Shown: positions 1-64,000 of the stretch, one piece after another
How the letters are laid out: every line of letters starts with the position of its first letter
Numbering within the stretch: the stretch's first letter is position 1
Origin: Lenzites betulinus
Lineage: Eukaryota > Basidiomycota > Agaricomycetes > Polyporales > Polyporaceae
NCBI GenBank assembly: GCA_022264855.1
Contig: JABYQU010000006.1
Location: 496,001 to 560,000, forward strand
DNA: 64,000 bases
Direction: 5' to 3'
Made by a program: the position numbers and the translations under genes
Notes under the pieces: generated by a model
Told to the model about the DNA's origin: nothing
Databases searched by the model: none
Seen by the model: the letters and a program-made list of their open reading frames with translations, nothing else

Positions 1-1205
1 ACGAGCTCGACGGCGAGCTGCAGTACATGAGCGGCGTGAGCGGCATCACGAGCGTGCGCATGTGCGAGGTCGAGGTGCAGGGCCAGGTGCACGAGGTCCA
101 GGGCGACGAGGAGGGCCTCCTCGCTACGACGGGCCCCGTCGCGCTCACGGGCGGCGCCGTGCCGTCCGCGCCGGACGCTGCGGACGCCGAGCACCAGCGC
201 CAGATGTTCTACGACAACGCCGGGGGCATGCTCCGCGCGTCCCCCGAGGTGCACCCGTACATCCCCAGCCAGCACTCGCCCGACAGTCAGTGGGCGACCG
301 TCCCCGCCACCCAGCAGCAGCAGCCCGCCGGCCCCGCCTCCGCGTTCTCCACCACGACCGTGACGGGCACGAGCGCGAGCGGCCTCCACCTCGCGAACAC
401 GCCCGCGGCAGCCGCCGCGCGCCTCGACGCGTCGTACCACACCGCGGGCGCGATGGGCGGCGACTACGTGACGTCGATCTCCGCGCCGAGCCACAAGCTC
501 AGCTTCGACCACGCGGCGCTCTACCCGCCCGAGCTCGCGCTGAACGGGCCCGGGCCCGTGCGGCGGCACCGCAGCGCGACGCCGTCGATCGCGCGCTTCG
601 GCGAGAGCATCCGGCGCCCGTACAGCGCCGCGCTGAGCGACTCGGGGAACGGCGCGGTGCTCGGCGCGACGCCCGCGTCCGCGCCCGCGAGCCGCTCGTA
701 CCACCCGTACGCGATGGCGGGCCACCACTCCGTGTCGCACTCGGCGCAGTCGAGCCCGATGGCGTACACCGTCCCGCTCGGGAGCGCCGGGGGCTACGAG
801 GGGCCTGGACGGCATGGCGGGCACTCGCGTTCGAGCTCGAGCGGGCAGCTGCAGGACCAGATGCGGCAGATGCTCAGCATCGAGCAAATGGACGCGGGGA
901 GCATGGCGGCGCAGTACGCGGCGGCGGTATCGCAGCAGCAGCACCAACACCAGCAGGAGAGCCAGGCGTACGCGGGTCTGTACCGCACGGACTCGCCGAT
1001 GCAGTTTGGCGGCGTGGGCGAGGCGGCGGGGTACGAGATGGAGATGGCGCACCAGCACCAGCAGGCGTCGTATACCGTCGGCCTCGCGGAGCAGTATGCC
1101 GCGCAGCAACAGCACCAGCACCAACAGCAGCACCAACACCAACAGCATCAACAGCACCAGCACCAGCAGCCCGAATACTACCCGCATCCGCACCATTCGC
1201 TCTGA
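1..1205 (+). CDS. C-terminal part of a low-complexity regulator, possibly Ste12-like (5' partial)
   Basis: The reading frame is open from the left edge (codons from base 3) to the TGA at 1203-1205, so the N-terminus lies outside the window. About 400 residues are visible and no folded domain is recognisable. The sequence is rich in Ala, Ser, Pro, Gly, Gln and His. A basic patch (GPVRRHRSATPS) is followed by RRPYSAALSDSG and SYHPYAM, and a Gln/His repeat tail is encoded by CAG/CAC/CAA runs. This patch and order of motifs recalls the C-terminal half of agaricomycete Ste12 homologues, from general family knowledge only. Ste12 is the transcription factor below the pheromone MAPK cascade, which would fit the receptors further right, but the diagnostic homeodomain is not in the window. 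Another transcription factor or RNA-binding protein with a disordered tail is equally possible. Confidence 0.5.
   Translation, partial: ELDGELQYMSGVSGITSVRMCEVEVQGQVHEVQGDEEGLLATTGPVALTGGAVPSAPDAADAEHQRQMFYDNAGGMLRASPEVHPYIPSQHSPDSQWATVPATQQQQPAGPASAFSTTTVTGTSASGLHLANTPAAAAARLDASYHTAGAMGGDYVTSISAPSHKLSFDHAALYPPELALNGPGPVRRHRSATPSIARFGESIRRPYSAALSDSGNGAVLGATPASAPASRSYHPYAMAGHHSVSHSAQSSPMAYTVPLGSAGGYEGPGRHGGHSRSSSSGQLQDQMRQMLSIEQMDAGSMAAQYAAAVSQQQHQHQQESQAYAGLYRTDSPMQFGGVGEAAGYEMEMAHQHQQASYTVGLAEQYAAQQQHQHQQQHQHQQHQQHQHQQPEYYPHPHHSL
1104..1170 (+). repeat. CAG/CAC-type trinucleotide repeat encoding poly-Gln/His
   Basis: Imperfect repetition of cag, cac and caa triplets inside the first coding region gives a Gln/His tail. 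It keeps the frame and is expected to vary in length between strains. Confidence 0.85.
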
Positions 1206-2260
1206 ACCTGACCGGAACATATATATCGTACTTACATCTTTGCGACACACGCAAGGCGCATAATCACGGCCCCTCCGCTTTCGCGCCGCACCCGAGCTAT
1301 CGTATACCAACTTAATCGCCCCCGCTGTGTTTTCAGGCCCCCGTGCGTCCGTTGTGTCTCTCCCCTCCTGCCGTGTGGACCGCTCCTGCTGTATCAAAAC
1401 GACGCCGTTCTGCTCATCTATACTGTCATCCCTCGTCCCGTCCGTCTCCCACGCAAGTGCTTGCTATCGTTAACGTCCTCGCGCTGCATCATCGTTCCTT
1501 GTCTCACACATTCACCCCTTCCCCCGTGCACCCTTTCCTCTGCCCCCCTTCTCGCCCTTTCCCTTCTGAGATGCTCGCCCTGGCAAGTCGGGGCGTGCGG
1601 GCGTAAATTCTGCACGCTCCTCCGGGGCGTCCATCCCCTCCCCCCTTCTTCAACTAATTATCGGCGCCAGGCGCGGTTCATCTTCTGCGCTCCGTACGCG
1701 CGTTTGTACATTCCTCTGTCTGTCTGTGTCGATATAACGTATCCTATCCTACCGTACGCGTATATTTTATCATCCGCCTCCGCCTCCGCCCCTGCCCGCC
1801 GCGCGCACCGTCACGTCACGACCCTCTGCGAATCTGCTGTGCTGCCTGCCCCCTCATCCCTTACTGGTACCGATCCATTTTTACTGCTACTATACACTAG
1901 CACCGCGCCTAATGGCTGGGCGCCGCGGCCCCGGTCGGTTCGAATTCGTAATGCCCAGCTCTTGTGATGTCTTCATGTGAATTTATACGTCTTTCTTACC
2001 TGCCCCTCGTCATTCGCGGTTTCTCCGCGGCGCCAGACCCGGCTCGCAGTTATGAAATTGGTACGTGCGGCGGTGCATGATGGGTGCGTAGTGTGCATTT
2101 GTACTGCAGCGCCGCGTGCACATGCACTGGATAGCCGGCCCCAGTGAGCCCCGAATTCGACGCTAGTGACCCATTGGGACTCGCTGAGAGTCATGTGCGC
2201 GTGGGCATCAGTACTTGGCACTTCATGCGTCTTGTGACCGGGCTGGCGGTGGCGTCGGAC

Positions 2261-2340
2261 GATGGCGTTGAGTAGCCTCGAGGCAAGCGGAAGGTTCGGG
2301 CCGAATGCGGAGTACCGGCGTCTAGTCGTACAACATCGCG
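2261..2340 (-). repeat. dispersed repeat, copy A (inverted relative to copy B)
   Basis: The reverse complement of this stretch matches 7420-7510 imperfectly over its length. An identical 20-nt core lies at 2261-2280 here and 7491-7510 there. Both copies lie in gene-poor DNA on either side of VPS36, which suggests decayed copies of a transposon or solo terminal repeat. No terminal inverted repeat or target duplication could be defined by eye. Confidence 0.6.
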
Positions 2341-2345
2341 CGAGC

Positions 2346-2366
2346 GTTGAACGTTGAACGTTGAAC
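2346..2366. repeat. three tandem copies of a 7-nt unit (gttgaac)
   Basis: Three exact head-to-tail copies of gttgaac directly next to dispersed repeat copy A. No function is inferred. Confidence 0.9.
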
Positions 2367-4893
2367 GTCGGGCCGGAAGATCAATCTCATCCATGGTCAT
2401 GTATAAAGGGGGTTTATAGAGCCCAGAAAAGCGCAGAATAATGTGTAGGTCATATGGAAGCTACAGCTGATCAGAGTGAGGTGCCATCTGACGGTAGTAT
2501 GCGCCGTGCAGCCCTGAATGCACAAGGTTTCTACAAGGCAGGCTGGGTCTTGGAGTACTGTGCTTTGGGCTATGCAGGTAGAAGCTGGCTTCTCTTTGGC
2601 AGGTGGCATTTTTTCCTATCGCGTGCGGAATATCGTTAATATTGATGAAGCCGGGCATTGGGGCACGAGATTCGGGGCCGAGGTAGGCGACTGCAAAGCT
2701 GAACCTCTTTGTCAGCCTGCAGCCGTCCAACCGCTGGTCATCAGCAATCGGCATCTACGCGATGATAAAGAGGCTCAAAGGCAGCTTTGTGAAATCATTT
2801 CGTGCACCTCCGACGGCCATATTGCCTGGTCAATATTCCTGTCTACATCCGCCGATGGTGCTCGGAGTAATCCAAACGTCTGAATGCAGCACCCACGACT
2901 GTAACCGAAGTATGTTAGCAGCTTCCATCTCCATGCACATTCTTCAGGAAGGGGCTGGCCACGTTCATCAGAAGAAGCACCGGGGGAAAGGGAGGTCGTC
3001 CGACCGCGCCCGGAGCGCGCCAACGCAGTGATCGGGAGGGTGCACTGCCAGTGTCAAGCTTGTCCATCGTGACGAGTGATTGACAACTAGGCGGCTTACG
3101 GGGAGACACCACCTCATAGATGTTCGGAACGCGTTCGTTGCTTAGGATGCGGGGCGTCGAAAGGGGACAAGTTTTTCGTTACGGAGATAGATGCGGTCAG
3201 GATCGACCGATAGTTGTTGGCAGATGTACGGAAACACGGCATTGTAACATCCCGGTCACTATTTCATGTCAAAGTTTCCTATGGCAGAAAGGCTTTGAGC
3301 GCACAGAACTGAAGAGTACATGCCTAGCCTGAACACATACTCTGTGCGTTCTTGCCAAGGAAACCACAGCCCGGGCACAAAGACTAGCCGGAAGGCTGTA
3401 AGACTGTGTATGATTACCCCGAACAACCCTGGCAGCGCTGTGGGGTATCGAGTGTCAATCCCTCACGACGCTGCGAGAGCTAACCCAAACAAGTAAGATC
3501 GCCGAATGTGTAGGCGTCTGTGGATCCCCGCGAGGAGGAACGGCGGACCAGAGTTTGCGGGGCCGACAGCGAGCGAGCCGCTCATGATCCGTCATTACCT
3601 TGGCATCTTCAATGCACGAGGGGCAGCATCACAACGGGCTAGTGGCCTGCGCGAAAACTGATCGTGGTGAGCATGTGGGGAGTAGAACGGCATCCGCGAG
3701 GCGAATACTCACACGAGAAGCACCACCTCGGCGCTCCGGACAAACAGCGTACTGTGTGCGCGCGTACCCCATCATATCCGGTATCCTGGAAGAGGTGCGC
3801 TATGGTTGGGGAAGGGTACGAGGTGGAGGCGGCGTCTGGGCTTGCTGCTTTTGAACCGTGCCTGAGTAGTAGAAAGCTTGCTGAGGCTGGAGCTGCTGAC
3901 ATCAATCTTCAAGCCCAATGAGCTCAAGTTGGACGTCCAAGCTGAGGCACGAGCGAGACGCGATGATACTTCGATTCTACTGAGTCCGGAGGACGTAATG
4001 ATGCATCGTCTGCGGGCCAATGGGCTGTGTTAGACAGAACTCTTGCCTAGAAATTGAACCCAGTTTAGACAGGCATATAGACAAAAGGTAATAATGATAC
4101 TGCGGGGTTTACAACCTGCTCTTGACGTCCTCAAATCTTTCTGATCCACCTCCGACATGATCGCCGATGTACCGAAGATGCTTGAAACAGCATGCTGTAA
4201 AGGAGATGGGGCACAGTTGGCGCAGTGGTGAAGGAGCGCGGTACGGAAAGCGAAGTGAAGCCGGTAGCAGTGGGGGTCAAGTGGGATGTGAGGTACATCC
4301 GTCAGGACTCAGTACTCAGGTGTGCGATGACCATGCGTGCGCCATGGTATACTTACCTCGCGATTTGCCAGCCGTGACACCTGATACCAGAGCTCGCGAG
4401 ACAGGCTCGCGAAGTGCCAGCGCGTGCGCCTGCCACGAGGAACAATCAAGGCGCGACGCAAGGGGACACGAGCCGCAGGTCCAGAACACCAGAAGCCACA
4501 CCAGAAGGAAGAATGGAGAAAAGCTCACTGAGGTGCGACGGGGAAGGAGACTTAGAAGTATGGCGTGTGCGCGAAGTAGCAGTGTCGCGGTGCGATCGCT
4601 GCACGCGCTGTCTTTCTCTTCGCTGTCGCTCTGCGCATCTTCGCATTCCAGCGGCGCGATGCATCTAGTCCTTTTTGAAGCTTGTGAACCCCACCATTTT
4701 TTCTTTTTTCTCTGAGTGTAATATAGTCACCGGCGTGGTACAATTTTGCAATGATTGTATGAGGTCCATCTCGGCCCTAATAGTACAGCTTCATTAGCCT
4801 TCGTATACATTGTGACTACATTTCCGCGAGTGCAAGATACAGAGCGCACCATTCGTGATAGGCGCAGTGTCCGCAGAACCTTCTCTAATAAAA

Positions 4894-7115
4894 TCACTCC
4901 TGCCCGTCCCAGACATATCCACGGAACACGTTCGCCCACCACCGAATCTCTCCTCCGGCACCTTCGCTGCTTGCCGCCCAGCCCTTGGCGGTGTCCTTGG
5001 GGGCGGCACCGAACATGGCGACACCTGATCCGCTCTCGTCCCTGCAGATCTCGCCCGCGGCCTCGACCTCGTCTACCATGTCCTGTGCGAGTCCTGGCGG
5101 TAGATCCTCCTCTTGCGCGATCTCGACGGTCGTTCGTGGCCCCGCTGCATGCAATTGGTAAGTGCCTAGTGTGATAGAAGGGCCAGCGGGAGGTACCAAG
5201 GGTTAGGAGGCCGACGAGGCGTGCGGCGAACGCTGCGCTGCCGAACGGAGGCGTATGAAGAACTGAGAGGCCAGACGCCACGAAGGTCCGCATCCGAATC
5301 GGCGGATGCGTATACCCCGGCAGGTGTGGGAGCACCTGCAGAAATGTCGCCGGAGGGATAAGCGCTACAAACATGATGCGTCAACGGTTGCACTGAAAAT
5401 ACAGCAAGGCGAGACCCTCCCGGCCATGGCCTAGGGAGGATAGGAGCTCCGTGTACTTACCGACACCACGAGCACGATTCCAGCCACCCCAGACCTCGTC
5501 GAGGCCCACGATGCCACGCTTACGCATCATGCCTTCTCCTCCGGTCTTCGCACCGCTTCCCTCCAGGACGCCAGCAAGTTCGCGTGCGAGCTCTTCGTAC
5601 CATTTACGCTCGTCGCGGACCATGTCCTGGGTGACCGGCGCGTTCGCCATCTGGAGGCCGAGCTGAGCCAGAGACGAGCGAATAAACGTCGCCTCCTCGG
5701 GCTCAACCGCCTGTGTGGCGAGGGTAGGCGGGGGACCAGGGGTAGACGACCTACTTTGCATGCCGGGCACAATTGGCGCAACGGGCGTCGACGCGGCGGT
5801 GAGGCGGTCGTTGAGGTCTTGCGCAAGCTTCACCATGTCCTTCCACTTGATCATGAGTGCCTCGAGGTCCGCGAGTGCGTCCTCCATGTTGGACTGAGAC
5901 TCATATGCCGTCGTCGCGACGGAGCGCAGGATTCCGTCTACAAGGATGCGAGTATGTGAGTAATCGCCCACATACGTTGCTTAAACTATACATACCGATA
6001 CCGGACCGTCCAAGGGGCCTAGACGACGATCCGGGAGCATTTGACTCTGCAGCGGCAGCAGCTACAGCGGCCTTACTCTACAAAATCTTATGAGAACAGC
6101 TTGAGGAACAGTAGTAACAATCATACCTCCCATGCCTTTCCGAGCAAGCTTCGTTTCAATACGTTGTAGAAGACCTTGTCGCCCCCTTTGCGGAAACTTA
6201 GCCTAATCATTCTCTTATCCGGAGTGTCTTCGAAGTCGTCTTCGTCGTCTTCTGGTGTCGTTGGTCGGGAGGTTGGCGCGGACCTAGCCGGGGGATGAGG
6301 GAGCTGCGGTAATTTGGGGTTGTTGGGTAAGGGCGTCCCGCAGATTTCACATTTCTTCAGCAGCGGGCTGTTGAGAAAGGTGCAAGCTCCACAGGCAATC
6401 TCGTCGCTATCGTTTCCTGCGACGGGGCTCGCAGGCGCTGGGGATTGTGCCGGCGAAAGACTAAGCTTGGCGAGATTGAGCGAAGATGATGGTACGGATG
6501 TCGACATGGATCGCACAGCAGAGGTTGACTTGGATGCCCTTGAAGGAATCTCGATGGGTGCTTTCATCGACGCTCGGGGCACGCCGCACAAGGCACAGAC
6601 CAGTGACCCTGAAGATGTTAGCCCGATCGGGTTGCGATTGCTGCAGACCTCGCATTCCCAAAATTCGACCGCGGATATTGTGGCTTGATGTACGGTATGT
6701 TCCACAGATTCCCGTGGCTTCTTCGGAGGAGGGGGTATAAAGTTGAAGTACAGCGTGACTTTGGCAGAGCTCGTGAAGAGGCCGGCATAATATTCCGTCC
6801 GGGCAACATGTCTTAGGTCCAGTCCGAAAGATCGTGAAAATGGGTGCGCGTTGTCGATATAGAACAGACGATGGGTGGTCAAGTGGATGTTTCCCGCCTG
6901 ATGATGAGGCGATTTCTGTGGCCTGCATGAAGGTCAGACGAGGGATTCCGGTAAGGTCAGCTCACATACCCGTCGTATATTCCTACCCCTTCCTGTGACG
7001 ATAGTAGTACTTCATCATCGTACAGAAGTGCCGGGACGGGGATGGTGCCGTCCACGCTATAGCTGTAGCGCTTCAAGCTCATGATCTGCTCGTATTTCGT
7101 AAGAATTGATACCAT
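4894..7115 (-). CDS. VPS36: Vps36, ESCRT-II subunit with GLUE domain and two NZF fingers
   Basis: Six exons close in frame: 7115-6970, 6922-6127, 6077-5996, 5937-5461, 5364-5197 and 5144-4894, giving 639 residues. The N-terminal GLUE domain starts at YSVDGTIPVPALLYDDE and continues with LTTHRLFYID. It is interrupted by a zinc-finger insert with two CxxC...CxxC units, the first WECEVCSNRNP...CALC and the second CGACTFLN...CEIC. The C-terminal half has the ESCRT-II winged-helix signature GIVGLDEVWGGWNRARGV, then ALIPPATFLQVLP and an end in ANVFRGYVWDGQE. Vps36 joins Vps22 and Vps25 in ESCRT-II. It binds phosphoinositides and ubiquitin through GLUE/NZF and sorts ubiquitinated membrane proteins into multivesicular bodies. 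Two NZFs inside GLUE is the yeast arrangement, so cargo ubiquitin recognition is probably retained. The ATG at 7115 is the first in frame before the GLUE motif. Confidence 0.95.
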
Positions 7116-9410
7116 AGGTGCGCTGCGAGGTTCAAGATCAATGTATCTGCAAACATACCAATCTATAGATTAGGGCGTGAGTATATAGGCCGCTGTGAAG
7201 AGATCTGGTATGATTCCTGGATCTATGAACTTGAAAGAAGCTGCCAAGAGCTGTGCGGTCGTCTATGCGCTAACACGGGGTCTAGTATCAGTTACAAAGT
7301 TTCGCTCCGATTGGCTGAAGTTCTACTGTGTCCTACGTACTACTATGCGCTTGTCAGGGCTCTACAATCATGGAGCATGGATGAGTTTGATGGTGATTTG
7401 CTCTTGAGTCTCCGGTCGTCGACGTTGTTAGACGCCGGCGCTCGGCGAGTACTCGGCATCCTCATGCGCCCCGGAAACTTCCGTTTGCCACGAGGCTACT
7501 CAACGCCATCATACGCATTATAAATTCACTTACCCTCAAACGATAATGTACATCGAGCAACTAGTTTTCATTAGGGTTGTATACACCATGTCTCATCTCC
7601 GCGATAACCTTGATGGAGGGCTTCTGAAGCTACTTGTGTCACCTGAAAGGCTTGGGCGACCACCACCTGCCAGTGAGTTTAACCGAGCTGTGCTTGGTCT
7701 AATGCCACATGTCGAACATCGTGTTGAGTTCCGATGTTTATGGAATAGCATACTCATATATCGTACCTCAGGTCTCGCCATGAAGCATCCGCATATGCGT
7801 AATGGTCTCAGCATAACAAAAGTGATCCAATGATGCAAGACGCTCATCACGATTCCTAGTAGGGCCATTCACATAATGCGTCACTTCGGTAGGACGACAG
7901 GCTGTCCCCCTTGTCTTCGGTCCGGAAGACAGGGTGAGAACAGTATCATCGGCATTCGGCAACGATTGAGAAGTGCCGACAATTCCTCGAAGAATAAACT
8001 ATTTGGATCTTGGCATCGCTCTATCTGCATGTTGTATGAGTGCTCCGACATACCTCCCAGATTACTTCTAAAACTCTGACAATGAACCAACAGTCCGGGT
8101 TTGACCCTAGAATTCCCCGTAAGACGTGCGCGATTGGCCCGGAACCGCGTTCGCTCGGCCATTCCACCCCACAGCGATCGTTCTTGGCCCATGCAGTACA
8201 ACATGATACGGTGTTGGCACCACAATGCCCGCGTGCGCCAGTCACTTCAGTTCTCAGCGAACGTGGCATCTTGAAGCCGAAAGGCAAGTGCGTGACCACA
8301 ACTAATTTCTGTCAGCCCTCTCCACTCGACCGAACGCGCACCCATCTTGTGTCTTGATAATACGTGCAGGTGACGACTGCGGCTAGCTGACACAGTGGAT
8401 AACCGACTCTCGTTCTTCCCCCGTGACGCTTGACTGATCCATCCACCGGAGGACCGGGCTATATTGACGCGTTCGTCGGCTCTTCGCAACCCTGGAGTGA
8501 ACGTGGAATCGTATCCCATCCTCCCGCAGGCCGAAACCCCACGAAGGCTAGCCGTTGGAGCAACGGCTGGGGATGAAGACAACCGCCTCTAACCGGCCGT
8601 CCTCCACGTCGGGACCGACAGCCAGGTTAATGGTATAGTGATAAACCAACACAGCGGCATGAGCAACGCGCCCATCTTGCGCACACTGACGTTCTGCACT
8701 GCAAGGAGAACTTCCCAGCACATGACATGAAGACTTACGAATTTCCCTCGCTGGCTGTGTGTGGTGCGCGGCCATGACGGTGATGCCATCCAATGCTATA
8801 CCACCCACGCGCCCAACGGCTGCGCGGCGCCCCGCTACGACGATCCTAGTCTGTACATACAGTTATGCGAATAAACACAGTCGATGCGTGCAATGCGAGT
8901 GCGGGCTCTACTAAGATACATCCGTGTTGCTGATGCGAGGTATGTGTGGGCTGCCGATGCCGCCGTCCGAAGCCAAGTGGCCGACGGTGCGCCAAGGTCG
9001 GCGAGGCTCCTGCGAACGCAGGGACGGGTCACATGTTAGCGCTGCTGCTCCGCACGGAGGACATGAGAGTGGAGGCGGGCAGGAAATAGCAGGCGTGCGA
9101 GCATGTTGGCGCGTGCGGCAGCGAGGGTGGGAAATGCGCGTAGCTGTGCCGGAAACGCTGCGCGGCCGCACCCCAAGCGCGCCCTGTTGGTGGGAAGAGA
9201 TGCCCGATGCTTGGGTACAACTTCCACGCTGCTCCACGCCACTTCGCGCTCCCCGCACAGACCGGCGAGCTCGCAGGGGAGCGTCGGCGGAAAGCGGAGG
9301 GCGGGCACGCACGCGCAACGACCCCGCGCAAATGCAGACTAGAAGGGGAGGAGGACGCGGATGGCGAGAAAACTCACCAATAATGCGAACAAGTACAGTA
9401 GTGCAATGTA
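7116..9410. other. intergenic, no supportable gene
   Basis: About 2.3 kb upstream of VPS36 and downstream of the single-pass membrane protein gene. Open frames are short and lack domains or paired splice sites. Dispersed repeat copy B lies at 7420-7510. The VPS36 promoter should lie in the first few hundred bases. Confidence 0.55.
7420..7510 (+). repeat. dispersed repeat, copy B
   Basis: Partner of the repeat at 2261-2340, in opposite orientation. The last 20 bases (7491-7510) are identical to the reverse complement of 2261-2280, and the preceding 70 bases match imperfectly. Confidence 0.6.
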
Positions 9411-11600
9411 TCACCGTGACCGCGCAGAACGTACAGAGTTCCGATCTTCATCTGATGTCCGCTGCTCCTGGTTCCGTCCCACCACCTGCTGCTGCCCCTG
9501 CTGTCCCTGCTGGTGCTGCGCGACGTCCACTGGCCCTCCATCTCCTTGGCTCTGGGTCCCGTGTTGCGACTCTGGTGGCGGCAGGGGTATCAGAGGCGGC
9601 GCCTGGGAGGCAAACGATGGCGGTCGGTCGGACCAATCACTGCGTTGCGAGTAGGCGTCCGAGTTCCGGCGTGACCGCGAGACAGGGGCGACTGTTGCGT
9701 ACACCCCCCGCGACTCGGGTCCGTTCGCATGTCTGGGCACCGGCGACGCACTGACCGGCGCAGACGTCGTAGAAACAGGTGCGTAGCCAGCCAACATCGC
9801 AGGTATGGGCGAGGAGATGGACTGGGGAAAGGATGGTGCCGCGAAGTAGTCCTCGAAGCCGTCGTCTGCAAGTGGTGGGGGCGTGAGGGGTGGCCTGTCC
9901 GCGTACGAAGTGTCCTCCCCTGGCCCAGGTAACCGCGGCGGCGCCCACATGGGTGACGAAATGGGTGATACGCCAGCCAGCAACGCCGCCGTCTGTTCCG
10001 ACGGGGGCGAGTAGGGTGGTGGTGGAGCGGGCACGACGGTCCCAGGGAAGTAACGAGGGATGAACGGCGCCGGCCCTTGCATGGGCGGGCTATCCTCGGA
10101 GGCATCAGTGTGGAAAGACTCGCCGTCGAAGTCGACATTTTGAGCCTGCCGGAGGTGGCGATCCCTGCGCGCCGCGCGCACTCGCCGACGGTAGATGCTG
10201 ATCGCGAGGGAAAGCGCGAGAACAGCGAGGAGGCCAACACTACCGCCCACGGCACCCGCGAAGGTGGCGACATTATTCGATTTTGGTCGGGGGGCCGGGC
10301 TGGCAGACATGATGACGGTCGTAGCAGAGTGGCAGGGTGGGGGCGGGAAGAGGAGGGAGGGCAGAGGAGGAGTGGAGGCGGGGGGAGTACAAAACGAAGG
10401 AGCGAATCAAGAGCCAGTGAGATATCCAGTAGGCGCAGCGAATAGGAAAATCCGACTCGTGAGTGAATAGACCCTTCCCGAAATATAAGCGGGAATTATA
10501 CGCACAGGTTGGCAGTCCCGGGACCTCCGCTTGGCGCCGTGCTCCCAGTACCTGAGCCTGACTCCCGTGCCCCAGGGGTACCCGACGCCGATGTATTTGG
10601 CTCGGTCGAGTTGTTTCCGCCGCCACTGTTGTCTCCATCTGTGTATATGATGTAGTCCAATAGGAGAACAGAACTCGGCCCGAGCTGTATCGTAAGCGAG
10701 TGTGGCCTGACGGTCAGGTCGCCTTGGCTAAGAACCAGCTGAGAGGAGGCGAAGCCGGATGCAGACGCTGTACCAGTGTGCTGGTAAGAGCCAATGAAAC
10801 GCGAGTCCAGCAAGAATGTTAAATTCATGGCTGTCGGTGCTGAATTACCAGCAGCAACTCCTTCCGGGACTATAGCGTAGACGTAAACCGCCGAACCTGG
10901 GATAACCAATCAGCTCGTCCCAAAGCCAAGGATTGAGAGACACCGTGGCGTGGCTGCATGTGGGATCTGCAATGGCGTACGTACCGGTGAAACTGAACTG
11001 GGCGGAAACAACATCATCGTCCACGGGTTCGGACTTGTCTTTCTCCAGGTTAGACGTGGAGAAGCGTTCTCCACCCGGGGGATCACTCGGGTCCTGTGAG
11101 GCGGAGAATATGCTCCGTACGCTCCTGAGGTGCCAGCCGCCATGACCTTCATTCTTTGAAGAGTCTCCAGCCATGGTGAAATCGCGGCGGGTCCTCTCGT
11201 CGGCAGAGACATGGCCCTTATTGTTCCCGTCCCGGCGTTGTGTCCTGTCTGGACCCCCACGACCACGTCCATCACTGGTGTGAAAACCCTGGTGCCATGT
11301 ACCTCCAAACGCCTCGTCGAGGGTCGGGTGCAGACAAGTTGAGCAAGAGTCTGTGGATGTGTGCCAAGATGATGAAGGAGTGTATAGAATCAACTCAGAG
11401 GTGTCGTCAACGGTGACGTTGGCAACACCCGCGTTGCTTAGGGCAGGTCGTAGGATGAGGGAAAGCGAAATGGGTAGTACCAGCGACAACGGAGACAGGC
11501 GAGATATGCTTCTGTATACGCCATTGCGTAGAGTTCATCGACGAGTTAGTCACTAAGTTGACGTGAACTTGACATGACCATAAGATACGCACCTCGGCAT
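9411..11600 (-). CDS. single-pass membrane protein with secreted N-terminal domain and Pro-rich cytoplasmic tail
   Basis: Four exons close in frame: 11600-11593, 11511-10985, 10896-10506 and 10299-9411, giving 604 residues. Exon 1 is only 8 nt. The spliced start MPRSISRLSPLSLVLPISLS is a signal peptide. The extracellular part has VDDTSELILYTPSSSWH, a CSTCL motif and SFTGSAVYVYAIVP, the hallmark order of a large agaricomycete family of uncharacterised membrane proteins. A Ser/Gly/Thr linker precedes one membrane segment (VATFAGAVGGSVGLLAVLAL) and a basic stop-transfer RRRVRAARR. The tail carries PFIPRYFPGT and PPPPYSPP, typical of the same family. A role in surface sensing or adhesion is inference only. 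The last intron (10505-10300) is unusually long for this window at 206 nt, so its acceptor is the least certain junction. Confidence 0.82.
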
Positions 11601-13218
11601 GGTCTCCCAATCGAACAAGATTACGCACTGCTAAACCTGGGCAACCCGCGCCTCCGAACCTGCCCTCAAACGTGTGTATTGTTGGGTATGCTGAGAGTCG
11701 GTCCTACTCATGTGTGAGTTCCGACAAAAACGGGTGCCGCAAGGAACGGAAGAGGGTCCGGGAAGAGACCTACGTGAGATCCGTATGAGGGTGAGCGGGG
11801 GGTTTTCGACACTGCTACGAGAGAGCGAGAGCGTAGCAGCTATGTGAAAGTTGTCGGTTTGAAATCTCGCGTGGGTATATACACGCGCGCAGCTCACGGA
11901 CTCGTGCACTGCGCATCTCATCAACACATGTCTGCAAGTAGACGTCCGGTAAATGTGCTCTCTTCATGTTACCGGTGAAGGAGCCTCTTGAACACACACT
12001 AGCGCGTGGGAATTGAATTGATCCCGAGTGTCGCGTACCCCGTGAACACCATTTAGGTACAAGATGTTGCTAAAAAGGCCGTAAAAAGGCCTATCAGGTA
12101 TTGCTGTGAGCTTACACGCGAAGTACGGGCGCGCGATACCGAAGCATGGAAGTCAGCCAAGCATACACATGGGTATAGAGATGTACACACCGAGTGGCTC
12201 TGGTGCCCGAGGTTTGCACCCTGCTTTCGGAGAGCGTGTACCTCGAATGTTCCGAGAAAGGGTTTACTGGCGTACAGTCTCGCGGGGAGCCGTGGGGCCA
12301 CCCATGACCGTCTGTGGAGAAGTTCTCGAGAAGGGGCGTGTGCGCCAACGCGCGAACCGATCCTTCTGCGTAGGACTGTTCCTGAATTCACTGGTCATGA
12401 GGAGAACATGTCGCATGGTGTTCCGTTCTGAGACAGTGAATATATTTATGCACGGGAGGGCGTCTTCGTGACGTACCTTCATAAGCACAGAACCCGAGAC
12501 TCCTCGGCCGCGACATCCAACTTGCAGAGTTCGTGGCTCTGGTATGGGTGAGAGTTCCCACTTGTTTTCACACCCGGGAGAGGGCTGTAATTGCCGGTCT
12601 GCGGAAGAGGACACTGCGCATCAGTGGCGTCCGCATGAAGCGGCTGCTGTCGGTTGAACGTCGACAACGTTGAACCCCACACTGCTCGTCGCTGTGTTAA
12701 GGCGGGAAGTTCACGTAACAAACAGTGGATGGGAGATCCGCCCCACGGGGCACATCCCCTCACCGTGTGTACGGAAAGGTTGAGACTTCGGGCCATGGCA
12801 CCATAATTCTGGTGCGCACGGAAAGCCCAAATGCGATCCGCCGGCTCCAAGCACCAAGAGATCGTTACTGCCGTTGACTGCGCTGGGAAGTGACCATGGA
12901 ACTGGATACAAGGCACGTCGCCACTTTCGAGCGCGGCATCCCCACGCTGTCGAAGCCGGCACTCCCACTCGATACCCGAGTTACTGTGATTGGGTGGATC
13001 CCCACCATCCGGTCTCCGCCTCGAAGCTGGACCCCTGGGCGTGTACCATGGGTCGTGAACGCCGTGCGTGCCAGAGGGTCGGCTGTTTTGAACACCGGGA
13101 CCGGGGAGAGCAGAGTGTGCAGTGCCTGTTACCACTCGCTTGGTATATAGCAATCAGCAAAAATACACGTATATTCTCTAGCATAGTCCGCGCATGTCTG
13201 GGAGACACACCTACACCA
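11601..13218. other. intergenic, no supportable gene
   Basis: About 1.6 kb between the promoter side of the membrane protein gene and the 3' end of the DUF6533-like gene. Several frames are open for 60-220 codons but have no start context, domain or splice structure. Confidence 0.5.
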
Positions 13219-14785
13219 TCATGCTTCCTCCTCTTGCTCAATGAGCTCCATGTCTACTACAGAAGCATATTCGCCCAACTGGTTTTGTCCCCGTCTTGGA
13301 ATAAGCTCCTGGTGCAAACTGTCTGTGTCGTCGTCGTCGTCGTCATCGTCATGTAAATTATGGCCGCCATTGCCTTCGTTCTCTCCATTCACGTCGAGGG
13401 GAGCCCCAAGGTTATCGAAAGCGGCGGAGGCAAAGCGCACGCTTGTGAATCGTGTGAGATGCAACGACTGGAGTTTCGACTCCATGTCTGAGCTGTGCGA
13501 TATGCGTAGGTTGAGAATGAAACGCGTCATGATGATCGACATGAACCTAGTTTCATAGGAGGTCAGCAAGTCCGTATCGCACACTCTCGTTGACGAGGAA
13601 GCTATACTGACGTTGTAGTGATGAGAACCAGCGAAGTTTGCCGCTGTGGGAGCATTTCTGTCAGGGGGCCAGTAGGTCAGAGAATACTACGATGTACGCA
13701 CCGTCTCATCGACCACGATTACGATGATGTGTAAACATAATGTAAGGCTGTCATGACCACACCAATATTACTTCGGGAAAGAAACCGTGAGCTGATATGC
13801 ACACCTGAAAAACGTTGTACCTGACCGTCACTCGTATGCAATGGTCGATATATGTACGAAACAAAACTCACCGTCTTGAAGCATCTGTTTTGGAAGCGAT
13901 GCCGTCAAGTGGGCCTTCCGCGCCAACACAACGATGCCCGCTGTTCGGTACCATGTTATCGCGAGGACCAGGACATCCATGAGGATGGTGGAGATTTCGG
14001 AAGCGATTTCGACTGAGTGTATGAGTTTTCTGTTCACTGTTAGACAGAACTGAGGACGAATGCACACCTCTGCCATAATGACGAATTAGTTCTACTCCTA
14101 TCCCATCGGAGATTTTGCACTCACCGGTACCAAGCGGGTGCATCCAGGCCCTCCAATGACCAAACTGTCACTGCACATCCATTCAGAGGAGGAGGTATTA
14201 CCAAGAGTTGGCGTGCCGATAGAATGCCGACCTGTACAATACCGAATCTGTCAATAACTTCGCCACAGCTCATATCTCGCTTAACGTACCACTGATTGTG
14301 GGAGAGCGACCGATCCAAGGCATAATATGACGATCGTACATGGCCAGTTGTGGTTGTTTATAACATGTATGCGTAGTGCAGAAAAGGCTGTATGGCAGAC
14401 TATGTATAAGCAGTTTCTTCAGGCCCATGGCAACACCTACCTGTATAAGTAGCCTGAATGAAGATCTTGAACACGCATTGCAATATCCCCGCCACTGAAC
14501 AGCTAATTGGGGATTGAGCCATAGAGGTCGTTGGCATCATTCCGCTGCTCATACCTCTTGCAAATTGTTTAGTCCGTGTTGCTGGAGTTGAGATGGGGAA
14601 CTCACTGTGGGTGATTGCCAAGGAACGAATGCCCAAAGGGAGACCGCAATGGCGAATAATACGAGTGCGTAACGGTTCAAGAAGTAGAGCACCGTAGGAA
14701 TGGTGAGCTGGCGGCCCCAGATCACCTTACTTTCCATGTGGATCGTGAGTAGATATTCGTAGACAATCACAGCTGTATCCATCAT
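13219..14785 (-). CDS. DUF6533-like multi-pass membrane protein, model incomplete
   Basis: The first clear exon (from 14785) reads VYEYLLTIHMESKVIWG followed by a hydrophobic helix with FLNRYALVLFAI, the N-terminal DUF6533 signature of agaricomycete seven-helix membrane proteins. Downstream pieces fit the same family: a short helix exon near 14570-14430, a piece with SYYALDRSLSHNQW near 14320, a helix with ISTILMDVLVLAITWYRTAG near 14000 followed by LPKQMLQDG, and the last exon with ETRFMSIIMTRFILNLRIS and an Asp-rich tail ending at 13219. Splice phases between the first two exons and around 13600-13800 could not be closed, so the gene may have an unusual intron or be partly degraded. A candidate upstream exon near 14990 (MADIDDTLSPEFVADVF) does not join in phase. 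The function of the family is unknown. Confidence 0.55.
13327..13351. repeat. GTC/GAC trinucleotide run encoding poly-Asp
   Basis: Near-perfect repeat of gtc that reads as a run of eight Asp codons on the minus strand in the last exon of the DUF6533-like gene. Confidence 0.85.
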
Positions 14786-15643
14786 TAGATATTAATTCGT
14801 AGGTGACTTTAGCGCATGAGAAGCCCCACCTACGACCCCCATTTCTACCCAGAAACCCTCCGGAATGCTATATAGGGCGATCAGAAACAGCAGCTTGAAT
14901 GACCTGGCAGACTGCGAGAATAAGGACATACAAGGCTCGGTGGAAGACATCAGCCACAAACTCTGGAGACAGCGTGTCGTCGATGTCTGCCATGTAGGAA
15001 CGGACGAGACTGACCCTGGGTTACGCGGTGAGCTTCAGTTGCGTCAATCCTTTTCGTAAGTTGGAAGGCGCGGCAATGGCGATGTTCCGCGTGGCCGTAA
15101 GCGTTTCCAATACTCTTTTTTCTGATGCGGCCAAGGCCGTCCTCAAGCGATCTAGCCTAGCCTGCAGCCTTCCGCAGTACGTGCCTACCGGGCGTGAATA
15201 TACCGACAGACCGTCATAGACCGTGATGACCACCCAACCTCCTCCGAGTCCTCGATCATGCTGTGCCACAGCTAGCTTTGCTGTGCACATCGCCACTCAT
15301 TCGTCGAAAACAAGACTACCGGTACTAAGAGACGGGCCCACCTCTTCATGATGATGAGGAGCGTTTGAAATGTTGGTTCATTCGCATACGCCGGCTCAGC
15401 ATTGGTGTTACCGACTTCGAGGCGATACACCGAATGTGAGCGTCGGCGTGGCATAGCAGCGATGATGGCGCATGTAGTAATGCCACATGCGATGTCGACG
15501 ATATGCGATGCCGACGATATGCGATGTCGACGATGGTACCTAAATAGCACCAAATGTCCATCCGTGTCTCTCTGCTGACACCCGGTCTAAAACGGCTGAG
15601 CTGAGAATCACTAGGATCATAGCTTGCGATAATAAAGCTTACA
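14786..15643. other. intergenic region with short tandem repeat
   Basis: About 860 bases. It may include the promoter or a first exon of the DUF6533-like gene. Apart from the 16-nt tandem repeat at 15489-15535, nothing is recognised. Confidence 0.45.
15489..15535. repeat. three tandem copies of a 16-nt unit
   Basis: Unit gcgatgtcgacgatat repeated three times head to tail. The second copy has one substitution and the third is cut at its last bases. It contains overlapping palindromic tcga and gatatgc motifs. Confidence 0.85.
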
Positions 15644-16241
15644 TTACGCTTCGCCGTCCCGCTTCTTGCGCAGCTCTTCCAATATACCCTTTACCCCCTC
15701 GACGTCGCCCACCGCAACTCTGCCATTGTTCCAATCCACCACGATAGGCCACTTCAGGGCGTTCGGGTTCTGGGAGGCGAGCTCGAAGACACCTTCAGGA
15801 TTCGTTGGGCGGCTGTCTACTGTCGGGTGCGCCGACAAAAGTACGTCCGGGGTGGGCGTCTGAGTCTGGCCTGAAGGCGCTCTGGAAGGGATGTAAGAGA
15901 GGATGGTCCGGAGCTGGTCGGACGTCGGTGGTTTGTTCTCAATCACTTCAAGGTTGTAATTGAGTGGGGCTGCCGAAGACTTAGATGGCGGGTAAGGAGA
16001 AGAAAGTGCGGAACGCAAGAGTTTCAACGCGTTTGTCGATGCCGGAGAAGAGGGATTGTGACTGTCATCCACCTATATATGAGTTCATGAATCCCGTAAC
16101 TGTTCAAAATCTTGACATACAATATAGAGATCTCGGGCTAGCCCACGCCGTACTGTTTAGACCTCCACATACTGGAGCAATCACTTTGAAGATAAGATAT
16201 TATATAATACGTACAATAGTCCTCGTGAATGCTTTGAACAT
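15644..16241 (-). CDS. Fmp46-like (DUF1687) thioredoxin-fold protein, probably mitochondrial
   Basis: Two exons, 16241-16215 and 16072-15644, join in phase 0 to give 151 residues. The 27-nt first exon encodes the basic start MFKAFTRTI, consistent with a mitochondrial presequence. Exon 2 starts VDDSHNPSSPASTNALKLL, the conserved HNPxSPAS motif of fungal Fmp46/DUF1687 putative redox proteins. In this family a Cys is often replaced near the motif, and no Cys is visible here either. The C-terminal part has FELASQNPNALKWPIVVDWN, matching the family's end. Length agrees with the family (about 130-160 residues). The redox role is inherited from family annotation and is unproven. Confidence 0.8.
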
Positions 16242-16529
16242 GGTGGGTTAGATGGCGTGGCTATATGCGAGAAGTGTTTGGTGGCAAGTTGGTGGTCGAG
16301 CAGCAAGTCGAAGTTGTCGAGCGCGAGTAGTTGAGTAACGGCGACGATGACGCACTGTCGGCGTTCCCGGACCGATATCCCGACAGCTCCGCTAGCGCTC
16401 GGCTCCGGACGGTAGCATGTTCAACGAATATCATACGAAACGGAGGAAAGCAATATTAATATCATATATGCAATATTGTGTGAAGCCTCTACATAGAACT
16501 TGTTGTAGTAAGGTAGAAGGAGCTATATA

Positions 16530-19500
16530 TCATCGTACTCTTGATGGTCCAGCGACTGCGTTCTCCTGGACCGAAACTGTCCGCATCGCGCTGGGAGACG
16601 AGTCTTGTACACCCGAACCTGTACCTTGCGGCGCACCTTGCGGCGCAAGCTCTTCTGGGGGGACCAGGTACTCCAAGTCTTCGTAGAGGTGCGGGAAGAG
16701 GATCGCGAGCATGTCGTCCGTCCTGGTTGTACGAACCGGCATACTGTCAGCGCCTCACCGCTTATACTATCGCATTTCATAACTCACTTGTACACAAAAT
16801 CACCCTTCTGCACCTTCTTGGCAGGTGCATCGACCTTCTTCTTGTCGTTATCGGCGGCAAAAGGCGTAACATTCAGTGTACCAGCAGCGTTGTCTGTTGT
16901 GTAGAGCGATAGCCCTTGCTTCGCGGCGAGGTCTAAGATGTTGCGTTCGACGGTATCCTCAGCATAGTAGCAGTACACTATTCAACGCGATTATCAGACA
17001 CACAGGTTAAGAAAATATGGAGAGCAGGAGAAACCCACCTTCAGTAGGCTTCGTTTGACCCATCCGGTCGATACGTGCAATCGCTAGGGAACAGATCATG
17101 AGGACCAGCCGTCACCTCGTTCGAGAGGGTGCGCATACCTTGAACTTCGAAGGCATGGTGGACGACACTTTCAACCAAGAAGACGCGCGAAGCGCAGGTA
17201 ACGTTCAATCCAGCATTTTCGCGTTCGCTGAATAACGTTAAACAGTCAGTCATGATAAACGCTCGTATTTATCCTCCTCTCGTGAGGTCGCGTGCTCACC
17301 CATGCAACAGCAAAACGGAGATGCCGGGGTCCGTGCGGAACCGTTTAGCGGCGTTCTTCTTACCGGTGTGTTGGTCGATCCTAAGACATGAGATCCCTAG
17401 CATCGGTAGGTCAGCTCGGCACCAGTACCGGAGGATGGCCAACTTCTCGTACCGTTCGCTTGGAGTGCATGCTGGATAACTGAATAGAGCTGCACGTCAG
17501 TCTCTAAGGCAACGAACGGCAACATGCGGGTCTCACTCAGCAGAGAGTCTGCCCACGCCGAGAAGACGATGCTCTTCGCGCCGGGGTCCGTGACTTCCAG
17601 GTAGAGTAGATGCCGGATAAGCGTCTCGATCTTGCTCCCGTAACTGCCGTACGACTCCATTGCTTGTACGTCTTGCATGATCTGCGGGTTGACGAAGTTG
17701 TACTGGATCTCGCGCCGAGAGCGCGGGACCACTTCGCTGTTGCTCAGGATCTTCGGTGGCGGCTGGGAAGTTGTCCCAGGCTGTTGGTCTATGGTGAAGC
17801 GCTGTAGCTGGTCGATGTTGATTGGGACTCGGCAGACTGGACAGGCTTTCCCTCCTGCTTTAGCAAGCCATGCTTTCAAGCAGCTCTACGCCGCTTATAA
17901 GCAAGCAATCAAGCGTGAATGCACTCGTAACACATACCTCACAGTATACGTGAGCACTGTAACAAGTCAGAATTGGGAGGAGCAACGAGCGCAGAACAAG
18001 CGCACCATGCTGTAAGATATCCCCGCACAAAGTCGCACTTGCACAAGATACACGTCTTCTCGTCTTCGTCCATGGTCCCTTCCTCGTGTGACCTACTGAG
18101 GTTCTCCATGTAACGCTGCCGAGCACGAGCAGTGTTGATCTTCGTCTCGAGCGCCGTTTGTTGCTCACGGAGATCTTGAGCCGCGTCTTGCACATCCCCT
18201 TCCCAATCGGCCTCCGCGACAGTGTCGGAGATCTCCTGTAGCTGTCGGAAGTACCTAATGAGAACGAGGCTATGTCAGATCGGTGCCAAGATAGCCATGA
18301 AGTTGTTTTGCGTACGAGATACGTTCATTGAACGCCTTCCGGAAATGCGCCAGATCGTTTTGCAACTTGTCGATCAATTTGCCTGCAGGACAGCGTCAGT
18401 TTCAAACCCAAGAGACGACCACCCAATCGCTCACCTTGCTCAGCAATCAACGACCTCAGCTTTGCCACAGCACCCTTCGAGATAATCTTCTCAGGATCGT
18501 CCTCCTTCGCGATCCCAACCGCGATATTGTTGAGCTCGACCATGATAGTCTTCACCGCGCGCCCCGGATCGAAATCATCAAGCAGCGCCTTCCGTTCGTC
18601 ATTCAAAGTCTTCAACATAACCTGATGCTCCGGCTGAATGTCGTGATCTTCAAGCTTGTCCAGGTCGAGGTCCACGACCTCCGCCTCAAGCATCGAGAGG
18701 TACCGCGTCCCTCGCGCCGCCTTGGTCTTCCGCGCCTTGACCTCCCGGACGTCGTGGGCCGCAAGGAGCGTGCGTTCAGCAGTAAGTGTCTCGCGGCGGT
18801 CGGCGAGGAGGGCAGCATACGCCTGAAGGTACGCTTCAGCCTCCCCTTGAGTGTCTAGACTCCGAGTGTACTCCTGCCCGTCGGCGTCTTGGTCATTCGA
18901 CCCCAGTGGCTGAGTGAGGAGAGCAATGAGCTTGGTCCGCCATTGCCATAGCAGCTTGGATTGTTCGTTGAGCAAGCCTTCGATGAGCTCGTTGGCTTCT
19001 GAAATCTACAAGATAATACATATTAGCGATGGAAGACCAGACGTGATGATGTACGTACCAACATGTGCGACTTGATGCCGCCCTTCTCAAGGTAGGGGAG
19101 CTTGACAAACAGATCCTGCTCTTTAAGAGCCTTAACAACTGGATCGCGGTCGAGATAAGTCATGGCACGCTCGGCCGCCTCCTCAGTACCTGCGAAACCC
19201 ATCAAATCCGGTTCCACGAGTAGAAGGAAAGCGTTTACCCTTCAACAACACTCGACGAAGCTCCTCGGCCGCCGCGTAGGCGTCATTTTCCTGGTTTGCA
19301 TACTGCGCGCCAAGTACGTGATAGACGTCGCCTTGCAAGAACTTGACCTTGTGCAACACGATACGTGCATCGCGAATGCGATTTTGGAGTCCGGTCGCCT
19401 TTGTCCTGTGTGCGTCCCCGACGGAGTTATGCGGTAAACCTTCCTCGTCTGCGTCTACACTCTCGTGTGCAGGTGTATCGCTGCGCGCGCGCCCTTTGCC

Positions 19501-22500
19501 CTTGCCGTCGTCTTCGGAATGGTTGTGTGCGGCCTGACGTCGCTCTTCGCGGAGCCTGGCAGTCTCCGTCTTGAGTTTCTCGCCCTCTTTCGTGTGCTCG
19601 GCCAGGACGTCATGGAGGTCGGAGACCAGTTTCTGGGCGTCGGTTTCCGCTGTGAGGAGGATATCGAGAGATTCGCGATATCGGTTCAACTTCGTATCGT
19701 CTCGCTGCAGGAGCTGTGCCAGGCTCGCCATTGTCGACACCTGGGCAAGTTATGAGACTCCTTGATCGTACGTAATTCCGACAAGCCTGTACGCACCTTG
19801 CTCTTCCTATCGTCCATGTAGTTCTTCCAATTCTGCTCCCGCATACTCTACGACGAGGCTCAACATCACTTCGGACAAAATGGTACAATATATCGAACGT
19901 ACTTCAAGCACTTCCGCCATACTCTTCAGCACGCCGGGTTTGTGCAACTTGTCCGCTCCGCCATGGGCCATAAGCTGACCGACTTGTGGATGCGTGCAAA
20001 TTCCGCGAAGCCTCCGGAGCCAGTGCCGCAACTTCGCGACATCAACTTCCCGGTTCTCGGTCGCAGCAACTCCGCGCGCATCCAGTCCAAGATCGAGGAG
20101 AGCCGCGTCAAGGGTTTGGTCATAGACCTGTCACCAATTAATGTCATCAGTTTGCGAAAGAATAGGCAAATATAAGAAGTACTGACATGCTGTTCCACAC
20201 GACCAAGTTCGATCGGTACGAGGTATCGCGTTTGCAGAGGGATCGTGAGCTCGTCTTTGACGGCCGTCTTCATCGTCCTGTCATCACCATGTTCAGAAGT
20301 GCTGTGAACATCGTGACTCATAACATGTACCTAACGGCATAGCGGCGGAACAGCTCAACGAATTCGTGCACATAGCCTGGAAGGAGAAGGCGCGTCCAAG
20401 CTCTCGGATAGTCTGTGACAGCCTTTACTCGGAGGAACCTGCTTCTCGTGAGCGAAGACAACGTCATAAGACGTCAAAACACTTACTTGAGTACATGAAT
20501 TAAATCGCTCACTTGCGAGCGCGCAGGCGTCCCCGAAACCGCGAATGACGACTTACGGGGAATAAGCGAGACCATCTCCCTAGGTGACCGCAGCAGCACA
20601 TGGCTCGTCAGACACCTGTGCTCCGCAACACAACATATCGCGTAGGGCTACGCACTCCGTCTTCCCGCCTCCCACCATCTGCACCTCGTCCATGATAACG
20701 CGGTACCATTCACATTGGACAAGCGGGCTGCGCGCGCGAGCCGTGTGCCCATAGTCCACAAATGCACGCCTCGGACGACTGGGTGGGGGGCGCGCAACGC
20801 CCAGGTCATGTTGCAAGACCGCGTATGTGGTGATGCACACGTCGAATGTGTTCACGTATGTGCACCAATCCTGCACCTCGAGGTCCTCGTCATCATCAAC
20901 TGGCATTTCTTCGTCATCCATAGCGTCCGAAGGAGCCGCTCCCTTGCCCTTAGAGCCACGTTTGGCCTTCGATACGCGAGCCTTGCCCTTGGCCTTCCGC
21001 TTCAGGAGCTTCTCGCGTGCTGCTTCTATGTCCTGCTCGGTAACAGGTACTGGAACTTTCTGCCATCCATCGTAGATGAGAACCTTAAGGCCAGGGGCGT
21101 GAGCAGCGAGCTCGTCCGCCCATTGCGGAGCCAACGACGGCGGTGTCACAATGAGCGTGGTCTGGTAGTTTGGAGGCGACGTCAATGTCTAGAATTCAGG
21201 AAGACGAATCGAGCTCACTCTGATCTCCTTGACGTCAATCTTAGTCTCTGAGTCCCAACGCGTGTTCGCTGGGGAACGGTCCAAAGCGGGGTTCAATATG
21301 ATAGTGGAGATACATTCGAGCGTCTTTCCGAGGCCAGGTTCCTCCGCGACGATACCACCGAGCGCATCCTCATTCAGCTCGTCATCTTCTGCCGTTGGCC
21401 GTGTCGCGGAGACGACACCACGTATCCGGTTGACATACCATGTTTCTTCGGCGGAAACAGATACGGCCTCCCAGAACAAAGGCAAGGGACGTCCATCGCT
21501 GTCGCCGTCAGACTGCAGGACTATCTCGCCGGAGGCGGTAACAGTCTTTCCCTCCCGTCCAAGCATCCAAGAGATACTACGCCTCTGGAACGGGAGCAGA
21601 GTAGGCAGCAGCGCGTCCGGTTGTAGAGTGTCCAAGGCTTGTGAGGACAGCAAAGGCGGTGCAGGACCAAGGACAGAAAACAGTAGAGGAATATTTGTGG
21701 TGCCTCCGTAGGTGCCCGGTAGGGTAGTTTGAGGGGGGAACACGTGCAAGAACACCCTGCGTTGTGCTTCCTGGACCGCCGAAGCTCTTGTCTGGTCCAC
21801 GTGAGCTCTCGTAGAAGGTATCACCGGTTCAAATATTCTTGGGCAAACAAGGGAGCAATCCACCTGCACGCGAAGAGTGAACGGAAGCGCGCCCTCTTGC
21901 ACGGACCTGTCTCCAGCTAGAAGCACCACTGAAAGCTCGGCTCTCAGGCGAGCACGGCCATCCCTTGCGAGGAGGAGAAACGCGTTCAGAGGGTCACGGA
22001 TGGCATACCCTCGAGTGTGAAAGTCGTGATCGCCGGTGTCGAAGGGGTAGTGCGAATTGGTGGGCAGAGGGAAGAGGACTCGGGACTCGTCTCTAGGATC
22101 AAGCACATCGCCTGCGTCGTTGATCGTAGAAGTGCCCAACGGGATTACGGAGTCTGCAGGGTCGTACGAAGAAAGATATGCACATAGCTCTTGCTCGTGC
22201 TTTGCCCAGCCACGTTTCTCAGCAGTTTCATCGTCCAGGTAGCAGCCCGAGGCATCAGGAATATACGCAGTCGTGAACCGCACATTCAATACTCGGCGGT
22301 ACACGGGAAGAAGCTTCTCCCGGTCGTCTTCGGTGCCAGAGATACATACGTTCTGCGAGACTTTGATGCGTTTGCGCGGAGCATTGTCGAGGTATTCCTC
22401 GAGCGTGCGCTTCTTGCCCTTGACCTCCGCCTTCTCATAGGTTGTATTTCTGGTATCTCGGGTACGCAGAAGGTCAAGAAATCGCGGCACCCGAAGCCGT

Positions 22501-22853
22501 AATATGTCTTCGTCCGAAGTGGAGAACGGCGATGGTGCATAGCGGAGACTTTGCGTGTGGGCGGAGTCTTCGGTAAGCATCTCGCCCCAGTCCGACTAGA
22601 GGAAGTCGGAGGAGGTGAACGGAGGCGGCAGCCCCGCGTGTAGCAGGTGATGGTAACAGCTGAAGGCGCGTCCCGCGGCCGCGTTGCACGACGCGCTGTG
22701 CCGCTGATCACGTGCGACTTTCACACTTCGCGCGCCCCGAGCAGTACTTGGTAGTTTCTCGACATCCTCGTAAGCGGTACCGTCTAGCGTACATGACAGC
22801 CACCGGACAGTAGGTGAGATCGTGAGACATAATTTGCGTGTATGATGATACAT
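16530..22853 (-). CDS. SHPRH/Rad5-type SNF2 ATPase with RING finger
   Basis: Many exons, including 22580-21219, 21188-20656, 20579-20487, 20438-20331, 20277-20187 and 20127-19903, then further exons to the stop at 16530. Domain order is SNF2 N-lobe with LLPTLLPFQRRSISWML, a Walker A variant EEPGLGKTLE, and DExx-type box MDEVQMV (the DEAQ-like form of SHPRH). Next come SLIPRKSSFAVSGTPAR and a long charged helical insert. A RING finger follows (CILCKCDF...CPVCR), then the helicase C-lobe with IVFSAWAD, GLNVTCASRVFLVE and a spliced IARIDRMGQT-type motif. SHPRH and Rad5 are E3 ligases that polyubiquitinate PCNA for template switching at stalled forks. The RING inserted between the lobes identifies the SHPRH/Rad5 group. 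Start is uncertain: codons 22853-22599 read as a plausible N-terminus but are separated from the main frame by an in-frame TAG at 22598-22596. The safe start is ATG 22580. Confidence 0.88.
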
Positions 22854-22908
22854 TCAAAGATGGGATATACAGTAGCTCGTATAGATTCAGCCCTCCCGGG
22901 ACAACGTC

Positions 22909-23797
22909 TCAGCTGCCCTTGCCTTCTACCGCTCCGTCCTTCGCCTCCGACTTCTCGCGTAGCTCTCGTCGCCGCTTTACGTCCCAGTTGTAAACACGCG
23001 CCGTGTTAACTTCCATGATGGTAATCTGTTCTCTGAGAAACTCAAGATCCTCGACTACCGTGGTCAAGCTGTTTTGCGCCGACTCAAGTTTCGACCTAAG
23101 TAGCGCGACAGCTGCAGGTATTTTGTAAGACAGCATCACGTTGGCCTAGTGAGGATCACAAGTCAACATATGGAAGAGATTTGATGCGAGTATAGAACAT
23201 ACCCCAAGCCATAGATAGACTGTGTCGGTGTCTTCGAGCTGGGCTTCGGCATAAAGGGTATCGTTCAACTCGAATGTGGTAGTGAGGGGCTTTGTGGAGG
23301 TATCGTTCTCTTCCAGATCACTATCGTCGTCGTCCGTACCCTCCTCGCCACCTAGTGCCTTTTTGCCTTCCTGAGGGAGAAAGGATCAGACGGCGCGGAG
23401 GAGTGGACGGTCGGCGAACGCACTCTTCGCTCCTGTAGAAATTCCACCATCGATAACGTCTTCTTGATGTCCGGGATTTTGTCCTCAAGACTTCGTCGCC
23501 GTTGTGTCAGGTTTTGGTCCATATAGCGATACTTTCTATGGTGAGTCGCACAGCTCAATGTTCAGCGAATGAACCCAAATGGTGCGCAATATGACATACG
23601 CTAGTGCTGCTTGAAAGTCCTTCAAGGCATTTTCGGGGTTCGGGTCAGGCCCAAGGAATTCTGCAACATCTGCCTGAAGCCCTCGACATGAATGCGTCGT
23701 ACTTGCGGACTAGATGCTGAAGCACACGTACGATAAACGGGGCTTTCGGTATACCGCGGGGATTACGCTCTTGATTTTCAGTGAAAGTCGTTGACAT
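22909..23797 (-). CDS. PAC10: prefoldin subunit 3 (VBP1/Pac10)
   Basis: Five exons close in frame: 23797-23732, 23673-23600, 23535-23424, 23370-23203 and 23145-22909, giving 218 residues, a normal length for the family. The start MSTTFTENQERNPRGIPKAP and then FIADVAEFLG match the N-terminus of prefoldin alpha-type subunit 3. A first coiled-coil arm (KYRYMDQNLTQRRRSLEDKI) is followed by an acidic loop, the beta hairpin FELNDTLYAEAQLEDTDTVY, and a second arm ending in NWDVKRRRE. Prefoldin is a hexameric cytosolic chaperone that hands nascent actin and tubulin to the chaperonin CCT. The 3' end lies only about 55 bases from the earliest possible SHPRH start on the same strand. Confidence 0.95.
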
Positions 23798-24056
23798 ACT
23801 CAGTTCGATTTAGACACGAGGAGAGTACACGAAGAGCTGCTGAGAGTATGGTAGATGATGAAAGTGCCGCGACACTTCGCCAATTATTGTGAGCGGGCGC
23901 TTGGATGAGTTGAGCGCCTTGGGACGAGTTTAAACCCAGACAGTCGGCGCTACAAAGTAGGATATAAGATGCCAATTTTTTTTGTACGTTCCGCCGTGTT
24001 GCATCCCCCTTCCCCCTCTCTCTCCCCTACTCATCCGTAGCCATTGTCTAACGAGA
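23798..24056. promoter_or_regulatory. divergent promoter between prefoldin subunit 3 and MRD1
   Basis: A 259-base gap separates the two divergent start codons. A dense CT tract (24000-24035) sits directly before the MRD1 start, a common feature of strongly expressed fungal genes. A run of t at 23971-23980 is nearby. No clear TATA box is seen. Confidence 0.6.
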
Positions 24057-26870
24057 ATGTCACGGTTGATTGTGAAGAACCTACCTGCTTATCTAACACA
24101 AGAACGTCTCAGAAAATATTTTGAGTCGTCCGATGGTCCGGGAGGAACACTTACGGATGTGAAGCTCATGCTAAAGCCCGACGGCACGTCGCGGCGATTT
24201 GGGTTCATTGGTTACAAGTCGTCACAGGAAGCGGAACGCGCAAAGAAGTGGTTTAACAAATCTTTCGTCGACTCGTCGAGAATTGTAGTGGACGTTGTGG
24301 AGGTATGTTCGAGCGTACTTTACGTGAAGTCGAAGCTTAACGCACTTCACATCATAGGGTTCTAAGGATGCTCCTGCGCCTCGCCCCAACAAGCGTCCAC
24401 GGTTGGGTCCTTCGCCGGTTGAAGTTGAAAAACTTCCGCCAGCGAAAACTTCTTCAACTACGCACCAATCAAAGAGCCAGGGTGTCAGTGATGGGCTCGC
24501 CAACGAATACCTACAGGTTATGCAGCCTCGGACCAAGAAAGGCCCTTCATGGAAAGACGAGGAACCCACGCTTGCATCGGTAGCGTCGTCTTCAGCCACT
24601 ATTCCGGATAGTTCCTCGAAGAAGGGCAAGAAGCCGAAAGGGAATCAGGAGAGCGCAATGCATACTGATGATGCAGAAGAACCGCGAGATGCTCCACCAC
24701 AGTCCGACACGGACTGGCTTAAGAGGCACATGAAGACGTCTCTCGACGAGGTCGATGCTGCTAAAGCCTTCGAACAGTCCGACGATGAGCCCATGCATGA
24801 CTCCGATGGAGACGATGACGAGAACGAAGTATGTCACCCTCGTTGATCTCGTTCGTCAGAGTACTAATTGCGGCTTTAGGCCACGCCCGAGCTACCATCC
24901 AATCCTACACACGCGACTATTCTACAAACATCGCGGTTATTCATACGCAACTTACCCTTCACTTGCACGGAACAGGAGCTTCGCGACCAGTTTCAGCGCT
25001 ATGGAGACGTGTCTCAGGTAAGCATATCCTTTCATCATAGCAGTCCGTTGGGACGTTTCTTCGAGAGATACGAGAGGGCGACTTTCTTGTGATGAAAAAC
25101 TTGTATAGGGACATCAGACTCGCTTGCGAGAGTGTTGATCCTCAGGGAAAACCGATAGTAGAAATTTATTCTGATCTTCGCTCGCCCCTCGCATTGTGTT
25201 ACGACGTGTGGTCCTGTGGCTAATCACAATTCTACGCAGGTACACATGGTACTCGACGCCTCCACCAAGCAAGCCAAAGGGCTAGCGTACGTCTCGTATG
25301 AGAAGCCGGAAGCCGCACTTGTGGCCTATCAAGCTTTGGATAAGACATCCTTCCAGGGACGCTTGCTTCACATCCTTCCTGCGGTGGACCGGAAGGGGAA
25401 GGAGGCGGATACCGAGGATGATAGGAAAAGGACTTTGAAGCAGGACAGAGATGCTAAGCGTAAGGCGACGGCTGGGAAAGAGTTTAACTGGGCCATGTTG
25501 TATATGAATGTACGTACATACAATAGCAATATATTTGGACTCCACGATCTCATGCTGCCATTCAGAGCGACGCCGTTGTCTCCTCGATTGCAGACCGGAT
25601 GAACGTTTCGAAATCCGACATCCTCAACCCAGAATCTGATAACGCCGCCGTTAAACTCGCATTGGCAGAGACACACGTCATCCAGGAGACCAAGGCCTTC
25701 CTCGAGCAACATGGCGTCGACCTCACCGCACTCGATAACGCGGGCGCAAATCGTCCGTCACGCTCAGACCGCATCATCCTTGTGAAGAACATCCCCTACG
25801 GTACATCAGCAACCGACGTGCGCGCCCTCTTCGAACCGCATGGGGAGCTCCGGCGCGTGCTTGTCCCTCCTGCAGGCACTCTCGCAGTCGTCGAGTTTGT
25901 CAACCCGGACGAAGGACGCAAAGCATTTCGCGCGGTCGCATACCGCCGCCTTGGCAACTCCGTCGTCTACCTCGAAAAGGGCCCCGAAGGCATGTTCATC
26001 ACCGACGAGCCCATCACCGACTCCGCGGAGCCTGTCACCGCTACCGGTTCAGCACCCATCGCCGTCCCAGAGGGGTCGCCCGCAGCCGTGGCAGAGTCCT
26101 CTGGGGATGGCGCTGGCGAGGTGCCTCTCAGCGCGGGTACGACGCTCTTCGTGAAGAACCTCGCCTTCAGCACTACCGCGGAGAAGCTCGTGTCTGTCCT
26201 GCGGCACCTGCCCGAATACGCGTTCGCGCGTATTCAGACAAAGCCGGACCCCGCTCGCCCCGGGGCGCGGCTCAGCATGGGATACGGGTTCGTCGGGTTC
26301 CGCACGGCCGACGGCGCGAAGCGCGGGATCAAGAGCATAGACGGCATGGTCCTCGATGGGCACAAGCTCGTCGCGAAGTGGGCCGGGCGTGGTGTGGAGG
26401 AGGCCGACAGCGCGTCCGCAGACAAGGAGACCGTCAAGGCGCGCACGACGAAGATGATCGTGAAGAACGTGCCGTTCGAGGCGACGAAGAAGGATATCCG
26501 CGAGCTCTTCGGGTGCGTGCCGTCGAACCCATATATTAGTGTACACGATTGCTGACAACAACTTTGGGATAGTGCGCATGCGCAGCTCAAATCCGTGCGG
26601 GTACCCCGCAAGTTCGATCACCGTACGCGCGGTTTCGCGTTCCTCGAGTTCACTACGCGACACGAGGCGGAGCGCGCATACTCGACGCTTCGCCACACCC
26701 ATTTCCTCGGTCGTCATCTGGTGCTCGAGTGGGCAGAGGAAGGCGACGTGGACGTCGACAAGTTACGCGAGAAGGCCGGTGTCAGCTACGGAGGCGGCGC
26801 CGAGATGCCAGGGCGAAAGAGGAAACTGGATCTGGGCGAGGGAGATGATGAAGGTGAAGATGGCATGTGA
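24057..26870 (+). CDS. MRD1: Mrd1/RBM19-like multiple RNA-binding-domain protein, pre-rRNA processing
   Basis: Six exons close in frame: 24057-24302, 24358-24828, 24880-25017, 25240-25509, 25566-26512 and 26573-26870, giving 789 residues. Five RRMs are visible. RRM1 at the N-terminus has SRLIVKNLP and RRFGFIGYK. RRM2 has RLFIRNLPF and KGLAYVSYE, split by the 222-nt intron 25018-25239. RRM3 has IILVKNIPYG, RRM4 TLFVKNLAFS with GYGFVGFR, and RRM5 KMIVKNVPFE with RGFAFLEFT. Order, number and the acidic/Lys-rich spacer after RRM1 match yeast Mrd1, a nucleolar component of the SSU processome that binds the 35S pre-rRNA and U3 region and is needed for the early cleavages. The protein ends in a basic RKRKLDLG followed by acidic residues, probably a nuclear signal. 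Confidence 0.96.
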
Positions 26871-27303
26871 TGACTTTTTGTTGGACGTCCGTGATTTTGG
26901 TAATGTCCACGACTTGGTTGTGAACCTGCAGTACTTTCACGAATGTTCGCCCGTCGAAATGCTAGGTAAGTCGCTTCACCCGCGCCATGAGCTAAACACG
27001 ATAGCAACCTTGGCGTCAGCGACGCGCCCTGATTCAGCACGGGTGCCCATCGTTTCCGTACACATGCCCTCTAGCCCTAAAAATCAAATGTGATGGGTGC
27101 TCCTGACACGGTGAGGTTTCTCTTAGAGTTCTACTCAGCTGCCCCCTTCCACCCCTACTAGTAGTCGAGAACACACGTTCCCACACTAAAGCAACTTTTA
27201 CTCTCTCACTGCATACATCGGCCATCTGTATAAAAAGGGCCGCCCCAGAGTAAAGATCACATTGTCCCCTACCAAGCTCGCTGCTGCTTTCCATCTATCC
27301 TGC
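26871..27303. other. intergenic
   Basis: 433 bases between the end of MRD1 and the start of the hydrolase. The sequence tataaaaa at 27229-27236, about 70 bases upstream of the hydrolase ATG, is a reasonable TATA element. Confidence 0.5.
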
Positions 27304-28588
27304 ATGTCGACAACATACACTGGCCCCCTCCACATTCTCCAGGACTCAGGTGTGCCTGGGGCCAGTAATGACTATACGACATTGGTCCTCGTTCATGGCT
27401 ACGCGTGGCACAGCGGTCAGACCCTCGATATATCATGAAGATCTCGCATTATATTAATCGCTACCTTCCTTCCACCAGGCATCTTCTCCAAACTGATCCC
27501 TCTAGCAGTGACATACAACGTTCGGATCATCTTGTTGAACCGGCGGGACTATCCCGGTGCTGATGCATACACGGCGGCGGAGCGTACGCTTGTAACCCTA
27601 TCCCCGGAGGCAAAGGACGATGCTGCCGAGGCTGCCGTTGCGAAGAAGAGCGGAGAGACCTTCTTGAGGGAACGTGGCCGGGAGCTGCACGACTTCCTGG
27701 TTGAACTCGTGAGGAATGAGGTCGTACGCCCGATGGACCCGACAAATAACACGGGCGGTATCGTGATTTCTGGATGGTCTTTTGGCACTATCTGGATGTT
27801 GGCCCTCCTAGCACATGTCGCGTCGTTCTCCGCGAGCGACGTGAAGTTGACTGATTACATGAAACGGGTGGTCTTCCTCGGTATGTCCCTCTCGAAGAAT
27901 TTCCCGAAAAGAAACGAAGGCTGATAAGATATACTACCACAGATCCTCCGTATCTTGCCTTCGGATACCCGCCGGCACCCGACAATCCGTATAACCCGCT
28001 GTTCGACTCTGACATCCCGCTCAATGACCGCGAGAAGGTGTTCGCAAGCTGGGTCAGTGGATACTACATCCATGGGGACACAGTCGAAACGCTTGAACGC
28101 AAAATCCCCCTTCGCGAGCCGCCCCCAACGCTTTCGACACTGACCCATGAGGAGATCGCGCGCACCCTTTGCCTCCCTCCCGGCGGACCAGGTGGCTCAG
28201 ACTCGATGCTGCTGGACCTCAACGTCAAATTCGGTATATTTGCGACTCTTCGGGAGGCTGCGCTGTACACCCATGTCGGAGAACCGGCCGTTGATCAATG
28301 GCAAGACGTCGAGGTGCGTCATGTGCTGTGCGAGCAGTCCGTGTGGGAGACGCCTTGGGGGACCATGCTACTGGAGAAGGACATGGAGACGGCACGGGCA
28401 CAAGGCCTACCGATGAGGAAGATTCGCGTCGTAAAGATCAAGGGGGCCAACCATTTTGTACGTACTATTCCTGCGAGATTCGTACCGCGTGCTGACTTGG
28501 ACTGGGACGTACTTCTCAGGTACATTGGGACACGCCCGACCTCGTCCTACGCGCTCTCATCGGTGACGAAGATGTTGTAGAGAAATAG
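27304..28588 (+). CDS. alpha/beta hydrolase
   Basis: Four exons close in frame: 27304-27415, 27479-27880, 27943-28457 and 28520-28588, giving 365 residues. The fold signatures are in order: strand and oxyanion loop TTLVLVHGYAWHSG, then ILLNRRDYPGAD, then the nucleophile elbow SGWSFGT with the catalytic Ser. The final exon supplies VHWDTPDLVLRALIG, where the His is the likely catalytic base. The charged Ala-rich segment between the second strand and the elbow is long for the family. The first donor is the weak gtcaga, accepted because the join G|GC restores the frame. Substrate is unknown. Small esterases and epoxide-hydrolase-like enzymes of wood-decay fungi share this layout. Confidence 0.85.
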
Positions 28589-29358
28589 GTCTATCCTACT
28601 GTCGATATCTACTCGAAGCAATGTGATGCATTAATCATTGACAAGGCGTGCCACTTCAACCCGAGACCAGTTTGAGATAATCCTTGTTGCGTGTTGATAT
28701 CTATCGCATCTTTACAGGGACGGAGCTCGGTGAGATGGTCCTGCTTGTGGATCTAAAGACCGCGCTGTCAAGCGAGCAGGGACCCGATTGTGTTGTGGTG
28801 ATTCCACTCCTGGACCTACCGGGAAAGACTGATACTGCACTGGCGACACCTCGCGCCTGACTGCACATGCGTGGCTCTATGCAAACTGCTCGTTCAGCTG
28901 AGGCGGGCGCTTTCGGATCCAAGCTTGTCGCGAACATATGAACGTGGGTGTTACCCCTGAAGGCTTTGCGGGCGGTAGCTGTTGGTGGCCAGAGGCTACA
29001 TGCTGTGGGAGACAGGGGTGCAGGCCGTTGTGCCTCGATGCCATGGCGTGTGGTTGATGCAAGTCGTGAGATTACCGGGAGTTGCGCCAGATGGGCGCCT
29101 GGGTCTCGAGGGCCGGATCCTTGACGGTTTGTTGACACCAGTCGCGCACGATGTGTACATAGGGACTGCGTGGCTGTGGAACTGTCATTTTTTAGATTGC
29201 TTGCCGGTGCTATGTCATCCGTGTGTGAATATCTCAATATGTACTGTACATGTATATCAGGAGACATGGGGCTGTTAGTACATACAGTTAATGCCTACAA
29301 CAATAATGATAGATCTGTGGAGAGTAAGGCTAGCGTAAATTGTGGGAGGGAAGACGAT
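28589..29358. other. intergenic between convergent genes
   Basis: 770 bases shared by two convergent 3' ends. Open frames on either strand have no domain and no start context. Nothing else is seen. Confidence 0.5.
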
Positions 29359-30988
29359 CTATACTCGTGCGAACAGGTCCGGGTTAATCTTCAACTTTGA
29401 GAGTAACATGAACAGAGACCCAACGATGATGCTGGTGCCACTCAGAACGATCATGCCCGTATACGAGCCATGACACACCCTGAGGAGTGCACCTGCAGCT
29501 GGATTCCCGAAAAGAGAGCTGTGCGCCCGCACATCAGTCATGTTTCTTCGTAAAGAAGAGAGGATGACATACGGAAAAGAGATAATGCTGTATAACAGCC
29601 CGATCCTCATTCCAATCTCCCTGATGTCGGAGATCTGCGCAATGCACGGCACGATGAGCGCATTGAACGCGCCCGAGAACAGCCCGTACAGCGCGGCGTA
29701 TACCAGTAGCTGCGCCAGTGTGTGGGCGGTTGACCATAGGACGAGCGAGGATAGTCCCGCAAAGAACGCGCAAGGGACGAGCAGGGTGAAACGGCCGAAG
29801 GTGTCTGCGATGTACGAAGGGGCAATGCGGCCCAGCACGCTTGCGAGATTAAGCATCGCGAGGACATAGAAGGCGGTGGTCGGGTTGACGCCGCTGTCAG
29901 TCGCGAACGACACGATGTAGCAAAATGGCGTGAAGAGACCTGCGCGCGGTAGCCGCTTTGTGATCAGAGAGTGGTGCGAGCGCACGGCAGATGGAAGACG
30001 TACCGAGTGATACGAAGCAGCTTCCAACAACAAGAAGAGAGAAGCGTGAATCCTTAAGCGCGCTGAAGTTAAACCAGGGTCTATCGGTGTCGATCTTTCC
30101 GGGCGCGACGCGGCTCGTCACGGTGGCGGTTGCCATAGCGCACAGTACTAAACAGAGCACGGCCGATATTTGCAACCCAACCGCGAACCCTACGTGGGCG
30201 AACAGATATTGCAGCAATATCGGATAGACAGTTCCGCCTGTCGGGACAGTGGAAGGTCAGCTCACGGCGTTACATCCGCCCTGGGCGGCCAGTGATGCTC
30301 ACCTAAGCCGGAGCCTACCATCGCTATTCCGAGCGCAGTAGCCCGGTACTTATTGAAATGTGTAGATATTGATGCTAGCGGAGGGTAAAATCTGTTCGTA
30401 CGCGGGAAGATGTTGTCAGTGATGCTGCGAAGTTCGCAGCAACGGCGTGAAACGCTACGCACAGCATGCCCACCCCAAGGCCGGAGAGGACGCCTTGTGC
30501 AAGTATGTGTTGAGTGTATGAACGGGCGACGCTTGTGAGCATGATGCTAGCGACGTATACAGTAGTCCCAAGCGCCATAATAGCTCGTGGTCCGTAAGCA
30601 TCGAACACGCGGCCAACGAACCCTCCCTATAGATCGGGAGCTGGTAAGACGGAGGGAGTACGCGATGTTGATCGGAGGAAGGACGTACGGAGAAGAAAAA
30701 TACCCAGAGCTGGACGGACCCTATCCACGCAATGGTAGACGGATCTAGTGCTTGCATCTGGTGCGTAGTATACCACGACTGAAACGTCCCAAAGGCGTTC
30801 ATCTGACCAAAGGAGCAAAAGAGGGCGAGGAAGGCACCGAAGACGGTGAGCCAGGCCGCTAGCCCGCCGTCCAGAAAATCCGTGGCGGCATGGGTGGCCC
30901 CTTCTTCGGCGAGAGATACTGGTGCTTTGCGGGCAGTCGCGCCGTAGCCTGATGGATTCGTTCGAGTGAGTAGGGATGCAGTCGCCAT
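29359..30988 (-). CDS. MFS transporter, monocarboxylate-transporter type
   Basis: Six exons close in frame: 30988-30689, 30626-30402, 30348-30303, 30237-30004, 29939-29573 and 29518-29359, giving 443 residues. The N-terminus has the MCT signature DGGLAAWLTVFGAFLALF followed by FGTFQSWY. Helix 4 carries QGVLSGLGVGML, helix 5 ATALGIAMVGSGLGGTVYP, and the second half has GRIAPSYIADTFGRF, the loop between helices 8 and 9. About twelve hydrophobic segments are present. Fungal members of this group (Mch-like, SLC16-related) sit in the plasma membrane or other membranes and move monocarboxylates or other small metabolites. Substrate cannot be predicted. The exon 3 acceptor is the weakest join. Confidence 0.88.
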
Positions 30989-32299
30989 TATGGGGGTGCC
31001 TAGACGAGAGAGGCTAGCTATGAAAAGGACAGGCAGGTGGATACAGAAAACGGTCGCTTTGGGAGAGCATTTTAAGGGGCACCATCCTCCGTGCATTACG
31101 GGTGCTGCATACGCACGGCGGAGGTTGTCTTCCAACGCGCAAAAAATGCGCCATGGTATGCTGGGCCAGACCGGTGACTATACTATATCAACGCGGAGCC
31201 GTTCTTCGCACAAACGGATCGGCGCCACGGTGCCTTTCCGAAGGCAGGTCGGACAGGCAGGCGACCGCCTGGGCAATGAAACACGCCGAGCGGGCGTATT
31301 GCTCGGTCAAGACGGCTCCGTGGGGCGAACAACATCGGCGCCTGCGTATTGCTCCGTGACAGTCGGCGCCCCTCACACGCTCGAGCACAGCATCGGAACA
31401 GCAGGTCGGTTGGTCGTTTTTCATGTCCCCGTCTAGATCCCGACGACGGATCTTGGCATGTCGCGGTCTACGCTAGATGTAGGACCGATCGCGCGTGCAG
31501 AGGAAGTCTGTAGACCGCAGACACGAGAGGCAGATCGAAGAGCACCTATGGCACCCCGACGTACACACTATCACGCGACATAGATTCAAGCCGAGATAAT
31601 TCTCACCAGAAAAGGAGTTCGGGTTTGGATGCCCGGAAGAATTTTGCTAGAAGGCACGATGCGGAAGGGGAGCATCTTCCGATCGGTGGGTCCATGGATG
31701 GCTCATGCCGGATGCTCTGCAGCAAGGCATGCCCTGAAAACGTCCTCAAACATGTATTAACCCATGAGTGCAATATGGGGTCGAGAGGGGATCTGGGCGC
31801 GCGGCGAGTGTGGCGGCTTGATTTCAGTCCGTTGGACAAAGAATGGTAGCGGCCTGTGGGAAGTGTAAATAGCACACTCGGTGGGATAGGAGCTTACTTT
31901 GACGGCTATAAACTGATTGGGACTAAGCACGGAAGCCTTGGGACCTCATGACTCCCCGGTCACAGTAATCCCCGAAATGCGGGGGCCTAGCGTGTGAGCC
32001 TTGCCATGCTGTCGCCACATTAAGCGCCCTATATTAGGTAGGCGTCCTATAAGTGAGAAATGAGCGGTAAGAGACTGCAAGGGAAACCTTCACCACGGCT
32101 GTCTGTAGGTGGCGATTGATGGAAACATAGCTCGCTTAGCGCCTAATCTTGACTTGGGCGGTTGTTTGCGCGTGTTAGATTCCGGGGCTCTTGCCAAACA
32201 TGCGCATACAACGCCTACGCGTCCCGATCACAGACGCGTACTAATTGCACGCATCTTGCACGCCTTCCACACACTCTCTACACTCTTTCTACACTCGAT
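30989..32299. other. divergent intergenic region between MFS gene and RPN9
   Basis: 1.3 kb carrying both promoters. The stretch 31280-31390 has two short direct repeats built on gcgtattgctc, plus repeated ggcgcc-type boxes. CT-rich sequence (32266-32298) precedes the RPN9 start. No coding region is supportable. Confidence 0.5.
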
Positions 32300-33822
32300 A
32301 TGGCTGCCCCGATGGCTGTTGACAAGGCAAAAGCCCCTAAGATTGATGTAGACGCATTTCTCACGCTCGCGATCTCGGAAACACCGCAAGAGCTTCATGT
32401 CTTTTTCGAGTCTTTCCAGTCACTATACAGTCGTAAGTCAGTATCAAATCATTGCTTGAAGCCTATGGCATATCCTGACCAAAGAACAGACTATGGCATC
32501 AACTGACGAACAAGCTCTTCGAATTTTTCGACAATTCTCTCTCGAAGCCATACCGAGTGGACGTCTTCAACAAGTTTGTGCGGGACTTTGAGTCAAGATT
32601 GAACCAATTGAGGCTGGTGGAGATGGGGGTGAAAGTATCGAAGGAGATCGATAGTAAGTTGATGTCACGCAACGCTACCACTGCGTCGAACTCATAAGGC
32701 CACTACAAGACCCGGTCACCCATCTGCAGTTCCTTACGGACCTTCTTGCGCGTGTGAACACCGAAAAGTCACCAGAAGCACACGTCCTGCTGCTCTCCTC
32801 TCTTGCCCATGCAAAGCTTCTGTACGGTGATCATGAAGGGACAAAGAACGACATCGACGCGGCGTGGAAAGTACTGGACGAGCTTTCTAGCGTTGACCCG
32901 TCCGTCAACGCAGCATACTACGGTGTCGCAGCAGACTACTACAAGGTGGGTTGCGCGTGTAGACATCTAGCAGCGAGCACTGACGGGTTCCTGACTGCGC
33001 TACAGTCGAAGGCGGAGTACGCACCTTACTACAAGAACTCACTCCTATACCTTGCGTGCATCGACCCTGCGAAGGACTTGACGGCCGAAGAACGCCTGCT
33101 TCGCGCGCACGACCTCGGTATCGCTGCCTTCCTAGGAGACACCATTTACAATTTCGGCGAACTGGTACGCCGCCAATCCTGTCTGCCTTTTTAGGACGCT
33201 CGCCGCTCATCATGCTCGGCCACAGCTCATGCATCCCATCCTCGATGCGCTAGATAGCACACCACACGAGTGGATCAAGAAGCTGCTGTTCACGTTCAAC
33301 GAGGGCAATATCGGGAAGTTCGAGGCGCTCTCCCCTCTGTTCCCAAAAGAGGTATGTCGCTCCAATACCCCGCTAGCTTGGTCTGATCGTTACACACGCA
33401 CGCAGCCGATCCTGCAAGAGAACTACCCGTTCCTGCGCCAGAAGATCTGTCTCATGGCCCTCATCGAGTCGGTGTTCAAGCGAGGCGCGTATGACAGAAC
33501 CATGTCGTTCCAGACCATTGCCGAAGAGACGCATCTGCCCCTGGATGAAGTTGAGCACCTGGTGATGAAAGCGTTGAGGTATGCACGTTCGAGTGCCTAC
33601 AGACGTCGGAGTGGCAGTTGCTGAGAGCCGTCCATTCACAGTCTGAAGTTGATCAAGGGCTCGCTGGACCAGGTGGACCAGAAGGCGCAAATCACCTGGG
33701 TGCAGCCGCGAGTCCTTTCGAGGGACCAGATCGGGCAGCTTGCGCAGAGACTCGCGGCGTGGAATGCAAAGCTGCACCAGGTCGAGGAGCGCATTGCTCC
33801 AGAGGTATTGGTAAACAGTTGA
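32300..33822 (+). CDS. RPN9: Rpn9, 26S proteasome lid subunit (PSMD13)
   Basis: Seven exons close in frame: 32300-32436, 32490-32653, 32710-32945, 33006-33164, 33226-33351, 33406-33578 and 33642-33822, giving 391 residues against 393 in yeast Rpn9. Recognisable blocks are LWHQLTNKLFEFFDNS and SKAEYAPYYKNSLLYLACID. The PCI domain follows, with FNEGNIGKFEALSP, QKICLMALIESVF, TMSFQTIAEETHLPLDEVEH and LIKGSLDQVDQ. The C-terminal helix APEVL is used for lid assembly in the family. Rpn9 is one of six PCI subunits of the 19S lid. The first donor is gtcagt five bases after a stronger-looking gtaagt, and only the gtcagt site keeps the frame (SRK-LWHQ). Confidence 0.95.
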
Positions 33823-34161
33823 ACGGGATAATCGGTGTACGGTGTATAGTAGCATCTGGACTGTTAATTAGCATGAGTCTCGCATGAATAATGCCTGCAT
33901 ATGTTTTGTTGCCAAGAGTATGAGTCTCGCAAGTCGCCGAGAGGGGCGCGAGCAGCGGAGCTCGTGGCTTGCTGAGCTTTGTCCGCGACGACCACCTCGC
34001 GTTCTGCGCATGTCCATCACCACACCTTCCCACATCACCGGGCCCCCGCAACGTGTGTTCATACATATCCGGCTGTCTGCTTGTCATTTCTGTCTGTGAC
34101 GACAATCCAACTTCTGCGCTTGAGCCGCCAGCATATCTGAGACCACTCGCTCACTCCAGCG
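33823..34161. other. intergenic, tandem genes
   Basis: 339 bases between RPN9 and the telobox protein on the same strand. It holds the RPN9 3' end and the next promoter. Nothing specific is recognised. Confidence 0.5.
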
Positions 34162-37017
34162 ATGAGCTCAACCACCCCCTCGACTACCACAATGCCCTCG
34201 GCATCCACGATGCCCTCAGCATCCACATTCTCTTTCACCGCTCCATATCCGCCATCGTCGTCGCAGGCGAAACAGCGTCGCGTTTCGCTCGCATTGCCGT
34301 CTTCCCCGCGCGTCTTCCCCGCATGGAGCTTCCGCGATGACACCGGTCTTGGTGTGCACTCTGGCGACCCCCAGACCGACTCAGAGACCACGACGTACGG
34401 CCCAGAGAAGAGGGGCAAGATGCGCAGGATAGCGACCGACGAACCGCGGACGGACGGAGAGCCAAGTACAAGTGCACAGGCCGCGCAGCTACACCTCCTC
34501 GAGAAGAAACCACGCAAGAAATGGACGATGGAGGAGACTCAGATGCTTGTTGCGGGTTGCAATAAGGTGCGTGTCATCGTCTGTGCGTTCCCTTGTGCCG
34601 TATCCTTAACCACAGTCGGGTAGTGGGGGGTCGGTAACTGGAAATCCATCCTCAACGACCCCGAATTCAGGTTCGACGGACGGTCGCCTGTCGATCTCAA
34701 GGACAGGTGTGTTACTAGTCGTACGAGTTCTTCGCGTGTGCTCATTCTGGCATACAGGTTCCGTACATACTACCCCGACGCATACAGGCAGCACTACCCC
34801 AACGCGAAGACGCATCTGTCCTCCAAGGTGCGCTCCGCGCTCCCGGACGGAACCTCGATATTTGAGAAAACGCGGAGCAAGAAGCGTCGCCCGTTCACCG
34901 AGGAGGAAGATCGCGCTCTGAAGGCTGGCTACGACAAGCACGGCACAGTGTGGGCGACGATCGTGAAGGACCCGATCTTCCAAGCTCAGAATCGGCGGTC
35001 GACTGATCTGCGCGACCGGTTTCGCAATGCATTCCCAGACTTGTACCAGGCTGCGGGGTACAAGCCGCGAAATACGACAAAGAAGAGACGGGATCAGCTC
35101 GCGCAGCCTACCCGCGCGGCCACGGATGATTCACTTGCCTCCAGCAGTGCCGCGGGCCCCGTGCGGAGGAAGCGACGACACACGGACCAGGGAATCTTCA
35201 GGGGTGGTACAAAGAGCGTCCCCGAGAGCGCGAACGTGTCCGAGGACGAGGACAGCTCGGACGAGGATGAGAGTCCAGCATCGTTCCTCAAGGAGGCCCT
35301 GTCCTTTGCGCCACCCGCGGAGGAAGTGCCGATGACCCCCGACGCAAACTTGCAGGAGGTCGACATGCAGACCCATGATTCGCTCACAGACACCGTCACG
35401 ATCCCCGACTTCAATCCCGGTTCATCTCTCTCCGAAATGACAGACTCGTCGCAGTCGCAGGCATGGTCCTCGGGCGTGGACACCCCTGTCCACTCGAGCG
35501 CATGGTCCACCGCCACCAACGCGGCGTCGCCTACGTCGTCTCACCTTTCTATCACCGACTATTTCAACAACTCTCCGTTCCCCAGTCGCGCAGATGGCTC
35601 TAACCAGATGATCGGCAAGTCTGCATGGGGATCCCAGGACTGGTTCTCCCCGAACCCCCGCCTCGAACCCTCATCTAGTTCATCCTCTTCATATCTCGGC
35701 GGGTTCTCTCCTGCGCCATCCTCGCCGTTCTCGTTTGCTCACCTGAACCATGGCGTGCTGGACCGCTATGATCTCCTTCCCACGTCCTTCGCGCACGACT
35801 TCGCCTCGGAGGTCGGCCTCGGCGACAGTCACTCAACCTTCTCCGACCCCGATACGTTCGCCCCAAGCAGTTTCAGGGGTTTCACTCATCACTCGAACTA
35901 TGCGGGTGATCTCATCTTCGGTACTCGCACGCACCAGCCTCAGCATTCCACCGACTACGGGTCAGGCTTCGGCTTTGGTGAGGCGGGTCTTGGCCTGTCC
36001 GGTGTCCAGTCATCCAGCAGTTCACTGCTGCGCACACCAGCGCTGCCAGGTATCGACGAGACTGAGCTTGCGTCGATCACACTCGACGACCCCGACCCGA
36101 TGGAGGAGACAGTCGACACCGCGGTGCCGAAAGATACCCCAGGCTCTGAGCAGCCCGCGCTGAACCTGTCCGACCTCAGCTCATTCTCCCTCCCCCCGCA
36201 AACACTCGAAGAAATCATCGGTCTCACACAAGAGATCCACGTAACTCCGCCGGGCACCCCACAGTCGCATGGGCGCATGAATCGTATGCAGGCGGGCGCG
36301 GGCATGGGCATGCATGTCGGCGTCTCGCACAATCGCTCAATCTCGGTGCCGCCATCTGAGCACCGCGCGTACGACCTTCGCGCAGGCGCGCCACAGACGC
36401 AACACGTTCGCCCGAAACCACTCGTCTCGCCGACGCGCTCGGTGTCGCTTATGGACTACCTCCCGATGCACGCGGACGAGCCCGCGCATGGCGCACCGCC
36501 GGCCATGTTCTCGTCCCTCACCCAGACCGCGAGCGAGATGTGGAAGCTACCGAGCGCGCCTGGCCCCGTTCCCGGCTCGAGTCTGCCGAGCGCGACAGGC
36601 GACGCTGCCAACGCCAACGGGGGCGCGAACTACGACCTACCCTTCCTCGACCTGCACTACTACTCCACGCCACACGCGGGGGGCGCGGGCGCGGGCGGTG
36701 CGCCGGGCGTCGAGGGTATGGACGAGCACATGCGCCAGGGCCAGGCGCTCGACCTCGCGCAGTCGTTCGCGTTGCAGTCGAAGACGCTCTCGGAACTCCC
36801 GCCGTCCCTCGCACAGCACATCCCGATGTTCCAGTCGTGGCAGAACGCGCTGAATGGCGCTGCTGCGTCCGCCGCGGTCACGCCTGCGCAGGGCATGGCG
36901 CGCGTGCCCCCCGCGCATCATCGCGGCCAGAGCGTAGTGTCGCCACAGGACCTGCTGCTCACGAAGTGGAGCGACAATAAGCGGAAGCGGTCCAGCTGGG
37001 ATGGGGGCCCGCGCTGA
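34162..37017 (+). CDS. double-Myb telobox protein, Tay1/TRF-like telomere-repeat binding candidate
   Basis: Three exons close in frame: 34162-34566, 34624-34706 and 34758-37017, giving 915 residues. Two Myb/SANT repeats lie in residues about 120-270. The first has KKWTMEETQMLVAGCNK, then WGVGNWKSILNDPEF and PVDLKDRFRTYYP. The second has RRPFTEEEDRALKAGYDKHG, then WATIVKDPIF and STDLRDRFRNAFP. The VDLKDRFR and TDLRDRFR segments are telobox helices like the VDLKDKWR of TRF1/2, Taz1 and Tay1. In basidiomycetes and Yarrowia, Tay1-type proteins with two such domains bind double-stranded telomeric repeats. The remaining 640 residues are disordered, rich in Ser, Pro and Gly, with an acidic stretch EDEDSSDEDE and no further domain. 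The gene could also act as a transcription factor, since subtelomeric binding proteins overlap with promoters. Confidence 0.85.
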
Positions 37018-37874
37018 GTGGGATGCCTCGAGGGGAGGTGTGTTGTCGGGCGCGGGCTGTGTTTCTCCGCGCCCGTCCGGCTGTGTTGCATCGTTCGTAA
37101 GTGTGTCTCGCATCGCTTGGTTGTCGCATCGTCCGCCGTCGATTTGGTTTCTCGTCCTCGTCCCCATTGATCCTGCATACTAGGGAGCTCCCGCTTCCCT
37201 TCTCTCTTCCTTCGCTCCTCCGACTCCGACTCCGCTTCCGCGTCCTTTTCTTATTTTTTACTCCTACGCATCTTCCTCGCTCTTCCTCCGTCTCCGTGAT
37301 CCGCCGACTCCGGGCCCTGCGGCCCTCTTTCCTATGCTCTCTCTGGATTTCTCTGCTCACTCTCTCGCACGCCGCTCTATTTCCGGTCCGCATCGACATC
37401 GCGCGTGCATCATGTGTCTACCTGCCTTCCGTGTCCCATCTCAATTGCATCGCATCGTGTCTCATCGTTATCGACGAGTACTCGGAACCCAGGTATCCGA
37501 AGGACGCGACCATTGTGGGACAGTGTGAACGAAGACAATCAGCCTGAGCTTGAGGTGAGTTGAGGTACCCCACATATAACTCCTCGCTGCATGTTCGTTG
37601 TGCATGTTGATTCTCAACGTTGATTAGCCACGGTTTATGTATTCCCGCGGGTACCGGTACCGCATCCACTACATGTACCTATCATTACGTTGCTTGTACA
37701 GAAGATGCTACAGGATTCTGTCTTTGCTACTAGTACTCGCCCCAGGCAGGTTCGCAAGCAGGGAAGCAGAAAGCACACATAGTGCGCTCAAGGAAAATCT
37801 TACCTCTATTCGTGAAGCCGCATGCAACGCGATCGCCGCGCGGGGGAACGCGCACTCGCAGAGTGAGTGAGCCG
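37018..37874. other. intergenic between convergent genes
   Basis: 857 bases. The first half is strongly pyrimidine-rich (about 37195-37290) and looks like the 3' untranslated region of the telobox gene. No coding region is recognised. Confidence 0.5.
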
Positions 37875-40038
37875 TTAGATCGACGCCTTGCCCCGCGGCT
37901 CGTACGGGAGCAAGAGCGCGATGAGCCCCGCGCCGATGATCAGCGCGCCCGAGACGTACACCGGGACGGCGGTCTCCAGGTTCGCGTAAAGGGCGATCAC
38001 AGGGGCCTACGACGTGCGGCGGTGAGATGACGAGCTTGAGGAGGAATACGAAGGCTACGCACAAGGATCCCGAAGACGCGCGTGGCGGTCGCGGTGAGGC
38101 CGTTACCTGTCCCACGATCTTTCGCGGGGAAGACCTCAGGGGAGAGCGCGTACAACACACCGTACATGATCTGCCGTCCCATTGCCACATCCATCAGCAC
38201 CACACCCCCGCCGCGCTGACGAGGAGGAGCACTCACGTTGCTATGGAACGCGTACCCGCAGTTCCACCCTAGGAGCGCGTTCGAGCTCCGTGCGGTGGTC
38301 GACGCGAAGAGAAAGACCCCGGTGAGCCCTATCTTTCGCGAGGGGTCGTTGAGTAATGCCAACGCGTGCAGAGAACGGGATACTCGCCCGCGGAGATGGC
38401 TAGCGTGCCCTTGCGCCCGATGTATGGCTGCTCGACCGCCCATCCGGCGAGGAACGCGCCTGGGACGCCGATCACGCCGAGAATGACTTGCTGCTCGGAG
38501 ATGTGAGTCAGAAAGGCGAGGAAGGGAGGTCGAGAGAGCGATGGGTAACGCACGTTGCGGTAGGTCGTGTAGTACGAGCTGTCACCGAATTGCGCGCCGC
38601 GACTGGCTAGCCTGTAGCGCGAGGGTAAGATTGGAGATGTGCTGGTCCAGTGTGTTCACTTACAAGAACGGCAGGAAGCTGTTGTACAGCGTTGAAGCAA
38701 GACCGATGATGCCTACAAAGCAGAACTGTCAGCACCCACAGACGCATGACACCAGTATGGACACCCACCCCAGAGGAAAATGAGCAGACTCGTCGACCAC
38801 GCAAGCTTCCGCGTCGCGAACAGACCTTTGACATGATCCATCGTGAACACCGAGCTCCTGCTCAGCACATGTCTCTCTCGCTTCTCTCCATCCGCGCCCT
38901 CGACGGACATGCCTGCCGCCTCGAGATCCTTGAGAGTAAGGCTAGAGGTGCTGCCGTTGTATTGGGCAATACGGTGCAGGACGTCGACGGCTTCCGCGTC
39001 GCGCCCACGACCGACGAGGAAGCGTGGGCTTTCGTACAACGGGAAAATGAAGAAGCGAATCGCCCAGAGAAGAATCGTCATGCCGCCGAGTGCGAAGAGA
39101 AGGTAGCGCCAGCCCATATTGTCTGCACGCGAGCACGTCGTCGAGCCTTGCGCGCAGGAGAAATTCGCAATGAGCGGCCAAGCGATCTGTGAAGATTCCA
39201 TGGTCAATACGTGTGCAACGATAGATGAGGGGCCTAACGCACAAAGCTAGCGACTAGCTGGCCGACGGACCACCATATCGAGAGAATCGTGAGCAGATAC
39301 TGATGGCTCCCTGGCACGAAGTCGAGGAACACGGCCGAGTCTACTGGCAAGTTCCCTCCGACCCCGACACCGATTACGGCCAGGAGCGATGCGAGAGTAA
39401 GAAAGTCGGGCGAACCTCCGGCGGCAAGTCCAAAGACCCCGGCGATGAAGAGGGTAAGGTTGAAGGACCATCGGCGGCCCCATATGTCGCACCCGAGCCC
39501 CCAGAACACGGCGCCGACGAAAAGGCCGATGTTGAGTGCGAGCGAAAGGAAAGGGCCGTTGAAATGAAACTCGTTCACGACGGGACTCAGAATCAGTCCT
39601 CCCAGGAGCTAGGTTCATCGCTACACATGAGATTGAATTTGCACAACACGAGGATCCTGCTCACCGGCCAGACGCTATCACTACGGAGATGGAGAATGGT
39701 GTAAGCTATATTCCAGGAGAGTCCTCATGGAAGACACGTACGAGAACCATCCAAACCCAGAAACAGCAAATAACCACCACTGGCAAGTACAGAACCGATT
39801 AACGTTGGCTAGGACGATCATGTCACGTCCCCGCACTTACCTGGTATTTGCCCATCCCAATCTGCTGTATCGCAGCATTTAGCACTCGGGCTTTAGCCTG
39901 ATATACGGGGTCGACTGCCCCATCCTCGAAGAGATCTATAACATTGACGGTCGGCGCTTTAAGCGTGGTAGGTGTCGCGGTGCCATCTTTGTGGTCTGCT
40001 GCCTCCGTATCTTGCGGGCTAACGAACTTCTCAGACAT
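37875..40038 (-). CDS. MFS metabolite transporter of the sugar-transporter-like superfamily
   Basis: The first exons are 40038-39841, 39779-39742, 39680-39665 (16 nt) and one starting at 39608. Further exons run to the TAA at 37877-37875, with C-terminus ALLLPYEPRGKASI. The start region is acidic, then reads KARVLNAAIQQIGMGKYQWWLFAVSGFGW and SDSVWP, the entry to helix 1 of eukaryotic SV2/carboxylate-type MFS proteins. Helix 2-3 carries GLFVGAVFWGLGCDIWGRRW, the classic GxxxDRxGRR-like loop, followed by VGVGGNLPVDSAVFLDFVP. Later helices show GWRYLLFALGGM, YESPRFLVGRGRDAEA and VFPAKDRGTGNG. About twelve membrane segments are expected, total near 500 residues. Relatives carry carboxylates or other metabolites across the plasma membrane, but the substrate is unknown. 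Internal junctions in 38000-38800 are approximate. Confidence 0.88.
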
Positions 40039-40692
40039 GATAGAGGGTAGAGAAAAGCAGGAAGGTGCTGCGACAAGTCTGCTCGGAACGAGGTTTTGAG
40101 GATTGTCGGCGTCGGCGTCCAAGGACAAGGACAAGTCTCGGAAGTATCTAGAGGCGGTCGAGTTCGCTGGGGACTGTGTCAACCTAACTCCGCCCGTCCC
40201 TCCACGTCCCCCCTGCTATTTATTGCACATCCCTATCGCGCGCACGTAAGACGACTGTCCCATGGGCCATGGAACAGTCAGCCTTCCAGGGAACACGCCC
40301 GCGGGTCACTTTGAATCGGAATTATACAGGCGAGTGCCCCTGACAAATCACGGTTGCTCGTCGCACGTGACTGATACCGATGTGCATGATCATCGGTACA
40401 ATAGTGCATCGCCCCATTTGGCAATGCGTTCCACGCTGCGGCGTCTGCCGGGCGCTGATATGCGAGGGCTACCCGTGGTTACGAGGTGATTTTTGTTTCA
40501 TTCCGTTCTTCATCCTCTTTCCCGCCCCTGCCCCTTCCTCGCCCCTCCCTCCCCGTCCGTGTGTGTGCTTTTTGCACTAGTCGTTCTTTATACACCTACA
40601 GTCCTTTCGGCTCGGTTTACAGGTTGCTCTCCGTGCACAACCTCACCATCCGACTCCTCCGCACCCACCACACGTTCCACAACATCGTCAAC
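40039..40692. other. divergent promoter region between MFS gene and PL14 gene
   Basis: 654 bases. A long CT-rich tract (40500-40570) and a tttatacac element near 40589 precede the lyase start by about 100 bases. No coding region is seen. Confidence 0.5.
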
Positions 40693-42004
40693 ATGCGCGT
40701 TTCCTCTGTGCTTACTTTCCTTGCTCTCGGACTCGCTTCCGTATCTGCTGCTCCTCACAACGAGAAGCGGAGATGCAAGCCGCACTCGCAGATCACCCCC
40801 AGTGTGGCCGCGTCCTCGACGACGGCTCCAGAGTCGTCGACGTCACCCGTGTCTTCGACGTCACCCGTGTCTTCGACAGCAGTCTCCACTTCTACGCATG
40901 TTATTTCCACGAAGGTCTCAAGTGCGATTGAGGCTGTGAACACCGAGGCTTCGACTTCCAAGGCTGCTACTACCAAGGAGGCCACCACGTCCACCAAGGC
41001 TGCGTCGACCAAGGCCTCGAGCACTAAGGCCGCCGCCGCAACCAGTGCGGCCTCCGGCTCCACCTCCAGCCTTCTGAAGCAGCTCTTCCCCGTTTCCCAG
41101 TCCTCGTCCTGGACTACCTCAAGCGCCGCTTCGGACCCTCTCCCGCTCGACGACGCCACTCTCGGTGTTACCAACCTCCTCAAGGCGTTGTCTCATGACT
41201 ACCTCAATGCTCCCGACGGGAAGTATTCCATGAAGGCAACCTACCCCGAGGGCTCTTACACGTTCACGCACCAACCTCAGGGTGGCCTCTCGTTCTACGC
41301 CACCGGTCCCAGCTCTCCCAACCTTGCGAACGCGAAGGAAGCCACCTTGGGCTACTCTGTCTTGTTCCAAGAGGACTTCGACTTCAACAAGGGTGGCAAG
41401 CTCCCCGGTTTCTGTAAGTCCCGTCTCTCCATGTCTGCCCCACAAACGTATATTGACCAGGCCATATAGACGGCGGCGATGACCCCGAAACCGCTGTTTC
41501 TTGCTCCGGCGGCAGGAGGGACGACACTTGCTGGTCCACGCGCTTCATGTGGCGCACAGGCGGCATGGGTGAGGCGTACACGTACCTCCCTCCCTCCTAC
41601 GCCGCGAACCAGGCCGTGTGCGACGTCCCGCCGTTCTCCACCTGCAACGACGTGTACGGCGCTTCCGTCGGCCGTGGCTCGTGGAGCTTCAAGGCCGGCA
41701 CCCGCACCGCGATCGCGCAGCGCATCCGCCTGAACGACGTCGGCCAGGAGAACGGCGAGCTCGAGATCTTCGCCAACGGCGAGAGCATGTTCACCGTCAA
41801 GGGCCTTGTCTTCCGCGACAAGTCGCAGGGGCGCATCCTGGGCGTCCAGATGCAGACGTTCTTCGGAGGTATGTTCTTTGTTCTCCCCAAGTGCGTCGCA
41901 TGAGGCTGATGTCGGCGCCAGGCTCCGACTCCTCGTGGGCGTCCCCCAAGGACCAGAGCACGTACTTCTCGGACTTCTCCGTCGCCGTGACGGAGACGTT
42001 CTGA
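40693..42004 (+). CDS. secreted polysaccharide lyase, PL14 family
   Basis: Three exons close in frame: 40693-41413, 41470-41868 and 41922-42004, giving 400 residues. Residues 1-19 (MRVSSVLTFLALGLASVSA) are a signal peptide. Residues about 35-140 form a Ser/Thr/Ala-rich linker with repeated SSTSPV and STKA units, a likely O-glycosylation region. The catalytic domain has GGLSFYATGPSSPNL, VLFQEDFDF, GGDDPETAVSCSGGRRDD, CWSTRFMWRTGGMGEAYTYL and a C-terminal TFFGGSDSSWASPKDQ, the block order of fungal PL14 (glucuronan/alginate lyase type) enzymes. The four Cys probably form two disulfides. Such enzymes cleave uronic-acid polymers by beta-elimination. In agaricomycetes they are found on hyphal surfaces or in fruit bodies. 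Substrate here is inferred only at family level. Confidence 0.85.
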
Positions 42005-42570
42005 GCGACATGTTCCCCTCCTTCATGACGCGCCCCACGCCTGCACGACCCGCCACGCCCCGGTCCCCAGATCTGAGTCCACGCACACGCGCATCTTTCC
42101 ATCCCCCCACACTCTCTGCTGCATATCTCTGCATGATTTATCATCGCACATCTAGACTGCTATCCCTGCTCGTTCTCGCTCTATTTAACGTTATAGCCGC
42201 GCATTAACGCGCTCGTTCTCGACGCTCCCTTCCTCCGCCACCGATCCTTGATCTATCCGGTTCTGGCTATCCATTGTAGTTGGGTCGTCGGCGACGGCGC
42301 GCTGTAGTCGCGTTGCAGGGAGGACCGGTATGGGGTGTCCCTTGTGTATTTGCTAGGCAGATATATTATTATCCCGCTGCTCGCCTGGAGCATTGCTTTT
42401 CTTATAACTTCGCCGAGAGTGTCGGTTGCCTTCAGTTGTGTACAAGTTAAGACATGCATGGAACATCGTCCATGTTACCAATTGCAAGTGCAAGATCCAA
42501 AACTATCGTTCGCTAAATTGACGGTAGATATTCAATACCTCCTACACCACATCCTCCCCAGGCAAAACAG
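42005..42570. other. intergenic, 3' flank of the lyase gene
   Basis: 566 bases, probably the 3' untranslated region of the lyase gene and the terminator side of the tRNA gene. A run of t on the minus strand (plus positions 42563-42566) follows the tRNA. Confidence 0.5.
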
Positions 42571-42641
42571 TGCATCAGCCGGGAGTCGAACCCGGAGCTA
42601 GGCCATGGGAAGACCCAATGTTACCGCTACACCACTGATGC
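42571..42641 (-). tRNA. tRNA-Gly (anticodon CCC)
   Basis: Read on the minus strand, 71 nt fold as a complete cloverleaf. The acceptor stem GCATCAG pairs with CTGATGC (7 of 7) with A73. The D arm contains TGGTGTAGCGGTAACAT, an internal A box. The anticodon stem GGGTC/GGCCT has loop TTCCCAT, so the anticodon is CCC (Gly, codon GGG). The T arm CCGGG TTCGACT CCCGG is perfect and holds the B box. The variable loop is 4 nt, there is no intron and no encoded CCA. A short T run for RNA polymerase III termination follows within 10 bases. Confidence 0.97.
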
Positions 42642-43349
42642 TTTTATAGCGGGGCGTGCACATTCCTTGTGTTCAGTGCTTTATAGTCATTTATGCAAGC
42701 GTGTTATAAACATTGTAGTACTATCAGTAAAGCCACTACTGTAGCAATAAGACTCCGAGCATGGAAGAGCGGAATCGGACTTCATCTGTTGTCATTGGTA
42801 TCATACTACGCCCGCCGCTCTCTCTCCTCCGAAGCCCCATGGAGTCTGCAATGCTAAGCAGAGTGCAACCATCATATGTCCACTACAGCCTCAGGGATGG
42901 TTGGCCAGTCATGTCTTGATCATGCTAGTACTTTGAAATGACCCCCTGATCAGAGCTCTCAAGCGTTTGCCCGCAGTTTCAAAGCCAAATACTGTCACAG
43001 CGGGCAAAAACGTGGGGGTTGTAACGGTGTACCATTGCAAAACATACGCGAAGATGATACACAACGAGGACTCTACGTGAGATACATGATAAGAATACGA
43101 TTAGCCTGTGGAAAGGCGCAAAGCCTTTAAGGAGCGGGTGGTGTATGCTGCAGACAGGTGGGTATGGTGAGCTAAAAATACAGTCAGGGTCGGGGTAACG
43201 CAACGCAGTATCCAAATCCGAAATGAGGAAAAGTGGCGCAGGGAGAAACGGAGGAGGAAGAGGAGCACAACGGTGTTTTGACAGGCGCAGGAGGGAAGCG
43301 GGCAGGAGGAGTTGAGGAGAGTGGACAGGAATGGGAGAGAGGAGGCGGA
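42642..43349. other. intergenic
   Basis: About 700 bases between the tRNA and the 3' end of the first STE3-like receptor. AT-rich with no supportable coding region. Confidence 0.5.
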
Positions 43350-44931
43350 TCAGACCATGTCTGCCGAATTTGGGCGGACGGACGCAGGTACGTCCGGGAC
43401 CGACTCGCGGCGTGTGGGCGACTCGGGGTCGTACACGCGCTTCGGCGCCGGGGGGAAGCTGACGGGGGGAAGCGTGTCGAGGGGGGAGATGCCCTTCTCG
43501 CTGACGGGCGAGCCGAGGAACGTGCTCGAGCCGTTCGAGCTCGCGCCCGACGAGCTCTCGATGGGCGAGTACGCCGCCTTCTCGTCCGCGATGGCGTCGC
43601 TGATGGAGATGTTCGTCGAGAGGCGGTCGGAGAAGCTGTCCATCGAGCGGCGGCGCGCGGCGGTGTGGCGCTGGACGAAGGTCGGGATCGTGACGCGCCC
43701 GAAGGACGAGCCGACGGACTTCATGCCAGAGGACGTGAAGCCAGTGCTGCGGTCGAACGTCGTGAGGCCGACCTTCTTAGCGACGGACGAGAGTGCGAGG
43801 CGGTAGTGCTTGCGCGCCTCCTCTGCGAGCCCGAAGAAGAGGAAGAAGAGGATTGCGCAGCCGATGACCGTCCAGCGCTTGAAGTTGACCGCTGCGACCG
43901 TGCCCGGGTCTTGGCGCCAGGAGACCGCGCTTTCCTGGTCGACGCGGGAGAACCAGTAGTGGAGGTTGGCGAATCCTGTCCATGGGTACATGGGCGTCTT
44001 GGAATACATAACCAGATTGTACGTTCCGAGCGGGACGGTGAGGCACACTTCGACCGCAGCGAGGCCCATCAAGCGGAAGTACCGGTGGAAGGTGAGGTTC
44101 GCGTTCGAGGCAACGAGCGCGCTGAAGTCACGGCGACGACGGAAGAACGAGCGAAGAGTGAGAACTGGGAACCGGGTGAGCTGAGCCGTTGCATGGGCAT
44201 AGGGTGTAAGGTGTACATACCACAGTACGTTCCTGATATAAGACCGATAGGAATGGGCCAGACGACGTAGAGGAAGTACGCGAGATAGGTGTTCGGGTAC
44301 TCTTCCATGCAGCCAACACCCTCGAGGATGTCGAAACGATGCCCCTGGTAGAAGAAGTCTGGAAACGAGGTCAAGATCGCGCAGAGGACGGCAGCCGCGC
44401 GAAGGCACTTACAGAGGACCATCGAAAGAACGGGAATGCCCATCCCGATGGCAAGATCGATGATCATGTTGCGGCGCTTGTCCGACTGGGTCATCGACAC
44501 CGAGGAGATGCTCGCAATGTGGTACAGACGGCGGTTGATGACGAGAGATGCGCAGCAAACCGCGATGCTCGTGCCGATGCTAAAGTGAGTTGCTGAGCGC
44601 GTCGTGCGTGGGTCAGCTACTCGCGGGGTCGCGCAGGGAGCAGAAGTACTCACTGATGTCGCACCAGACGGGGGCCCAGTTAATGGCGTTATCACGCCAG
44701 ACGACGGTGTTGATGAACTGGAAGAGGCACTGGGTGCCGATCCAGAAAATGTACAAAACACAGCCGACGTTCCATGCTGCGCGAAATCCCTTAGAACTCG
44801 TGCCGCTACCTGTTCCAAGTAGCGCGGTACGTACCTTCCAAATGCCAGTAGAGGGGAACGCAAACCAGAATGAATCCGAGCAGCGAGAACGCCGCAATGA
44901 TGTCGACCTGAACCGGCCAAGGGACAGACAT
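43350..44931 (-). CDS. STE3-type pheromone receptor (receptor 1)
   Basis: Five exons close in frame, each join in phase 1: 44931-44835, 44776-44654, 44592-44413, 44358-44221 and 44164-43350, giving 450 residues. Seven hydrophobic helices are seen. Family motifs are in order: VPLYWHLEAWNVGC (end of helix 1), NTVVWRDNAINWAPVWCDI (first extracellular loop), NRRLYHIAS, QGHRFDILEGVGC, HRYFRLM, YPWTGFANLHYWFSRVD, and the helix 7 block FFLFFGLAEEARKHYR. The C-terminal tail of about 140 residues is Ser-rich and has DESSGASS-like acidic/Ser stretches, probable phosphorylation sites. The protein couples a farnesylated peptide signal to a G protein. It lies 7 kb from the other receptors with two unrelated genes between, so it may be a non-mating-type-specific STE3 paralogue, a class common near agaricomycete B loci. 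Confidence 0.95.
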
Positions 44932-46635
44932 CTCGAGATATAGTGGTGGACGAGGTGTGGTATTGAAGCGCTACCGAGTGTACAGCGGGCGGAGGCAGCA
45001 GCGGCCGACAGGGAGGGGAGGCGGGAAGCAGAAGGCGTGTGGTGGGCAGCGGAGGAGCGACTGCTGGCGCAAATCCCCAGCGACCCGCTACTTTAAGATG
45101 TTCCACCGCGCATCGCGCCTACATCTCCTTATGCACACTTTCAGACCCTACCTTGTACTCGGTTACGCTCCCGGTCCTTCGCGGCCGTCGTAGGCGTAGC
45201 TGAGGGGGGATTTTGGCAGTCGCCTTGACATTCCATATTGGGACGCTACCTTGTATCGTGTCTCAAAATGGAAGCTACAAATGATCACAGCACATGGGCG
45301 CTGGGTCAGTGGGAACAAAACTGAATTCTACCCGGAAATACTCACAGATGTGTCGGGATGGCTAGGCCTAAACGAGAGCCAAAGGAGAGGCCCCAAATGG
45401 TAAGTCGGGCGTCCCAGGGAAGTCGACCGTTTGATGCCGTCTTGCGGAGCATAGAAAATCCTGCGGCCCGGGAGATAGCGGGTCAGAGGGCCTGGCTTGT
45501 CTGGGAGCAACAAGACGTTGCCTAAAGAGACTATCCCCAGTGAAAGACAAGGTCGCCGCGTCAGATCCCAGAGGCCCAGTCGTATGTTCAAAAACGGTGT
45601 CAATGTTGTTGTATGTCAGAGAGCGTCAAATGATGCATTGCACCACATAGCCTGCGCAGGGACAGACTCTCTGGGCGAGAGTACAAGGCAGCAGTGGACC
45701 AGTAGAGATCCCGAGGAGAAAATTGTTGCCGAGAGCCCGAGACCGCCAGCATGACACGCACTGGGCGTTAGAGTCGGCTAGCCAGCAGATTCCGGAAGGC
45801 GCGAGCTCGGCGACGGGGGGGAACAAGTGAAACAGCGTCGACGCAGCAGTGAGCATGAATGTGGGAGTAGAGAAGGTCGTACAGGTTGATGCTGGAGGTA
45901 GTTATATGGCCTCTGACAGGTTGGACTCGAGGCTTATTGTGTCGTGGTACGCGGGTGGCACGGCGCTTAACTCACTATTGTCTCGCTATCGGGAGTATGG
46001 ATCTGGGTGGCATATCGGACCGGTGGGAGGTAGGGACTATCTGGAGATACAATCATATGCTAGAGCCTGCCTAGTGTCGGATGAACACATGCAGAGTATT
46101 TGACGAGGGCCATGACCCGCCATGACAGCGTACAGAGTAGCGCAGGGGCTGTAAAGACGGCCTAGCAAAGAACTTGTTAGTACTAGTAGTAGATGCTGTA
46201 TGCTAGGCTCGTAAACCAGCCTCACGCGCGGAGGTGGAAGACAATCGTTCCTCCCATGCCACCTTGCGGCGGCGACAAGTGGAAAGATAGTGCGCAGGAA
46301 TGTCCGTTATGAGCATAGTATGGGCCCCTAGGACGCCGAAGCGCGAGTTAAGATAGACATACGCATAGCTTGAGTCATGTGTTGATGCTGCACCGAGTAA
46401 GAGCAAGGATGCGGTAGCCTGAGATCGAATGATAAAAGTATTGTGATACTTGTGTGTACGACATTGATGATGAGGCCTGCTTGAACAGGGTTGGATGCAA
46501 AAGACCTTGGAAAATCCTGAGAACGACTGGCAGATGTGGCTTCACCATGATAAACCCTACAAACATCCGAGTCGTCAGTCGACAAGTTGCGCAATTCTTC
46601 ACGATCATAGGAGCTTACCAGAAACAAAACAAAAT
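44932..46635. other. intergenic, no supportable gene
   Basis: 1.7 kb upstream of receptor 1. Open frames up to 90 codons exist but have no domain or CAAX end. No pheromone precursor was found here on either strand. Confidence 0.5.
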
Positions 46636-48515
46636 CTATCGGCGGTAGCCACCCGCCCCGAGCTTCCTCGCGAGCCCACCGAGAACGCCCCCAACACGCC
46701 CACCAGCGGCGGCAGCTTCTTCTTCACCCTCCTCCTCCGCTTCTTCCGCCCTTGCGGTCATCCGTGAGCCTGGCATGCCCAGTCCAGACGCGGCCGATCC
46801 ATACATCCCGCGTGCTCCGTACCCAGGCCCCGCCATTCCTCCGCCTCCGTATGCCGCGCTTCCAGCACCAGGTATTGCGCCGTATCCCGCACCTCCGTAC
46901 TGCGCTGCAGCGCCGTACCCGCCTCCCATTCCCCCGCCACCACCACCATACGCACCCGCACCGCCAACGCCCGCACCACCGATTCCTGCGCCCTCATAGC
47001 CCGCGCCCCCATACATCCCACCTCTGCCGTACCCGCCTCCAGAACCATATCCAAGCCCGCCTCCCTGTGCGGCTTCAATATCGCGTTGGCGCTGCGGCAG
47101 GTCCGTGTACGAGTCCGAATACCGACGAATGTGCGGGCGACGGCTCCCGTGTTGGATGATGACCGTTGGGCCTTGGGGTGCAGCTTGGCCGCCACCAGGG
47201 AAGGGAATGGTGCCGCCGACTGTCCCCCCTCCGCCGTACGGTCCTGCTCCCCTCAGAGCTCCTGTACCGCCGTAAGATCCTGCGCCTCCACCCATGACGC
47301 CTGCTCCCCCGATCATGCCGCCGAATTCTCCGTCCATGCCGCCCATGCCTCCTGCGCCTCCGAGACCCCCAGCACCCATGCCCATACCTCCCATACCACC
47401 GCCTACGCCGTACGCGCCCCCCGAGGGCATGTCCATGCCGCCTGTGCCATATGCGCCACCTTGAGGCAACCCTGTCCCACTCCTGCCATATGCGCCGCCG
47501 GGAGGCATCCCCATACCGCCCATCGAACCTGTGGACGACATTCCGGGACCGCCGCTGGGCACGGGCATCGGGCCGGGAGGCCCACCTGTGTAGCCTCCCA
47601 TTCCCCCTGGGCCCGGAAGAGGAGAGGGTGAAGGGGACATCATTGGTGACATGCCCATCCCGCCACCGAGGAGGGGAGAGGCGCCGCCATATCCCGGCAC
47701 ACCGCCCATGCCGCCAGCTGCCCCCATTGGGTTCATCGTTGGGGGACCCCCGGGGATGCCGCCGCCGCCGCCGAGGTAGGGGGAGCCGCCTGCGCGGATG
47801 ACGGAGGGAACGTGGAACGAGTTTCGGCGGGGGCGACCGTAGCCGTAGCCGTAGCCTCCATCGAGGGTGTCCGCATCACCCCCAGTCGACTCCAACAGCT
47901 ACGAATATCATAGTGAGATTAACGTAGAGGGTTGATGATAAGAAGACGTACCCTTTCGGCGAGGACAGTGGCTACTGACGCAGCCGCTTCCGAGGCGGCG
48001 CGGAGACCGAACGTGTCCATGGGCCGCGCGGCGTACTGCCAGAGGCGTGTCGCTGGGACGGAGTCAGTGAGAATATGGTCGATACACATTGTCAGTCAGA
48101 ACATACTCTCTGCTACTGCCATACCAACAAGCCCTTCCCGCATCCTGAGTGAGTTTGCACCAAGGGGTTCGTAGAGGAACGGGTTGTGCTTGAATGTACG
48201 ATAGGCCTCATAAGCGGCAGCCGCTCCAATGTCAATAGGCAAGAGCTGGCTGAGAGGCGACTGTGGTTGGGCTAAATCAGTAACGGAGGTAGTAACGGCC
48301 TATGTATGACATACCAAGCCACTGTAGACTCGTCTGTGCCAGTACCGTGCCTCGCGGCGTCCGATGCCCAGCGCGCCGAACTGTCCGCTGCGGGACATTA
48401 CGGATTGATACAAAGACCTGGCGCACAAACAGGGAGGTAAGTCGCATTCATGTTTAAAGAAGATATGTTCAACTTACGGGTCGGGGTTGTAAGCATGCGC
48501 GCTGTAATAATCCAT
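46636..48515 (-). CDS. Gly-rich protein with conserved N-terminal helical region, function unknown
   Basis: Coding from about 48515 (MDYYSAHAYNPDP), joined in frame to SLYQSVMSRSGQFGALGIGRREARYWHRR-type sequence, then DIGAAAAYEAYRTFKHNPFL, LWQYAARPMDTFGLRAASEA and the last exon 47898-46636. The N-terminal 150 residues are helical and conserved in style with uncharacterised agaricomycete proteins. The remaining 400 residues are low complexity with GGMG, YGGAG and GGGMG units, ending in a basic LARKLGAGGYRR. The start is uncertain. An upstream exon from 48718 (MAYDYYRSSLPGWGTNQ, followed by gtacga) has matching composition but does not join in phase to the 48515 exon, and may be part of a spliced leader of the same gene. 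No function is known. Confidence 0.65.
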
Positions 48516-49807
48516 TCCTCCCCCTAGTGTACTGCATCAGTAGAATTCTGCAGGTCAATGTTTATCCTCACATGACGACTGTGGGCGGAAAGGCGGTGCA
48601 GGAGGTGCAGAAAATTGAAACTATAGAGTTGTGAGTACGAAATGTAGAGCTGAGAAGATGCTCGTACCTGATTAGTGCCCCACCCGGGCAACGAAGACCT
48701 GTAGTAATCGTAGGCCATTCTGAGCTAAGGATGTTGTATAAGGTGAGTGGAATTGTTCTAGAGGGGTATCTTGAGACAAAATGTTGCTAGCTCAGGTTGA
48801 AATGGTGAAAGAATCCAGGGACGCGTCGTGAGTGGTGTGGTTATGCGTAAAGCCGCAACAGCATGTATACTTTCCGTAGACTGACGTCATTCGTGTAGCG
48901 CCAGCTGGATCAGAATAAACCAGAATAGACGGCAATGATACTCCCTAGCTAGGCTCCTCGGTACCTTCTGCAACGAGGCAGCGAGATGAACGGAGGAGAT
49001 CAGCGTGGTGTGTTTGCGGCAGGATGACACGCAAGGCGTCATGCGGGTCGAGACCTGCGTGCATTCGGTCGCCCCACCTGTGATCCACGGCTCCAGATGG
49101 CGCCAGCGACGATATTGATGAATACCTTTGAGCCTGAGGATCGCCCTCATACCGACGCCGCAAGGTGAGCACACTGGATATAGGCAACGAGCCCGGCTGA
49201 GAAACCTGCTTCAAGCTCGTGTGGACTTGAGGCTCGCTTGGGCTAGCATGACATTTCGTTGTGCTTCATTTACAGGTAAATCATATGCTGGAGCATGCAT
49301 AGCCTAAGAGGAACGACAAGTAGGTCAAGCTCGCGGATACGGTGTACTGGAGAGTTCTAGTTACTAGTCAGGATTACTTTCGAAGAGTTTGCGCATAAGT
49401 GGCCAAACAAAGACAAACATCCCCTCACCCTAAACGACTCCAGTTTATTTCAAGTTGTTCCACATTGATCGTACATTTCAAGCCAAGGGCTTGTATCATA
49501 CGACAGGACATGGTGCATTCAAATTTGTACGACTACAGAGCAATAAGTAATCTATTACACGGTCATCAAGCCGGATTGAGAATGGGTAACTTGAATGCGC
49601 GCGTTTACCTGCTACATAACATACTACAATAGAAGGAGAGGTGGTATACACAAGAGCCAGGAGATGCACGAAGTCTTGCTGTAGATACTAATTGCGAAGG
49701 AGCGGAAGGGATCCGGAGGGAGGGGAATAGATACAACGACCTGTGAGGAACATAACTCGGACCCGGCGAGACCGTCCACAACAAGGGAGCAATAACAAGG
49801 CTGCACA
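48516..49807. other. intergenic, promoter side of the Gly-rich gene
   Basis: 1.3 kb, possibly including a first exon of the Gly-rich gene at 48718-48668. The rest shows nothing supportable. Confidence 0.45.
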
Positions 49808-51404
49808 TCACAGTTGAGGCACAAGCTTGGCAGCGGGAGGTAGGACGGCGACAAGAACGCGGGCGCTGAACCGGTACGGCCACAGCACTGCGTCCTGAGC
49901 ATACTCGAATGCATGCTGACGGTATGTGGGCTTGACGATCCGCGGGCGGCCTGTAGACGAAGACCCGCTCTTGCTGCGGCTCCTGCTGCGGCTGCCATCC
50001 TTGTCGGAGACAAACGTGCCCTCAGAGTCCGAGTCATTCGCTTCCGGGATCGTGGCCAGAGTGGGCACAACATGAGCAAGGTGCTTCTCGCGCTCTGGGC
50101 TGCGTATGCGGGGGCCGAGTATGGACGTCGTGCCTACAGTACCGTGGGCGTCCGGCGAGGTTGTGGGTGTTTTGGCGTCGCGAGGATCCTCGAGACCGAG
50201 CATCCACAACACTTGGGGAAAGTACAACACCCTGCGGGCAAGCGACCAGAAATGCGCGCGCGCCTGTGCAAACAAGACTGCCTTCTCCGGGAAGCGGAAC
50301 CCAGCGGCCTCGATCGCGGTGATGTCCTTCCTCCTGCGCTCCTCTAGCTGCAGGAGCCCGAGCTCGACGGCGGAGATGCGAGCGGACATCGCGGAGCGTG
50401 CTGTGTCGGCCTTGCGCTCGTTACGCTTCGTGCTGCGCTCGACGTCGCCGATGACCTCGCTGAGGTCGTCGCACACCTCCCGGAGTTGTTCGCCGCGCTT
50501 CAGGCCCTCGCGCAGTTCGTCGACTTCTTGCTCAAGGGCATCGATACGCTGCAGTGCGAGGTCGAGGGCGCGTTGGGTCTCCTCCTGTGCATGAGCGATA
50601 GTCTCTTCCGTCGGGGTGTGAAGCGCGTCGTGCAGTTCCTGTGTGCGCTCGCTCAATCGGTTTACGAGGTGTGTCCAGGGCCGGATCCCGGTGGCGAGAA
50701 CGAAAAGCGTGGTGCTAAACCAAGAAAGAGTGTTGCTGTCTCCAAGGGCCCCGAGTACGTAGCGGAGAAAGGTGGCTCCAACGAAAGGCGAGGAGACTGC
50801 GAGGACGAGGTAGAAGAGCTCATGTCGGCGTAGCTCGGTCTCCGCCAGTGCAATGAGATGTGCGACCTTCTCATCGTCGTGCTTCTTTGACGCCTGACGC
50901 TGCGGCTGCTTGCGCGGCCGAGCGGACATGTAAAGCTGCCAGGGAACTGATACAAATAAACATGAGCTGCTACACACAAGAACACGGACGCAAGGACGTA
51001 CTCTCGACAATCTGGTGCAGGTAAAATATGAGCAGGACGATGAGGAAGAGGTTCTTGATGTGGTCCCCGCCCGTTAACCAGTTCCCAATGGGAGAAACGA
51101 GGGCAACAATGATCGAGAGGTCCAAGTCTGCCCAGGAGCCCGCTCTCTTTGCAGAGGTCTTGTGGCTCGCCGACTGAGCTCGCGGCACCGGAGCAGAAGC
51201 CCTCGCCTTCCCTTTGGTGTCTCGTACCACGGGAGGCGAAGGGGACCTGTTCAACGCACTCGCGTACTCGTCGTCGCTGCTCGACACCTCCAGTTCGCTC
51301 CCGCTCTCCTCGTCCGCGTACTCGTGCCGGCTGAATGACGTCGGTGCCGGTGACATCGCCAGTGCCCGACGCGAGGGTCCCGCTTGCGCTGCGCTGCTCG
51401 ACAT
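49808..51404 (-). CDS. membrane-anchored coiled-coil protein, function unknown
   Basis: Two exons, 51404-51002 and 50946-49808, join in phase 1 to give 513 residues. The first 95 residues are Ser-rich and disordered, with an acidic SGSELEVSSSDDEYAS. Hydrophobic segments follow at about residues 112-132 (NLFLIVLLIFYLHQIVE), 180-200 (ELFYLVLAVSSPFVGATFL) and 212-226 (TLFVLATGIRPW). A coiled coil (residues about 240-335) is rich in Glu and Leu, with ALEQEVDELREGLKRGEQLR and ERSTKRNERKADTARS. The C-terminal region has a basic RSRSRSKSGSSST stretch and ends in another hydrophobic segment (SARVLVAVLPPAAKLV). The layout suggests an organelle or ER membrane protein with a cytosolic coiled coil. I do not recognise the family. 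Confidence 0.75.
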
Positions 51405-51999
51405 GGCCAGAAAGATAAGGGGAGAGAAAAAGATGCAGGCGAGGCACCTGCACGGATGGCGTTAAGAAGGGATGCGCAGGCGGTGGGAACGTGCAAGCCT
51501 CGAGGTTGCGTTCGGAATCAGGGTATACGTACGCGCAGGCCCGCAGGGTCGGATGTGTCGACACGCCTTGCAGCACCTAGACAAGCTGGAGGATTCCAAG
51601 AGGGTCGCCGGAGCACATCGCCGGAGTTCGTGGCGGTCAAAGTTCAAGAATGGGTTGGGCGCGGTCGTGTGATCGTATTGGGCGGGAACGAACGAAGACG
51701 TTGCGGAGCGCCCATATAGGCGGGGAATGCGGGGAATGCGGGGAAAGGCAACTTTGCCACATATATTGATGCATGAAATATCTGCTACAGGCGATATGCT
51801 ACACAGAGGAATGATACAAATTGAAGGAGGGGGAAGGAAGGTATCGGAATTTGGTAAAAAAAGAGGGAATGGACGTGAAAGATGCTCTGAGCTAGATATG
51901 TGCAGTCGAAACATTAGGACGTGGAGGACGAATCGATACACATGGCTTGTGATAGAGTGCATGAGGTCGGAGTGCCTGCCCGAACACTACTCAGGACAT
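51405..51999. other. intergenic
   Basis: 595 bases with the promoter of the coiled-coil gene and the 3' flank of receptor 2. Nothing specific is seen. Confidence 0.5.
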
Positions 52000-53873
52000 T
52001 CAGTCTGTTTCCTTCACCACGGTCATATAGATCCCTCCGGAAAGACCCCCGTCGGAGCCATTACGTCTCGCGCGCGAGCTCGCGCTCAGGCTTCTGGGAA
52101 TCTGGAGCAGGTCCCTGCTGCGGACCTTCCGGATGTGCTGAGGAACCGCAAGCCCGGGGCCCGCGGAGCCGGTCGCGCTGTCTTGGAATGGCGCGGGGCC
52201 GTATGCCTCGTCGTACACAAGCGAGCCGATGCTGATCATCGAGGATGCAAAACTCCCCGTGAAAGATGAGACACTTTCAGGACGCGAAGACGAGGAGGAC
52301 GCTACAGGAGCGGACTCGGGTTCGGGGATGGGAGACGGAGGGGAAACAGTGATGGGAGTATTCGGAGAAGGCGTGCGCGGAGACGTTGGGATGGTGGAGG
52401 GCGGCAGGGGCCACGGACCGGTGAGGAGCGAGCTGGGGCGAGGCGCCGCGATCTTGTGTCCTCCTTCTTTCGGAGGACTCGGGGTGCGTACAGGAGCGAT
52501 AGGCGGGGATACGCTTCCGCTCCGTTGCCCGGGCTGGTAGATGACAGGGAGGGGGGCCAGCGGGAGACCCAGAGCCGAACGCCCCGTAGGCGACTCGATA
52601 TACGTGAGAGTCGACCGCACGAAGGGGTCCTCCTGATCGGACACCGCGAGAGTCGATTGAGAGGCCGCGTCGGGGATGGCAAGCGGCGCGAGCTTGACCT
52701 TCGCAGGAGCTGCCGGACGCCACGTGTCGTCCCAGCCCGACTTCATCTCGTGCATCGATACAGGCGAGGAAAGGGTGCTGTAGAGTGTCTGTCCACTGAG
52801 GCCTTTCGTCTGCGCGAAGGCGTCGTTCGCAGACTCCCGAAAAACCTTCCGACGGAACCAGCTGGGCAGCGCGCCGTAGACTGTAGAGTGCTCGTCGTGA
52901 AGTCCGGAGAAGAATACCAGGCCTGTCATGGAGACAAAGATGAGGGTACACGCCGGGATTACCCACCACTCCACCTCGATTCTCTTGAGGTCAAGGCGAG
53001 AAGATGCGGGGATGATGAAGACCTGTGACATCTGAGCGTGCACGTCGTTCCAGCTCTCTACGGTCCATGCCTGAAGGCCCCCGACGGAGACGATATGGGC
53101 TGCCATGGAATAGAGGGTGACGGAGAAGGAGACCAAGCCGATGAAGACTGAAATGGCGAGGGGTCGGATAAAAGCCAGAGGGCTGACTCGGGGGGCGTCC
53201 TGCATGTGGCTGAAAAAGAAGAGGCCGCTATCCAGGCGGGCGTGGACCGCTAGAACGGCGGCGATGAAAGTAATGATGCAAATGACAAGTGGCGGGATCC
53301 ACATGAAGATAATCGAGAGCGAGGATGTGTGTATGGAGGCGGTGCAACCAAAGTTCGTGGCGACGTCGAAGCGATGAGGCTGCACTATTATGTCTATCGC
53401 CACAACATATTAGCGTCTCTTCACTCAGACGGCAGCAAGTACTCACGAAGGATTATATAGACTATCGGGAGGACCAGGCATAGCATAACGTCCGTCGTAA
53501 GTGTTGGCGCTTTGCGTATCGTCTCTCGCCCAAGGGCGCACCGGCGCAATTTCAGGACCAACGCAAGCGCAGATCCTGGAAGTGCAAGCTGGGCAGCGAG
53601 AAGCACTCTCGTCACTTCCCATTAGACTGTCAGCATCGACAGGCGATGTGGATAAGCTTGAAATCAAACACTACCTATATCACACCATGCAGGGATATGA
53701 ACGGCATCGTTTCCTGCCCATACCAGGGTGTTGACGCCGTGGATGATATTGCAGCAGATCAGCCAAGCCGCCAGCGACGCGACGGGGATATTTCGTGAGG
53801 ACACGAAAACGGGCGCCACAAGCACCAGCGCGGCGACGCCGAGGAACGAAATCGCAGGAAGCTCAGCTCGCAT
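52000..53873 (-). CDS. STE3-type pheromone receptor (receptor 2), divergent
   Basis: Three exons close in frame: 53873-53675, 53614-53447 and 53393-52000, giving 586 residues. Helix 1-2 has ICCNIIHGVNTLVWAGNDA followed by IPAWCDIVTRVLLAAQ, the STE3 first-loop block. After helix 3 the usual QGHRFD motif is replaced by VQPHRFDVATNFGC. Helices 4-7 follow in one exon with FIRPLAISVFIGLVSFSVTL, the loop WNDVHAQMSQVFIIPASS and WWVIPACTLIFVSMTGLVFF. The helix 7 end lacks the FFGFxxEA block of the other receptors. The cytoplasmic tail is very long (about 290 residues), Pro/Ser-rich, with SPPIAPVRTPSPP, TIPTSPRTPSPNTP and SSSSSRPESVSS. It has two introns against four or more in the neighbours. It is a STE3 family member by overall layout, but its ligand class may differ. 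Confidence 0.9.
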
Positions 53874-56832
53874 CTCCTAGTGGACAGACTGAGGCCGCCA
53901 ACAGATAAACCAAGGTAGCGCGTGAGGATCGCGAGCGTGAGCGGGGGAGAGGGAGGAGGAGTAAACGTGGAAGGACTCGAGAGGTTTGGGTATATTCGGG
54001 AGCAGCGAAGAAAGGTACTGTTTGAGCATGGCACGGAGACTGTTGTCAATTTGACCGAGGAGAGGAACGAGGAGCGCCTACTGAGTAGCGAGAGCGTGGT
54101 GTAAAAACAAGGATGCACATCTCGAGCACAAGATGAATGCAGCGGGGTGTCCTCGAGCGCCGGGCGAGGCGCAGAGACAGAGCTTCTAGTCCGTTGCAGT
54201 CTGGTGTCGTGACGCCGAGTGCGGGTCCAGTCGGAGGGAAAACATAAGTGAACGTCCAAAAGAGGACGTGCCTTTGCTGGTGCCAAGAAAGGCAGTTAGT
54301 ATGCCAGAGTCAAAAGCGGAAGAGTCTGTAGAACAAGGCATCATTGTGAGAACATATGGCCTATGAGACAACCCGACGTATTCGGTCTCAAAGACACGCC
54401 CGAGTCATACAGCTCCAGGGCAAGACACCGTCAGTGAATGACATCATCTGATGAGCGACAACTAGCGATCATAAGGGCTCGCAGTAGATAGTCGCACGCG
54501 TATTTGCATGACTTCGTAGTGCCCATTACACTATTACATGTGTAAGATAGTATCTTGACAGAGGGGCAACGTGTGAGCTTACTATGTCTTTGTAATTGTA
54601 ACATCACTCTGAATCACATACTGCCTTTTGTGTCTGGCCAATGCCGCAACTACCGAAAAAATCTTGTGTTGCGATTTTGAATGATGCCACACTCACTGAT
54701 TGCATTAACGTGCAAACAGCAGGGGACGACGTGGCAGTAGGAGATGAGAAGCGTGGGAACCGTTGTGCGCCACAAGGCTACTGAACGCACACCGCGCGCG
54801 CCTATTACTAGTCTGGACCCCAAAGTGCCGTCAACTCCGATGATTATTCATCACTACTTGAAGTAGCATCCGAAGCTTGCGTTCGACGCATTGCGACATG
54901 GTAAACCCAGCCTGACATGTGTCAGACATGCCCCTGTGCAATTTGAGATAGGAGTCTAGGACGTCAACACGTCTAAGTTTCCATTGATATTGATGCGCAG
55001 TAACGATTTACTGCAGGTTGTAACCGTGGTATACGCAGTACTGTACTAGGAATCATCGACATCCACGGGCCTATGCACAACTTGATACAGATTTAAATAT
55101 TAAAAGCTCGAGCTTGACTTCTTGCGGCCTTGGCATACCCTGCGCGACTTCCTGCTATCTCGGAGAAGCGCTGAAGGTTACTAAGGAGTCTTTTACTCAC
55201 GTCATCTACGACCGATCTTCGATTTTCCTTTGTGAGCGGCGTTTGTCAGTACTAGTCTGTACTAGTGCATGCAGTCAGAGCACTTGGCGTTCTGCTGCTT
55301 TCCGCTATTTTCGGGGTGACTAGCAGCGTCGATCACGATCGATCGGGTCAGAAGAAGTTGCGACTGCAGTGACGTCATCAGCGAAGATGTGGACGTCCAA
55401 TGGATCGAAATACTTCGAGTGTGGTTAACTATCGTAGCTTGTGCTTGTCACGGTATAGTAGTACTACTCTTGTACGTACTGCGATGTGGCTCGGATGTAA
55501 CAGAGCTCTGGACTGATATAATCAGTGATTTGTCCTTCCGGTCCCAGCACTTTGGAAGAATACGGCGCCAGGCCAGTCGCGCTTACCTGCCGTGGCTTGG
55601 ATCAAGCACTAAATGTACAGTCCCAGGAATATCCCAGATCTGAGCTGGTCTTTCTAAAGGGCAAAGGGCGTTGGAGAGCGCGATTGTCCACCGCATCGAT
55701 CATAATGGAAGCTTTCAATAAGCAGTGCACTGCATCTCGATAAACCATTCGGCCCATTGTCATCCTGCCGCCTTGGTTCAACGCGGGAGCGCCCATTGTT
55801 CGCGCCATGGCGATGATATGTCAGGCTGCCGCGAGGCAGCCCAAACAGCCGCAAAGCAGAACTGGATAAATTCGGCCAACTGCCGTCTCACCTGCTCGTC
55901 TCCTACTACCATGATCCGTGTGGCCGGGCGTGCCCCTTGAACCTGAGGGGCGGACTGGACTTGGGATTGTCGCAGCTGTGGAGCTTTGGGAGCTCGCCAT
56001 GGGCGGCGACTTGACCATGGTTGTGTTGTGCTCGGATCTCGTCCGCTCCGACTCTCTTACTCCTTGCGATCGCTGTGGCCTCCATGACTATACCGGATCC
56101 ACTGCTGCTTCATACTGAAACCTCAATGCTTGTGCACGGATGAATTCGTCCGCCGTAGTCGGAATGAGCCTCCGTCGTGTCGCCATTGCTGCGCACGAGT
56201 GTGGTTAGCCGCGCCCAGCGACGACTAGTATGGAGCCACTCACCGCGATGCAACCCAACCCCCTGAGAGGCAAGATGTGAAGACGTTGACGACTGGGGTG
56301 AACGGAACGATCGCACGAAACAATCTATACCAGCAAATGTAACAACAGCGAACACTTGCAAGTCGAAGCAGACTATCACACATTGCACGACACCATGACG
56401 AGAAAAGGAACGTGTATTGCGGGGGTACAGTCCGCGAGCGCAAGGCCAATAATAATAATACAACGGGAACACATAATCGAAGGGAAAGAAGCAAACTACA
56501 GAAGGAGCGTGAGGGTGGGGCAAATAATCTACGGGCACGAAGCCAGTACTGGTGCCCAGCACCGCGCGATAGCTGAGGCAGGAAGACCAGGTTAGACAAC
56601 ATCACACTGCGCTATCGGCCACTCAAACTCACCGAATAATATAACAATAAGAATAGAAATCCGAGGACAATCCATGAAGCGAACGAAGAGGGAAGGGATA
56701 CGAGAGGCAGCAGCTGTGACTTAACGATCGCAACGGCTTAGCCCAAGTCCCATCAAGTCAGAGGAAATTAGGTACGTACCATTTCAACAGCAATGAAGCT
56801 GGGCTACCATCAGCTACGGCCGGCTGCAACCG
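53874..56832. other. 3-kb intergenic region inside the mating-type cluster
   Basis: No supportable gene. The first 400 bases on the minus strand are probably the leader of receptor 2 (CT-rich). The middle (54400-55900) is AT-rich with many short frames and no CAAX-ending precursor on either strand. Such gene-poor, rapidly changing spacers are usual in B loci and may hold remnants of lost genes, but none can be named. Confidence 0.5.
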
Positions 56833-56985
56833 CTACGCGATGACGCAGTAGAAGTGGCCGGACGCAGTAGGTGTGTGCTCAAATTCGACGGGGACGTCGG
56901 AGAGCGGACATGTGAGCGCGGGCTCTTCGGATACGGTGATAGTGCTGTCGCCGAAGAGGTCGTCGAGAACATCGAAAGTATCCAT
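56833..56985 (-). CDS. pheromone precursor 1 (CAAX, CVIA)
   Basis: A single uninterrupted 50-residue frame begins MDTFDVLDDLFGDS and ends with Phe-Tyr-Cys-Val-Ile-Ala and TAG. CVIA is a CAAX box for farnesylation, proteolysis of the last three residues and carboxymethylation. A Glu-His pair at residues 36-37 is a usual processing site in basidiomycete precursors. Cleavage there would release a 10-residue peptide (residues 38-47) with C-terminal farnesyl-Cys. Family length is 40-80 residues. The small size, MD-F start and position beside receptors support the call. The matching receptor on a compatible mate cannot be named from sequence. Confidence 0.9.
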   Translation of the reverse strand: MDTFDVLDDLFGDSTITVSEEPALTCPLSDVPVEFEHTPTASGHFYCVIA

Positions 56986-57827
56986 GATGGAGAAAGATAG
57001 CGGTGGGGGTAGTGTGTTGAGTGCGAGGTGGATGGTAGAGCGGGGCGCTGTGAGCGAGAACTCGAGTGGATGTGCGAGGTGATAGAGCTTGGAGGGCGTA
57101 TCGGTTGGAGGTGCAGTATAAGCTTGTGGGGCTTATACATAAAATGGGGGGTGATTGGGGCGTCAAATTCAGACAATGAGAGACGTCTGTCGGTCGATGA
57201 GGACAATTGCTCTCCAAGTTTCGGCCGAGATTTGCGATGCTTTGAGGTACAAGGGAAGCGGTTCGTTGCATCAGGAGACATGGATCCAGGCTCGGCGACG
57301 ACACTCACCAGGTGCTCGGAAACCAATGCAAGTGCTTGGGATGCAAATAGAGGCTTCACGCAGGAGCTTGAGAGGAGGAGCAGTGGTCGATTGTTGCACG
57401 AAAGCGGGAGGTTATGAATACGGATTACCAAATTTGTATATATTTGGCTTCCAGCTCGTACACAAACACCCCACTCTAAGGTCCGGTTAACCTCGTGATA
57501 CTTTTATGTTCAAGCTCCGCAACACTTTTGATAGGGAAGGCCTTGGGCCACATCAATAGCGACCTTTCGGAGTTTGATCATTGTGTGTGGCCATGTTTGG
57601 AGACCTGTTACGCGCGCGCCGTTCCATTGTCCATTGTTTGCTCAAGCGGTCTCTCGCCTATTACGGCACCGTGCCTAAGCATGTAGTGCTGCTATAAATC
57701 GTGGACGGATCCCTGATAACGATAACTCATTTGCCCCTACTTCTCTTCGTCGCAATCGCGCACCCTAACCAACACATCGACTTCAACGTCTAAACGTTCA
57801 CCACAACTCACTCACTCCTTGTTCGCC
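56986..57827. other. divergent spacer between pheromone precursor 1 and 2
   Basis: 842 bases between two divergently transcribed precursor genes, carrying both promoters. A pyrimidine-rich leader with cacaactcactcactcc precedes the start at 57828. No other gene is seen. Confidence 0.5.
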
Positions 57828-58013
57828 ATGCTGGACGAATTCATCACACTCTCCCTCTCAATCATACATCCCGGGCAGCCTAGCTCGCCTGAGGAAGGGG
57901 ATGACCCATTTGCCTCTCCCCCGGTCACTCCCAGCGACTGCGAATTCCCCATCGACCACGAGCACGCCTCAACGTCACCATCGTCGCCCGCCTTCTTTTG
58001 CATCATCGCTTGA
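57828..58013 (+). CDS. pheromone precursor 2 (CAAX, CIIA)
   Basis: A single frame of 61 residues begins MLDEFITLSLSIIHPG, has an acidic middle SPEEGDDPFAS and ends Phe-Phe-Cys-Ile-Ile-Ala followed by TGA. CIIA is a farnesylation CAAX box. Glu-His at residues 45-46 is the probable processing site and gives a 12-residue mature peptide (residues 47-58) rich in Ser and Pro. It starts at the ATG at 57828. A slightly longer upstream frame lacks an ATG in good context. Confidence 0.92.
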   Translation: MLDEFITLSLSIIHPGQPSSPEEGDDPFASPPVTPSDCEFPIDHEHASTSPSSPAFFCIIA

Positions 58014-58777
58014 GCGTTGCCCGCAGGCTCGCCCCCGTCCTCATCCCCGCTATCATGCTATCGTCTTGCTTTGCTTGTCTAGTGAGTGTACTACAGTGCT
58101 TATTGTAGTGACGTCGCTTACGCTTTCTTCCGCAGTGTTTATTGATATCTATTCGCATGCGCAATTGCCATGCTTCCGGGTATTGCAGGACGTGTAGAGT
58201 TGCGGAGTTAGGACGCACCTCTCGTGTATCCAGCAGGGATCACGTAGTACGGTTTTGGGGTCGGGTTGGGCGTTGTATATCGTGCTGTGTTGTAATCATA
58301 GGCATCTTACCAACGGATTCTTTTCCCATTGATCCTTCTGAACTGCTTGAGGTTGTTACTGGCGTGCCTGGTTTTGGTAATGGGCACAAACAGTACTTAG
58401 TCTGTGCGCGCGACGCGTATATACTTTGTATGCCTGTCTTATGCGAGAGATGTGCGTCGAACGCGAGCACGACGTCTAAGGCCTGAGGTTTGCGTGCAGC
58501 GCTGTGGCCAGAATCTCGGTCAGTGTATCATGATACCCTCCTATAGAGATTGCGGCACGCATTAACTAACGAGCCTGGCAACCACTGCACCAGGGAGCGA
58601 ATCACGGAATGACTTAACACGGAGCTACATTTTACATGCCATAGTGTGCAGGCTTTCAATCGTGGTACCGGTGACAGCCTCATCTTCGAGAACAGCGGGT
58701 CGTGAAGTATCATGTTACAGAGTAGGGTAGCGGCTATCGATACAGGGGTTTGTGGTATATATAGCGAGGAGGAAATC
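58014..58777. other. spacer between precursor 2 and receptor 3 (convergent)
   Basis: 764 bases, 3' flanks of two convergent genes. Short frames show no domain or CAAX end. Confidence 0.5.
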
Positions 58778-60529
58778 TTAGACGGATCGATGAGGGAATG
58801 AAAATGGGGTGGGAGGCTCCGAAGTCTCCTCCACTTGCAGCGAAATGAACGATGGTACGCGCGCACCATATGCCGCTTCGATGTCCGTGAAAGACAGCGA
58901 CTGCGCCGACTGCTCGGAGTCATGGCTGAAGGTGGAATCGGTAGGCGAGGGACCCGCGGCGATTATAGACGATAGCGGCGAGAGCGGTGACATGGGTGGC
59001 GAGAAATGGGGAAGCTCGGGAACGACGTCTTCCGGGCAGTCGACAATGTCTCGACGAATGAAGCGGTCGTGAATGGGCGTCGTGGACTCCGATGGGAGTG
59101 TAGTCGCGGAGGGGAGGCCTCGGTACGTCGCCAAATCCTTTTCGTCGTGAAAAGACGATACGGAGGAGCACAAGGAGTGAGATCTATTTATATGCGCAGC
59201 TGTATGCAAGCCGTAAGGAGGAAGAGGATCGACGTTGGACGAGGTTTTCGTAGGGGAGGACATGTTGCTACAACATAGAGCGTCAACTAATATCCACGGG
59301 CTGCAGAGTAGGGGTAAACATACCCAAGTGACTGCATGCCGCTCTTCTCATCGGCACGCGCGTTGCTAACACCGAGCTTGACCCGGAGGAAGCGGAAACC
59401 CTTGGAATAGTTGCGCCGCGCTTCACTAGCGACGCCGAAGTAGATAAAGAAGATGATAGCGCATGCAGGAGACAGCCATTGGTTGAGTTCGCGAACCACG
59501 ACGGACGTTGGATTCGCTCGCCAGTTCACGGCAGCGATCTGTTCGATGCGCCCGAAGTCGAAGTGGGTATCGGACCAGCTGATCCACGGGCCGAGGGGTT
59601 GAGTGGTAGCGTTCACATAGATAGCGTAGCTCGAGACTGGAATCATGAGCAGGAGGGAGGTGGTAGAAAGGGCCATTAACCGGAAGTAACGTCCCAACGT
59701 CAGCGAGGAGGTCTTGGAAGCCAAGTATTCGTTGAACTGCACGCGGCGCCTATTGAACTCAAGTAAGGATAGAACTATAATGCGATTTAGTTCGACACGT
59801 TCGGAGACAGTGCAAAGATCACTCAGCAACGCACCGCAATATATAGAAGCAATCAACCCAAGCACGAGGGGCCACCAGTCCACCAGGAAATAAGTCAACA
59901 AAGTGTTGTAGAGCGCTGGAAAACAGCCCAGTTCTTGCAGGATGTTGTAACGGTGTCCTTGTACGACGTATGCTGCACATACAGTTTCAGCCGAGTAGTC
60001 ATTACGGCAGTGGAAGTATCACTTACATAGAGCCGCAATCAAGAGTGGAAACAGGACGCAGATCAGTGAGTCTATGATCACGGCGCGGCGTTTCTATCAT
60101 CTTTCATGAGAATCGCATATCGAGGTTGGTTATACCCGTCAACGTACCTCGGACCTCGTCACCATCACTGCCTGTGCTCGTGATATCCTAAACAATCGCT
60201 GGTTGATGCGCATAGCTGCAGCAGGAATGCCCACAGACGCAGCGATTGTGATACGGGTGGCTACGTTATTATCAGCATGTGAATGACGTTCTGTGACAAT
60301 GAGCAAGCTCTGACTCACAGATGTCGCACCAGATAGGTGCGTGGTCGATTGCGTCCCGTGCCCAGACCACGGTATTCACGAAACCATTCAAACATGAGAG
60401 CGCTGTCCAAATCATATAATAGCATGTGGCGGAGTTCCAAGCTTCAAGGTGCCACGGAAGAGGGACGAGGGCGAGAACAAACCCGAGGAAGGCAAAGACA
60501 GGAAAGAGAGGGTAAGTAGGATCTACCAT
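58778..60529 (-). CDS. STE3-type pheromone receptor (receptor 3)
   Basis: Six exons close in frame: 60529-60319, 60260-60148, 60093-60027, 59972-59835, 59774-59324 and 59267-58778, giving 489 residues. Motifs in order are VPLPWHLEAWNSATC, NTVVWARDAIDHAPIWCDI, NQRLFRIS, YVVQGHRYNILQELGC, GRYFRLMAL, LGPWISWSDTHFDFGRIEQ and the helix 7 block IIFFIYFGVASEARRNY. The last exon encodes a 160-residue tail with TPIHDRFIRRDIVDCPEDV and many Ser/Pro. The intron between SE and KRR (60147-60094) is absent from receptors 1 and 4. With precursor genes on both sides it is the best candidate for a mating-type-specific receptor. It would bind a partner strain's farnesylated peptide and signal through a G protein to nuclear migration and clamp formation. 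Confidence 0.96.
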
Positions 60530-61300
60530 GACGGCTTGAGGAGAGCGAACGATGTGCAGGAGGGCTAACAGGAGAGATGCAGACCAGACTGAGAGCATCC
60601 ATCTTTGCTATATCGCAAGTAGCCTCTGCGTGGGCTTGTTTGTGCAACGAAAGCGGATTGACCCTCGAGCACACAGGACAATGAACAATGAGAACATGCG
60701 AGCCGCCTCGCGCGGCGCGGGCGCGGGTCCTCCAGCGCCTATTTGATCTGCCCAAACAACCACACATATCAGACACATAGCGGATCAATTCAGGGGGGAT
60801 TTATCGTCAGCTCCGGCCCCACTCCGAATTGATTCCCCCATGGGATCTGAGAGCCTTGTAATCATAAACCAGCTTGCGAGCTTCGGAGAATTTGGGGATC
60901 GGCGTGGTCTCTCCTCTCATCATCGCGCAAAGTTGTTACAAACATAGTGATATACCCTAGACCAGCCGGTTTGCTAGGCGGCGGCTAGCAACGACGGCGG
61001 TCCGTGCGACGGTCGGATATTTTACCGATATCGATATTTCGCGGAGTTGAGCATCTTGGCATTATCCGCCGTTTTGGGCTAACAAAACAAGTTCCTGATC
61101 TCCATTGTCCTGGCCACCTCAGTAGTACTAAGCCTGCCTGTCTCTGTGCATTACAGGATCTTACAGACAATAGTCGCGGTTCCTCCTTATATCGCCGGGA
61201 TAAGATCGCTCAGTCTCATCTCCACTGCCCAGCCCTCGCCTATCGCAACAACCAGCCCATCCTCACAATCGTCGCACCCACTACATTCTTCCTCTTCTCA
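60530..61300. other. divergent spacer between receptor 3 and pheromone precursor 3
   Basis: 771 bases carrying both promoters. Nothing coding is supportable. The immediate 5' flank of precursor 3 is CT-rich. Confidence 0.5.
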
Positions 61301-61477
61301 ATGGACGAATTCTCCATCATCATCGTCACCATAGGGGACACCTCCATCGACACCCCTTCGCATCCTTTCCCCTCTTCGCCGAATTTCTCTGCGCACGCAG
61401 CCCTCGTGCAGTCCACGTCAGTTCCCGTGAACGAGGACCAGATGAACGGGTACAACAGCTATTGCATCATTGCATGA
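61301..61477 (+). CDS. pheromone precursor 3 (CAAX, CIIA)
   Basis: A single frame of 58 residues begins MDEFSIIIVTIGDTSID and ends Tyr-Asn-Ser-Tyr-Cys-Ile-Ile-Ala with TGA. CIIA is a farnesylation CAAX box. An Asn-Glu-Asp at residues 44-46 sits where the family processing pair is expected. Cleavage after it would give a 9-residue peptide (residues 47-55, starting Gln-Met-Asn-Gly). The N-terminus shares MDEF with precursor 2 (MLDEF). The gene lies between receptor 3 (divergent) and receptor 4 (tandem). Confidence 0.92.
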   Translation: MDEFSIIIVTIGDTSIDTPSHPFPSSPNFSAHAALVQSTSVPVNEDQMNGYNSYCIIA

Positions 61478-62404
61478 TCTAATGGCACACTTCTCGCGCA
61501 TCTTGTTATCGGTCAGTAAGGGTACATGCGGTTCAAAGTTGTAGATGCTCATTAGATTCTAGTCTGGCGACAAGTTGCTACGGCGTCACGCCTTCGATTC
61601 CTCGGCGAAACGTCCAACCTGAGATCACCCCACGCGAGCCATCGTCGCGTTCGTCTCCCTCCCTCCTTCGGAATACCTCCCCACTATTCGTTCCCCACTT
61701 ATTCCGCCATGTCTCCCCTCCATGTCGTCATCAATTTCTCAACTATCACAGGTCGGATCCGCGTGTAGTGTAGTATTTATCAGTCATTATTGTAGCTACT
61801 GAACCCGAGATCGATCACATCTGTTGTCGTTGTTAACGTTTCCGTGTAATATGAGTATCTATCGACGCTAAGGGCGCGTCATGAATTTGGCTTTCAGACT
61901 GCTAGCTGTTTAATGTTATATGTTCCTTTTGAGCAAGAACTTAATCGGCTGTATGGTAAACTTCGGCATGCACAAGGATGGCTATAGCTTAAACAGTTGA
62001 AAGCGCCAGCTTGCGCGCTAACTTCGAATTCCGCCAGCGTTCCTTGCTGAGTCTACGTATGACCAGCGTATGAATTACCTGCAGGTTGAGACTCGGATGC
62101 GTTGTTAAACGTAGAGACGAGAAGAGATAGGACCCGCGGTTTTATCTTACATCAACCGGGGTGATGAGAAGTCAAGCACGTTCCGACGGTCACGCGTTCA
62201 CGGCGCACGAATAAATTGTTCCCGACGTGAGGCCGTTGAGTCTTGTATCAAGGCAAGCATAGAAATAGTTTTCAAGTCGTGGTTCAACGCTCAGCGCTTA
62301 GCGCTGGTGTGTTTGCCTGCATCAGGAAAGCCTCCGTGAACCATGGGCCTCATATGGTAAGGCATGGCTGGATGGAGGCGCTGGAGACACCCCCCATCAT
62401 ATGG

Positions 62405-62425
62405 AGACAGGGCGTCTCCATCAGT
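62405..62425. repeat. 8-bp perfect inverted repeat, 5-nt loop
   Basis: Arms atggagac and gtctccat separated by agggc. Together with a longer imperfect hairpin at 62599-62647 it forms a small cluster of related palindromic words in the spacer before receptor 4. Confidence 0.7.
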
Positions 62426-62598
62426 GCCAAAATGAAGACTATGGAGCCTGTCCCACGGCTTGCCCGCGCAACTCACCAACGCCGTGTCGTTTGTTCACCG
62501 TTTAAAAATAGTGGTCAGGCTCCAGAAGAGCAGAACTTCATGTTCACAGACGAAAACAAGCAAATTTCGAAGGTTCGTCAACGGGATGGAGAACATGT

Positions 62599-62647
62599 CT
62601 CCAGATGGAGGCCCACGGAGCGCTGGAGGCACGTGTCTCCATCTGGA
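62599..62647. repeat. imperfect hairpin with ccagatggag/ctccatctgg arms
   Basis: The left arm contains ccagatggag and the right arm ctccatctgg, exact complements over ten bases, separated by about 25 bases. It reuses the same word as the inverted repeat about 190 bases upstream, so the two may derive from one small element. Confidence 0.65.
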
Positions 62648-63024
62648 CGATTTGGTGTTTCCTGATGTGGGACCCTCGCGTTGCGTTGTTTAAATGCATC
62701 CAACTTCTAAGCTTCAAATGTGAAACATGTCTTCTAAGTTTTGAAGCGCAACGAGTTGAATTACAGCTTTGAAGCGAGAATCTAGTAGTTGTGGACAATG
62801 GGCATTGTCGACGCAATTGTCGGACAAATATGGAAGTGTATTACCATATATGGGCACATCACGTTACCAGGGTGTCTTTTGTTCTGCCTTCTAAGCGCCC
62901 AACAGAATAAGTGAACGTCAGTAACAACGATGTTTGTCTACCTGGCAGAGGCAGCCGGTCGAGCGATATATCTCATCCCAATGCCAGGTCATTTGCCTCT
63001 GCTCTCCTCGGCACCTACTACGCT

Positions 63025-64000
63025 ATGGCGTATCCTATCCTCCCCATAACGGCTTTCGTTGGCGCTTTTCTCGTCCTCATTCCTGTGCCGTCTCACTGGC
63101 GCGCTCGCAACTATGCTACGGTGTCTCTCGTCGCTTGGCTGTTCGTTCTGGACCTCATCTACGGGATAAATTCAATTGTTTGGAGCGACAATGTACGCAT
63201 ACGACTTCTCGTATGGTGCGATATCAGTGGGTTTAGTTTTCTGTGTCACTTTTGGTTTCGACCTAATCTCATTTCGCAGCAACTAAGCTCACAATCGGCG
63301 CAGGCGTGGCTCTCCCGGCCGCCGCTATGTGCATCTGTAAACATTTGGAACTAGTGGCCTCCGGGCGCGTTGTGCGCACAAGCCCAGGTGATAAGAAGCG
63401 TCGAATGTACTTCGACCTTGCCATGTGCTTCCTCTTGCCAGCCATTATAATGGCATTGCGTGAGTTTAGTCTCTACTTGCGACTGATTCTATTCTCACTC
63501 TTAGCACTGCAGACTACGTGGTCCAAGGACATCGGTTCGATATCGTAGAAGCTTTTGGCTGCCAGCCAGCCACCTACTACTCCGTCCCAGGAGTCTTCAT
63601 CGTTTGGTTCCCGCCCCTGCTTCTTGCATTCGTATCCATGATCTATGCCTGTATGTGCATCATTGGATGTCTTGCTATCCAATCACGCTAACCTTCTGAC
63701 GCTGACGAATAGCTCTGGCCCTCTATCATTTCCTTCGCCACCGTGTCACCTTCGCCGCGATCCTGCAGAACTCAAATTCATCAATCACGCCGAACCGCTA
63801 CTTACGCCTCATGGCACTCGCGATAACTGAAATCATCTGGCAGATCGTGCTCACCGTACTGCCAATGTACGACAACATCTCGTTCGGCCTCCGTCCTTGG
63901 ACTACCTGGGCGGACGTACATTCGGACTGGTTGCGCGTTGACCCTTACTATCTTGCCGAATTTGAACCCGCCTATAAGGCGCAGCTGTTTCTCTTCTTCT
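63025..64000 (+). CDS. STE3-type pheromone receptor (receptor 4), 3' partial
   Basis: Four exons visible: 63025-63226, 63280-63459, 63513-63650 and 63713 to the window end. All joins are in phase 1. Helix 1 reads MAYPILPITAFVGAFLVLIP with VPSHWRARNYATVS, then GINSIVWSDNVRIRLLVWCDI, KLTIGAGVALPAAAMCICKH, DKKRRMYFDLAMCFLLPAII, YVVQGHRFDIVEAFGC, NRYLRLMAL and LRPWTTWADVHSDWLRVDP. The gene is cut in the fourth extracellular region, so helices 6-7 and the tail are outside. Exon boundaries around the QGHRFD exon match receptors 1 and 3. Receptors 3 and 4 have one uninterrupted first exon, whereas receptor 1 has an extra intron there. It is transcribed in the same direction as precursor 3, 1.5 kb away. 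Confidence 0.94.

What the first reader, a model, noticed from the sequence alone, without database searches (positions are those of the whole stretch)
52000..64000. Compact B-type mating locus with three pheromone precursors and three STE3 receptors
Within 12 kb there are three STE3-family receptor genes, one cut by the right edge, and three small CAAX precursor genes ending CVIA, CIIA and CIIA. Precursors and receptors are interleaved in both orientations, the usual structure of a P/R locus. Several receptor-precursor sets imply subloci like the B-alpha/B-beta arrangement of Schizophyllum, or redundant subfamilies as in Coprinopsis. The locus probably continues to the right.
Basis: partly seen in the sequence, partly recalled or inferred. 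Interest (0 to 1): 0.9.

Follow-up and report, generated by a model that had tools for sequence, protein, structure and literature searches.

The report
Mushroom mating-type pheromone and receptor cluster
This stretch of a bracket fungus chromosome is most of a mating-type locus, where pheromone genes and their receptors decide which partners are compatible; it is a normal example of a known system, but larger than first read and carrying receptor versions that appear older than the genera sharing them.

Summary
In detail: the interval holds three STE3 receptor genes (R2, R3, R4) and three short CAAX precursor genes. It is an undercount. A genome-wide search finds five STE3 genes, all on this contig within about 26 kb: R1 (window 43.4-44.9 kb) was missed and R5 lies 3.7 kb right of the edge. 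Protein names point to Lenzites betulinus (Polyporales). More precursors follow. S19-family (RSM19-like) and PAK-kinase genes lie to the right and an SNF2 gene to the left, as around Trichaptum MATB. The likely homeodomain locus is on another contig.

Homologues separate the receptors. R4 (B-beta-like) has two sequence classes and R5 three, each shared between genera and never two on one listed contig; trees that keep Trametes/Lenzites together are rejected for both. R4 class I occurs with R5 class I on four contigs and class III on two, so they behave like separate subloci. R1 and R3 show one class each, with hidden classes not excluded; R2 has no close relative among those fetched. R4 and R5 are the best mating-type candidates, and only R4 lies in the stated interval. 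The B-locus reading stands; 'compact, three receptors' does not. A new member of a known kind.

The parts
43350..44931 (-).
   Evidence: PF02076 hits, splice model, E 9.7e-103 for its first 315 aa; 11 fetched proteins are closest to R1, 9 of them Polyporaceae rows at 64-84%
52000..53873 (-). R2, divergent STE3 receptor gene with an open spliced frame, 3 exons, 586 aa; role not resolved
   Evidence: Splice model, E 4.4e-54; the eight best-scoring of 358 fetched homologues are 30-34% identical
56833..56985 (-). Pheromone precursor 1, 50 aa, CVIA
57828..58013 (+). Pheromone precursor 2, 61 aa, CIIA
58778..60529 (-). R3, STE3 receptor gene, 6 exons, 489 aa (= P0001, named Lenzites betulinus)
   Evidence: one Polyporaceae clade of 12 rows
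61301..61477 (+). Pheromone precursor 3, 58 aa, CIIA
63025..64000 (+). R4, B-beta-like STE3 receptor gene, cut by the window edge (continues to about window coordinate 64.2 or 64.7 kb; the C-terminal exon is uncertain); best mating-type candidate in the interval
   Evidence: sequence classes
20583..22595 (-). Two frames with SNF2-domain matches, left flank marker

Best explanation
The finding is most of a B (P/R) mating-type locus of a polypore, probably Lenzites betulinus. Each precursor would be farnesylated at its CAAX cysteine, trimmed and exported as a lipopeptide. Each STE3 receptor is a seven-helix G-protein-coupled receptor that should ignore the pheromones of its own haplotype and respond to those of a different allele, starting nuclear migration and clamp-cell fusion. 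Compatibility is most likely set by two separable units: R4 (B-beta-like) with neighbouring precursors, and R5 (just right of the window) with its own. R1, R3 and perhaps R2 are linked receptor-like genes that probably do not set mating type. Shown here: gene content, open frames, clustering, partial flank synteny, and sequence classes of R4 and R5 shared across genera. Inferred from the literature: processing, signalling, self/non-self specificity, that the classes are alleles, and which precursor goes with which receptor.
For: The genome-wide PF02076 search listed 18 exon matches, all in five genes on this contig (its counts are lower bounds). Nine CAAX precursors in C65:538-600 kb against mean 0.0 in 100 shuffles; looser motif mean 0.17, maximum 1. 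S19-family gene at C65:572.7 kb, PAK kinase (PBD plus kinase domain) at 575.8-577.9 kb, SNF2 on the left: PAK, RSM19 and SNF2 also flank Trichaptum MATB (PMC8970355, passages). MIP and a homeodomain lie 1.4 kb apart on C21. R4 falls with S. commune BBR1 and C. cinerea O74284. R4 has 2 classes in 16 Polyporaceae rows, R5 3 classes in 17 rows, crossing genera; keeping Trametes/Lenzites as one clade is rejected, p-AU 9.9e-35 for R4 and 4.3e-9 for R5, while R3 keeps it (97/96) and R1 keeps it weakly (80/87). Proteins named Dichomitus squalens fall in both R4 classes, on contigs of different length.
Against: No second strain of this species was available, so polymorphism within the species is not shown. 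The classes come from capped lists (best 120 of 402, 404 and 768 hits) of proteins clustered at 90%, so absence from a list is weak evidence; even this genome's own R1 and R2 were not listed. I chose the tree rows by hand (80 of 358 homologues) and named the groups for the AU tests after seeing the first tree; the R3 group included Cubamyces menziesii, while the R5 group left out Cubamyces lactineus. R3 was not listed for 4 of the 6 contigs that list both R4 and R5. Of five in-locus precursors one passes Pfam's cut-off, three match below it and one has no match. RIC1, another Trichaptum MATB flank gene, is on a different contig, and DML1 is about 460 kb away.
Confidence: 0.88

Rival explanations
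1. All receptors here are conserved, non-mating receptor-like genes, and mating type is set by the HD locus alone (a bipolar species with a retained P/R region, as in Phanerochaete chrysosporium).
For: Receptor-like genes without mating function are reported in or near P/R regions of other mushrooms (PMC8970355, PMC5100862, PMC13108863, passages); the bipolar P. chrysosporium keeps a cluster of STE3 genes (PMC4101180, passage).
Against: R4 and R5 have alternative classes shared across genera, as expected of balanced mating alleles; PMC4101180 states that the related Pycnoporus cinnabarinus is tetrapolar (passage).
Confidence: 0.07
2. The R4 and R5 'classes' are paralogues that were lost differentially in different genera, not alleles of one locus.
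For: The class split is deep (R4 61-63%, R5 56-62% identity to the other Polyporaceae classes) and no locus sequence from the other species could be fetched here to prove the same position.
Confidence: 0.15
3. More than two receptors, including R3 and perhaps R1, are mating-type determining (three or more subloci, as in Coprinopsis).
For: R3 was not listed for T. elegans, T. meyenii, T. coccinea and D. squalens c157534, which list R4 and R5, so R3 may be present only in some haplotypes or have unseen classes; precursors flank R3 on both sides.
Against: In the rows seen R1 and R3 each form one Polyporaceae class with the Trametes/Lenzites rows together; Trichaptum has two mating and two non-mating receptors (PMC8970355).
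Confidence: 0.15

Closest known systems
MATB (P/R) locus of Trichaptum abietinum / T. fuscoviolaceum (PMC8970355, passages read)
   Same: Several STE3 genes with interspersed precursors; PAK, RSM19 and SNF2 flanks; two receptors with trans-species alleles and two that follow species
   Different: Four receptors and two precursors, MATB region of 30.3 kb there; five and at least five here; RIC1 is on another contig in this genome
B locus genes of Pycnoporus (Trametes) cinnabarinus (PMC4101180, passages read)
   Same: Mating and non-mating STE3 genes; seven 39-65 aa precursors with an MDA/DF start, three distinct and four alike, resembling the two precursor kinds here
   Different: That study worked from EST contigs and gives no locus map in the passages seen
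B locus of Grifola frondosa (PMC10607315, passages read)
   Same: Receptors and precursors in crossed order on one chromosome, HD locus on another
   Different: Six receptors, five precursors, 47.8 kb, and one sublocus claimed; here two separable units are inferred
PR-a / PR-b of Flammulina velutipes (PMC5100862, passages read)
   Same: Two subloci that can recombine, conserved receptor-like genes as well
   Different: A passage speaks of distances of up to 170 kb there; R4 and R5 start 4.7 kb apart here
B-alpha / B-beta of Schizophyllum commune
   Same: R4 groups with S. commune BBR1
   Different: The S. commune sequence named B-alpha-8 also falls with BBR1, and the 'B alpha' label for R5 rests only on the database name of T. 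pubescens P0242, so the labels do not carry over cleanly

Membership tests
Agaricomycete P/R (B) mating-type locus | Linked STE3 receptor genes | tested here: met
   Five genes in about 26 kb on C65, none listed elsewhere in the genome (lower-bound search, 11 of 11 candidates scored)
Agaricomycete P/R (B) mating-type locus | Linked precursor genes of about 40-100 aa with C-terminal CAAX | tested here: met
   Five of 41-61 aa between window coordinates 56.8 and 72.3 kb; shuffle control
Agaricomycete P/R (B) mating-type locus | Maturation motif (such as ER, ED or EH) 10-15 aa from the C-terminus | tested here: inconclusive
   My reading of the sequences: EH, EH, ED in precursors 1-3 (15, 17 and 14 residues from the end), EY and EN in the next two; motif from a PMC5100862 passage
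Agaricomycete P/R (B) mating-type locus | Highly divergent alleles between strains, or trans-species alleles | tested here: met
   Across species only, for R4 and R5; not within the species, and position of the classes not checked
Agaricomycete P/R (B) mating-type locus | Unlinked to the HD locus (tetrapolar) | tested here: inconclusive
   Likely HD/MIP on contig C21, P/R on C65; contigs are not shown to be different chromosomes
Agaricomycete P/R (B) mating-type locus | Controls B-regulated development in crosses | not testable with these tools
   Needs crosses or transformation
Two-sublocus P/R locus | Two receptor units whose alleles combine independently | tested here: met
   R4-I with R5-I on 4 and with R5-III on 2 of the 6 contigs that list both; contigs matched by equal length; across species, no crosses

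The most novel reading that the evidence does not exclude
Beside the mating-type units there is a second pheromone channel that does not set mating type: a family of similar 39-41 aa precursors (one at C65:568 kb, four near-identical ones in an inverted duplication beyond the PAK gene, one each on C16 and C98) serves the linked receptors R1 and/or R3 as a self-signal. Coding sequences within this family stay alike while their flanks share nothing, as if kept uniform by gene conversion.
Probability: 0.12. Interest if true: 0.65.

Novelty: new member of a known kind. Interest (0 to 1): 0.38.

Why it matters
It gives a map of a P/R locus in a Trametes relative for which I found no description in the papers searched (under the name Lenzites only), and names R4 and R5 as the genes to type. 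If the classes are alleles, receptor alleles shared by Trametes, Lenzites, Ganoderma, Lentinus and Dichomitus predate those genera, and the independent pairing of R4 and R5 classes can be tested by sequencing a few monokaryons.

Tried and rejected
A CAAX-like ORF at C65:572749 (CTIS) overlaps the S19-family match at 572692-572802 and was dropped. The other 13 of 16 hits of the first CAAX scan were dropped on inspection, for their end motif or because they lie over receptor exons. Genome-wide the pattern for C[VI]IA plus TAA/TGA gave 16 matches (control, pattern read backwards: 6), 7 on C65 between 553,999 and 596,959; of the 9 others 2 (C16, C98) end a precursor-like frame. The pattern misses precursor 1 (TAG stop) and the CTIA one. 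The Homeobox_KN hit on C84 was first taken as the HD locus; MIP is on C21 beside a homeodomain match, one of 10 such matches in the genome, so C21 is the better site. My codon-score ORF filter found almost nothing but the receptors, so 30 long ORFs were scanned with Pfam instead. No solved structure matches R4 by sequence at E 0.1. No structure prediction was made. R2 relatives were sought by a search of their own only within the mixed alignment A1; the best 120 of 768 hits listed held none close.

Full report
What is there. The window is C65:496001-560000 of a 37.4-Mb, 108-contig genome. R3 matches protein P0001, named as Lenzites betulinus, at 100%, from a contig of the same length as C65 (1,134,843 bases). 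R5 matches P0241, also named Lenzites betulinus, and R4 matches P0121, unnamed, both from a contig of that length. The taxonomy puts this species in Polyporaceae. I treat the species name as very likely, not proven.

Receptors. A whole-genome search with Pfam STE3 listed 18 exon matches, all on C65, forming five genes (counts are lower bounds): R1 43.35-44.93 kb minus, R2 52.00-53.87 kb minus, R3 58.78-60.53 kb minus, R4 from 63.03 kb plus, and R5 at window coordinates 67.70-69.42 kb plus, beyond the edge. All five protein models map exactly onto the DNA with GT-AG introns and match STE3 at E 4.4e-54 or better. R2 is the outlier: its frame is open, but its eight best-scoring relatives among 358 fetched are 30-34% identical and it sits on a branch of 3.6 changes per column. 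The C-terminal exon of R4 is uncertain: the database protein stops at 334 aa, my own model runs to 64,660.

Precursors. The three reported ORFs are real and far above chance. Two more follow to the right, C65:562464 (CTIA, 60 aa) and 568142 (CVIA, 41 aa). Of these five, Pfam Pheromone is above its cut-off for the CTIA one only; three match weakly and the 41-aa one not at all.

Boundaries. To the right come an S19-family gene, which I read as RSM19, and a PAK-type kinase with PBD and kinase domains; to the left is an SNF2 gene. PAK, RSM19, DML1, RIC1 and SNF2 flank MATB in Trichaptum (PMC8970355, passages). Here DML1 is on the same contig but about 460 kb away and RIC1 on another contig, so the synteny is partial. 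MIP and a homeodomain match are 1.4 kb apart on C21.

Which receptors could set mating type. Three protein searches listed the best 120 of 402, 404 and 768 hits, 358 distinct proteins. I put 80 of them, chosen by hand, with R1-R5 into one tree. In Polyporaceae, R4 relatives form class I (10 rows: Lenzites, T. elegans, T. meyenii, T. coccinea, L. brumalis, Fomes, C. trogii, two Ganoderma, a D. squalens contig) and class II (6 rows: T. cubensis, T. sanguinea, T. cingulata, L. tigrinus, D. squalens LYAD-421, G. leucocontextum). R5 relatives form class I (7 rows), II (6) and III (4), again mixing genera. Holding the Trametes/Lenzites rows together is rejected for R4 (7 rows of 19, p-AU 9.9e-35) and R5 (8 of 20, p-AU 4.3e-9). 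For R1 (6 of 11, support 80/87, not starred) and R3 (5 of 20, 97/96) they are together in the best tree. The groups were named after the first tree was seen; the R3 group includes Cubamyces menziesii, the R5 group leaves out Cubamyces lactineus. Against this reading: R3 was not listed for 4 of the 6 contigs that list both R4 and R5, and R1 for 5 of 6, this genome's own R1 among them, so hidden classes of R1 or R3 are not excluded, and absence from a list is weak evidence in general.

Subloci. Six contigs list both R4 and R5: four pair class I with class I (Lenzites, T. elegans, T. meyenii, D. squalens c157534), two pair R4-I with R5-III (T. coccinea, L. brumalis). Ganoderma adspersum has R4-I and R5-III on contigs of different length and is not counted. 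Contigs are matched by equal length in the listings, an inference. This fits two units that recombine, as reported for Flammulina PR-a and PR-b (PMC5100862, passages).

A second kind of precursor. Beyond the PAK gene, an inverted duplication (C65:582805-584430 with 598154-596523, 96%; 585539-586020 with 595164-594683, 93%) carries four 39-aa MDAFF..CIIA precursors. Relatives are at C65:568142, C16:108953 and C98:759349, and a weak one at C98:861547 without a CAAX end (ending read). Copies not paired by the duplication share 95-96% of the ORF but only 49-51% of 400 bases on either side, against 47-49% in five comparisons of shuffled sequence. P. cinnabarinus likewise has four alike precursors resembling presumed non-mating-type ones (PMC4101180, passages).

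Conclusion. A P/R mating-type locus, ordinary in kind, wider than described, with R4 and R5 as the mating-type candidates. What is new is the map and the cross-genus pattern, the latter of a kind already shown between two Trichaptum species.

Noticed in passing
C65:582805-598154 (window coordinates 86805-102154, right of the window; L021, L022): Inverted duplication with four near-identical 39-aa precursor ORFs; unpaired copies share the ORF from ATG to just past the stop but nothing clear in the flanks.
   Followed up: partly
G000 C16:108953-109069 and C98:759349-759468: Pheromone-like precursors of the same family on other contigs, where one search listed no STE3 gene.
   Followed up: partly
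window 52000-53873: R2 is a strongly diverged STE3 gene with an open frame and a long serine/proline-rich tail; no close relative listed.
   Followed up: partly
homologues P0060, P0085, P0087, P0090, P0100, P0109: A further receptor group related to R3 occurs in other Polyporaceae, on a contig of the same length as that of R3 in Earliella and Daedaleopsis; none of the five receptors found in this genome belongs to it.
   Followed up: partly
G000 C21:471376-474390: MIP peptidase beside a homeodomain match, the likely HD (A) mating-type locus.
   Followed up: no
C65:470639-473225 (left of the window): A 99.9% identical inverted repeat of 856 bases with a weaker outer pair of arms, perhaps a mobile element.
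   Followed up: no
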